From the NCBI GenBank assembly GCA_003248125.1, contig QJXZ01000225.1, forward strand, positions 1-41,322: DNA of 41,322 bases, given 5' to 3'. This document shows, one piece after another, positions 1-41,322 of this stretch. Below the pieces are notes generated by a model. The model saw nothing but the letters and a program-made list of their open reading frames with translations. It did not search any database and was not told the origin of the DNA. Position numbers and translations under genes: made by a program. Source of the DNA: Gammaproteobacteria bacterium. GTDB taxonomy: Bacteria > Pseudomonadota > Gammaproteobacteria > Pseudomonadales > Azotimanducaceae. Each line of letters begins with the position of its first letter. Position 1 is the stretch's first letter.

Positions 1-84
1 CGCCGGCCAATCGAGCGCTTCGAATCCTTGGTAGCGGCGCAGTAGTTGCTCGAGCATGACCGGCAAAGGTAGTTGCACCGGCAC
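1..84 (-). CDS. Possible 5' end of an unidentified gene, cut by the window edge
   Basis: An open frame runs leftward off the window edge just downstream of purD. It could start at GTG (84) or ATG (57) and would read MLEQLLRRYQGFEALDWPA from the ATG. Neither start has a clear ribosome binding site. The short segment has reasonable composition for a protein, and tight packing after purD would fit the operon style here. There is too little sequence to recognise a family, and it may not be a gene at all. Confidence 0.25.
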   Translation of the reverse strand, partial: MPVQLPLPVMLEQLLRRYQGFEALDWPA

Positions 85-134
85 ATCCGCTCTGCGCGCC
101 GAACGATCGGGATCTCGTACGCGATCGGCGTCGA

Positions 135-1415
135 TCAGTGGCGGTCGATGGCGCGATAACCGATGTCGTGCCGGTAGTAGGCGTTGCGCCAACTGATGCG
201 ACGCACGCCCTCATACGCGCGCGACTGCGCGTCGGCAACGTCGGCGCCGAGCCCGACCACGGTCAGCACGCGGCCGCCGTTGGTGACGATGCGGCCATCG
301 GCTTCACGGGTGCCGGCATGAAATACCTTGAGATCTTCGGCGGCAACATCGTCGAGACCGCTGATGACATCACCCTTGTCGTAGTCGAGGGGATAACCTC
401 CAGCGGCCATCACCACGCCTAGTGCAGCGCGCGAATCCCACGTCATCCGCGCCGCTTCGAGCTTGCCGTCGAGCGCCATGCGGCACATCTCGACCAGATC
501 GCTCTGCAAGCGCATCAGTACCGGCTGACACTCAGGGTCGCCGAAGCGGCAATTGAATTCGATGACCCGCACGCTGCCGTCCGCCGCCACCATCAAACCG
601 GCATAGAGAAAACCGATGTATGGCGCCCCGTCCGCCGCCATGCCGCGCAAAGTGGGATCGATGACCTCGCGCATGATGCGATCGCGCACGGCCTTCGTGA
701 CCACCGGTGCCGGCGAGTATGCGCCGAGCCCGCCGGTGTTCGGGCCGCGGTCACCGTCGTCGCGCGCCTTGTGATCCTGCGAACTCGCAAACGGCAGGGC
801 GCGCTTACCGTCGCATAGGCAAATGAAGCTCGCCTCTTCGCCAGCCAAAAATTCCTCGACCACGACGCGCCGTCCCGCCTCCCCGAACGCCGCGCCCGAC
901 AGCATTTCGCGCAGCGCCGTAATCGCTTCGTCGACGGTGACCGCCACGACCACGCCCTTGCCGGCTGCGAGGCCGTCCGCCTTGACGACGATGGGTGCCC
1001 CTCGCTCGCGCACGTAGCGTTCCGCGGCTGCGAGATCCGTGAACGCGCGATAGGCGGCGCTCGGAATGCCATGGCGCGCCATGAAGTCCTTGGTGAATGC
1101 CTTCGACCCTTCCAGCTGCGCGGCAGCTTTCGACGGCCCGAAGCAAGGGAGGCCCGCGGCATCGAACCGATCTCGAATACCCGCGACCAGTGGTGCTTCC
1201 GGGCCCACGATGGTGAGTGTGATCGACTCGGTACGCGCGAATTCGACGAGCGTATCGAAATCGAGCGGATCGATGGCGATGTTTCTTACGTTGGGCTCGC
1301 GCGCCGTGCCGGGATTGCCGGGTGCAACGAACACGGCATCGACGAGCGGGCTACGGGCGGCTTTCCACGCCAATGCATGCTCACGTCCACCGTTGCCGAT
1401 GATCAGTACCTTCAT
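135..1415 (-). CDS. purD: Phosphoribosylamine-glycine ligase (GAR synthetase)
   Basis: It joins 5-phosphoribosylamine and glycine with ATP to give GAR, the second step of purine synthesis, in the cytosol. The 426 residues match the usual length (E. coli about 429). The N-terminal Rossmann-like segment [17 protein letters not shown] is diagnostic. The ATP-grasp part shows [12 protein letters not shown], then [16 protein letters not shown] as the nucleotide-binding loop, then [14 protein letters not shown], and [12 protein letters not shown] with the metal-binding Glu and Asn. The ATG lies two bases after the purH stop (TGAGCATG), so it is almost certainly translated with purH. It is the last clear gene of the dusB-fis-purH-purD unit. 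Nothing looks damaged. Confidence 0.97.
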
Positions 1416-1417
1416 GC

Positions 1418-2986
1418 TCAGTGCCGAAAGTGTCGGATGCCGGTGAACAACATCGCCATGTCGTGCTCATCGGCCGCCGCGACTACTTCGGCGTCCCGTA
1501 TCGAACCACCGGGTTGGATGATCGCGCGAATACCTGCCGCGGCTGCCGCATCGACACCGTCGCGAAATGGGATGTATGCATCGGATGCCATCACCGAGCC
1601 CGGCACGCTCAAACCCTCTTCGTCGGCCTTCAGCGCTGCTATCTTGGCGCTCACGACACGACTCATCTGCCCAGCGCCGACACCGATCGTGCGTTGGTCG
1701 CGCGCGTAGACGATGGCGTTCGACTTCACGAACCACGCCACTCGCCAGGCGAACAAGAGATCCGCCCGCTCCGCCTCGGTCGGTGCGCGTTTCGTGGCCA
1801 CTCTGAGCTCGCGCTCGACGAGCGCGAGCTCATCGGCGCTCTGCACCAGCAGGCCACCGCCGACGCGCTTCAATTCCCACCCGCGCGCCACAGCGCCGAG
1901 CGGGCCACACGCAAGCAGGCGCACGTTCTTCTTGCGCGACGCCACGCTGACTGCGTCCGGTTCGACCTCGGGCGCAATCACGACTTCGACGAATTGCCGT
2001 GCGAGGATCACCTCCAATGTGCGCGCATCGAGCGTACGGTTGAAGGCGATGATGCCGCCGAAAGCCGACGTTCGATCCGCTGCAAATGCCCCCTCGTAGG
2101 CATCGAGTAAATCCTCACCCAATGCCACTCCGCATGGGTTGGCATGCTTGACGATCACGCAGGCCGGTCGGTCGAACACCTTGATGCACTCGAGCGCCGC
2201 ATCGGTGTCGGCGATGTTGTTGTACGACAGTTCCTTGCCTTGCAACTGGCGCGCGCCCGTAATGGTTCCCGAAGCGGCACCTTCGGGTGCCGCATAGAGC
2301 GCCGCACTTTGATGCGGATTCTCGCCATAGCGAAGTGTTGCCACGCGATCGTAAGCAAGCGTGAACTGCGCCGGCGGGGTGCCGTCCCCCTCCGCAGCCA
2401 AGTACTGCGCGACCATCGCGTCGTAGCGCGCCGTATGCGCGAACGCCTTTGCCGCCAAACGCCCGCGCAGCGCGAGCGTAGTGGCACCGTCGTACTCATC
2501 CAGTTCGGCGAGGATCGACGAATAATCGACAGGATCCACTGCTATCAGCACGTCGACATGATTCTTGGCCGCCGAACGCACCATGGCGGGCCCACCGATG
2601 TCGATATTCTCGATCGCGTCCGCGCGCGTGGCGTCGGTGCGCGCGATGGTGGCCGCGAACGGATAGAGATTGACCACCACCAGATCGATTGCGTCGATGC
2701 CGTGCGCGGCCATCACCGACTCGTCGACGCCGCGGCGGCCGAGAATGCCGCCATGCACGCGCGGATGCAGCGTCTTCACACGACCTGCCATCATTTCCGG
2801 GAAGCCCGTGTAATCGGCGACTTCGCGCACTGCCACGCCGGCCGCTGCAATCGCCCGATGGGTGCCGCCGGTGGACAGCAATTCGACGCCGCGCCCAGCC
2901 AACGCGCGCGCCAACTCGACGATGCCGGTTTTGTCGGAAACGGAAAGCAGCGCCCGACGGATGGGGCGGAGATCGGATGCACTCAT
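1418..2986 (-). CDS. purH: Bifunctional AICAR transformylase / IMP cyclohydrolase
   Basis: It catalyses the last two steps to IMP: formyl transfer from 10-formyl-THF to AICAR, then ring closure. The N-terminal MGS-like cyclohydrolase domain (about residues 8-150) shows [18 protein letters not shown] and [15 protein letters not shown]. The transformylase domain carries [27 protein letters not shown] and KHANPCGVA, where the Lys-His pair belongs to the active site. The ATG at 2986 gives 522 residues, the usual length. A TTG two codons earlier overlaps the fis stop and is a poorer start. It sits two bases after fis and two bases before purD, with the same TGAGCATG junction at both ends. Confidence 0.97.
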
Positions 2987-2988
2987 GC

Positions 2989-3312
2989 TCAAGTATCCAG
3001 CAAGCCGTGTTGCTTGAGCTTGCGTCGCAGGGTGCCGCGATTGACGCCAAGCACCTCCGCCGCGCGCGACTGATTGTCCTCGACGTGTCGCATGACCGAC
3101 TCTAGCAGCGGCCGCTCGACCTCGGCGATCAACAGATCGTACAAACCCTGTGCACCGTCGCCATCCAATTGCTCGAAGTAGCCATCGAGCGCGGCGGCTA
3201 CGCAGCGATGCAGAGGACGCTGATCGACGTCGATGAACATCGGCGTCGCATCAGCCGCATGCCGACCCGCGGCTTTCGCCGCGCGACTGCCACGAGTGCG
3301 TGTTCTGGTCAT
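2989..3312 (-). CDS. fis: Nucleoid-associated DNA-binding protein Fis
   Basis: Small DNA-bending regulator of rRNA, recombination and supercoiling genes. The C-terminal helix-turn-helix is clear: [20 protein letters not shown], close to canonical Fis. The preceding helices ([13 protein letters not shown]) match the dimer core. At 107 residues it is slightly longer than E. coli Fis (98). The extra residues are a basic N-terminal tail ([18 protein letters not shown]), and a second ATG at 3240 would remove it. The ATG at 3312 overlaps the dusB stop as ATGA, which supports the longer form by coupling. The dusB-fis pair is a conserved gammaproteobacterial operon. Confidence 0.95.
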
Positions 3313-4292
3313 GCTGCGTGCCTCGCGATGAACGTCTCGGCAAGCTGCGCGAGAAAATCACGCTGCGCAGAACCGTTGTCGAGACGGTTGAAGTTCGCGA
3401 CCGTGGCGTGCTCGAAGCCGGCACCGGCGAGATAGGCCTTCACGTGTTTGCGGACCACGCCAACCGACCGATCCGGGCCGTAGTACTCGTGCATACGTGC
3501 GGTGTGGCGGGCGGCAATCGACAGCACGTCTGCCGCCGAGCGATGCACGATCTGCTCGCCGCTCGCAAGCGCGCGCGCAACATCGCCCGGCAACCATGGT
3601 GCACCTAGCGCGGCCCGGCCGATCAACAAGCCATCCGCCTTGGTGTAGTCGAGCACGCGCCGCGCCGACTCTACGTCGTTGATGTCGCCGTTGGCGAAAA
3701 CCGGCACGTCGACGGCATCCTTGATCGCTGCAATCGTGTCGTATTCGACGTTTCCGACGAACCGACAAGCACGGGTGCGACCGTGCACTGCAATGCTGGC
3801 AACACCGGCCGCCGCCGCGATTCGCGCGATCCGCACACCGTTGCGCGCTGCCGGCGACCACCCGGTGCGTATCTTCACGGTGACCGGCACCGACACAGCA
3901 CGCACCGTGGTCCGCAAAATGCGCTCGACCAATGGTTCGTCCTTGAGCAATGACGATCCGGCCGCCTTGCTACAGACCTTTTTGGCAGGGCAACCCATGT
4001 TGATGTCGATGATGTCGGCGCCCGCAGCTACTTCGCGCACCGCTGCCGTCGCAACCTGCCCGGGCTCGGCACCTGCGATCTGCACGACGCGCGGGCCGAG
4101 CTCGACGCCGTGGTCGCGTCTCCGCAGCGACACTTCGGTGTGCCACAAGCGCGGATCGGCGCTTGTCATTTCCCCGACCACGAGACCTGCGCCCAGCGCC
4201 CAAGCTTGCTCTCTGAAGGGCAGATCCGTAACGCCTGCCATCGGTGCAAGAACGATGGAATTACGCAACGCGATGGGGCCGATGGATACCAA
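3309..4292 (-). CDS. dusB: tRNA-dihydrouridine synthase B
   Basis: FMN enzyme reducing a uridine in the tRNA D-loop to dihydrouridine. The TIM-barrel signatures are all present: APMAGVTDLPFREQ near the N-terminus, IDINMGCPAKKVC with the catalytic Cys, VKIRTGW, VHGRTRAC, FANGDI and IGRAALGAPWL. I place the start at TTG 4292 (MVSIGPIALRN), giving 327 residues and an N-terminus that lines up with E. coli DusB (MRIGQYQLRN). A TTG at 4325 gives a longer frame, but it falls on the -10 element of the likely operon promoter and so should not be transcribed. There is no ATG at the proper place. The first gene of dusB-fis-purH-purD; it overlaps fis by ATGA. Confidence 0.94.
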   Translation of the reverse strand: MVSIGPIALRNSIVLAPMAGVTDLPFREQAWALGAGLVVGEMTSADPRLWHTEVSLRRRDHGVELGPRVVQIAGAEPGQVATAAVREVAAGADIIDINMGCPAKKVCSKAAGSSLLKDEPLVERILRTTVRAVSVPVTVKIRTGWSPAARNGVRIARIAAAAGVASIAVHGRTRACRFVGNVEYDTIAAIKDAVDVPVFANGDINDVESARRVLDYTKADGLLIGRAALGAPWLPGDVARALASGEQIVHRSAADVLSIAARHTARMHEYYGPDRSVGVVRKHVKAYLAGAGFEHATVANFNRLDNGSAQRDFLAQLAETFIARHAA

Positions 4293-4324
4293 GCTCGGGC
4301 TCGCGCCGGCGGAAAGGGGCAGCA

Positions 4325-4352
4325 ATCATACCGCCGTATTCGCGAGGTGCAA
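4325..4352 (-). promoter_or_regulatory. Probable sigma70-type promoter of dusB-fis-purH-purD
   Basis: On the minus strand a -35 box TTGCAC (4352-4347) is followed after 16 bases by a -10 box TATGAT (4330-4325). The predicted transcription start is near 4318, leaving a leader of about 25 bases before the TTG start of dusB at 4292. It lies in the only sizeable gap (108-141 bases) between the DUF3426 gene and dusB, where an operon promoter is expected. Fis often regulates its own operon, but I could not confirm a Fis site by eye. Confidence 0.6.
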
Positions 4353-4433
4353 CCGACAACCTAATCGAACGAACACCGAAGCGTTACGTTACGCCATTGA
4401 TCGCAAAAATCCGCCCCTTAAGGCATTCGTTAG

Positions 4434-5645
4434 TTATCGGAACACCATGACGTAGTTGACGGCGTCCGTACCTGGATCTTCGATCTCGAAGGCGATGTGT
4501 ACCGGCGTGTTGGGCTTCATCATCGTCGCTCCGGACAGCTCACCAGCCAGATACTCGCTGGGCTGGAACCGGCGCCCCGCAACCAAAGCGCCTGTCATCG
4601 ACGAGAAGCGTAGCTCGACGAGCGGAAAGGGTTGTGGAAATGGCGCCTCATTGATGAGCAATGCATCGACGACGAGCGCATTCGGCACTTCTGGATGCGA
4701 GCGCACTACCAAGTTGCGCGAGCGAATCGACGCAATCGCACGCATCACCGGCAGCTTGCAGTCGAGATAGGGACAGACGAACTCGTAGATCGGCCGATAG
4801 CGAAGATCGCGCGACCAAGCATCGAATTGGAACCACAGCACTTGGGCACCGAGCACTGCCGCAGCAACCATCGTCGCAGGCAGCAACCACCATCGCCGTT
4901 TCTTCCGCGGCAGTTCGAGCAACGACGGTTCGAGCGGCAACTCGAAGCTCGGCAATCGCCCTTCGGCGCGGCCGGCCCCGGCCCGTTCGGCCGCGCGTTG
5001 CTCACGCGAGCTGCGCGGCGCCACGGTCGGCGCCGAGTCATTCCCGCCACCGACCGGTGCAGCGATGACGATCTCTTCGACTTCAGCGGTCTCTGGTTGT
5101 GCGTCGGCACGCGCTTCCGGCTCGGCCGTTGGCTCCGCGGCCGGCGCGGGTTCAGGCTCGTCTGCCGCGGCCGGCTCGGCTTGCACTTCGGCATCCGCGT
5201 CGACTTCGGCTGGCGTTTCGCCATCGACGTCGCTCGGCAAGTCCCCGCGGTCGCTGTCGGCAGCGATCGTCGGGCCGGCGGCTGGCGCGGCATCGTCGAT
5301 CGCGACGGAATCTTCGGCGACGGTGATTTCATCCGCCCGCTGTGACGGTGGCGGACGCGGCGCTTCGCGGCGCCGTTCCGGCGCCGGCGCGGCGCCTTCG
5401 TTGCGCTGCTTGACGGTCTCGTTGGCAAGCTCGTCCAGCAACTCATCGAGCTCGCTCGGTGCGGCCTTGGCCGGCGCCGGCGGACCCAGCCCGATCACCA
5501 AGTTGTCGGTTGCCGTGAACACGGAAAGACAGGCGCCGCAGCGTACGCGACCCTGCGCCATGGACAGCTGCGCCTCACTAACGCGAAACCGCGTCCGGCA
5601 GCTCGGGCACTCGGTGATCAACGGCTCGAGCGTTCTTTCAGCCAC
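4434..5645 (-). CDS. Zinc-ribbon, single-pass membrane protein of the DUF3426 family
   Basis: The function is not known; the family is usually found between prmA and dusB, as here. The N-terminus is an MJ0042-type zinc ribbon: CPSCRTRF followed about 20 residues later by CGAC. A long low-complexity linker of Ala, Pro, Glu and Asp fills about residues 60-250. Then a basic patch (RKKRRW) precedes one membrane helix (WLLPATMVAAAVLGAQVLWF), and a C-terminal DUF3426 domain ends in NYVMVF. GTG at 5645 is chosen (403 residues) because AGGACGG lies just upstream and it overlaps the prmA stop by eight bases. An upstream TTG (5669) would add eight residues. The predicted topology puts the ribbon in the cytosol and DUF3426 outside. 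Confidence 0.85.
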   Translation of the reverse strand: MAERTLEPLITECPSCRTRFRVSEAQLSMAQGRVRCGACLSVFTATDNLVIGLGPPAPAKAAPSELDELLDELANETVKQRNEGAAPAPERRREAPRPPPSQRADEITVAEDSVAIDDAAPAAGPTIAADSDRGDLPSDVDGETPAEVDADAEVQAEPAAADEPEPAPAAEPTAEPEARADAQPETAEVEEIVIAAPVGGGNDSAPTVAPRSSREQRAAERAGAGRAEGRLPSFELPLEPSLLELPRKKRRWWLLPATMVAAAVLGAQVLWFQFDAWSRDLRYRPIYEFVCPYLDCKLPVMRAIASIRSRNLVVRSHPEVPNALVVDALLINEAPFPQPFPLVELRFSSMTGALVAGRRFQPSEYLAGELSGATMMKPNTPVHIAFEIEDPGTDAVNYVMVFR

Positions 5646-6525
5646 CCGTCCTGATTCCTTCGACGGCAATCCAGTCGTCCCTTACCTGCGGCGCACGGAA
5701 CTCGAACGCCGGGTACGCCGCAAGCACGCGCGGCCACTGTGCGGTCTTGATGCCCGACAGCACGAGCGACCCGCCGTGGCGCACCAACGCCGTCAAGCGC
5801 GGCGCCAGCAGCACCAATGGGTCGGCGAGGATGTTGGCGATCACGATATCGACCGCATCGGCCGGTGCCGCGTCCACGTCGCCGACCACGAGTCGCGCGC
5901 CTGTCAGGCCATTGTAGGCGGCGTTGTCGATGGTCGCGACGTGTGCTTGGCGGTCATGGTCGATGCAGACGGCATTGGTCGCCCCCAACAGCAGCGCCGC
6001 GATGCCGAGGATGCCCGATCCGCACCCGAAATCGACCACGGAGCACCCGTCGAGCTGGGCCGTCGCAAGCCACTCGAGGCACAACGCGGTGGTGGGATGG
6101 GAGCCGGTACCGAAGGCGAGTCCCGGATCGAGCCGCAGCATCACCCTGCCGGCCATGCCGGGTGTCGCCTTCGGCGCGACGCATAGTCGGTCGCCGAAAA
6201 CCACCGGCGCTGCAAATCGACGCCAAGTGTCGGACCAGTCCTGTGCTTCGATGAATCGCGGCTCGAGCGTCGGCATCGATCGGCCACGCGCCCGAAGGCA
6301 AGCCTCGAGTGCGTCGCGCACGGCGATCACATCCACATCGAGCGGCAGCACCGCTTCCAACCGTACTGCATGCCAAAGGGGTGTTGTAGCCGGCGCCGGC
6401 TCGAGGATGGGCGTATCACCACCGTCGGCAAGCGTCACCGACAAAGCGCCGGCGGCGAGCAGTACATCGCCGAGCTGATCGGCATCCTCCGCCGCGACAT
6501 CCAGCGCGAGGCCGAGCCACGCCAT
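5638..6525 (-). CDS. prmA: Ribosomal protein L11 methyltransferase
   Basis: SAM-dependent enzyme that trimethylates ribosomal protein L11. The 295 residues match the family length. The N-terminal substrate-recognition domain begins MAWLGLALDVAAEDADQL. The Rossmann domain shows PGLAFGTGSHPTT, then VVDFGCGSGILGIAALLLGA as SAM motif I, then ANILADPLVLLAP, the NILA/ADPL catalytic loop. The frame stays open upstream through aroQ, but the ATG at 6525, two bases after the aroQ stop (TGAGCATG), is clearly the start. In many relatives accB and accC lie between aroQ and prmA; here they are missing. Confidence 0.96.
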   Translation of the reverse strand: MAWLGLALDVAAEDADQLGDVLLAAGALSVTLADGGDTPILEPAPATTPLWHAVRLEAVLPLDVDVIAVRDALEACLRARGRSMPTLEPRFIEAQDWSDTWRRFAAPVVFGDRLCVAPKATPGMAGRVMLRLDPGLAFGTGSHPTTALCLEWLATAQLDGCSVVDFGCGSGILGIAALLLGATNAVCIDHDRQAHVATIDNAAYNGLTGARLVVGDVDAAPADAVDIVIANILADPLVLLAPRLTALVRHGGSLVLSGIKTAQWPRVLAAYPAFEFRAPQVRDDWIAVEGIRTGG

Positions 6526-6527
6526 GC

Positions 6528-6971
6528 TCAAACCTCGCCCAATCGCTCCATGGCGAAGTCGAGAGCAAACTCGTAGCCACGCGCGCCGAGCCCGGTGATC
6601 ACACCTTTGGCGATGTCCGACAAATAGGAGTGGCGGCGAAACGCTTCGCGCGCATGGACGTTCGAGAGGTGTACTTCGATGAATGGAATCTCGACGCCGA
6701 GCAGCGCATCGCGCAACGCGATGCTGGTGTGCGTGAACGCACCCGGATTGAACAGAATGTACCCAACCTCGGCCTTCTTGGCGGCGTGTATCCGCTCGAT
6801 CAAGGCGTGCTCGGCGTTGCTCTGGAAGCACGCCACCGTATGACCTGCAGCTTTCGCTCGCGCCATCAGCCGCACATCGATGTCGGCCAAGGTGTCGCGG
6901 CCGTAGATCTCCGGCTCGCGCGTGCCGAGCAGGTTGAGGTTGGGGCCATTTAGCACCCAGACGAGGGCCAT
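6528..6971 (-). CDS. aroQ: Type II 3-dehydroquinate dehydratase
   Basis: It converts 3-dehydroquinate to 3-dehydroshikimate in the shikimate pathway, as a dodecamer. Its 147 residues are standard. [17 protein letters not shown] carries the conserved lid region and catalytic Tyr. [16 protein letters not shown] holds the substrate-binding Asn and the catalytic His. [17 protein letters not shown] completes the active site. It follows dsbD after about 60 bases and is followed directly by prmA, with no biotin carboxyl carrier gene between them. Confidence 0.97.
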
Positions 6972-7032
6972 GGGCCGCCTCCCGAGTCGAAGGCGCGCAA
7001 GTGTGCCTCATTCGCGCAGCAAAGCAACAACG

Positions 7033-8916
7033 TCACTGCGCGGCGAGCTGCCCGGCGGCAGTCGCCGCCCTAGCATCGAGATGGGCGATCAGTGCGGTCA
7101 AGTGTGCGACGAAGTCCTCGCGATCCATCTCACCTTGCAACTTGAACTCGACGATCTCTCGGCCATTGGCATCGAAAAATACGAAGCTCGGCGGCCCGAA
7201 CAATCCGTAGCGCTCGAGCAGCGCTTGGTCGAGCGCATCGTTGTCGGTGACGTCGGCACGCAATAGGTAGAACGCTTCCAGCCGGGCCGCAACGGCTGGG
7301 TCAGGGAACACGCTGCGCTCCATCACCTTGCATGAGATACACCAGTCGGCATACAGATCGAGCACGGCAGGCTTGCCCGCCGCGGCGACGTCGGCGAGCG
7401 CGGCGTCGAGACCCGCGATCCCCTTCACTGCTCGCCACTGCGCGTGCAATGCGACGGCTTCGCCGCCCGCGACGGCGCGCGTCCCGCCGGCGAGCGGCGC
7501 AAGGGGTGCCAGCGGATCCTTCGCGCCGCTGGCTGCGCCGATCATGAGCAGCACGCCGTAGATGAACGAGAACGCGCCAGTCGCCTTCCATAGCTGGCCC
7601 CACCCCTTGCGCGGTGAGAAATCGAGTGCACCGAGATAGACGCCGGCTCCGATCGCGAGCCCAGCCCACAGCGCCAACGAAAGCGCCGCCGGTACCACGC
7701 GCTCGAGCAACCAGACCGCGACCCCCAACAACAGCACGCCGAACACGGCCTTGACGGTCTCCATCCACTGGCCGGCACGGGGCAGCAAATGGCCGCCGCT
7801 CGCGCCGATCACGAGCAGTGGCACACCCATACCCAAACCGAGCGCCAGCAATGCGCTGCCGCCGAGCACGGCATCGCCGGTGGTGCTCAAGTAGATCAGC
7901 GCACCGGCGAGCGGTGCCGACACGCAGGGTGAGACGACTAGGCTCGACACTGCGCCCATGACCGCAACACTGCCGAGCCGTCCGCCTTGGCGGCGACTCG
8001 ACGCGGCGTCGAGCCGGTCTTGCAATGCCCGCGGCAGCCTGAGTTCGTAGAAGCCGAACATCGCAAACGACAACGCGACGAACACGGCGGCGAAGCCGAT
8101 CAGCACCGGCGGCGACTGCAGGGCCGCTTGCAGATTCAAGCTGGCACCGAACGAGCCGACCAGCACGCCGAGCATCGCGTAGGTCACTGCCATGCCGAGC
8201 ACGTACGCCAGCGACAGCGAAACCGCACGCCCGCGGGTCACGCTTTCGCCTTGCCCAACGATGATGGCGGACAATATCGGCACCATCGGCAATACACACG
8301 GCGTAAAGGCGAGCCCGATGCCGGCCACGAAGAACAGCAACAACGCCCAAAGCCGGCTACCGCCGCCCAACAACGCGGCGAGGCGCTGTTCCTCTGTCAG
8401 CGGCGCACTACTCGGCGTTGCCGGGGGCGCCGAAGTGTCCGCCGCCGGTAGCGTCACCCACTGCACTTCCGGCGGATAACAAAGGCCCGCGTCGGCACAG
8501 CCCTGATAGCCGACGCCGAGCTCGTAAGACGCGGGCAAATCTGCAGTGACCGTGACCGGCACGCGGATTCGCACGTCGTGGTAGTACACCTCGACCTCGC
8601 CGAAGTATTCGTCGGTCTTCTTCTTGCCGGGCGGTATCTCGGCGGCACCGAGCACGATGGCGTCTTGCGGCCGCACTTGAAAATTGAAGCGGTGCCGATA
8701 GAGGTAGTAGCCGTCCGGCATCTCGAAGCGAACCAGTGCCGCGCCGTCGGTCGCGGGCTCCACGGTCAGGCGAAACGCTTCCTCGACCGGCAGAAATACT
8801 GGCTGGTCATCGAGCAGGTGCGAGAAATCGCGTTTGCCGCCGAGCTCCGCGCCGGTTGCACTGGTCAGCAGAGTGCCGAGGGCAGCGAACAGCAGCGCTT
8901 TGACGATCGATCTCAT
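7033..8916 (-). CDS. dsbD: Thiol:disulfide interchange protein DsbD
   Basis: Inner-membrane reductant conduit that carries electrons from cytosolic thioredoxin to periplasmic DsbC/DsbG-type and cytochrome-maturation proteins. All three parts are present in 627 residues. After a signal peptide (about 1-23) comes the periplasmic alpha domain with the Cys pair C140/C146 (GCADAGLCYPPE). The eight-helix beta domain has C207 (FTPCVLPMVP) and C331 (VSPCVSAPLAG). The C-terminal thioredoxin-like gamma domain has YADWCISCK (C526, C529). All six redox cysteines are intact. It is divergent from the lipoprotein gene at 8984, with 67 bases between the starts. Confidence 0.97.
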   Translation of the reverse strand: MRSIVKALLFAALGTLLTSATGAELGGKRDFSHLLDDQPVFLPVEEAFRLTVEPATDGAALVRFEMPDGYYLYRHRFNFQVRPQDAIVLGAAEIPPGKKKTDEYFGEVEVYYHDVRIRVPVTVTADLPASYELGVGYQGCADAGLCYPPEVQWVTLPAADTSAPPATPSSAPLTEEQRLAALLGGGSRLWALLLFFVAGIGLAFTPCVLPMVPILSAIIVGQGESVTRGRAVSLSLAYVLGMAVTYAMLGVLVGSFGASLNLQAALQSPPVLIGFAAVFVALSFAMFGFYELRLPRALQDRLDAASSRRQGGRLGSVAVMGAVSSLVVSPCVSAPLAGALIYLSTTGDAVLGGSALLALGLGMGVPLLVIGASGGHLLPRAGQWMETVKAVFGVLLLGVAVWLLERVVPAALSLALWAGLAIGAGVYLGALDFSPRKGWGQLWKATGAFSFIYGVLLMIGAASGAKDPLAPLAPLAGGTRAVAGGEAVALHAQWRAVKGIAGLDAALADVAAAGKPAVLDLYADWCISCKVMERSVFPDPAVAARLEAFYLLRADVTDNDALDQALLERYGLFGPPSFVFFDANGREIVEFKLQGEMDREDFVAHLTALIAHLDARAATAAGQLAAQ

Positions 8917-8983
8917 GCTTGCCTACGACCTTGGCGGGATAGCCATGTTCCGCGGCCGATTGTACCCGTCGGGGTGGCGCTAT

Positions 8984-9730
8984 ATGGTGCGCCTCCACGC
9001 CCACGTGACCGATTCCACGGTGATGTTCATGACGACGTTGATGCTCACCGTCGGCGGCTGCACGAGCGTCCCGCCAAAACCCGCGCCGGCACTGCCCGCT
9101 GAGCCGCAACCGGCACCGGCCCCGCCGGCCGCACCGGTTGCCGAACCGGCAATCGATTGGGATCGGCTAGACGAATTGCTCACCAAGGGCGACGACGCGC
9201 TCAAGGAAGATCGCTTGCTGACACCGATCGATGACTGCGCCTACGACTACTACCAGCAAGCGCTGCAAGTGGCGCCCGACCATCCGGCGGCGCGCCATGG
9301 CTTGGACCGTATCGTGGACCGCTACATCGCATTGGCGAGCGAGGCCACACAACGTGGCCAGCACGACCGCGCGCAGAACATTCTCGAACGCGCCAAATTC
9401 ATCAACGCCGAGCATCAAGGCATCGCCATGGCCGAGGCGCAGTTGCGATTGTTCGCCGACGCCAATCGCGTCCGTGTGCCGCTCGACAGCGCCGAGCTGG
9501 CGGCGCGTTCGCAATCACTGAGCGACCAGTTGGCGGCGCTCGGCGTGCGCGCCAAGGCCGAAGGAACATGGGTGGTGATCATTGCCCGCAACGATGCCGA
9601 GGGGCGTTGGATCTACCAGCAGCTGCGCCGCGCGCCGGGTGAGCGCCGCATGCGCGCCGAGCTGATACTCGGTGCGCCGCCTCGCATCGAGCTCGTGGCG
9701 CTGGCCGACGCAACGCTCGACATACCGTGA
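8984..9730 (+). CDS. TPR-like lipoprotein of unknown function
   Basis: I do not recognise a named family. The N-terminus MFMTTLMLTVGGC is a lipoprotein signal ending in a Cys (VGGC), followed by a Pro/Ala-rich tether (about 25 residues). The body is helical with a TPR-like pattern: YYQQALQVAPDHPAARHGLD, then ALASEATQRGQHDRAQNIL. The last 75 residues look like a separate small alpha/beta domain (TWVVIIARNDAEGRWIYQQL). ATG 8984 has GGGGTGG about ten bases upstream; ATG 9023 would give a tidier signal peptide but has no clear ribosome binding site. Its stop overlaps the next GTG (GTGA), so it is coupled to the PCuAC gene. Confidence 0.75.
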   Translation: MVRLHAHVTDSTVMFMTTLMLTVGGCTSVPPKPAPALPAEPQPAPAPPAAPVAEPAIDWDRLDELLTKGDDALKEDRLLTPIDDCAYDYYQQALQVAPDHPAARHGLDRIVDRYIALASEATQRGQHDRAQNILERAKFINAEHQGIAMAEAQLRLFADANRVRVPLDSAELAARSQSLSDQLAALGVRAKAEGTWVVIIARNDAEGRWIYQQLRRAPGERRMRAELILGAPPRIELVALADATLDIP

Positions 9731-10146
9731 GACGCAGCGCGCTCAGCCTTCTACTTGCCGCGGTCGTCGCATGCGCACCGCAAGAAGCTGTCGAAATCAC
9801 GCACGCAGTCGTGCGGCCACCAATCGCCGGCGGCGACGTGGCGGTCGGCTACTTCGAGATCGCCAACCATACGGATGCCGCCATCGAGTTGATCGGCGCG
9901 ACCAGCAGTGCCGCCCGCACGATCGAAATCCACACTCACGTGCACGACGGCGACATGCTGCGCATGCGGAAACTGTCGAGCGTGGCCGTCGATCCTGGCA
10001 CGCAGGTCAGCTTTGCGCCCGGCGGGCACCACCTCATGTTGTTCGGCTACGGCGCCGGCGAGGCCGATCGCATCACCGTCACCATGGAATTCGGCAACGG
10101 CAGCGCGCGTTCGGTAGAGTTTACGGTTGAGTCGCGAGCGAGGTGA
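9727..10146 (+). CDS. PCuAC-family periplasmic copper chaperone (lipoprotein)
   Basis: These periplasmic proteins bind Cu(I) and often help load the CuA centre of cytochrome oxidase. The full copper motif H-x10-M-x21-H-x-M is present: His in IEIHTHVHDGDM, Met in LRMRKL, then HHLM. The N-terminus (MRRSALSLLLAAVVAC) is a signal peptide with lipobox VVAC at Cys16, so it is probably anchored rather than soluble. The GTG start overlaps the stop of the upstream lipoprotein gene, and its own stop overlaps the GTG of the DUF2333 gene. No oxidase genes are in view. Confidence 0.88.
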   Translation: MRRSALSLLLAAVVACAPQEAVEITHAVVRPPIAGGDVAVGYFEIANHTDAAIELIGATSSAARTIEIHTHVHDGDMLRMRKLSSVAVDPGTQVSFAPGGHHLMLFGYGAGEADRITVTMEFGNGSARSVEFTVESRAR

Positions 10147-11180
10147 CGGTCGTGAATTGGAAATTCTGGCAGTTGGCACCGGAGACGGGGCTCGTGGCCG
10201 TTGTCGGTCGCGTAGCGGCCGGCGTGGTCGCGACCTATCTGTTGGTGTGCGGTGCACTGGCGTTCTGGTGGGACTCGGAGCCCGAACAATTCGACGTCGT
10301 GGCGCTGGCGCAAGCGCGAATGGGCGATTCCGATCAGCCGCCGGTCACCGGATACACGACCACCGCGACCCTCATCGAGCTTGCGCGGACCCTGCTCGAC
10401 AAGCGCGGCGGACACCTCTCGAACGACCTGTTTCCACCCGGTGTGTGGATGGACAACATCCCGAATTGGGAATTCGGCGTGCTGGTGCAGATCCGCGACA
10501 TGGCGCGCGCGCTACGCATCGATTTGTCGCGCTCCCAGAGCCAATCGGCGGAGGATCCGCACCTATCGGAGGCCGAAGGTAAATTCTTCTTCGACAACTC
10601 GAGCTGGGCGTTCCCGCCGTCGGAGAGCGAATACCGCGACGGCATCGCGCTGCTCGAGCGTTACTTAGCGAGACTCGCCGACACCGATCAGACCGACGCC
10701 CAGTTCTATGCCCGCGCCGACAATCTGCGCAATTGGCTGGCCGGCGTCGAAACGCGGCTCGGCAGCCTCTCCCAGCGACTGAGCGCCGCCGTCGGCAAAC
10801 GGCAACTCAACATCGACCTCGCGGGCGACGCGGCAGCGACGCAGGCGACCAAAGCGCCCGCCGAGGCCGAGGTGAAGACACCCTGGCTCGAGATCGACGA
10901 CGTGTTCTACGAAGCACGCGGCCAGACCTGGGCACTCATCCATTTGCTGCGCGCCGTGGATCACGACTTCGCCGAGGTGCTGACCCGCAAGAACGCGCGC
11001 GTCAGTCTGCGACAGATCATCCGCGAGCTGGAGCCGACGCAAGAAACGCTATGGAGCCCGATGGTGCTGAACGGCGACGGCTTCGGGCTGCTCGCCAACC
11101 ATTCGCTCGTGATGGCCTCATACATCGCCCGCGCCAACGCCGCGATCATCGACCTGCGCAGCCTTCTGGCACAGGGGTGA
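10143..11180 (+). CDS. DUF2333 family membrane-anchored protein
   Basis: The function is unknown. The 345-residue protein has one N-terminal membrane helix (about 20-42, VVGRVAAGVVATYLLVCGAL) and a long helical body. Family-like segments are LFPPGVWMDNIPNWEFGVL, followed by FDNSSWAFPPSESEYRDGI and QTWALIHLLRAVDHDFAEVL. The GTG start overlaps the stop of the PCuAC gene, making it the third gene of a coupled trio. Topology suggests a short cytosolic tail and a periplasmic body. It ends in front of a repeat-rich gap. Confidence 0.8.
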   Translation: MTVVNWKFWQLAPETGLVAVVGRVAAGVVATYLLVCGALAFWWDSEPEQFDVVALAQARMGDSDQPPVTGYTTTATLIELARTLLDKRGGHLSNDLFPPGVWMDNIPNWEFGVLVQIRDMARALRIDLSRSQSQSAEDPHLSEAEGKFFFDNSSWAFPPSESEYRDGIALLERYLARLADTDQTDAQFYARADNLRNWLAGVETRLGSLSQRLSAAVGKRQLNIDLAGDAAATQATKAPAEAEVKTPWLEIDDVFYEARGQTWALIHLLRAVDHDFAEVLTRKNARVSLRQIIRELEPTQETLWSPMVLNGDGFGLLANHSLVMASYIARANAAIIDLRSLLAQG

Positions 11181-11183
11181 GCC

Positions 11184-11222
11184 CGGCCCCGCGAAGCGGG
11201 GCTGCGCGAGCATTGCTCGCGC
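11184..11222. terminator. Paired hairpins after the DUF2333 gene
   Basis: Two stem-loops follow the stop codon. The first is CCCCGC-GAA-GCGGGG. The second is a 9-bp perfect stem, TGCGCGAGC-ATT-GCTCGCGCA. There is no T run, so this may be a REP-like or mRNA-stabilising structure rather than an intrinsic terminator. The second hairpin's core resembles that at 37402-37415. Confidence 0.4.
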
Positions 11223-11430
11223 AGGGGCGAACGCCCGGCCATGGATGGCCGGGCTGGGGTTGGATCGAAGCCACCTTCGTTGCGCCATGGACGGCAGGAT
11301 TCGAGCCAGACACCTCACGCGGGGCTGCGCGAGCACTGATCGCGTAGGCGGCTACGCCCGGCCATGGATGGCCGGGCTGAGGCTGCATCGAAGCCACCCT
11401 CGTTGCGCCATGGACGGCTTCAGTGCAGAG
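11196..11430. repeat. 123-bp tandem repeat, two copies, with internal palindrome
   Basis: Copy 1 starts at 11196 and copy 2 at 11319, an exact 123-base offset. Each contains a palindrome with 10-bp arms (GCCCGGCCAT) and a GG loop, at 11233-11254 and 11356-11377, and a shared segment TTGCGCCATGGACGGC (ending at 11295 and 11418). Divergence is highest in the 20-30 bases before the palindrome and at the distal end. A degraded third copy is recognisable around 11510-11549 (GCGCCATGGACGAC). It is REP/BIME-like, not CRISPR: the unit is repeated directly without distinct spacers. Confidence 0.75.
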
Positions 11431-11617
11431 GCAGCCCGCAATATGGCGGCGGCGCGTCACCGGCGAGCAGCGGGCGGCCTTGCAGACCGCGCGCGGTGAC
11501 GCGAGCCCTGGGGCTTGATCAGCAGCACTCGAGTCGCGCCATGGACGACATACCGCACGCCAAACCGCAACAGGGCTTCGCGTTCCGGGTCGAGTTCATT
11601 GCGCCGAGGCAGTCCCC

Positions 11618-11664
11618 TTGCTCCGGGGCAACATCGCTCCGGAGCAAACTCGTTGCTCCGGGGC
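11618..11664. repeat. Three iterated TTGCTCCGGGGC-type half-palindromes upstream of hppA
   Basis: The core CTCCGG(G/A)G occurs at 11621, 11637 and 11656; the middle copy is a perfect palindrome, GCTCCGGAGC (11636-11645). Arms can pair with one another to form alternative hairpins. They lie about 30-75 bases upstream of the hppA -10 candidate, so they could be an operator or simply a small repeat cluster. Confidence 0.45.
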
Positions 11665-11692
11665 GCCATCTTCTATGTCCCGGATTTTGTTG

Positions 11693-11698
11693 TAGAAT
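11693..11698 (+). promoter_or_regulatory. Candidate -10 element for hppA (TAGAAT)
   Basis: TAGAAT is preceded directly by TTG in an AT-richer patch (TTTTGTTGTAGAAT). No good -35 match lies 16-18 bases upstream, so it would need help from an activator. It would leave a GC-rich leader of about 105 bases before hppA. Confidence 0.3.
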
Positions 11699-11810
11699 CG
11701 CCGGCCGTTGAGCGGGGGCCCCGGCGGATTTCGGGCGGTTTTGGCGGGTCATCTCCAAACCGGACGCCTCCCTTTGTGCATTGCTTCCACAAGAACCTCT
11801 AGGGGGATTC

Positions 11811-13841
11811 ATGTCGACTGAACTCATCATCGCCCTCATCTGCGCGGTGGCGGCGCTGGCCTATGGGCTGGTATCGATCCGCTGGATTCTGGCGCAGCCG
11901 GCGGGCAATCCGCGGATGCAGGAGATCGCGGCTGCGGTTCAAGCCGGCGCGAAGGCGTACCTCAACCGCCAGTACTCCACCATTTCGTTCGTCGGCGCGG
12001 TGCTGTTCGTCGTGCTCGGCATCGCGCTCGACTGGTACACCGCGGTCGGTTTCCTGATCGGCGCCGTGCTGTCCGGTCTCGCCGGCTACATCGGCATGAA
12101 CATCTCGGTGCGCGCCAACGTCCGCACGGCACAAGCTGCCTATGGTGGCATCAACCCGGCGCTCGCAGTCGCCTTCCGCGGCGGTGCGATCACCGGTTTG
12201 TTGGTGGTCGGCTTGGGCCTGCTCGGGGTTGCCGGCTTCTACGCCGCCGTCGAACCGATGGCGGGCACTGACAAGGCTCTACACGCCCTTGTCGGTCTCG
12301 CGTTCGGCGGCTCGCTGATTTCGATCTTCGCCCGACTCGGCGGCGGCATTTTCACCAAGGGCGCGGACGTCGGCGCCGACTTGGTCGGCAAGGTCGAAGC
12401 CGGTATTCCCGAAGACGACCCGCGCAACCCTGCGGTGATCGCCGACAACGTCGGCGACAACGTCGGCGACTGCGCCGGCATGGCTGCCGACCTGTTCGAA
12501 ACCTATGCTGTCACCATCGTCGCAACCATGCTGCTCGGCGGCCTCATGATGAAGGCGGCCGGCACGGCTGCCGTGCTCTATCCGCTCGTGCTCGGTGGGG
12601 CTTCGATCATCGCGTCCGTGATCGGCACATTCTTCGTCAAGGTCGGCGAAGGCGCGAAGATCATGAGCGCGCTGTACAAAGGCGTGATCATCTCCGGCGT
12701 GCTCGCCGGCATCGCGTTCTACCCGATAACGCAGTGGATGATGCCCGCCGAGCAGGTAATGCCGCTGTTCGGTGCCGCCATCGTTGGCCTAGTGCTCACC
12801 GCGGCCATGGTGGTCATCACCGAGTACTACACGGCAACGGAATATGCCCCGGTTCGTCATGTCGCTTCGGCGTCGCAGACCGGTCACGCCACCAACATCA
12901 TCGCCGGCCTCGGCGTTTCCATGAAGTCGACCGCCCTGCCCGTGCTGGCGGTGTGCATCGCCATTTGGGCGGCCTATGCGCTTGCTGGACTGTACGGCAT
13001 CGCAATTGCGGCAACCGCCATGCTGTCGATGACCGGTATGATCGTCGCGCTCGATGCGTACGGGCCGATCACCGACAACGCCGGCGGTATCGCCGAGATG
13101 GCCGAACTGCCGAGCGAGATCCGCAACATCACCGACCCGCTCGATGCAGTAGGCAACACCACGAAGGCAGTCACCAAGGGTTATGCCATCGGCTCGGCCG
13201 GCCTTGCGGCCCTCGTGCTGTTTGCGGACTACACCCATAACCTCGACGCCGCCGGCAAGTTGGTGACCTTCTCGCTATCCGACCCGGCAGTCATCATCGG
13301 GCTCTTCATTGGCGGCTTGGTGCCCTACCTGTTCGGCGCCATGGCGATGGAAGCGGTCGGGCGCGCGGCGGGCTCGGTGGTGAACGAAGTACGCCGTCAG
13401 TTTCGCGAGATCAAAGGCATCATGGAAGGCACCGCGAAGCCGGACTACTCGCGCGCTGTCGACATGCTGACGCGCGCCGCGATCAAGGAAATGATCGTGC
13501 CGAGTCTGCTGCCCATTCTCGTACCGATCGTGCTCGTCATCGTCATGAACCTGGCGATGGGGCCGAGCGCAGGCATCAAAGCGCTCGGCGGTCTCCTGAT
13601 CGGCACGATCGTCACCGGCCTCTTTGTCGCCATCTCGATGACCACCGGTGGTGGTGCCTGGGACAATGCGAAGAAATACATCGAGGACGGCAACTTCGGC
13701 GGTAAGGGCTCGGAGGCCCACAAGGCCGCCGTCACCGGCGACACCGTCGGCGACCCTTACAAGGACACGGCCGGCCCTGCAGTCAACCCGCTCATCAAGA
13801 TCATCAACATCGTGGCATTGCTCATGGTGCCGGTGCTCTGA
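11811..13841 (+). CDS. hppA: K+-independent H+-translocating membrane pyrophosphatase
   Basis: Integral membrane pump that splits PPi and exports protons. The start is ATG 11811 with AGGGGG five bases upstream, giving 676 residues, a usual length, with about 16 hydrophobic helices. Core motifs are intact: [20 protein letters not shown], then [20 protein letters not shown], both rich in the Asp residues that bind Mg-PPi. The cation selector reads [10 protein letters not shown], with Lys452 and Thr455. Lys at this place, instead of Ala, is known to mark K+-independent, H+-pumping enzymes. The C-terminal [20 protein letters not shown] is present. It converges with the PPi-dependent phosphofructokinase gene, a functional partner, across a shared terminator. 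Confidence 0.97.
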
Positions 13842-13857
13842 TCGAGCGCCGTTCGAG

Positions 13858-13890
13858 GAAATACCCCGGCAATCGCCGGGGTATTTCTTT
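13858..13890. terminator. Perfect bidirectional terminator between hppA and pfp
   Basis: A 13-bp perfect stem (GAAATACCCCGGC, 13858-13870, with its complement at 13875-13887) and a 4-base AATC loop. The A/T-rich stem ends give a T-rich tract on both strands, so it should stop transcription of hppA (plus) and of the phosphofructokinase gene (minus). Confidence 0.9.
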
Positions 13891-13893
13891 CGG

Positions 13894-15150
13894 TCAGCGA
13901 AACGGGGGTAACTTCTTCTTCGCCAGCACGTTCTTCAGACGCGCGTACTTCGGTACGCCGTTCTCGTACGGCGGGTAATCCTCGCCGGCAATCAGAGGCT
14001 GCAGATACTCGCGCGCCTTCTTGGTGATGCCAAATCCGTCTTTGCTGATGAACGAGCGCGGCACGGTCTTCTCGACGTTGGCGATCTTCGACAGCGGTGC
14101 CGCATCGATTTCCCACCGGTACGGCTTGGCGCGCTTGCGCACGATGATGGGCATTACGCTGTTCTTGCCCGCTAGCGCGAACTCGACCGCCGCCTTGCCC
14201 ACCGCATACGCTTGCTCGACATCGGTCGCTGACGCGATATGGCGGGCTGCGCGCTGTAAATAGTCGGCAACCGCCCAGTGATATTTGTAGCCGAGCGAAT
14301 CCTTCACCATCGCGGCGATTGTCGGCGCAACGCCACCGAGCTGCGTGTGCCCGAAGGCATCCTTGGTTCCCGCATCAGCCAGGAACGTGCCATCCGCATA
14401 GCTGGTGCCCTCCGATACCACCACCACGCAGTAGCCGTCTTTCGCCACGCTCGCTTTCACCTTGGCGAGGAATTTGTCGCGATCGAAGGGAATTTCCGGA
14501 AACAAGATGATGTGCGGTGGGCCCTTGCCGTCGACCTGAGCAAGTGCGCCGGCGGCCGCGATCCAACCCGCGTGTCGGCCCATCACTTCCATGATGAATA
14601 CCTTGGTCGACGACTCGCACATGCTGGCCACGTCGAGTGCAGCTTCCCGCACGCTCACCGCCACGTATTTCGCGACCGAGCCGAAGCCGGGACATGTGTC
14701 GGTGAATGGTAGGTCGTTGTCCACCGTCTTCGGAATGCCGATACACGTCACCGGATAGTCGAGACGCGCACCCGCCACGGCAACCTTGTTGGCAGTGTCT
14801 TGCGAATCACCGCCACCGTTGTAGAAGAAATAGCCGATGTCGTGCGCCTTGAAAACGCTGATCAAGCGCTCGTATTCACGCGGATCGTCGGCCATCGGTT
14901 TCAGCTTGTGGCGACACGACCCGAACGCACCGCTCGGCGTATGCCGCAGCGCCGCAATGCTCGCCGCGCTCTCCTTGCCGGTATCGATCAATTCCTCACG
15001 CAGCGCACCGAGAATGCCGTTGCGACCCGCGAACACGGTGCCAATGCGCTGTTTGTGCTTACGCGCGGTCTCGATGACACCGCACGCAGTCGCATTGATG
15101 ACGGCTGTGACACCACCGGATTGGGCATAGAACGCGTTGCGTTTCGCCAT
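13894..15150 (-). CDS. pfp: Pyrophosphate-dependent 6-phosphofructokinase
   Basis: It phosphorylates fructose 6-phosphate with PPi, reversibly, in glycolysis and gluconeogenesis. The 418-residue protein has the PFK fold: QSGGVTAVINA near the N-terminus, GGGDSQDT (residues 112-119), PKTVDNDLPFTDTCPGFGS (from 140) and MGRHAGW (190-196). Two residues point to PPi and not ATP: an Asp in place of Gly104 of E. coli PfkA (Asp115), and Lys141 in PKTVDND where ATP enzymes have Gly (PGTIDND). Strong ribosome binding site AGAAGGAAGG precedes the ATG. Residue numbering against E. coli was aligned by eye. Confidence 0.92.
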   Translation of the reverse strand: MAKRNAFYAQSGGVTAVINATACGVIETARKHKQRIGTVFAGRNGILGALREELIDTGKESAASIAALRHTPSGAFGSCRHKLKPMADDPREYERLISVFKAHDIGYFFYNGGGDSQDTANKVAVAGARLDYPVTCIGIPKTVDNDLPFTDTCPGFGSVAKYVAVSVREAALDVASMCESSTKVFIMEVMGRHAGWIAAAGALAQVDGKGPPHIILFPEIPFDRDKFLAKVKASVAKDGYCVVVVSEGTSYADGTFLADAGTKDAFGHTQLGGVAPTIAAMVKDSLGYKYHWAVADYLQRAARHIASATDVEQAYAVGKAAVEFALAGKNSVMPIIVRKRAKPYRWEIDAAPLSKIANVEKTVPRSFISKDGFGITKKAREYLQPLIAGEDYPPYENGVPKYARLKNVLAKKKLPPFR

Positions 15151-15241
15151 GAAATACGCCTTCCTTCTGAACCGTGGGGAGCCACCTCATGGTAGTGGCT
15201 TTTGTGCCACAATGCCCGCTCTCCCCTCGACCGCCTCGAAT

Positions 15242-15769
15242 ATGCGTTCGCTGTTCATAGTCTTCGCCAACATCTGTTTGTTGCGTCGTGGCCCCGAACT
15301 GGTGCCGACGCTGCCTTGGTTCGTCGCGGCGGTCGCGATCCTCAACTTCGCCGCGAGCTTTGCAGTTTCCAATCACCTTGGTGCATCGATCTCAGCCGCG
15401 GCGCTTGCGAGCTCGCTGTTGGTAACGATGGCAACACTCGCTGCGGTGTCGTGGACCGCGCTCTATCTGCGAGGCAAAGATGGGCGCTTTCCCGCAACCA
15501 TCACCGCGATGTTCGGCTGCGACCTCATCCTCACTGTACTGGTGGGTGTGACGATGCTGGCGGTGGGCGGTGTCGGCACGCCGGTAGGACAAGGTGTGCT
15601 CGCCTTGGTCGGGATCTGGTCGATCGCCATCAATGGTTTCATCCTGCATCGGGCGATGGAGGTGTCGGTGTGGATCGGCATCGTCGTCGCATTCGGCATG
15701 GCGCTGTTCGCATTCATGCTCTCGAATGCCGCGGTCGGCCCAGCGCTGGCACCCACCCCACAGGCATGA
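15242..15769 (+). CDS. Small multi-pass membrane protein upstream of mpl
   Basis: I do not recognise a family with confidence; the pattern is loosely Yip1-like. It has four or five hydrophobic segments: LVPTLPWFVAAVAILNFAAS, the ALASSLLVTMATLAAVSW region, FGCDLILTVLVGVTMLAVG, and two C-terminal ones (GVLALVGIWSIAINGFIL; IGIVVAFGMALFAFML). ATG 15242 gives 175 residues starting MRSLFIVFANICLL. ATG 15212 would add ten residues. Neither has a good ribosome binding site. The stop overlaps the mpl start as ATGA, so the two genes are coupled, which hints at an envelope role but does not prove one. Confidence 0.75.
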   Translation: MRSLFIVFANICLLRRGPELVPTLPWFVAAVAILNFAASFAVSNHLGASISAAALASSLLVTMATLAAVSWTALYLRGKDGRFPATITAMFGCDLILTVLVGVTMLAVGGVGTPVGQGVLALVGIWSIAINGFILHRAMEVSVWIGIVVAFGMALFAFMLSNAAVGPALAPTPQA

Positions 15770-17199
15770 CCACCAGGCAACGCCACATCTACATCCTCGG
15801 CATCGGCGGGACGCTGATGGGCAGCATCGCCATGCTCGCAAAGGAAGCGGGCCTGAAGGTCACTGGGTCGGACAAGCGCCTCTATCCGCCGATGAGCACG
15901 CAGCTCGCGGATGCCGGTATCGAGGCATTCGAGGGCTTCACACCGGCACATCTCGATCCAGCGCCAGATCTGGTCATCATCGGCAACGCGGGGCTGCCGC
16001 GCGGTCACCCGGGCGTGGAAGCCGTGCTGCGCTCGGGATTACCGTACACCTCTGGCGCCGAATGGCTCGGCCGCGACATATTGCCGGGTCGCTGGGTGCT
16101 AGCCGTTGCGGGCACGCACGGCAAAACCACCACGGCGAGCATGCTTGCCTACGTTCTCGATCAAGCGGGGCTCGCCCCCGGTTTCCTGATCGGTGGCGTA
16201 CCGAAGGACTTCCCACGTTCGGCGCGGCTCGGCAGCACGTCATTCTTCGTGATCGAAGCCGACGAATACGACACGTCCTACTTCGATCGGCGCTCTAAGT
16301 TCGTGCACTACCGGCCGCGGACGCTGGTGATCAACAACCTCGAATACGACCACGCCGACATCTTTCCCGATCTTGCGGCAATTCAGACGCAGTTCCACCA
16401 CTTGCTCCGAACCGTGCCAGACAACGGCCTCGTGATCGCACCGGAGCACGACGAAGCAGTCGAGCAAGTGCTACGCATGGGCTGTTGGACGCCTGTTGCG
16501 CGGGTCCGCCTCGGTCGAAAACGACTACGTAAAGCCAATGTGGTCGGCGCGGCGACCGATGATGTCTGGCGCGTCAAGGATGCAGCCGCCGATGGCACGT
16601 CGTTCAAAGTGCAGCTGAACGATTCGGTACTCGGCACCGTCAGGTGGACGTTGACCGGTGAGCACAACGTCGCGAACGCGCTGAGCGCAATCGCCGCGGC
16701 TCGGCATGCCGGCGTACCGCCCGAAGTTGCGATCGATACGCTGTGCCGCTTCAGCGGCGTTACCCGGCGCATGGATCAATACGCCACCATCGGTGATGTC
16801 AAGCTGTACGACGACTTCGCCCATCATCCAACCGCGATTCGCACCACACTGCAGGGCCTACGCAACAAAGTGGGCGGCGAAGAAATCGTCGCGGTCATCG
16901 AACCACGTTCGCACACCATGTCGCTCGGCACGTTGCGCAGCGAGCTCACCAACTGCTGCGCGGCAGCGGACTGCGTGTATTGGTTCCGCGGTGAGAACAT
17001 CAAATGGGATCTGGCCGAGATCGTGCACGAGAGCGTGGTGCCCGCGCACCTGCACGACGATCTCGACCGGCTCGTAGCCGCGCTCACGAATTTGCCGCCG
17101 CCGAAGACCGCCCGCCACATCGTGATCATGTCGAATGGCGGATTCGGCGGCATTCACCGCAAGTTGGCGGCGTCGCTGCAAGCTGCCGGACGCCGATAA
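15766..17199 (+). CDS. mpl: UDP-MurNAc:L-alanyl-gamma-D-glutamyl-meso-DAP ligase
   Basis: Murein-recycling ligase that attaches the salvaged tripeptide to UDP-MurNAc in the cytosol. At 477 residues it is a Mur-ligase of usual length. The N-terminal domain has ILGIGGTLMGSIAMLAKEAG. The ATP loop is AGTHGKTTTASMLAYVLDQA. Central residues include EADEYDTSYFDRRSKFVHY and INNLEYDHADIF. The C-terminal domain has YDDFAHHPTAI. The ATG overlaps the stop of the membrane-protein gene (ATGA). The frame is open further upstream, but that part is antisense-like and not coding in this frame. Confidence 0.95.
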   Translation: MTTRQRHIYILGIGGTLMGSIAMLAKEAGLKVTGSDKRLYPPMSTQLADAGIEAFEGFTPAHLDPAPDLVIIGNAGLPRGHPGVEAVLRSGLPYTSGAEWLGRDILPGRWVLAVAGTHGKTTTASMLAYVLDQAGLAPGFLIGGVPKDFPRSARLGSTSFFVIEADEYDTSYFDRRSKFVHYRPRTLVINNLEYDHADIFPDLAAIQTQFHHLLRTVPDNGLVIAPEHDEAVEQVLRMGCWTPVARVRLGRKRLRKANVVGAATDDVWRVKDAAADGTSFKVQLNDSVLGTVRWTLTGEHNVANALSAIAAARHAGVPPEVAIDTLCRFSGVTRRMDQYATIGDVKLYDDFAHHPTAIRTTLQGLRNKVGGEEIVAVIEPRSHTMSLGTLRSELTNCCAAADCVYWFRGENIKWDLAEIVHESVVPAHLHDDLDRLVAALTNLPPPKTARHIVIMSNGGFGGIHRKLAASLQAAGRR

Positions 17200-17284
17200 C
17201 CCAGGTGCCCGCTCGGCGCCAGCGTGAACGATCTCGAGATAGGTTCTAGACTGCGCCGCTCGATCCACGACTCGGGAGGACGGA

Positions 17285-18211
17285 ATGAAACATTGGGCCT
17301 TGGTGCTGGCAGCCGTCATCGCCGCAACCGCGCATGGCGCCGATTGGTATCCGTCACGCTATGGTGCGGACGACACCCTGGGCGCCATCAACAACCTGTC
17401 ACCCGAGGCGGTCGTGAAGGCGGCACAGTTGGTGAAGACGGGTAAGACCTATCCGTTGGGCGTCGTCACGGGGCGCGACACACCCGCCTATCCGCCGCGA
17501 CAATATGCGCTCACCGTTCTGCAACCCGGCGACGGCACCGGTCAAACCCTCGGCACGAACAGGGCCACCGGCAATGACGATCTGCTGTACACCTGGTTGG
17601 GCATCGGCAGCCAAATCGACGGCCTCGGCCATCTCGGTACGGAACATCGCTTCTACAACGGCGTGCCTGCACAGGACTTCGTCACACCCACCGGACTCAC
17701 CAAATTCAACGTCGACGCATTGCCGCCGATGGTTGGTCGTGGCGTGCTGCTCGACATGGCGAAGCTGCGCGGCGAAGCCCTCGTGCCGGCAGGGACGGCA
17801 TTCAATCGGGCCGAGATCGATGCGGCTGCAAACGCAGCCGGCATCGCCATTGGCAAAGGCGACATCGTGCTCTTCCACACCGGGTGGCTGAACGTCGCCG
17901 ACAGCGATAAGCAGCAGTTCATGTCCGGCGAGCCGGGTCTCGGTGTCGAAGGTGCGGCGTATTTGGCCGGCTTGGGCGTAGTCGCGATCGGATCGGACAA
18001 CTGGGCGGTCGAGGTCATTCCACACGAGGATCCGGCACAGGCGTTTCCGGTGCACGTCGAACTACTCGCCAAGAACGGTGTGTACATTCTCGAGAACATG
18101 GATACCAGAGCGCTGGCAGCGGACAACGCGACGGCATTCTTGTTCGTGCTCGGTCAGCCGAGATTCGAGGGCTCCGTGCAGACAGTGATCAACCCGGTCG
18201 CCATTCGCTGA
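17285..18211 (+). CDS. Exported cyclase-family (kynurenine formamidase-like) hydrolase
   Basis: PF04199-type metal-dependent hydrolase. Members include arylformamidases and isatin hydrolases; the substrate here is unknown. The 308 residues begin with a signal peptide (MKHWALVLAAVIAATAHGAD), so it should act in the periplasm. Metal-site pattern: SQIDGLGHLGTEHRFYNG, with the Asp, His and YNG of the large-cyclase subgroup. DIVLFHTGWL and a C-terminal PVHVELLAKNGVYILENM follow. GGGAGGA lies four bases before the ATG, the best ribosome binding site in the region, suggesting this is the operon's first gene. The next gene starts two bases after its stop. Confidence 0.87.
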   Translation: MKHWALVLAAVIAATAHGADWYPSRYGADDTLGAINNLSPEAVVKAAQLVKTGKTYPLGVVTGRDTPAYPPRQYALTVLQPGDGTGQTLGTNRATGNDDLLYTWLGIGSQIDGLGHLGTEHRFYNGVPAQDFVTPTGLTKFNVDALPPMVGRGVLLDMAKLRGEALVPAGTAFNRAEIDAAANAAGIAIGKGDIVLFHTGWLNVADSDKQQFMSGEPGLGVEGAAYLAGLGVVAIGSDNWAVEVIPHEDPAQAFPVHVELLAKNGVYILENMDTRALAADNATAFLFVLGQPRFEGSVQTVINPVAIR

Positions 18212-18213
18212 CC

Positions 18214-19212
18214 GTGCTCGACCTGTTCGCCGACAATCGCGTGGCCATCGAATCACTGCTGCGCGCGAACGGCTGGATCGAAGACGGCGAGCGAATCGAG
18301 CAACTCGCCAAAGCCGGCGATGGCAACATGAATCGAACGCTGCGCGCGGATCTCGGCGAGCGCACGTTGATTCTCAAGCAATCGGTGCCGTTCGTTGCGA
18401 AGTATCCCGACATCGCGGCCCCCGCCGACCGCATATCGGTCGAAGCCGAGTTCTACCGTGCCTCCGCTACGGCTGCGGCCGTGGCGGCGCGCTTACCGAA
18501 GGTGATCGGTTTCGACGCTGACAATCGGTTGCTGGCGCTCGAGGACTTGGGTGTCGGCGCCGATTTCACCGATGCCTATCGCAACCGCAAGGCGGCAATC
18601 GAGTTGCGCGATGCCGCACCGGATTTGCTGCAATGGTTATCGGCGCTGCACGGAATCGAGAATCCGCCCCGCATTGCCAACCATGCGATGCGCACACTGA
18701 ACCACGAGCACATCTTCGATATCCCGTTTCGTACCGACAACGGTCTCGACCTCGATGCGCTGACACCAGGCCTGGCCGAACTCGCCCGCGCAGTGGCGCG
18801 CGACCGCGAGGTCGTCGGCCGCGTCCGCGCGCTAGGCGAAATCTATCTCGGCGATGCTGCGCACGAGTCGCGCGCAGTGCTCCTGCACGGCGATTTCTAT
18901 CCCGGGTCGTTTCTGCGCGCGGCAGACGGAACCGTGCGCATCATCGATCCCGAGTTCGGCTTCGTCGGAGTACCCGAGTTCGACATTGGTGTGTTCATCG
19001 CGCACCTGGCGTTCGCTCGGCTCGACGAAGTCGATGTGGATGGCCATTACCAACCACCGAACGGTTACTCGATCGTGCTTGCGCGGCAGTACGCCGCCGT
19101 CGAGGTATTGCGCCGGCTATTGGGCGTCGCGCAGCTGCCGCTCGAGGCCGACTTGCCGAGCAAACGCGCCTGGATCGACGCCGCCTGTCGAGCATTGAAG
19201 GCCCCTCGATGA
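18214..19212 (+). CDS. Methylthioribose-kinase-like phosphotransferase
   Basis: APH/ChoK-fold kinase closest in motif to 5-methylthioribose kinase (MtnK). The N-terminal GDGNMNRTLRADLG and ILKQSVPFVAKYP resemble the MtnK nucleotide site. The catalytic loop is LLHGDFYPGSFL (His225-Gly-Asp227) and the metal site IIDPEFGFVGVPEFDIG (Asp245), very like MtnK's DPEF motif. Its 332 residues are shorter than typical MtnK (about 400). The GTG start is two bases after the cyclase stop, and its stop overlaps the nucleoside hydrolase ATG (ATGA). Pairing with a nucleosidase suggests it phosphorylates the freed sugar, ribose or methylthioribose; the substrate is inferred. Confidence 0.8.
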   Translation: MLDLFADNRVAIESLLRANGWIEDGERIEQLAKAGDGNMNRTLRADLGERTLILKQSVPFVAKYPDIAAPADRISVEAEFYRASATAAAVAARLPKVIGFDADNRLLALEDLGVGADFTDAYRNRKAAIELRDAAPDLLQWLSALHGIENPPRIANHAMRTLNHEHIFDIPFRTDNGLDLDALTPGLAELARAVARDREVVGRVRALGEIYLGDAAHESRAVLLHGDFYPGSFLRAADGTVRIIDPEFGFVGVPEFDIGVFIAHLAFARLDEVDVDGHYQPPNGYSIVLARQYAAVEVLRRLLGVAQLPLEADLPSKRAWIDAACRALKAPR

Positions 19213-20102
19213 CGTTGCCGCTCTTGATCGACACCGACGTCGCGCTCGGCGTGATTCACGAAGGCCGGCCGCGCGACATCGACGATGGCTTCGCCATCAT
19301 CGAAGCGCTCAACCTCGAAGTGATCGATCTGCGTGCCGTCACCACCGTGTACGGCAACGCACCGCTCGCCGACACCGACCGCGTGGCGCGCGAAATCGTC
19401 GCGCTAAAGAATGCGAGCGTCGCAGTCGGCCGCGGTGCCGCCGAGGCGCTGCCGGAATCCGGCGCATTGCCGCCGCCGAACGACGCGGTCGAGGCGATGC
19501 GCACCGCAATCGACGATGGCGCGCGTCACATCGCCGCCATCGGGCCGCTGACCAACGTTGGGCTGTTGCTACACCACTACCCGGATTACGCGACCATCAT
19601 CGACGAGGTCGTGATCGTGGCCGGGCGCTCACCCGGACGCCAGTTCTTCATCGGCGACAAGGGACCGGTACGCGACTTCAATTTCGAAAACGACGTGCGC
19701 GCAGCCGAGATCTTGCTATCGTCCGGCGTGTCGGTGACGCTGGCCGGATTCGAATTGACATCGCAGGTGGTCGTTACCGAGTCCGATCTCGCGACCATAG
19801 CCGCACGCAATACGCCGATCGCCGAATACCTGCACCGCAACTCGATCGCGTGGCTGCGGCATTGGACCAAGTCGTTCCCTGCCGATGCCGGCTTCCATCC
19901 TTGGGACTCCGCGGCTATCGCGTGGCTAACGCATCCCGAATGGTTCATCGCGGAACGACGTAGCGCGAGGATCTCGCCGCCGGTGGGTAAGCGCCCGGCA
20001 TGGCTCGAGTGCTCTACCGGCGGCGCACTCACCTATCTCTCTGGATTCGCGCCCGGCGGCGCACCGGCATTCGTGCGGAGCATCGTCGACAACATCTTCT
20101 GA
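19209..20102 (+). CDS. Inosine-uridine-type nucleoside hydrolase
   Basis: It cleaves the N-glycosidic bond of ribonucleosides with a Ca2+-bound water. The start is LLIDTD (Asp8, Asp10). The usual compact DxDPGxDD is stretched: about ten extra residues precede IDDGFAI (Asp25, Asp26). TVYGNAPLADTDRVAREIV and IGPLTNVGLLL follow, and DFNFENDVRAAEILL corresponds to the NxxNDxEAA substrate motif. FHPWDSAAIAWL carries the C-terminal His and Asp. The ATG at 19209 overlaps the kinase stop, giving 297 residues, usual for the family. The frame is open upstream inside the kinase gene, but that part is not coding. Confidence 0.9.
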   Translation: MTLPLLIDTDVALGVIHEGRPRDIDDGFAIIEALNLEVIDLRAVTTVYGNAPLADTDRVAREIVALKNASVAVGRGAAEALPESGALPPPNDAVEAMRTAIDDGARHIAAIGPLTNVGLLLHHYPDYATIIDEVVIVAGRSPGRQFFIGDKGPVRDFNFENDVRAAEILLSSGVSVTLAGFELTSQVVVTESDLATIAARNTPIAEYLHRNSIAWLRHWTKSFPADAGFHPWDSAAIAWLTHPEWFIAERRSARISPPVGKRPAWLECSTGGALTYLSGFAPGGAPAFVRSIVDNIF

Positions 20103-20191
20103 CGGCGACCATCGACGCACGCGCGCGCGACTGCCGAGCAGCCTGACCAACCTGCTAGCATGCGCGTCTCGCGAATGGGGAGGAGGCAGTC

Positions 20192-20956
20192 ATGGCTCGA
20201 TTGGCAGGCAAGCGCATCGTCGTCACGGGGGCGGCCAGCGGCATCGGTCGGGCGAGCGCAGAACTCTTCACCAGCGAAGGCGCGCGTGTGCTCGCCGTCG
20301 ACCTGTCCGAGAACGTGGCAACCACCAAGGCCACGATCTGTCTCACCGCCGATGCCGCGGACGAGCCATCGGTTGCGCGCCTCGTGCGCCAGTGCGTGGA
20401 GGAATTCGGCGGCATCGACGGAATCTATGCCAATGCCGGCGTCAGCGGTGGTCGGACACCGCTCTTCGAGCTCTCCATCGAACAGTGGCAACGCACCCTC
20501 GCCGTGAATCTGATTGGCCCGTTTCTCGCCATCAAGCACGCCGCGCCTCATATGGTTCGTCAGGGTGGCGGTGCGATTCTGTGTACGGCTTCGGTTGCCG
20601 GTCTACGGGCCAATGCCGGCGGCGTCGACTACAGCGCGAGCAAAGCCGGCGTCGTGAGCCTCGTGCAGACCGTGAGTCATCAGCTCTACGGCAGCGGCGT
20701 GCGCATCAACGCGATTTGTCCGGGCCTCATCGAAACCGGGATGACCAAGCCCGTGTTCGATCGTGCGCGGGCGCGCGGAACCGACGATCGCATCGGTCAA
20801 CTCAATCCATTGAAACGTGCTGGGCAGCCGCAAGAGATTGCGCAGATGGCGGCTTTCTTGCTGTCCGACGACGCATCCTACGTGAATGGTCAGGCGATTG
20901 CGGTGGATGGCGGGCTGTCGGCGAGCCACCCCTTCGTGTACGTCTCGCGATCCTGA
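20192..20956 (+). CDS. Short-chain dehydrogenase/reductase (classical SDR)
   Basis: NAD(P)-dependent oxidoreductase; the substrate is unknown. The 254-residue protein shows the cofactor motif TGAASGIG (12-19), NAGV, the catalytic Ser in TASVAG, the YSASK pair (Tyr, Lys), and the PG motif ICPGLIETGM. The C-terminal YVNGQAIAVDGGLSA is typical. Ribosome binding site GGGGAGGAGG lies upstream of the ATG. It stands 90 bases after the nucleoside hydrolase and ends 21 bases before the convergent acyl-CoA dehydrogenase. Confidence 0.92.
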   Translation: MARLAGKRIVVTGAASGIGRASAELFTSEGARVLAVDLSENVATTKATICLTADAADEPSVARLVRQCVEEFGGIDGIYANAGVSGGRTPLFELSIEQWQRTLAVNLIGPFLAIKHAAPHMVRQGGGAILCTASVAGLRANAGGVDYSASKAGVVSLVQTVSHQLYGSGVRINAICPGLIETGMTKPVFDRARARGTDDRIGQLNPLKRAGQPQEIAQMAAFLLSDDASYVNGQAIAVDGGLSASHPFVYVSRS

Positions 20957-20960
20957 CTGG

Positions 20961-20980
20961 GGGTCCCTCGACCCGTTTTA
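20961..20980 (+). terminator. Probable terminator after the SDR gene
   Basis: A 5-bp stem (GGGTC, loop CCTC, GACCC) is followed by GTTTTA. The stem is short, and the T run overlaps the stop codon of the convergent acyl-CoA dehydrogenase gene. Confidence 0.45.
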
Positions 20981-22756
20981 GTGGGCGAATGCCTCCGGCG
21001 CTGGGTTCATCAACGTAGCGGCGCCCGCCTCGGCAGCCAGTCGGTGCGCTTGTGCGCGCGGCAAGATGCGCCGCATGTAGAACTCGGCTGTCGCCAGCTT
21101 GCCATCCAGGAATGCGTCGCGGTGCGCGCTGCGCTTAGCCACCAACGCCATGCGAACCCAGAAGTAGGCGAGCGCCGCATAACCGGAATACATGAGAAAG
21201 TCGACGGCAGCCGCGCCGAGTTCGTCGGCATCGGTCGCCGCACGGCCGCCGATACTCATCGCGAATGCGCCCCACTCTTCGGCCAGCGCATCGAGTGCCG
21301 CGGCCAGATCGGGTAGTGGCTGCCGCGCATCGGCGGCGCACGACTTCATTTCCGCGATGAACGCGATCAACGCCTTACCCTGGGTCAGCAGCACTTTTCT
21401 GGCGAGCAGATCCAAGGCTTGGATCTGCGTTGTGCCCTCGTAGATGAGCGTTACACGCGCGTCGCGTACGAGCTGTTCTACGCCGTTGTCGCGGATGAAT
21501 CCGTGGCCACCGAAGATCTGCAACGCATGGTTGGCACACTCGAAGCCTGCTTCGGTGAGAAAGGCCTTCACGATCGGCGTCAGGAACGAGAGCAGCGCCT
21601 CCGCATCTGCTTTGGACGCGTCGGCACCGTACAACGACAGGTCGGACTTGAACGCGGCGTAGTAGATGAGCGCACGACCACCCTCGAGCAGCGCTTTCTG
21701 GGTGAGCAGCATGCGGCGCACGTCGGGATGCACGATGATCGGATCGGCCTGACCGTCGGGGTTCTTCGGTCCCGACAGCGAACGCATTTGCTCGCGCGCC
21801 AGCGCGTACGGCAGCGCGTGTTGATAGGCGAGTTCCATCACACCCAAACCTTGCATGCCGACACCGAGTCGAGCGCTGTTCATCATCGTGAACATGCACC
21901 GCATGCCTTGGTGCTCGGCGCCAACCCGGTAGCCGATGGCATCGGCGAACACCAACTCGCACGTTGCATTGCCATGCAGACCCATCTTTTCTTCGATGCG
22001 CGTGCACGAGACACCGTTGCGCATCCCGATCGAACCGTCGTCGTTGACGAGAAACTTCGGCACGATGAACAGTGAAATTCCCTTGGTGCCCGCCGGTGCA
22101 TCCGGTAGGCGTGCGAGCACCAAGTGCAGGATGTTGTCGACCATGTCGTGCTCACCGGCAGAGATGAATATCTTCGTACCCGTGATCGTGTAGCTGCCGT
22201 CCGCTTGTGGTTCCGCCTTGGTACGCAGCAGACCGACATCGGATCCCGCATGTGGTTCGGTCAAGCACATCGTGCCGGTCCACTCACCGGCCAGTAGCCG
22301 AGTCAAGAACTTCTTCTTCTGCGCTTCGGTGCCGTGCATGCCGAGCGCATGAATCGCCGACAGCGACAAATCGGGATACATGGTCCACGCCATGTTCGCC
22401 GTGGTCATCGGTTCGCCCGCCAACAGTCGAATGCTGGCAGGCAAACCCTGCCCACCGTACGCCGGGTCACCGATCATGCCGGCCCATCCGGCCTCGCGGT
22501 ATGCGTCGAACGCCGCCTTGAATCCGCTCGCCGTAGTGACTACGCCATCGGTTAGCCGGCAACCTTCCTCGTCGCCAGCACGATTGCAGGGGAACAATGC
22601 CTGCTCACTGAAAGTGGCGGCCGCGTCGAGTATCGAATCGAGCACATCGCGCGTGACCGGCTCGCAAGCCTCGAGCGACGCATAGTGCGATTCGCCGTCT
22701 AGCACGTCGTAGAGCACGAAGCGGCCGTCGCGCAGCGGAGCACGGAACTCGGTCAT
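20978..22756 (-). CDS. Acyl-CoA dehydrogenase, long (about 600-residue) type
   Basis: FAD enzyme introducing a 2,3 double bond into an acyl-CoA. It belongs to the long subfamily with an extended C-terminal domain. Motifs: GDPAYGGQGLP, MCLTEPHAGSDVGLLRT for FAD/substrate contact, GTKIFISAGEHDM, and FGGHGFIRDNGVEQLVRDAR followed by LIYEGTTQIQALD, where the Glu of YEG is the expected catalytic base. ATG 22756 is preferred (592 residues) because TTGGGA lies upstream; a TTG at 22786 would add ten residues. It is divergent from comF across about 186 bases, where both promoters must lie. Confidence 0.93.
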   Translation of the reverse strand: MTEFRAPLRDGRFVLYDVLDGESHYASLEACEPVTRDVLDSILDAAATFSEQALFPCNRAGDEEGCRLTDGVVTTASGFKAAFDAYREAGWAGMIGDPAYGGQGLPASIRLLAGEPMTTANMAWTMYPDLSLSAIHALGMHGTEAQKKKFLTRLLAGEWTGTMCLTEPHAGSDVGLLRTKAEPQADGSYTITGTKIFISAGEHDMVDNILHLVLARLPDAPAGTKGISLFIVPKFLVNDDGSIGMRNGVSCTRIEEKMGLHGNATCELVFADAIGYRVGAEHQGMRCMFTMMNSARLGVGMQGLGVMELAYQHALPYALAREQMRSLSGPKNPDGQADPIIVHPDVRRMLLTQKALLEGGRALIYYAAFKSDLSLYGADASKADAEALLSFLTPIVKAFLTEAGFECANHALQIFGGHGFIRDNGVEQLVRDARVTLIYEGTTQIQALDLLARKVLLTQGKALIAFIAEMKSCAADARQPLPDLAAALDALAEEWGAFAMSIGGRAATDADELGAAAVDFLMYSGYAALAYFWVRMALVAKRSAHRDAFLDGKLATAEFYMRRILPRAQAHRLAAEAGAATLMNPAPEAFAH

Positions 22757-22942
22757 CGGCGATCCCAAGGTGTACTTCGAGCGCAACAGTGTACTTCGCC
22801 TTCGCGCCGAACACGGCGCCGGCCATGAACCGGAGCTTAAGGCCGGCTTTCCGATCGGGCTGCAAGCTCACCCGCGCGCCGATCGCCGTCCGTCGTAGCG
22901 ATGGGTCGATGTCGCTGGCAGGCCCGTCGTGAAGCCGCTGCA

Positions 22943-23683
22943 ATGGACGTGATGCATTGCGACGACTTCTTGCCGAATACGCGTGTCGAGCAACTGTCGT
23001 TCCGGCTCTGGCCGGGGCGCTGCACACTGTGCCGACAGGCAAGCGACCTACCGCTCGACTTGTGCAGCGTGTGCCTCGACGACTTGCCCTTCAACGGCGC
23101 CGCTTGCCAGCGCTGCGCGCTACCCCTTGGTCACGACACGACGGTGTGCGGCGAGTGTCTCGTCAAGTCGCCACCCTTCGCGCGCGTTCACGCCGCACTG
23201 CGCTACGAACAAGACGCTCAGACGCTCGTCACACGCCTCAAGTTCGAGCGCAATCTGGTGGCCGGTCGCCTGCTCGCAAGACTGGTGGCTGGCACCCTGC
23301 AGCGCACCTACGGCGACACTCCACTACCGGAGCGATTGCTGCCGGTGCCGCTGTCCGCCACCCGGCTACTGCGGCGAGGTCACAATCAAGCAGCGGTGAT
23401 CGCGCGTGCGCTCCATCGCGAGCTCGGCATTCCAGTGTTGCACGACGCCGTGCGACGTATACGCCACACCGCACCGCAAACCGGCCAGACTCGCGCTGCG
23501 CGGCTGCGCAACCTGCGTGGCGCATTCGCGATACGCCGTCAACCACCATTGGTCCCAATCGCCATCGTCGACGACGTCATGACCACCGGCACGACCGTGC
23601 GAACCGTCGCTCGCTTGTTGCTCGCTGCCGGCGTACCCGAGGTTCACGTCTGGGTGGCAGCTCGGACTCCATCCCTGCCTTAG
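22943..23683 (+). CDS. comF: ComF-family phosphoribosyltransferase-like protein
   Basis: Member of the ComF/GntX group, linked in naturally competent bacteria to DNA uptake; its biochemical role is not settled. The N-terminal zinc-binding part has CTLCRQ, CSVCLDDLP, CQRCALP and CGECL. The C-terminal phosphoribosyltransferase fold has VPIAIVDDVMTTGTTVRTVA, the PRPP loop. ATG 22943 is chosen, giving 246 residues beginning MDVMHCDD; no strong ribosome binding site was seen and ATG 22952 is possible. It is 12 bases upstream of modA, but a functional tie to molybdate uptake is unlikely. Confidence 0.88.
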   Translation: MDVMHCDDFLPNTRVEQLSFRLWPGRCTLCRQASDLPLDLCSVCLDDLPFNGAACQRCALPLGHDTTVCGECLVKSPPFARVHAALRYEQDAQTLVTRLKFERNLVAGRLLARLVAGTLQRTYGDTPLPERLLPVPLSATRLLRRGHNQAAVIARALHRELGIPVLHDAVRRIRHTAPQTGQTRAARLRNLRGAFAIRRQPPLVPIAIVDDVMTTGTTVRTVARLLLAAGVPEVHVWVAARTPSLP

Positions 23684-23695
23684 AATCGCGCATCT

Positions 23696-24427
23696 ATGCG
23701 CACGCTCACGTTTTGGCTGCTCCTCTCTGCCGCGGCACACTCGCAGTCGGCGGGTATGCCGATTGCCGTAGCCGCCAACTTCCGCGACACGTTCGAAGTG
23801 CTCAGCCGCCGCTTCGAGGCGGAATCCGGCATCGACCTGCGTCCGACGTTCGGCGCCAGCGGCATGCTCGCGACCCAAATATCGAGCGGCGCACCGTTCG
23901 CCGCGTTCTTGTCCGCCGATGTCGAACGACCCGCGATGCTGGACGCGCAAGGACTCACGGTACCGGGCTCGCACTTCGTCTATGCCATCGGCAGTCTGGC
24001 GCTCTGGGTTCCGGCCGGCGCCGCGCCGAATGCCGCTTGGCTGCGCGCGGCGAACCACCGACTCGCCATCGCCAACCCGCTGCTCGCCCCGTACGGTCGT
24101 GCCGCACGACAAGTGCTGGAAGCGCTCGGCGTTGCGACCGACGACAAGCGCATCGTCATCGGCACCAGCATCGCGCAGGTGGCGCACTTCGTGTCGACCG
24201 GCGCCACGAGCGGCGGCCTGCTGGCACGCGCGCAGGCCATCGCAATCGGCGCGCCGACCGACCGCGTCTGGCTGGTACCAGACGAGTTGCACGCACCGAT
24301 CGAGCAAGCCGCAGTCGCTTTGCTCGGTCCGTTTCAGCGCGATGCACAGCGCTTGCTCGATTTCATACAAACCGACGAAGCGCGCGCGACGATCGTCGCG
24401 CACGGTTATACAGTGCTCTCGCGATGA
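23696..24427 (+). CDS. modA: Molybdate ABC transporter substrate-binding protein
   Basis: Periplasmic molybdate/tungstate-binding component. A signal peptide (MRTLTFWLLLSAAAHSQSAG) precedes the mature start MPIAVAANFRDTFEVL, the typical ModA opening. FGASGMLATQI contributes the oxyanion-binding Ser, and FAAFLSADVERPAML follows. The 243 residues fit the family. The modB ATG overlaps the stop (ATGA). Mo-box regulation was not seen. Confidence 0.94.
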   Translation: MRTLTFWLLLSAAAHSQSAGMPIAVAANFRDTFEVLSRRFEAESGIDLRPTFGASGMLATQISSGAPFAAFLSADVERPAMLDAQGLTVPGSHFVYAIGSLALWVPAGAAPNAAWLRAANHRLAIANPLLAPYGRAARQVLEALGVATDDKRIVIGTSIAQVAHFVSTGATSGGLLARAQAIAIGAPTDRVWLVPDELHAPIEQAAVALLGPFQRDAQRLLDFIQTDEARATIVAHGYTVLSR

Positions 24428-25092
24428 CCGAACTCGCCACTGCAGGGCTCGTCACCTTCTTCCTGGCAACGATTACCACGCTGGTGCTGATGTCGTTCGC
24501 GCCGCTCCTCGCTTGGTGGCTGGCTCGCTCACGATCACGCACGCAACCGCTCATCGAGGCGCTGATCGCGCTACCGCTCGTGTTGCCGCCGACGGTAATG
24601 GGCTTCTACCTGCTGTTGGCAATGGCACCCGACGGATTGCTCGGCGCCGCATGGATGCAGGCAACCGGACGGCCACTCGCGTTTTCGTTCGCAGGCTTGG
24701 TCGTGGGCTCCGTGATTTATTCACTGCCGTTTGCCGTGCAACCCTTGGCTGCCGCATTTCGCAGCATGGACTTCGGCCTGCTCGATGCAGCAACCGTGCT
24801 CGGCGCCAGCCCACGCGACCGGTTTCTGTATCTCGTATTGCCACTGCATCGGCGCGCGATGATCGCCGCAGCAGCGCTCTGCTTTGCGCACACAATCGGC
24901 GAATTCGGCATCGTGCTGATGATCGGCGGCAACATCGAGGGCGAAACGCGCGTGCTCTCGATTGCATTGTTCGATCAGGTCGAGGCGCTGCGCTACGCCG
25001 ATGCGCACGCAACCGCGGCGGTTTTGTTGATTCTCTCGATCGTGCTGTTGACCATCGTCTACACAGCCCAACGGCCTAGGGAGCGCACCTGA
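24424..25092 (+). CDS. modB: Molybdate ABC transporter permease
   Basis: Inner-membrane permease of 222 residues with about five helices. The N-terminal helix is LVTFFLATITTLVLMSFAPL; PLVLPPTVMGFYLLLAM is the characteristic ModB stretch. The EAA loop that docks on ModC reads LDAATVLGASPRDRFLYLVL. GEFGIVLMIGGNIEGETRVL near the end is also highly typical. ATG 24424 overlaps the modA stop, and its stop overlaps the modC ATG (TGATG). Confidence 0.95.
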   Translation: MTELATAGLVTFFLATITTLVLMSFAPLLAWWLARSRSRTQPLIEALIALPLVLPPTVMGFYLLLAMAPDGLLGAAWMQATGRPLAFSFAGLVVGSVIYSLPFAVQPLAAAFRSMDFGLLDAATVLGASPRDRFLYLVLPLHRRAMIAAAALCFAHTIGEFGIVLMIGGNIEGETRVLSIALFDQVEALRYADAHATAAVLLILSIVLLTIVYTAQRPRERT

Positions 25093-26141
25093 TGTTGCGC
25101 GTTTTCGGGAGCGTCACTCGAACGGGCTTCACGGCCGAGTTCGATCTCGCGTTGCCGCTCGAGGGCGTAACCGCCGTGCTCGGTGCATCGGGCGCGGGCA
25201 AATCGACGTTGCTTCGCTGCATCGCCGGCCTGGACGCCACGCCGATTGAAGTCGAGGTCGACGGCGAGTGCTGGCAAGGTAACGGCACGTTCGTGCCGCC
25301 ACACCGGCGATCGGTGAGCATGGTGTTTCAAGATGGCCGTCTGTTCCCTCATCTCACGGTGCGCGACAACCTCGCATTCCCGCTCGTGCGCGCTGCTCGC
25401 GCCGGCACGCGGCTCGCGCTCGGCGACGTCGTCGACACGCTTGCGCTCGCGCCGCTTCTCGACCGGCGTCCGGCAACGCTTTCGGGCGGTCAGCGCCAGC
25501 GTGTCGCGCTGGCGCGCGCGTTGCTTGCGCCGGCGCGCTTATGGTTGCTCGACGAGCCGCTCTCTTCGCTCGACTCCGACGCAAGGCGCGAGATTGCCCC
25601 GTACCTCGCCGATCTCTGCCGCGCGCGCGCGATTCCGACGCTGTACGTCACCCACGCTCTCGACGAGGTACATCACCTGGCGAGCCGCGTGCTGGTGCTG
25701 GACCACGGCCGCGTGATCGCCAATCAGAGCATCGATGATGCGGGCGCCATTGCCCCGCTCGACGAGCGCGGTGCCCGCGGCGAAGTGCTACGTGCACGGG
25801 CCGTGCACTACCTGGCCGACGTCGACCTCACCGAGCTCGCCATCGGCAGTCACCGCCTGTACGTCGCTGGCCGGGTTGCCGATGGCGCCACCGTGCGCGT
25901 GCTGGTCGCGGCACGAGACGTGGGTATCGCGCTCGCCGACGTCGCCGACATCTCGATCCTGAATCGCCTTCCGGCCGTGGTAACGGCACTGACCGAGGAG
26001 ACAAGCAGCAGTTGCCTGGTGGTGCTCGACTGCGACGGTCAACGGCTTCGCGCACGCATCACGCAACTCTCGCGCAAACGGCTCGGACTGATGGTCGGCA
26101 TGCCAGTCGTGGCTCTGATCAAGAGTGTGGCGCTCGCATGA
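25092..26141 (+). CDS. modC: Molybdate ABC transporter ATP-binding protein
   Basis: Cytosolic ATPase driving molybdate import. Walker A is GASGAGKST (31-39), the Q-loop is VFQDGRLFPHL, the ABC signature LSGGQRQRVALARALL (from 130), Walker B LWLLDEPLSSLD, and the H-loop TLYVTHALDEV. The C-terminal 80 residues form a TOBE/Mop domain (SILNRLPAVVTAL; RARITQLSRKRLGL), a regulatory oxyanion-binding fold typical of ModC. The 349 residues are normal. Its stop overlaps the ATG of the SrkA homologue (ATGA), so this transport operon is fused transcriptionally to a kinase gene. Confidence 0.95.
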   Translation: MLRVFGSVTRTGFTAEFDLALPLEGVTAVLGASGAGKSTLLRCIAGLDATPIEVEVDGECWQGNGTFVPPHRRSVSMVFQDGRLFPHLTVRDNLAFPLVRAARAGTRLALGDVVDTLALAPLLDRRPATLSGGQRQRVALARALLAPARLWLLDEPLSSLDSDARREIAPYLADLCRARAIPTLYVTHALDEVHHLASRVLVLDHGRVIANQSIDDAGAIAPLDERGARGEVLRARAVHYLADVDLTELAIGSHRLYVAGRVADGATVRVLVAARDVGIALADVADISILNRLPAVVTALTEETSSSCLVVLDCDGQRLRARITQLSRKRLGLMVGMPVVALIKSVALA

Positions 26142-27064
26142 GCACCGCGACACCGTACGACTCACTGACGCCGGACGTGATACTGGCCGCCATCGAAGGC
26201 ACGGGCGTGCAATGCGACGGCCATTTGCTGGCGCTCAACAGCTACGAGAACCGGGTCTATCAAGTCGGTATCGAGGACGGCTCGAAGCTAATCGCCAAAT
26301 TCTATCGGCCTGGACGCTTGACTGACGATGCGATCATCGAAGAGCACACGTTCACGCACGAGCTGTTGGCGGCGGAGATCCCCGTCGTCGCGCCGCTTCG
26401 AACCACAACGGGCGACACATTGCGACGATTCGAAGAACACCGTTTCGCACTGTTTCCGCGACAAGGAGGGCACGCGCCCGATCTCGAGCGCGGCGACGAC
26501 TTAATGGTGTTGGGGCGCACGCTGGGCCGCATTCACATGGTCGGTGCCGCAGGCCGCTTTGCCCATCGGCCGCACTTCGATTGCGAACGACTCGGCCACG
26601 ACAGTCGGGCGTTCGTGCTCGATCACGGCTTCATTCCGAACGAGCTCGAAGCCGCCTACGCCTCGCTCACATCGGATTTGCTGCGGCGAATCGATCGGCT
26701 CGAGATCCCAACCCGTCTGCGCATTCATGGCGACGTCGACTTCGACGACACGGTAATGGGCCCAGCGGTTCAGGATTTGTGGATGTTGCTCAGCGGCGAA
26801 CGCGACGAGCGCACTCATAGCTTGCGCAAGGTACTCGAAGGCTACGAGACGTTCGTCGAATTCGACGATGCGGAACTCGTGCTGATCGAGCCCCTACGAA
26901 CGCTGCGTATCATGCATCACGCGGCATGGATCGCGCGCCGTTGGGACGATCCCGCTTTTCCCCTCGCCTTCCCCGCGTTCGGCACCGTGCGCTACTGGTC
27001 GGACCACATCCTGCACTTGCGCGAGCAGCTCGCGGCGCTGGACGAGCCGCCGTTGCGACCGTAG
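26138..27064 (+). CDS. srkA: SrkA/YihE-like stress-response kinase with deleted catalytic loop
   Basis: Homologue of the Ser/Thr kinase SrkA (E. coli 328 residues); here 308. Most of the family is recognisable: LNSYENRVYQVGIEDG, LIAKFYRPGRL, FALFPRQGG, LGRTLGRIHMVGA, GPAVQDLWMLLSG and IEPLRTLRIMHHAAWIARRW. The catalytic loop is not: the sequence reads RIHGDVDFDDTVMGP, where E. coli has 14 residues (CHAGNILWRDGPMF) between HGD and VDLDD. HGD (197-199) and the downstream Asp residues remain, but the metal-binding Asn is gone. The deletion is in frame, so a full protein is made. It may be a pseudokinase or a decaying gene, or an assembly artefact. Its start overlaps modC; its TAG stop lies in an inverted repeat. 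Confidence 0.87.
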   Translation: MSTATPYDSLTPDVILAAIEGTGVQCDGHLLALNSYENRVYQVGIEDGSKLIAKFYRPGRLTDDAIIEEHTFTHELLAAEIPVVAPLRTTTGDTLRRFEEHRFALFPRQGGHAPDLERGDDLMVLGRTLGRIHMVGAAGRFAHRPHFDCERLGHDSRAFVLDHGFIPNELEAAYASLTSDLLRRIDRLEIPTRLRIHGDVDFDDTVMGPAVQDLWMLLSGERDERTHSLRKVLEGYETFVEFDDAELVLIEPLRTLRIMHHAAWIARRWDDPAFPLAFPAFGTVRYWSDHILHLREQLAALDEPPLRP

Positions 27065-27161
27065 GAAATCGGGGACAGTTTACCTATTTCGGCGTTCTCG
27101 AATGGCGTCCGATCGAGACATGGCGGTTCCGGAAATCGGCAAACTGTCCCCGATTTTCCTA
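27062..27161. repeat. 100-bp inverted-repeat element between srkA and the acyltransferase gene
   Basis: The left arm TAGGAAATCGGGGACAG (from 27062) continues into TTTACCTATTTC. The right arm, read on the other strand, is TAGGAAAATCGGGGACAG (from 27161), so arms of about 19-20 bases pair with one extra base. The GGGGACAGTTTACCTATTTC type of sequence resembles termini seen with REP-associated (Y1) transposase elements in proteobacteria; that link is from memory. About 60 unrelated bases lie between the arms. Both TAG ends serve as stop codons for the flanking convergent genes, and the hairpin may terminate both transcripts. Confidence 0.75.
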
Positions 27162-28283
27162 CACCAACCCCATCTCGCGGGCGCGTCGCACGGGATTGGC
27201 GTACTGCAGCAGCAACGGCTCACGCAACTCGGCCGACGCAGCATCGACTCGCGCCTTCAGCTCATCGAGTGCAGTCGAGGGATCTATGGCGGGCAGTCCC
27301 TCGAGACCCGTGGTGCGCGCTGCCCAGAGGTGGGTGGGAAACAATCGATAACCGCCAACGACTTGCCGGTCGATCGCCTCCGCCACGGCCGCCGCATCGG
27401 CGAACCGGCCAACTAACGGTGCGCCGAAGTTCAGGTGCACGCGACCTTTGTAACCCGTGATTCCGGCCACTACCGATGCGAGATCCTCGCCAGCTCGTTT
27501 TTCGTAACTGCCGTCACGTGCGATTGCGACCAGTTCGCGAGCCTTCTTGAGGTCGCACGGGTCGAGCTCATAGGAAATGCTCATCGGCGCGATGCCGAGA
27601 CGCGCGACAATCTCGCTGAGATCATCGGTCTCGTCGCGGAACGCGAGCGCAAACATCTTGACGATCGCGGGATCCGTACGATCCCAGCCATCCTTCGCTC
27701 GCCCTTCCCGTTGCGCGATCCACACCGACTCATCCGATTCCAGTGATTGCCGGATGAACTGTGAAGTTTTTAGCATTGCGGCATACGCTGCTTTTGCCCC
27801 CTTTGCGCTGCGTCGCACCACGAACGCCTTGTTGAGCCGAAACACTTCGGCCGCAAAATCGGTGGCGAGGAGGTTGTCGCCGATGGCATTGCGAGTAGTG
27901 GCGTGGCCGGCTCTATGAAGAGCGAAGTTGGCAAATCCGGAGTCGAGCCCGATGTCCCGATGGTTGGATACGAACAAGTAGCGGCGCTGAGAATCCAGGT
28001 GCTCCGCGCCAGCAACACTGAAACCATCGGTCGTGCTCGCCACCATCTGCTCGAACAAGACTGCCAAGCGATGCTGAAACGCAAGCACCGTATCGACGTC
28101 GGCCAGCGCTCGACCGAGCGTACGGCGCACGTGTGCGCGTACGAGCGGCCCGCACCAACGACTGAGTGAAGGCGCCACCCAGCGAGCGGCGAGATCGACG
28201 AGCTTCGGATTCCGTGCGAGGCGAGCGACGGCCGCACTCACCTCCTCGTCCCGGTACGGACGAATGTCCTCGAACGCCTCCAT
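27159..28283 (-). CDS. PlsC-like glycerolipid acyltransferase family protein
   Basis: Probably a membrane-associated acyltransferase on a phospholipid or related acceptor; the substrate is unknown. Of 374 residues, the acyltransferase core lies mid-protein: FVSNHRDIGLDSGF carries the catalytic His and Asp of the HX(4-5)D motif. VWIAQREGRAKDG corresponds to the EGTR-like block II, and IAPMSISYELDP to the block with a conserved Pro. The N-terminal 90 residues are helical. Its TAG stop is the tip of the inverted repeat at 27062-27161. The start at 28283 is the furthest upstream ATG. Confidence 0.8.
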   Translation of the reverse strand: MEAFEDIRPYRDEEVSAAVARLARNPKLVDLAARWVAPSLSRWCGPLVRAHVRRTLGRALADVDTVLAFQHRLAVLFEQMVASTTDGFSVAGAEHLDSQRRYLFVSNHRDIGLDSGFANFALHRAGHATTRNAIGDNLLATDFAAEVFRLNKAFVVRRSAKGAKAAYAAMLKTSQFIRQSLESDESVWIAQREGRAKDGWDRTDPAIVKMFALAFRDETDDLSEIVARLGIAPMSISYELDPCDLKKARELVAIARDGSYEKRAGEDLASVVAGITGYKGRVHLNFGAPLVGRFADAAAVAEAIDRQVVGGYRLFPTHLWAARTTGLEGLPAIDPSTALDELKARVDAASAELREPLLLQYANPVRRAREMGLV

Positions 28284-28385
28284 TCACCGTGCCAGCGATT
28301 GGCTGGTGCGCACCATAATCGAAGCGTCCGGACCATAGAAGACTCCGGTGCGCTACTATCGAACAGTAGGCGTGGAGAGCTAATC

Positions 28386-29348
28386 ATGGCTTCACTTGCT
28401 ACTCGGCCATACCAGAAGGGGCTACTCGAGCTCGGCAGTGGGGCCTACGCGTGGCTGCAGCCCGATGGTGGCTGGGGCTGGTCGAACGCCGGTTTGGTCA
28501 CCGATGGCGACGAAGCCCTGCTCGTCGATACCTTGTTCGATGAAGTGCTAACTGCCGAGATGCTCGCCGCCATGCGCGGCGCGCGCCCCCGCTCGCGCAT
28601 CGGGCAACTGGTCAATACTCATTCGAACGGCGATCACTGCAACGGCAACGGACTCATCGAAGGTGCCGAGATCATCGCGTCGCGCGCTACCGCCGACGAA
28701 CTCGCGCACGAAAATCCAGCGATGATGGCCGCATTGATGCGGCGTGCGCCCGAAATGGGGGAAGTTGGCGCGTTCTTTCAACACTGTTTCTCCGCATTCC
28801 AGTTCGAAGGAATCAACCCGACACGACCGACCAAGACGTTCGTCGGCGCGTTGGACACCAAAGTCGGCGACAAGGAAGTTCGTTTGCGGCAAGTCGGCCC
28901 GGCTCACACCCAAGGCGACGTCATCGTGCACGTGCCGTCCGACAAGATGATATTCACTGGCGATATCCTGTTCGTCGAAGGCCATCCCATCATCTGGGCA
29001 GGACCGGTGCAGAACTGGATCGACGCGTGCAACTACATGTTGAGCCTCGAAGCAGACACGATCGTGCCCGGTCATGGGCCAGTCACCGATGATCGTGGTG
29101 TGACCGCGGTACGTGACTATCTCACCTACGTGCGCGACGAGGCACGCAAACGCTTCGACGCGGGCATGGCACCCCTCGACGCCGCGCTGGACATCGGCAT
29201 GACCGACTACGATTCGTGGGGCGATGGCGAGCGCATCGTCGTCAACGTCGCAACCCTATTCAAGGAGTTCGCCGGCGACTCCACTCCGAACGACGTGACG
29301 GAACTGTTCGTCCAAATGGCAAAGCTTCACAAGGCGCGTCGCCGCTGA
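28386..29348 (+). CDS. MBL-fold metallo-hydrolase with Asn in the metal motif
   Basis: Beta-lactamase-fold hydrolase of 320 residues; the substrate is unknown. The metal motif reads NTHSNGDHCNGN, so the second His of HxHxDH is replaced by Asn, a variant that occurs in some MBL subfamilies. The third ligand is in GPAHTQGDVIVHVP, the Asp in MIFTGDILFVEGHP and the C-terminal His in IVPGHGPVTD. ATG 28386 follows GGAGAG by six bases and is preferred; the frame could start upstream at 28299. The next gene begins at or after its stop. Confidence 0.87.
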   Translation: MASLATRPYQKGLLELGSGAYAWLQPDGGWGWSNAGLVTDGDEALLVDTLFDEVLTAEMLAAMRGARPRSRIGQLVNTHSNGDHCNGNGLIEGAEIIASRATADELAHENPAMMAALMRRAPEMGEVGAFFQHCFSAFQFEGINPTRPTKTFVGALDTKVGDKEVRLRQVGPAHTQGDVIVHVPSDKMIFTGDILFVEGHPIIWAGPVQNWIDACNYMLSLEADTIVPGHGPVTDDRGVTAVRDYLTYVRDEARKRFDAGMAPLDAALDIGMTDYDSWGDGERIVVNVATLFKEFAGDSTPNDVTELFVQMAKLHKARRR

Positions 29349-29398
29349 CGCAACAAAGCACCAAGCTCGGTACTCGCGCCCGTGCCTGGGTAGCGGAG

Positions 29399-30295
29399 GT
29401 GCTCGGCGATCGCGTGCTTCGCTGCCGACGCCTCCGCGGTGCTACATCGTCGACGCTGTTTGGTATCGAGCTCGCCAATCGCGGCAACGTCGTGCTACGT
29501 CTGTTGACCAACGAGCGGTGGCTAGCGGAAGAGCCGGCCGCCGCCACACACGAAGCGAAGGCGCTCGATAGTGCTCGACGTGCGCACCAACCGGCACCGC
29601 GCGTGATCGCGGTCGATGGCGATGGATCGCGCGCCGGGTTACCAGCCGTGCTAATGACACATCTCGATGGCGATGTTTGGTTGCCGAAACGGCCGCGCCA
29701 AGACTGGATCTCCGTATTGGCGCGCACACTGGCCGGCGTTCATCGACATCGCGCGCCGACGCTCGAATTCGTCTACCGGTCGTGGACGCCACCGACAGCA
29801 ATCGCAATGCCGGCATGGAGCCGCAGGCCTCGACTCTGGCAACGCGCGATCGAAGTTCACGCCGAAGGTCCACCGCGGGCCGCGCACGTGCTACTGCACC
29901 GCGATTACCACCCGACGAACGTATTGTGGCGCGCGGGCCGAGTGACTGGCGTGGTGGACTGGATCAACGCCTGCCGCGGTCCGCGCGGAGTCGACGTCGC
30001 GCATTGCCGTGCGAATCTGACGTTGATGTATGGGGCGACGCCGGCGGCGAACTTTCTCGATAGCTACGCATCGGCATGCGGCGGCTACCGGCAGCATCCG
30101 TATTGGGACCTCGACACGGCTTTCGACTGGGCTCACGAACCGCGGTACTACCGGCCCTGGCGGGAATTCGGTCTACCCGCCGTCAGTCGCCAGACACTCT
30201 GCGCCAGGCTCGAAGACCACCTCGAGGAGGTGCTCAGCCACGCCAGAACGTCGCCGCGATCGTTTGCGAGTAGAACGCCTGCTTCTCCACGCTGA
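29399..30295 (+). CDS. Aminoglycoside-phosphotransferase-fold kinase, substrate unknown
   Basis: APH-fold small-molecule kinase. The catalytic loop is VLLHRDYHPTNVLW (Asp and Asn both present) and the metal-binding Asp is in GVVDWINACRGPRGVDVAH. The upstream lobe has RRLRGATSSTLFGIEL as the glycine loop. Start uncertain: GTG 29399 gives 298 residues but lacks good spacing; GTG 29216 would overlap the MBL gene deeply; a CTG at 29345 overlaps its stop as CTGA. The last 20 codons (30234-30295) are antisense to the 3' end of the LLM gene. Nothing here supports antibiotic resistance. Confidence 0.75.
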   Translation: MLGDRVLRCRRLRGATSSTLFGIELANRGNVVLRLLTNERWLAEEPAAATHEAKALDSARRAHQPAPRVIAVDGDGSRAGLPAVLMTHLDGDVWLPKRPRQDWISVLARTLAGVHRHRAPTLEFVYRSWTPPTAIAMPAWSRRPRLWQRAIEVHAEGPPRAAHVLLHRDYHPTNVLWRAGRVTGVVDWINACRGPRGVDVAHCRANLTLMYGATPAANFLDSYASACGGYRQHPYWDLDTAFDWAHEPRYYRPWREFGLPAVSRQTLCARLEDHLEEVLSHARTSPRSFASRTPASPR

Positions 30296-31256
30296 GACCG
30301 TAGGCCGGTGCGATCACGCACAACGAGTCGGCAACTGCGTTCAATCGATCGACCCGTTCCTTCACCTTGGCCGGTTCGCCGACCGCCACGAACGTTCGCA
30401 CCATCTCGTCGGGAACCAAGTGCGCGACACTCATGAAGTTCCCGGCCTGCACGCCAGCCTGTAGCTTCTTCGCCACGTCGCCGAATCCGTGGGCAGCGAA
30501 GAACGGCTCGTACTGCTTCATGCCACCGTAGAAGGCCATGGTCGGCCGCGAATCGTCGATGGCTTCCCTTTCGTTCGGGTTGGGGGCCGCCCACGGCCAG
30601 ATGTTCACCTCGATGTCGGCGCGCTTTCGTCCCACCTTGCTGAGCGCGAGGTCGAGTGCCGGCATCATCTCGTCGACTGTCCACTCGATCGACCACATGG
30701 GATGGCCTATCACGCCGTCCGCGACTTCACCCGCCAACTGCACGAGCGGTGCGCGCAATGCAGCGATCCAGATCGGAATCTCTTCACGCACCGGCGGTGC
30801 CGTCGGCGACAGCTCGGCAAAGTCGGCGCGGTAATACTGCCCGGCGAAGGGCGCTAGCCCTTTGTGTGCGCCGCGAACGATGTGCCGTACGGCAGCAACG
30901 GTCTCGCGCAGCATCGCCACCGGTCGGTGCGCCGGCGCACCGAAAATGCGTTGCGACCACGCCGCGATGCTCGACCCCAGGCCGAGCACGAAGCGCCCCG
31001 ACGAGATTCGGTCCATGTCGATGGCGGCCATCGCCGTTTCGAACGGACTACGCGCCGACGCGATGGCGATTCCCGATGCCACCTTCAGCTTGCTGGTGGC
31101 AGCCGCCGCGACGGCGAGCGGAATGAAGGGCGGCCCATAGACCTGCGGGGCGAACACGCCTTCGATGCCAGAGGCCTCGGCCTGCTGAGCCATCATCTGA
31201 ATCAACGGCGCGGGGATGGGCGCCACCACGCCCCAATGCCTCGGTTGTTTGCTCAT
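30234..31256 (-). CDS. LLM-class flavin-dependent oxidoreductase
   Basis: Luciferase-like TIM-barrel enzyme using FMN or F420; the substrate is unknown. The 340 residues start MSKQPRHWGVVAPIPAP, with GGGAG upstream of ATG 31256. AAATSKLKVASGIAIA and DRISSGRFVLGLGSS are the typical barrel segments; EIPIWIAALRAPLVQLAGEV and ADGVIGHPMW follow. Related forms are common in actinobacterial and gammaproteobacterial acyl-CoA and steroid degraders, which fits the SDR and dehydrogenase genes nearby. Its 3' end overlaps the convergent kinase gene by 62 bases. A longer reading frame to 31424 has no support. Confidence 0.88.
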   Translation of the reverse strand: MSKQPRHWGVVAPIPAPLIQMMAQQAEASGIEGVFAPQVYGPPFIPLAVAAAATSKLKVASGIAIASARSPFETAMAAIDMDRISSGRFVLGLGSSIAAWSQRIFGAPAHRPVAMLRETVAAVRHIVRGAHKGLAPFAGQYYRADFAELSPTAPPVREEIPIWIAALRAPLVQLAGEVADGVIGHPMWSIEWTVDEMMPALDLALSKVGRKRADIEVNIWPWAAPNPNEREAIDDSRPTMAFYGGMKQYEPFFAAHGFGDVAKKLQAGVQAGNFMSVAHLVPDEMVRTFVAVGEPAKVKERVDRLNAVADSLCVIAPAYGLSVEKQAFYSQTIAATFWRG

Positions 31257-31386
31257 GTCGTTTCTCCCAACGGACACCCACAGTATCGTCGATTCGCGGC
31301 CCTCGACGTCGCCAAGGCGACCGCCCAGCCGCCGATGGGTTCGCCCACATTGACGCCGACGCTCGGCCGCGCGACGCTCGTCGGCC

Positions 31387-31902
31387 ATGAACGATACCGT
31401 CAGAACCGAGATCCGCGCCGCCATCGATGACGACTTGCCCGCGCTGGTCGAGATCTACAACCACTATGTCGCGACCACGCACTACACATTCGACGTCGAG
31501 CCTTTCACGGTGGAACGGCGGCGGCCCTGGTTCGCACAGTTCGACGGCGCCCGCTATCGGTGCCTGGTCGCAACCGAGAACGACCACGCCGTCGGCTACG
31601 CCGCCAGCATGGCGCTCAAAGAAAAGCGCGCCTACCAGACCTCGGTCGAGGTGAGCATCTACCTCGCGCCGGGCCAAGGCGGACGCGGTCTGGGCCGCCG
31701 GCTGTACAGCGCATTGTTCGACGCGCTCGAGGCGCAAGACGTGCATCGAGCCTACGGCCTCATCGCGCAGCCCAATCCGGAGTCGATGGCCCTACACGCC
31801 CGCTTCGGCTTCGAGCCGGTGGCGCACTTGAGCGAAGTGGGCCGCAAGTTCGGCCGCTATTGGGATGTCGTGTGGCTCGAGAAAAGGGTCGGACGCGGCT
31901 AA
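31387..31902 (+). CDS. GNAT acetyltransferase, phosphinothricin acetyltransferase-like
   Basis: Acetyl-CoA-dependent N-acetyltransferase of 171 residues. IRAAIDDDLPALVEIYNHYV and THYTFDVEPFTVERRRPWF match the Pat/YncA group. The acetyl-CoA loop is PGQGGRGLGRRLYSALFDAL (the Q/RxxGxG/A motif), followed by MALHARFGFEPVAHL and VVWLEKRV. Relatives acetylate methionine sulfone or phosphinothricin; which substrate applies here cannot be told. It is divergent from the LLM gene. Confidence 0.9.
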   Translation: MNDTVRTEIRAAIDDDLPALVEIYNHYVATTHYTFDVEPFTVERRRPWFAQFDGARYRCLVATENDHAVGYAASMALKEKRAYQTSVEVSIYLAPGQGGRGLGRRLYSALFDALEAQDVHRAYGLIAQPNPESMALHARFGFEPVAHLSEVGRKFGRYWDVVWLEKRVGRG

Positions 31903-32238
31903 ACGCCCAGGGCGCGGGTCGCGCCGCGGGGCCGGGAGCGGCTCATGACGCGCGGCGGCGCAAAGCGACCAACGCGACGATGCCTACTACCACGAGCGCA
32001 TAGCCCGAGGACTCGGGCAACACGAGCGGTGCGGCGGCAGCCCCTGCCGCGGCGAATAGAAGGCCTGCAGCGGTAACAACGCGAGTAAACATGTCCCCCC
32101 AAGGGTTCTTGAACTAACGAACCGGCGCGAATCTTAACAATCCATTAGCAGCAGGGTCCGCAGTAAGTTGTAAAAGCTGCTCGAGGCGACCGCCCAGCTC
32201 GGCGCGAGGATCGCTCCGGGGCTCGCCAAACGAGCCAG
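31903..32238. other. 336-base gap between GNAT and permease genes holding one small gene
   Basis: Contains the 49-codon minus-strand gene at 31943-32092. From 32093 to 32238 I see no other coding sequence; a small hairpin (GGCTCG-TTTGG-CGAGCC on the minus strand) lies about three bases past the stop of the permease gene and may end its transcript. Confidence 0.6.
31943..32092 (-). CDS. 49-residue PEP-CTERM-like small protein
   Basis: A very short gene preceded by a strong ribosome binding site (GGGGGGA two bases before the ATG). The product begins with a short export-type segment (MFTRVVTAAGLLFAAAGAA) and ends with a sorting-signal-like tail: LPESSGYALVVVGIVALVAL followed by RRRAS. This matches the tripartite PEP-CTERM pattern: PE(P/S)S motif, one membrane helix, then Arg-rich end. 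There is almost no mature domain between them. PEP-CTERM tails are cut by exosortases; no exosortase gene is in the window. Alternatively it may be a small membrane protein whose likeness is by chance. Function unknown. Confidence 0.6.
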   Translation of the reverse strand: MFTRVVTAAGLLFAAAGAAAAPLVLPESSGYALVVVGIVALVALRRRAS

Positions 32239-32970
32239 TCAAATGAGTATCCACGCCCCGAGCAGGGTGAGGAGCAGAAATGCCAGCCGGCGCAAGGTCG
32301 GCTCCTCGACCGCCGGCGGGAAGCGGCGGCCGAGCCACGTGCCCAGCAGCACGGCCGGTAGGCTGACGGCGGTCAGCTCGACGATCGCCGGGGTGAGGTC
32401 GCCGGCCGCGGTCACAGTCACGATGCGGGTGAACGTGGTGGCGGCGAAACAACCGAGCAGCGTCGCGCGAATTTCCGGAATGGGCAGCGGCTGCCGGTAG
32501 CAGAACCAACCAATCACCGGACCCGAGGCCGCAAACAGCCCGCCCAGCAAGCCACCTGCGGCACCAGCCGCGCAGGTGCTGACGGGTCCCGATACGGCCG
32601 CCATGAGGCGGGGCCGCAGCATCATGGACGCGCTACCGGCGATCAGAAACACGCCGAGAATCCATTCCAGCACCCGGCTCGCCGAAGCGCTGAGATAGCC
32701 GAGCAGCCACACGCCGAGCACGATCGCAGGTATCTGTCCAACGACCAGCCACGTCAGCGTTCGGCCATGCACGAGGTGATAGTGACCGTGTAACGACAGG
32801 CCGATGTTCACCAACGACAAGAAGCTCACCACCGCCGCCACGGTCTTTAGATCGTAGAGCCCGAAGCTTGCCGCCGACGCAATGATGAGGAGCCCCATGG
32901 CGAAGCCGGCCACGGCCTGGACGTAGCTGCCGACGAACACCACCAACACCAGCACCGCGACTGACAGCAT
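32239..32970 (-). CDS. TauE/SafE-family permease
   Basis: Membrane protein of 243 residues with about eight hydrophobic segments, in the family of sulfite or sulfoacetate exporters; its substrate is not known. The N-terminus LVVFVGSYVQAVAGFAMGLL and repeated mid-protein AGAAGGLLGGLFAASGPVIG are the two conserved glycine-rich repeats. A good -10 (TATAAT, complement of 32980-32985) lies only about ten bases before the ATG, but no matching -35 box was found. If used it would make an almost leaderless message. It is divergent from the SDR gene at 33019. Confidence 0.88.
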   Translation of the reverse strand: MLSVAVLVLVVFVGSYVQAVAGFAMGLLIIASAASFGLYDLKTVAAVVSFLSLVNIGLSLHGHYHLVHGRTLTWLVVGQIPAIVLGVWLLGYLSASASRVLEWILGVFLIAGSASMMLRPRLMAAVSGPVSTCAAGAAGGLLGGLFAASGPVIGWFCYRQPLPIPEIRATLLGCFAATTFTRIVTVTAAGDLTPAIVELTAVSLPAVLLGTWLGRRFPPAVEEPTLRRLAFLLLTLLGAWILI

Positions 32971-33018
32971 GGCGAAGCGATTATAGTGGCCACCGCCAAA
33001 ACGCCATCGTTACTGCCC

Positions 33019-33798
33019 ATGAAGCTCGATCTCGAAGGCCGCATTGCACTCGTCACCGGCGCGCATCGCGGTACTGGTCAGGTGATCGCCGCGCGGCTCG
33101 CCGAAGAAGGCGCCACCGTGCTCGTGCATGGTTTCACCATTGAGCAAGCCCTTCAGTCGTGCAGCGACATCGGCGCCGGACATGCCATCGCAGGCGATCC
33201 GATGACGGATGAAGGCGCAAACGAAATCATCGAGGGGTGCCGGCAAGTTGGCGAGGTCGACATCCTCGTCAACAACTATGGCACCACCTCACCCGGCACC
33301 TGGGCCGCGAGCGAGGCGGCAGCATGGCACGACGCCTACGACCGCAATGTGCTGTCCGGCGTGCGCCTCGTGCAGCGTCTGCTACCGACCATGCAAGCGA
33401 ATGGCTGGGGCCGGATCATCAATCTGGGCACCGTCGGCTCGACGCGCCCCAATGCACGCATGCCTCATTACTACGCTGCCAAGGGTGCACTCGCCACCGC
33501 CACGATCTCGCTTGCCAAAGCCGTCGCTGGCACGGGTGTACGCGTCAACCTCGTCTCGCCTGGTCTCATTCACACGGCCGAAGTCGAGGCCGCCTACCTA
33601 GAGCAAGGCAAGCGCCGCGGCTGGGGCACGACTTGGGCCGAAGTGGAACCACACGTTGCGAAGGACATCCCAATTGGTCGCATCGTGCGCCGCAGCGAGG
33701 TCGCCGATCTGGTGGCATTCCTCGCGAGCCCGCGCGCCGATGCCATTCATGGTCAGAACATTCGCATCGACGGCGGCGCGCTGGACGTATTGACGTGA
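33019..33798 (+). CDS. Short-chain dehydrogenase/reductase (3-oxoacyl-ACP reductase-like)
   Basis: NAD(P)-binding oxidoreductase of 259 residues; the substrate is unknown. Motifs: VTGAHRGTGQ (from 12), LVNNYGTT replacing the usual NNAG, NLGTVGS with the catalytic Ser position changed to Thr or nearby Ser, and HYYAAKGALAT with Tyr and Lys. The C-terminal IHGQNIRIDGGALDV is typical. ATG 33019 matches SDR N-termini better than GTG 32986, though no clear ribosome binding site is seen. Its stop overlaps the GTG of the next gene (GTGA). Confidence 0.88.
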   Translation: MKLDLEGRIALVTGAHRGTGQVIAARLAEEGATVLVHGFTIEQALQSCSDIGAGHAIAGDPMTDEGANEIIEGCRQVGEVDILVNNYGTTSPGTWAASEAAAWHDAYDRNVLSGVRLVQRLLPTMQANGWGRIINLGTVGSTRPNARMPHYYAAKGALATATISLAKAVAGTGVRVNLVSPGLIHTAEVEAAYLEQGKRRGWGTTWAEVEPHVAKDIPIGRIVRRSEVADLVAFLASPRADAIHGQNIRIDGGALDVLT

Positions 33799-34133
33799 TC
33801 AAGCGAACTCTGGGTCTGACGTTGGTGGTGGTGTTTCTGCTGACGTGGGAACCCGACGCAACCACTGCGTTGCAACGCCTCTTGCTGCCTGCATCGTTTG
33901 CGGTCGGCGCCTACCTCGCGCTTTCGCACCTGGGAGCGGTTGCTATCGCCGTGGCCTTGCTCGCCGGCATTCACAGCGCGCCGGGGTCCGACGACTGGAT
34001 CGCCGGGTGGGCCTATCCGGGTATCGCAGCGATCGCGGCGGCGGCGGTCTTATGGCTGTACTCGAGACGATTCATCGCCTACGTGCGTGGGACACGAAAT
34101 GCACGCATTTCGCAGCGGCGCCAACATCGATGA
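33795..34133 (+). CDS. Small membrane protein between two SDR genes
   Basis: No family is recognised. The 112-residue product has three or four hydrophobic segments: LGLTLVVVFLLTW, LLLPASFAVGAYLALSHLG, VAIAVALLAGIHSA and AYPGIAAIAAAAVLWLY, with a basic C-terminal tail (RRFIAYVRGTRNARISQRR). GTG 33795 overlaps the SDR stop, and the stop overlaps the ATG of the next SDR (ATGA), so it is locked into a three-gene unit. It is real to judge by both overlaps, but coding likelihood cannot be tested by eye. Its role may be to hold the neighbouring enzymes at the membrane; that is a guess. Confidence 0.7.
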   Translation: MIKRTLGLTLVVVFLLTWEPDATTALQRLLLPASFAVGAYLALSHLGAVAIAVALLAGIHSAPGSDDWIAGWAYPGIAAIAAAAVLWLYSRRFIAYVRGTRNARISQRRQHR

Positions 34134-34981
34134 TTCGTACCTGCGTCATCACCGGCACGACGCACGGCATCGGCACAGTCGCCGCTCGTGAGATCGCTCG
34201 CGCCGGCTACCGCGTGATCATGGCCGTTCGCGACCACGCACGCGGACAACGCCTTCGTGACGACATCGTCGACACGACCGGCAACGGCGAGGTGAGTGTG
34301 GTGACCCTCGACCTCGCTAGCCTCGCTTCCGTGCGCGACTGCGCAGCCAACGTTCTGGCGATCGCCCCCAACATCCATTTATTGGTCAACAACGCCGGCA
34401 TGATGAGCGCCAAACGAGAATTGACGATCGACGGTCACGAACTCATGTTCGCGACCAACCACTTGGGACCGTTCTTGCTCACGCAGTCGTTGCTCGAACG
34501 GATCGTTGCCTCCGCGCCGGCGCGCATCGTCAATGTCGCAAGTCGGGCACACTTTCACGGCCAATTCGATTTCGACGACCTGACGTTGGCACGCCATTTC
34601 GCAGGCATGGCTGCCTATCGCCGCTCGAAGCTCGCCAATGTGCTCTATACCAAAGCGCTTGCGCGCCGGCTCGAGGGCAGTGGCGTGACGGTCAACTGCC
34701 TGCACCCCGGCGTGGTTGCCACCAACATCATTCCGGCGAATAGCCCAATCTTGAGTTTCTTTGCACCCCTCGCCAAGAAGTTCATGCTGAGCCCCGACCG
34801 CGGCACGCGCACGCTGCTTTCGCTCGCGCTCGGCACCGACGCAGAAGACATCAACGGCGCTTACTTCAACCAGGATGGCAAGGCGGTTCCCGCCTCGGCG
34901 GCAGCGTGCGACGAGGCACTGCAAGAACGGCTCTGGCGACTGTCGGCGGAACTCACCGGCGCCCCGCTCGAATGCCGGTGA
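34130..34981 (+). CDS. Retinol-dehydrogenase-like SDR
   Basis: SDR of 283 residues in the group that includes retinol dehydrogenases and WW-domain oxidoreductase-like proteins. Motifs are CVITGTTHGIGTVAAREI, LVNNAGMMS, MFATNHLGPFLLTQSLL, the Ser in IVNVASRAHF, AYRRSKLANVLYTKALA (Tyr and Lys), and NCLHPGVVATNI. The C-terminal ELTGAPL fits. ATG 34130 overlaps the stop of the small membrane protein (ATGA). The frame is open upstream to 33845 but that part is not coding. It precedes the acyl-CoA dehydrogenase pair by 43 bases. Confidence 0.9.
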   Translation: MIRTCVITGTTHGIGTVAAREIARAGYRVIMAVRDHARGQRLRDDIVDTTGNGEVSVVTLDLASLASVRDCAANVLAIAPNIHLLVNNAGMMSAKRELTIDGHELMFATNHLGPFLLTQSLLERIVASAPARIVNVASRAHFHGQFDFDDLTLARHFAGMAAYRRSKLANVLYTKALARRLEGSGVTVNCLHPGVVATNIIPANSPILSFFAPLAKKFMLSPDRGTRTLLSLALGTDAEDINGAYFNQDGKAVPASAAACDEALQERLWRLSAELTGAPLECR

Positions 34982-35024
34982 TACCATTGCCGGCCTTGCG
35001 CCGAACCGAAGGACTCCGCCCGCC

Positions 35025-36140
35025 ATGAACTTCGAATTCTCCGACGAGCAGAATCTATTGCGCGAGCAGGCGCAGTCGTTCCTCGCCAAGACCTGCCCCT
35101 TGAGCGCAGTGCGCAAAGTACTCGATGGTAAGCAGCCGTTCGACGAAGCCACGTGGCGCGGCATGATCCAGCTCGGCTGGACGGCGACGGCCATTCCGGA
35201 GCAATACGAAGGGCTCGGCCTCGGCTACCTCGAGCTCTGCGTGCTGGCCGAGGAACTCGGCCGCAGCCTCGCTCCCACACCATTCTCGTCGTCGATCTAT
35301 CTCGGTGCAGAAGCAATCTTGCTGTTCGGCTCGCCAGCGCAGAAGAGCCGTTATCTGCCGAAGCTCGCCGCAGGAGAGTGGATCGCGACACTCGCGGTCG
35401 GTGAAGGCGCGGCGCCCGTTGGACCCACGCGACTACGTACCAAGGCAACGGCCGACACGATCAAGGGCACCAAGATTCCGGTCGCCGACGGCGACGTCGC
35501 CGAGTTTGCCATCGTGCTCGCCAAGGAAGAGAAGCGAACCGCCTCACTCTACATCGTCGATCTCAACGGCACCGGCGTCACGCGCAAGACTGTTGCGACG
35601 CTCGATCCGACACGATCGCACGCCGAGATCCGCTTCAAAGATGCCCCGGCGGAGTTGCTCGGCACGCGCGGCCAGGGATTCGAGCACCTTCAGCAAGTCT
35701 TCGACCGCGCCGCAGTGCTATTCGCGTTCGAGCAAGTCGGCGGCGCGCAGGCGGCACTCGACATGGGTCGCGACTATGCACTCGGCCGCTATGCCTTTGG
35801 CCGCCCCATCGGCTCATTCCAGGCCATCAAACACAAGCTCGCGGACATGTACATCGCGACCACGTTGGCGCGCTCGAATTGCTACTACGGTGCATGGGCG
35901 TTGTCGACGGGCGCCAAAGAGCTGCCGATCGCCGCGGCCACGGCACGGGTTTCAGCCACCGAAGCGTTCCACGAGTGCGCCAAAGAAAACATCCAGACCC
36001 ACGGCGGCATGGGATTCACATGGGAGTTCGATTGTCACATGTACTATCGACGCGCCAAGCTGCTGTCCGTCAATCTAGGCAGCCTGCCGCGCTGGAAGGA
36101 TCGACTCGTGAGTTCAATCGAAGCCGCGAGAGCCGCATAA
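35025..36140 (+). CDS. Acyl-CoA dehydrogenase, probable non-catalytic-type subunit
   Basis: Acyl-CoA dehydrogenase family protein of 371 residues (MNFEFSDEQNLLREQAQSFL). AAGEWIATLAVGEGAAPVGP takes the place of the normal TEP-AGSD FAD-contact segment, which is degraded here. GRPIGSFQAIKHKLADMYI and IQTHGGMGFTWEFDCHMYYR are as in the small subunits of heteromeric (alpha2beta2) steroid acyl-CoA dehydrogenases. No YEGT-type catalytic Glu segment is seen near the C-terminus. ATG 35025 has AAGGA 11 bases upstream. Adjacent to a second dehydrogenase gene 12 bases downstream, so a two-subunit enzyme is likely but inferred. Confidence 0.85.
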   Translation: MNFEFSDEQNLLREQAQSFLAKTCPLSAVRKVLDGKQPFDEATWRGMIQLGWTATAIPEQYEGLGLGYLELCVLAEELGRSLAPTPFSSSIYLGAEAILLFGSPAQKSRYLPKLAAGEWIATLAVGEGAAPVGPTRLRTKATADTIKGTKIPVADGDVAEFAIVLAKEEKRTASLYIVDLNGTGVTRKTVATLDPTRSHAEIRFKDAPAELLGTRGQGFEHLQQVFDRAAVLFAFEQVGGAQAALDMGRDYALGRYAFGRPIGSFQAIKHKLADMYIATTLARSNCYYGAWALSTGAKELPIAAATARVSATEAFHECAKENIQTHGGMGFTWEFDCHMYYRRAKLLSVNLGSLPRWKDRLVSSIEAARAA

Positions 36141-36152
36141 GGAGTCACTGTC

Positions 36153-37370
36153 ATGAATTTCAACGACACACCCCAGGAAGCTGCATTCCGCGCCGAAGCG
36201 CGTGCCTTTCTCGATGCCAACGCACCGAAGTACGTGGCTGCGCGACGCAATGAAACCGAAGCGCAATACGTCGCGCGCGGCAAACAGTGGCAGAAGCTGA
36301 AGGCCGAGAACGGATGGGCTTGTCTCAACTGGCCCAAAGAGTACGGCGGCCGCGGCGCCACGCCGATGGAACTCATCATCTGGAATCAAGAGGAGAGCCG
36401 CTACGACCTGCCCGTAGGGCCGTTTGCGATCGGCCTCGGCATGTGCGGGCCGACGATGATCGCCTATGCCACCGAAGCGCAGAAACGTGAACACCTACCG
36501 AAGATGGCTTCGGGTGAGGTCATCTGGTGCCAGTTGTTTTCCGAGCCTGCGGGTGGTTCCGATCTCGCGGCGCTCCGCACCCGGGCCGTCAAGGATGGCG
36601 ACGAATGGATCGTCAACGGCCAGAAGATCTGGACCTCCGGTGCGCACTATTCCGATTGGGGCATTCTCGTCACTCGCTCCGACCCGAGCCTACCGAAGCA
36701 CAAGGGTCTGACGTTCTTCTTCGTCGACATGCATTCGCCTGGTATCGAAGTAAAACCCATCAAGCAGATCTCGGGTGGCGCCAACTTCAACGAGGTGTAC
36801 TTCACCGACGTTCGCATCCCAGACGCGCAACGATTGGGTGCAGTCGGCCAAGGTTGGCAGGTATCCATCACCACGCTCATGAACGAGCGGCTGGCGGTCG
36901 GCAACGCGGGCGGCGCCGACTTCGACGAAATCTACGATCTCGCCGCCAGCATCAAGATCGACGGCAAACCGGCGCTCGCGAATCCTGCGGTACGCGAGAA
37001 ACTCGCCGATTGGTACTGTCAAGCGAGCGGACTGAAGTTCACGAATTACCGTGTCATCAGCGCCCTGTCGCGCGGTCAGACACCCGGCCCCGAGAATTCC
37101 ATCACCAAAGTCGTGAGCGCGGTGAAACAGCAGGACATCGGCTCGTTCGGCCTCGATCTCATGGACATGGGCGGCATTCTCATGGACGCCAAGAAAGTAC
37201 CGGCGGGTCTCGCCTTCCAGATGAACTTCTTGGGAGCGCCCGGTTATCGCATCGCCGGCGGTACCGATGAGATCCTGCGCAACATCATCGCCGAACGCGT
37301 GTTGGGATTGCCGCCCGACATCCGTGTCGACAAGGGCATTCCGTTCAACGAAGTGCCCACGGGTAGCTGA
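36153..37370 (+). CDS. Acyl-CoA dehydrogenase, probable partner subunit
   Basis: Acyl-CoA dehydrogenase of 405 residues. It has the intact FAD contact QLFSEPAGGSDLAALRT, GQKIWTSGAHYSDWGIL, and the C-terminal GYRIAGGTDEILRNIIAERV, the GGTxEI(L/Q)RNI signature. Insertions such as MNERLAVGNAGGADFDEIYD resemble steroid-degrading FadE-type subunits. It follows the 371-residue dehydrogenase by 12 bases, with AAGGAG upstream of the ATG. Together they probably make one enzyme with FAD and substrate sites shared. The substrate is unknown. Confidence 0.9.
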   Translation: MNFNDTPQEAAFRAEARAFLDANAPKYVAARRNETEAQYVARGKQWQKLKAENGWACLNWPKEYGGRGATPMELIIWNQEESRYDLPVGPFAIGLGMCGPTMIAYATEAQKREHLPKMASGEVIWCQLFSEPAGGSDLAALRTRAVKDGDEWIVNGQKIWTSGAHYSDWGILVTRSDPSLPKHKGLTFFFVDMHSPGIEVKPIKQISGGANFNEVYFTDVRIPDAQRLGAVGQGWQVSITTLMNERLAVGNAGGADFDEIYDLAASIKIDGKPALANPAVREKLADWYCQASGLKFTNYRVISALSRGQTPGPENSITKVVSAVKQQDIGSFGLDLMDMGGILMDAKKVPAGLAFQMNFLGAPGYRIAGGTDEILRNIIAERVLGLPPDIRVDKGIPFNEVPTGS

Positions 37371-37387
37371 CATCGTGACAGCTTGCA

Positions 37388-37415
37388 GCACGTTCGTGCG
37401 GGCGAGCTTGCTCGC
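37388..37415. terminator. Two adjacent hairpins after the acyl-CoA dehydrogenase pair
   Basis: GCACG-TT-CGTGC (37388-37399) and GCGAGC-TT-GCTCGC (37402-37415) follow the stop by about 18 bases. There is no T run. The second resembles REP-type hairpins of pseudomonads and is close to the hairpin near 11205. Either a terminator or a REP-like remnant. Confidence 0.4.
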
Positions 37416-37452
37416 GATCGACCTTTACAAACGACTCCACTGGTAGAAAACC

Positions 37453-37980
37453 GTGGCAGCTAGGCAGTTGATCGACCCCATCTCTCCCGCGACGCGCGAA
37501 CGCTTCTACAAGGCGATCATCGGCGAACAAAACCAGGACTACTACCTGGCCTATTTCCAACGCGCGGATGAACGTGGCTACCCGCCGATCTCGTGGCATT
37601 GGCCGGTGCTGTTCTTCGGGGTGCTCTGGTTCGTCTACCGACGCATGTACCGTTGGGCGATCGGCTCGTTTCTGTTGCCATACGTGCTGCAGGTCGTCAG
37701 CGCTGCGCTCGACAGCTTCTTACCCGGCATCGGCCGCATGCTGTTCTGGATCGTCATCGTCGGGTTCTACGCCGTGTGGCTGCCGCTCGTCGCCAACGGG
37801 CTTTACTACAAGCAAGGGAGCCGCATGATCCGCATCGCACGGCTCCTACAACCCGACGACGAAGCCGAGCAATACCGCTTGATCAGCGGTCGCGGCGGCG
37901 TGCACAAGCAGCTGCCCTTCATCTTGCTCGGCTTTTTCACGTTGTTGTCGATGCTGATGTCGTTGTCTGGGAAGGGTTGA
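37453..37980 (+). CDS. DUF2628-like membrane protein
   Basis: Protein of 175 residues, GTG start. A soluble N-terminus (about 50 residues) is followed by SWHWPVLFFGVLWFVYRRMY, the family hallmark, then two more hydrophobic stretches (SFLLPYVLQVVSAAL and LFWIVIVGFYAVWLPLVANG) and a C-terminal helix (LPFILLGFFTLLSMLMSL). The family is widespread with no known function. No ribosome binding site is clear. It is not obviously linked to its neighbours. Confidence 0.75.
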   Translation: MAARQLIDPISPATRERFYKAIIGEQNQDYYLAYFQRADERGYPPISWHWPVLFFGVLWFVYRRMYRWAIGSFLLPYVLQVVSAALDSFLPGIGRMLFWIVIVGFYAVWLPLVANGLYYKQGSRMIRIARLLQPDDEAEQYRLISGRGGVHKQLPFILLGFFTLLSMLMSLSGKG

Positions 37981-38062
37981 CCGCGACAATTGGACAATTG
38001 ACCCGCACGCACCTTCGCCGTAGCTTCCGAATCGGGAAGAACGACACGAGAAGGGGGATGCC

Positions 38063-38836
38063 GTGCATTGGTACGCGGGCACCAGCGGTTACAGCTACAA
38101 GGAATGGCTCGGCAGCTTCTATCCGGACGGCTTGAAGCCGGACGCGATGCTCGCCTACTACGCCGTGCGACTGCCGGCTGTCGAAATCAACAACACGTTC
38201 TACCGAATGCCACGCACGCATGTCCTGGAAGCGTGGAGCGATGCCGTGCCGTCGAGCTTCAGGTTCGTGGTGAAGGCCTCGCGGCGTATCACTCACCAAC
38301 TGCGCTTGGTCGATGCCGCGGAGCCAACGGAGTACCTCGCCCGCAAGCTGGAAGCACTCGGCGACAAACTGGGCGCAGTGCTGTTTCAGCTGCCGCCGTA
38401 TTTGCGCAAAGACGCAAACCGCCTCGCGGCGTTTCTCGATGTTCTACCACGAGATTTGCCGTCCGCCTTCGAGTTCCGGCACGGGTCCTGGTACGACGAA
38501 GAAATCTACGACCTACTCGCCGAGCGCGACCGCGCGATCTGTGTGAGCGAGGACGAAGAACTCGACGCCCCCGACCGATGCGCAACCACCGACTGGATCT
38601 ACCTACGGCTACGCAAGCCGCAGTATGCCGATACCGACCTTCGTCGCTGGATTACGCGCGCGGAAGCTCACGATGGCACACGTGGCTTCGCGTTCTTCAA
38701 GCATGAAGACGAAGGCACGGGCCCGAAGATCGCCGCGCGCTTTCTCGAGCTTGGCAGTGAAGCACGACGCGACGCGCTGCCGCCGCGGCGAGCACCACGT
38801 CGCAAGGCGCGTGCCGCGAGGCGGACGGCCGGCTAG
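38063..38836 (+). CDS. DUF72 family protein (YecE-like)
   Basis: TIM-barrel-like protein of 257 residues, function unknown. The start HWYAGTSGYSYKEWLGSFYP, then VEINNTFYRMPR, FVVKASRRITH, LGAVLFQLPPYLRKD and FEFRHGSWYDEEIY match the DUF72 family. YADTDLRRWITRAE and FAFFKHEDEGTGPKIAARFL end it, with a basic Arg-rich tail (about 20 residues). GTG 38063 follows AAGGGGG by about five bases, a good start. An ATG at 38059 is out of frame. Confidence 0.9.
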   Translation: MHWYAGTSGYSYKEWLGSFYPDGLKPDAMLAYYAVRLPAVEINNTFYRMPRTHVLEAWSDAVPSSFRFVVKASRRITHQLRLVDAAEPTEYLARKLEALGDKLGAVLFQLPPYLRKDANRLAAFLDVLPRDLPSAFEFRHGSWYDEEIYDLLAERDRAICVSEDEELDAPDRCATTDWIYLRLRKPQYADTDLRRWITRAEAHDGTRGFAFFKHEDEGTGPKIAARFLELGSEARRDALPPRRAPRRKARAARRTAG

Positions 38837-38862
38837 TTCGGCTGCTCCTGGCGCGCGCAGGC

Positions 38863-40581
38863 ATGGACGCCCAACTCGTAGCGCAGACGATCTGCGACGG
38901 CTTCCAGCGCTATCGAGATCGTTTCGCCGAAATCACGCTTGCGGCAAAACCACGCTTCGAGCGCGCCGCCTGGCTGGAAGGCCAGATCGCGAGCGCCGAG
39001 CGACTGGAAATGTACAAGTCACACACGCACGGTGTGGTTGAAGACCTACGGCGGCTCGCGTCCGCGCAGAATTTGACGCCAGCACATTGGCGCGCCGCGA
39101 AGCATGCTTACGTCGATATCATTCGCCGTCTCCCCGACTTCGATCTCGCTGAGACGTTCTTCAATTCGATCAATCGCGACATGAGCGAGTCGTGGGAAGT
39201 GGACGATACCCAGATGTTCGTATGGAGCGAATTCGAGCGCGCGCCCGTTGCGCCGGCCGTGCCGATCTTCACGAGCTACCGGTTCGGTCGCGACATGGTC
39301 GGCACCGTCCGGGCCATGCTCGACTCTTTCGCGTTCATCCTGCCTTGGCAGGACATCGATCGCGACGTTCGCAACGTGTTGCGCTCGCTTGCCGAAGCGC
39401 GGCCCGAGATCAAGCGAACTACAGGACTCGAAGTGCAGATTCTGAACACGGTCTTCTATCGCAACAAAGGCGCATATCTGGTCGGCAAGCTGTTGGACGG
39501 TGATCGCTTCTGGCCGGTGGTGCTCGCGATTTTGAACGAGCACGACGAGCTGTACGTCGATACGCTCATTTGCGACGAAGACGAGCTGTCGGTCGTGTTC
39601 AGCTTCACGCGTTCATACTTCATGGCCGACGCGCCACATCCCAGCGCACTGGTCGAGTACTTGAACGAGTTGTTGCCGGGAAAGATGCGCTCGGAGTTGT
39701 ACGCTTCCATCGGGATGCACAAGCACGGCAAGACGGAGTTCTATCGAGGATTCTTGACGCATCTGGCGCGCACCAAGGACCAATTCATCATCGCGCCCGG
39801 CATCAAGGGCATGGTGATGTCTGTGTTCACGCTGCCGTCCTACCAAACGGTCTTCAAGGTGATCAAGGACGAGTTCGCGCCACAGAAGAACATCACACGC
39901 GACGAAGTGAAGGAGAAGTACTACACGGTGAAGACCCACGACCGCGTTGGACGTATGGCCGACACTCAAGAATTCGACCACTTCACGTTTCCGCGCGCGC
40001 GCTTCTCGGACGAACTCGTCAACGAGCTACGACGTGTGGCGGCGAGCTCACTCACACTCACCGACGATTTGGTGATTATCTCGCACTTGTATACCGAACG
40101 ACTGATGACGCCGCTCAATCTCTACATCGAATCCGCAACCCCACGCGAGCTGCGCGATGCGCTCGACGAGTACGGCAACGCCATCAAACAACTCGCTGCC
40201 GCCAACATTTTTCCCGGCGACATGTTGCTCAAGAACTTCGGCGTCACGCGTCACGGCCGAGTGGTGTTCTACGACTACGACGAAATCAGCTACCTCACCG
40301 ATGTGAACTTCCGAGCGCTACCCGAGGCACGCACGGCAGAAGAAGAGCTGTCGGCCGAAGCCTGGTACGGCGTCGGCCCTCATGACGTGTTCCCTGAGGA
40401 ATTCCGCCGCTTCCTGTTCGCCAAACCGGAGATCAAGCGCATCTTCACCGAGCTGCACGGCGAGCTGTTCGATCCCGAATACTGGTGCGGCCTGCAGGAC
40501 ACCATACGTAGCGGACAAGTCATGGACGTATTTCCCTACCGTCGCAAGAAGCGCTTCGCACGCCGCGCCGACGCGGCCTGA
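38863..40581 (+). CDS. aceK: Isocitrate dehydrogenase kinase/phosphatase
   Basis: Bifunctional enzyme that phosphorylates and dephosphorylates isocitrate dehydrogenase to switch carbon into the glyoxylate shunt. The 572 residues match the family (E. coli 578). The ATP-site loop is APGIKGMVMSVFTLPSYQTV, followed by FKVIKDEFAPQKNITRDEV. FPGDMLLKNFGVTRHGRVVF carries the catalytic-loop Asp and Asn, and FYDYDEISYLTDVNFR the metal-binding Asp. The N-terminal regulatory domain (about 1-310) is intact. aceB and aceA are not in the window, so control of the shunt is unlinked here. Confidence 0.97.
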   Translation: MDAQLVAQTICDGFQRYRDRFAEITLAAKPRFERAAWLEGQIASAERLEMYKSHTHGVVEDLRRLASAQNLTPAHWRAAKHAYVDIIRRLPDFDLAETFFNSINRDMSESWEVDDTQMFVWSEFERAPVAPAVPIFTSYRFGRDMVGTVRAMLDSFAFILPWQDIDRDVRNVLRSLAEARPEIKRTTGLEVQILNTVFYRNKGAYLVGKLLDGDRFWPVVLAILNEHDELYVDTLICDEDELSVVFSFTRSYFMADAPHPSALVEYLNELLPGKMRSELYASIGMHKHGKTEFYRGFLTHLARTKDQFIIAPGIKGMVMSVFTLPSYQTVFKVIKDEFAPQKNITRDEVKEKYYTVKTHDRVGRMADTQEFDHFTFPRARFSDELVNELRRVAASSLTLTDDLVIISHLYTERLMTPLNLYIESATPRELRDALDEYGNAIKQLAAANIFPGDMLLKNFGVTRHGRVVFYDYDEISYLTDVNFRALPEARTAEEELSAEAWYGVGPHDVFPEEFRRFLFAKPEIKRIFTELHGELFDPEYWCGLQDTIRSGQVMDVFPYRRKKRFARRADAA

Positions 40582-40587
40582 TTCCGT

Positions 40588-40977
40588 CTAGAGACGCCGT
40601 CTGACCTCACGGTAGCCCGCGGTGACAAGCGCCGCGAGCGCCTCGCGATCGATCTCGTTGTCGGGGCGCAGCTTGACATGCCGCATGCGCTTGCCGGTGC
40701 CTTGCAACAAACCCGAGGGATCCTTCAAACGGGCGCCGAGAAAGAAACCGACGTTGACGTGCGACGTAAACGCATTGACATAACCGAACGCGGCATCGCC
40801 GACACACGCGGTTGGGCAGCCGTCGTGCATCAGCTCGCGAACGTCGGGGCCGCAGGCGCGCAGGACGTCGAACCATTCGCGCGCAAGCCCGCCGAGCATC
40901 GGCGGCTGCAGCTCGAACCATGCCTCGACGGCCGGGTCGCGCTCGACGCCGCCGGCGAGCCTGAACAGTTGGTCCAT
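40588..40977 (-). CDS. DUF1801 domain protein
   Basis: Small alpha/beta protein of 129 residues with the YdhG/DUF1801 fold; function unknown. Typical segments are WFDVLRACGPDVRELMHDGC, YVNAFTSHVNVGFFLGARL and MRHVKLRPDNEIDREALAAL. ATG 40977 with GAGCAAGGGG upstream is the likely start; longer frames to 41205 overlap the divergent GFA gene. It converges with aceK, stops being six bases apart. Confidence 0.82.
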   Translation of the reverse strand: MDQLFRLAGGVERDPAVEAWFELQPPMLGGLAREWFDVLRACGPDVRELMHDGCPTACVGDAAFGYVNAFTSHVNVGFFLGARLKDPSGLLQGTGKRMRHVKLRPDNEIDREALAALVTAGYREVRRRL

Positions 40978-41032
40978 CCCCTTGCTCCTCAATCCTCTAT
41001 CATCGCTCGTGTCGATCGGGCGAGGCGGAAAG

Positions 41033-41322
41033 ATGATACGCGGGTCTTGTCTATGCGGCGCCGTGACTTTCGAGGTCGACCGCGCCACCGGGCCGTTCGA
41101 GCTCTGCCACTGCAATCGCTGCCGCAAAGTGAGCGGTTCCGCCTTCATGGCCGGTGTCGCCGTACTGCGCAGCGAGTTTCGGCTGCGTAGTGGGCGGGAC
41201 CGCATCAGGCGTTATCGCGCACCGTTGCTGGAATCACCGCCACCCTACGAGGTTTGCTTCTGCGGCGAATGTGGGTCACCGCTGCCGGATCCCGACGGCA
41301 CTTCCGAGGTGATGGAGCTCCC
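41033..41322 (+). CDS. GFA-family zinc protein (glutathione-dependent formaldehyde-activating-like), partial
   Basis: The 3' end runs off the window; 96 codons are visible. CLCGAVTFEV (CxC zinc motif) and CHCNRCRKVSGSAF (CxCxxC) are the family hallmarks, followed by CFCGECGSPL with the third Cys pair. AGGCGGAAAG precedes ATG 41033. The family includes the Gfa formaldehyde-glutathione enzyme, but most members have unknown substrates. Confidence 0.88.
   Translation, partial: MIRGSCLCGAVTFEVDRATGPFELCHCNRCRKVSGSAFMAGVAVLRSEFRLRSGRDRIRRYRAPLLESPPPYEVCFCGECGSPLPDPDGTSEVMEL

Follow-up and report, generated by a model that had tools for sequence, protein, structure and literature searches.

Release of a ribose-type sugar from a nucleoside followed by its phosphorylation at position 1 is the logic of the nucleosidase MtnN and the kinase MtnK (or MTRK, TIGR01767) in methionine salvage, as well as of the DrdK-DrdI-DrdA system. 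MtnN is of a fold class other than that of the nucleoside hydrolases (NHs), and the KynB-type members of the cyclase family PF04199 carry a canonical HxxxHxD metal motif. The roles of the GxGNxN G-loop, the HGD loop, the DxE motif and the twin arginine of methylthioribose (MTR) kinase are described in the accessible parts of PMC2194712 and PMC4702295, the latter also assigning binding of the methylthio group to a Trp of the so-called W-loop. For NHs, the accessible part of PMC8910321 distinguishes group I, with His directly before the last calcium-binding Asp, from the purine-specific group II, with Trp at this position. The gene pair described here would share the logic of MtnN plus MtnK and of DrdK-DrdI-DrdA, but it lies beside neither mtnA nor an aldolase-like gene.

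Organization of the locus

The window, namely the whole 41,322-nucleotide stretch of gammaproteobacterial DNA analysed, contains three consecutive genes on the forward strand: C (17285..18211, ATG start, 308 residues), coding for a PF04199 cyclase-type protein; K (18214..19212, GTG start, 332 residues), for a predicted short MTR-kinase-like sugar kinase of the APH fold; and H (19209..20102, ATG start, 297 residues), for an NH of family PF01156. The coordinates agree with the first-pass annotation in placing a 2-nt gap between C and K and a 4-nt overlap (ATGA) between K and H. As context, C is preceded by an open frame on the same strand (15202..17199) with an Mpl-like Mur ligase, the gene start of which lies inside the frame and which was recognized by its C-terminal part only; this upstream neighbour is kept in relatives. 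The SDR oxidoreductase gene 3' of H (20192..20956, forward strand) is frequently the next gene in relatives (clusters cl8/c4), and is also present without K and H in L214.

The kinase

The K protein scores 34.6 bits against PF01636 (APH; cut-off, 23.2) and 91.5 bits against the MTRK equivalog model TIGR01767, below its cut-off of 275 and to be compared with the 460.9 bits of a true MTRK found in one of the genomes surveyed (G011). All 72 members of the K alignment match TIGR01767, with a best E value of 1.4e-40, and the best structural matches of the predicted K model (pLDDT, 96.7) are MTR kinases (Z, 33.6; rmsd, 2.3 over 312 residues). The difference in length of about 70 residues from MtnK that had been noticed initially is 65 residues with respect to the 397-residue MTR kinase chain 2olc.

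The motifs of MTR kinase are all found in K, namely the G-loop (residues 35-40), K55-Q56, HGD (225-227), S232 of the catalytic loop, DPEF (245-248, or DPEFG including residue 249, as already recognized in the first-pass annotation) and RR (300-301). GxGN.N, K55, HGD, S232, D.EF and RR are invariant across the 72-row alignment and unchanged in 80/80 public K loci, which are the best-scoring 80 of at least 555 stretches, a set that leans towards the query and shares at least seven contigs with the 58 genomes surveyed below. The K protein of a near relative (G034) has Gln replacing the His of HGD (QGD). K keeps the ribose-binding twin arginine and the O1-polarizing HGD of MTR kinase. It differs from it, besides the sub-threshold score and the shorter chain, in its W-loop, which in the window contains no Trp and has Ala at the aligned column, and in its common neighbour, which is an NH or an ADP-ribosylglycohydrolase-type gene. 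At the column of the Trp of the G011 MTRK no Trp is found in any of the best 80 homologues; 43 of these 80 (from at least 555 stretches) have a Trp nine positions earlier in the loop, eight of the 43 with another Trp two positions later, so that the lack of a methylthio-binding Trp may not extend to the K family as a whole.

The hydrolase

H scores 127.5 bits against PF01156 (cut-off, 34.2), its best structural match is RihA (E, 8e-21), and it combines the family fold with the calcium-binding aspartates of IU-type NHs. Fold, calcium aspartates and the conserved Asn of the xFN motif are those of RihA/RihC and of group I and II NHs. However, the calcium loop (D8, D10, D25, D26) is stretched, as had been noticed initially from the DTD...DD motif, with 14 residues between D10 and D25 as opposed to three in six unlinked hydrolases of relatives, which are of the DPG.DD type. 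D8, D10, D25, D26, N158 and D233 are invariant in 37/37 aligned K-linked hydrolases.

A further difference is that Trp232 directly precedes the last calcium aspartate (D233), where His is usual. This residue is Trp or Phe in all 37 aligned K-linked hydrolases, so that none bears the group I mark, and the W232-D233 pair of H is that of group II. The second Trp of group II, in the β3-α3 loop, has no counterpart at residues 70-95, where we place this loop from the predicted structure and where His is also absent; similarly, in place of the two extra helices between β3 and β4, the model shows a single one (92-102) in the segment that joins strand 72-75 to strand 107-110, in our strand numbering. 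No group II enzyme was recognized among the 50 structural matches listed for H, an absence that does not exclude kinship. Because the features of group II are present only in part, H can only be said to lean towards a preference for purines.

Linkage of the kinase and the hydrolase

By calling K at more than 200 bits, and leaving out a 14th match (the true MTRK of G011), the gene is found in 13 of 58 genomes, including that of the window. Orthologues of H are present in 12 of the 13 (11 at more than 400 bits and a fragment in G015) and in none of the 45 genomes lacking K, where no match exceeds 118 bits (Fisher p, 1.5e-11, not corrected for kinship). The two genes are side by side in 10/13 K genomes, with the arrangement being broken by contig ends in G015 and G018; G005 has K and C with no H orthologue, its other hydrolase reaching 81 bits.

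The association extends beyond close relatives. Among the best 80 of at least 555 public stretches, an NH gene lies within 600 bp of K in 39, from six phyla, in K-H (28), H-K (five) or divergent (six) order, with a gap of at most 20 nt in 27 of the 33 same-strand pairs. That the layout is found again among relatives and outside the phylum, and that 14 of these 39 loci share the 4-nt overlap of the window, indicates that it is not due to chance. In 13 further loci of the 80, K adjoins an ADP-ribosylglycohydrolase-family gene (two assigned by Pfam and 11 by BLAST cluster), and 18, some of them at contig ends, show none of the partner types sought. Some other neighbours in this best-scoring set code for sugar enzymes, namely PMI-type isomerase (5/80), GH113 (2/80) and transaldolase (1/80), and the PMI and GH113 genes could indicate a hexose substrate in some lineages. 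In a quick K tree (81 rows, four partner labels) the labels are clustered and change repeatedly, with 19 changes compared with a mean of 35.6 after shuffling. K is also sparse in its phylum: with the first few candidates scored per genome (three to five in the rows listed), only the genome of the window among 398 has it at E 1e-40.

K and H, therefore, belong together as a pair, in keeping with the initial suggestion that a nucleosidase supplies the sugar for an MtnK-like kinase: they co-occur and adjoin across phyla, and the twin arginine and HGD are kept. For this pair, open-licence PubMed Central returned nothing beyond one paper on trypanosomatid metabolism and one on a plant extract.

The cyclase-type neighbour

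C scores 76.1 bits against PF04199 (Pfam cut-off, 23.1) and has a hydrophobic N-terminus that by eye is signal-like, so that an exported cyclase-type hydrolase is predicted. The HxxxHxD motif is not found. In its place C has G106...Q110-I-D112...H116, invariant in 8/8 aligned sequences, and the nearest solved relative by sequence (5ibz, E 1e-30, deposited as 'Uncharacterized protein') also shows Q-x-D in the alignment, the Q-x-D-x3-H stretch being common to both. C differs from the 5ibz entry in being linked, only facultatively, to K.

The first-pass annotation had proposed C, K and H as a candidate operon, in which the exported cyclase could act on the base or a related amide alongside H and K, and C indeed lies directly upstream of K in 8/13 K genomes and beside it in 13/80 public loci (best 80 of at least 555 stretches). 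Yet, C is elsewhere in 4/13 K genomes and, among the 58 genomes surveyed, is present in nine that lack K. Its context is kept without K-H in G021 (Mpl-C-SDR-acyl-CoA dehydrogenase), and in G032, also devoid of K, it is flanked by Mpl-type and acyl-CoA-dehydrogenase-type genes; conversely, G016, G017, G026 and G031 have K-H without C. As C and K-H are gained and lost independently of each other, the three-gene pathway is largely refuted and must be regarded as very improbable, although C may be co-transcribed with K in the window. The survey of gene order that had been proposed upheld the adjacency of K and H and separated C from K in relatives, for C the very outcome named beforehand as refuting the set, making C a facultative neighbour outside the conserved pair.

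Proposed reaction sequence and alternatives

Family membership, co-occurrence, adjacency, conservation of catalytic residues and the predicted fold are the grounds for reading K and H as a pair. On these, it is rather probable that H frees a ribose-type sugar that K then phosphorylates. In the predicted first step, calcium-dependent H would split the N-glycosidic bond of a nucleoside, a purine being the likely base; in the second, K would use ATP to phosphorylate the freed sugar, yielding a ribose-1-phosphate-type product, the 5-substituent of which may be OH, H or another group. The anomeric O1 is the most likely site because K keeps the residues that in MTR kinase hold O1/O2 (HGD) and O2/O3 (the first Arg of RR). 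H and K would then accomplish in two irreversible steps what nucleoside phosphorylase does reversibly.

Counting against this scheme, DrdK, a relative of MTR kinase that resembles K in fold, GxGNxN, HGD, catalytic-loop Ser, DxEF and twin arginine, does not act on ribose according to the accessible part of PMC6079011. The phosphopentomutase DeoB, considered as the next step, has no match in 12/13 K genomes, including that of the window, and a partial, sub-threshold one in G028, so that the standard fate of ribose 1-phosphate is not evident; the MtnA and class-II-aldolase-like pair of the genome may provide another one. Ribokinase has some match in 57/58 genomes, but passes the cut-off in three, among the K genomes only in G005, which lacks H (220.7 bits in the genome of the window; cut-off, 299.65). 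A replacement of ribokinase by K is suggested, though only tentatively in view of such weaker ribokinase-like matches.

The presence of mtnA elsewhere in the genome, revealed by the search initially proposed, brings in a second scheme, by which H would free MTR or 5-deoxyribose from 5'-methylthioadenosine or 5'-deoxyadenosine, K would form the 1-phosphate, and MtnA and the aldolase-like enzyme would complete a DHAP-shunt-type salvage. DrdK accepts both sugars (PMC6079011, accessible part), and PF01008 is present in 12/13 K genomes, but also in 27/45 of those without K, a weak difference (p, 0.04, not corrected for kinship). MtnA-cluster and aldolase-like-cluster genes are neighbours in 7/12 stretches taken around PF01008. 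In the three submitted to family tests (L168, from the genome of the window, L172 and L174) MtnA scores above its equivalog threshold, whereas no family threshold is reached by the aldolase-like gene. Against the scheme, K-H does not adjoin mtnA, the window W-loop lacks the Trp for the methylthio group, and 13/13 K genomes keep a gene of PF01048, the class that usually provides the first enzyme. With this phosphorylase/nucleosidase-type gene also in the genome of the window, it is not evident that K and H fill gaps in methionine salvage, a role that is not supported, and salvage of either 5'-modified nucleoside appears unlikely.

Markers near K in some distant loci led us to consider arsenosugar synthesis, in which H would strip the ArsS product of its adenine, for K to activate the arsenic-bearing ribose. 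Of the best 80 of at least 555 loci, 10 have TIGR04282, TIGR04283 or DUF547 cluster genes (BLAST clusters) at no more than 10 kb from K, and six of the 10 have at least two of the three. The pair in L102 scores over the NCBIfam cut-offs, whereas that of TIGR04282 is not reached in L100 and L114; L089 also has an ArsS-like gene. Of five frames considered as ArsS in such loci, only those of L153 and L165 were used as such, L156, L160 and L167 being other long frames. However, ArsS (TIGR04167) is over its cut-off in 0/13 K genomes as opposed to 16/45 without K. The reading, for which open-licence PubMed Central returned nothing, is rejected for the lineage of the window and extremely improbable for the pair, which could still serve such a role in other lineages.

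Returning to the hydrolase-kinase sequence, a broader and more tentative proposal, possible at best, is that K phosphorylates D-ribose, unsubstituted or modified at position 5, on the anomeric O1, that in at least six phyla the pair circumvents nucleoside phosphorylase by means of a hydrolase and an ATP-dependent 1-kinase, and that NHs and ADP-ribosylglycohydrolase-type enzymes, which are unrelated riboside hydrolases, have been exchanged as the sugar-releasing partner.

Concluding remarks

The best reading of K-H is that of an uncharacterized and widespread variant of an already known nucleosidase plus 1-kinase logic. K represents an uncharacterized kinase family, encoded by at least 555 stretches, with conserved catalytic residues and often with sugar-releasing neighbours. 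Assigning its activity would clarify the role of many genes that in this analysis stay below every curated family cut-off. If the proposed sequence is correct, bacteria would be able to convert nucleosides to sugar 1-phosphates irreversibly and at the expense of ATP.

Conservation of the gene block

The three genes follow one another on the forward strand, each over the cut-off of its Pfam family: C (17285–18211; Cyclase), K (18214–19212, with a GTG start 2 bases past the C stop; APH) and H (19209–20102, with an ATGA overlap with K; IU_nuc_hydro). On re-reading the window the frames and their spacing were as annotated; no NCBIfam family was above cut-off for C, K or H, and C is predicted to be exported, as judged by eye from its N-terminal sequence. 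The stretch is common to relatives, in an order including an Mpl-like ligase, (C), K, H and (SDR); Pfam testing of the surrounding genes covered the SDR and the C-terminal part of Mpl. Upstream of the ligase lie genes that, by their sequence, are presumably proton-pyrophosphatase-like, PPi-PFK-like and a small membrane protein, and (SDR) is followed by what is presumably an acyl-CoA-dehydrogenase-like gene. The block of the window's gammaproteobacterial relatives was also seen on contig CAMAVY010000074.1 (loci L086 and L029), which is titled Klebsiella pneumoniae and is probably a mis-titled metagenome bin.

In the comparison set of 58 genomes (own and relatives), K (>200 bits) was found in 13, the weak match of G011 being left out as a true S-methyl-5-thioribose kinase (MTRK). 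Eleven of the 13 carry an H orthologue (>400 bits) and G015 has a fragment of one; none of the 45 K-less genomes does, their top hydrolase reaching 117.5 bits (Fisher p 1.5e-11, uncorrected for relatedness). K and H are adjacent in G000, G003, G004, G016, G017, G026, G028, G030, G031 and G034; the contigs of G015 and G018 end at the K–H site, and G005 has K and C without H.

The first-pass annotation had joined all three genes in one candidate nucleoside-salvage operon, to be abandoned if they were separated in relatives, and this is what was found for C (orthologues >490 bits in the same 58 genomes). C adjoins K in 8 of the 13 K genomes, lies away from it in four (G016, G018, G026, G031), has no orthologue above threshold in G017, and occurs in nine K-less genomes (G006, G010, G011, G012, G013, G020, G021, G032, G036), with an Mpl–C–SDR–acyl-CoA dehydrogenase order in G021 that lacks K–H in between. 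Its neighbourhoods were inspected in 7 of 13 stretches, no C being marked among the chosen frames of the other six. Thus, C is a module apart from K–H.

The kinase–hydrolase part of the set held up in relatives and beyond. Public genomes yielded at least 555 stretches encoding a K relative, of which the best 80 were kept (at least seven being contigs of the 58-genome set). Of these 80 loci, 39 carry a nucleoside hydrolase gene no more than 600 bp from K, downstream in 28, upstream in five and divergent in six, with the window's 4-nt overlap recurring in 14; record titles place the 39 in Pseudomonadota, Bacteroidota, Planctomycetota, Myxococcota, Acidobacteriota and Hydrogenedentota. Since adjacency is constant while order and strand change, this argues for a functional link between K and H. 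No title or abstract in open-licence PubMed Central was found to describe the pair.

Properties of the kinase and the hydrolase

A 72-row K alignment has 38 invariant columns, among them G35, G37, N38, M39, N40, K55, Q56, H225, G226, D227, S232, D245, E247, F248, R300 and R301. The key residues were unchanged on recount in all 80 public loci, and the G034 protein, outside that sample, has Gln at H225. In the A. thaliana 5-methylthioribose (MTR) kinase, according to excerpts of PMC2194712, the HGD aspartate contacts O1 as well as O2, the leading Arg of the RR pair contacts O2 and O3, and DxE binds magnesium. The predicted structure of K (pLDDT 96.7) is nearest to MTR kinases (2pyw_B: Z 33.6, 312 residues, rmsd 2.3), followed by PsiK (29.5) and LxmK (24.2). 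HGD, a DxE-type motif, RR and the fold are all kept, and judged by its residues K would act in an MTRK-like manner. The W-loop of the window's K lacks the methylthio-binding Trp of MTR kinase (excerpt of PMC4702295). That Trp is at the aligned column in 0/80 loci, and 43/80 have one elsewhere in the loop, so that the sugar pocket may differ within the K family. With 91.5 bits against the MTRK profile (TIGR01767; cut-off 275), K is not filed as an MTRK.

In H, D8, D10, D25, D26, N158 and D233 are invariant in 37/37 aligned K-linked hydrolases. The annotated stretched DTD...DD motif is present in H, but it does not define the pair, since the D10–D25 loop varies in length by lineage and is short in five Saprospiraceae-type rows; one of the K-less genomes, too, encodes a hydrolase with a stretched loop (L136). 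Trp or Phe directly precedes the last calcium Asp in 37/37 K-linked hydrolases; among nine unlinked loci (L136–L144) six have His there, L136 is ambiguous and two are unreadable. Trp at this position is a group II nucleoside hydrolase feature tied to purine stacking (excerpt of PMC8910321). H shares it but has neither the second Trp nor the additional helices of that group, and its top structural matches are RihA-type enzymes, so that a preference for purine nucleosides is only a lean.

Metabolic context and other partners

A PF01048 gene is found in 13/13 K genomes, which thus already have the 5'-methylthioadenosine-cleaving enzyme class. The search for mtnA-like genes elsewhere, proposed in the first pass, located MtnA in the own genome, following a class-II-aldolase-like gene that is above no curated cut-off. 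Such a neighbouring pair is seen in 7/12 stretches from the own genome and relatives (family-tested in L168, L172 and L174); in L168, from the own genome, TauD-like and cystathionine-synthase-like genes lie close to it. A DeoB match is missing from 12 of the 13 K genomes, and among these 13 ribokinase is above cut-off in G005 alone. ArsS is above cut-off in 0/13 K genomes versus 16/45 K-less ones; among the window's relatives it is thus not found together with K, although arsenosugar-type markers lie near K in several phyla.

Among the 80 public loci, K adjoins an ADP-ribosylglycohydrolase-family gene in 13 (L106 and L057 by Pfam, the other 11 by BLAST cluster), a GH113-type gene in two (both family-tested), a transaldolase in one (family-tested) and a DUF547 gene, without hydrolase, in two (L089 family-tested); 18 have none of the partner types looked for. 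A PMI-type isomerase adjoins K in five (L046, L052, L054, L058, L069; L058 family-tested), from Gemmatimonadota and Latescibacterota (L069 without phylum label), where a hexose is a possible substrate. Genes of the TIGR04282/TIGR04283/DUF547 clusters lie within 10 kb of K in several phyla (L065, L073, L089, L098, L102, L104).

In Bacteroidota L084, L087, L100 and L103, H–K follows an ABC importer (binding protein, two permeases, ATPase; family-tested in L100, by cluster in the others). SusC/SusD-like genes, recognized by eye, lie near H–K in these and in L114, and the importer present in four of the five is of the PRK11622 binding-protein type. Such loci look like uptake plus processing, possibly a nucleoside uptake operon. 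Overall, the block is real and its parts ordinary, with a robust K–H pair as its core.
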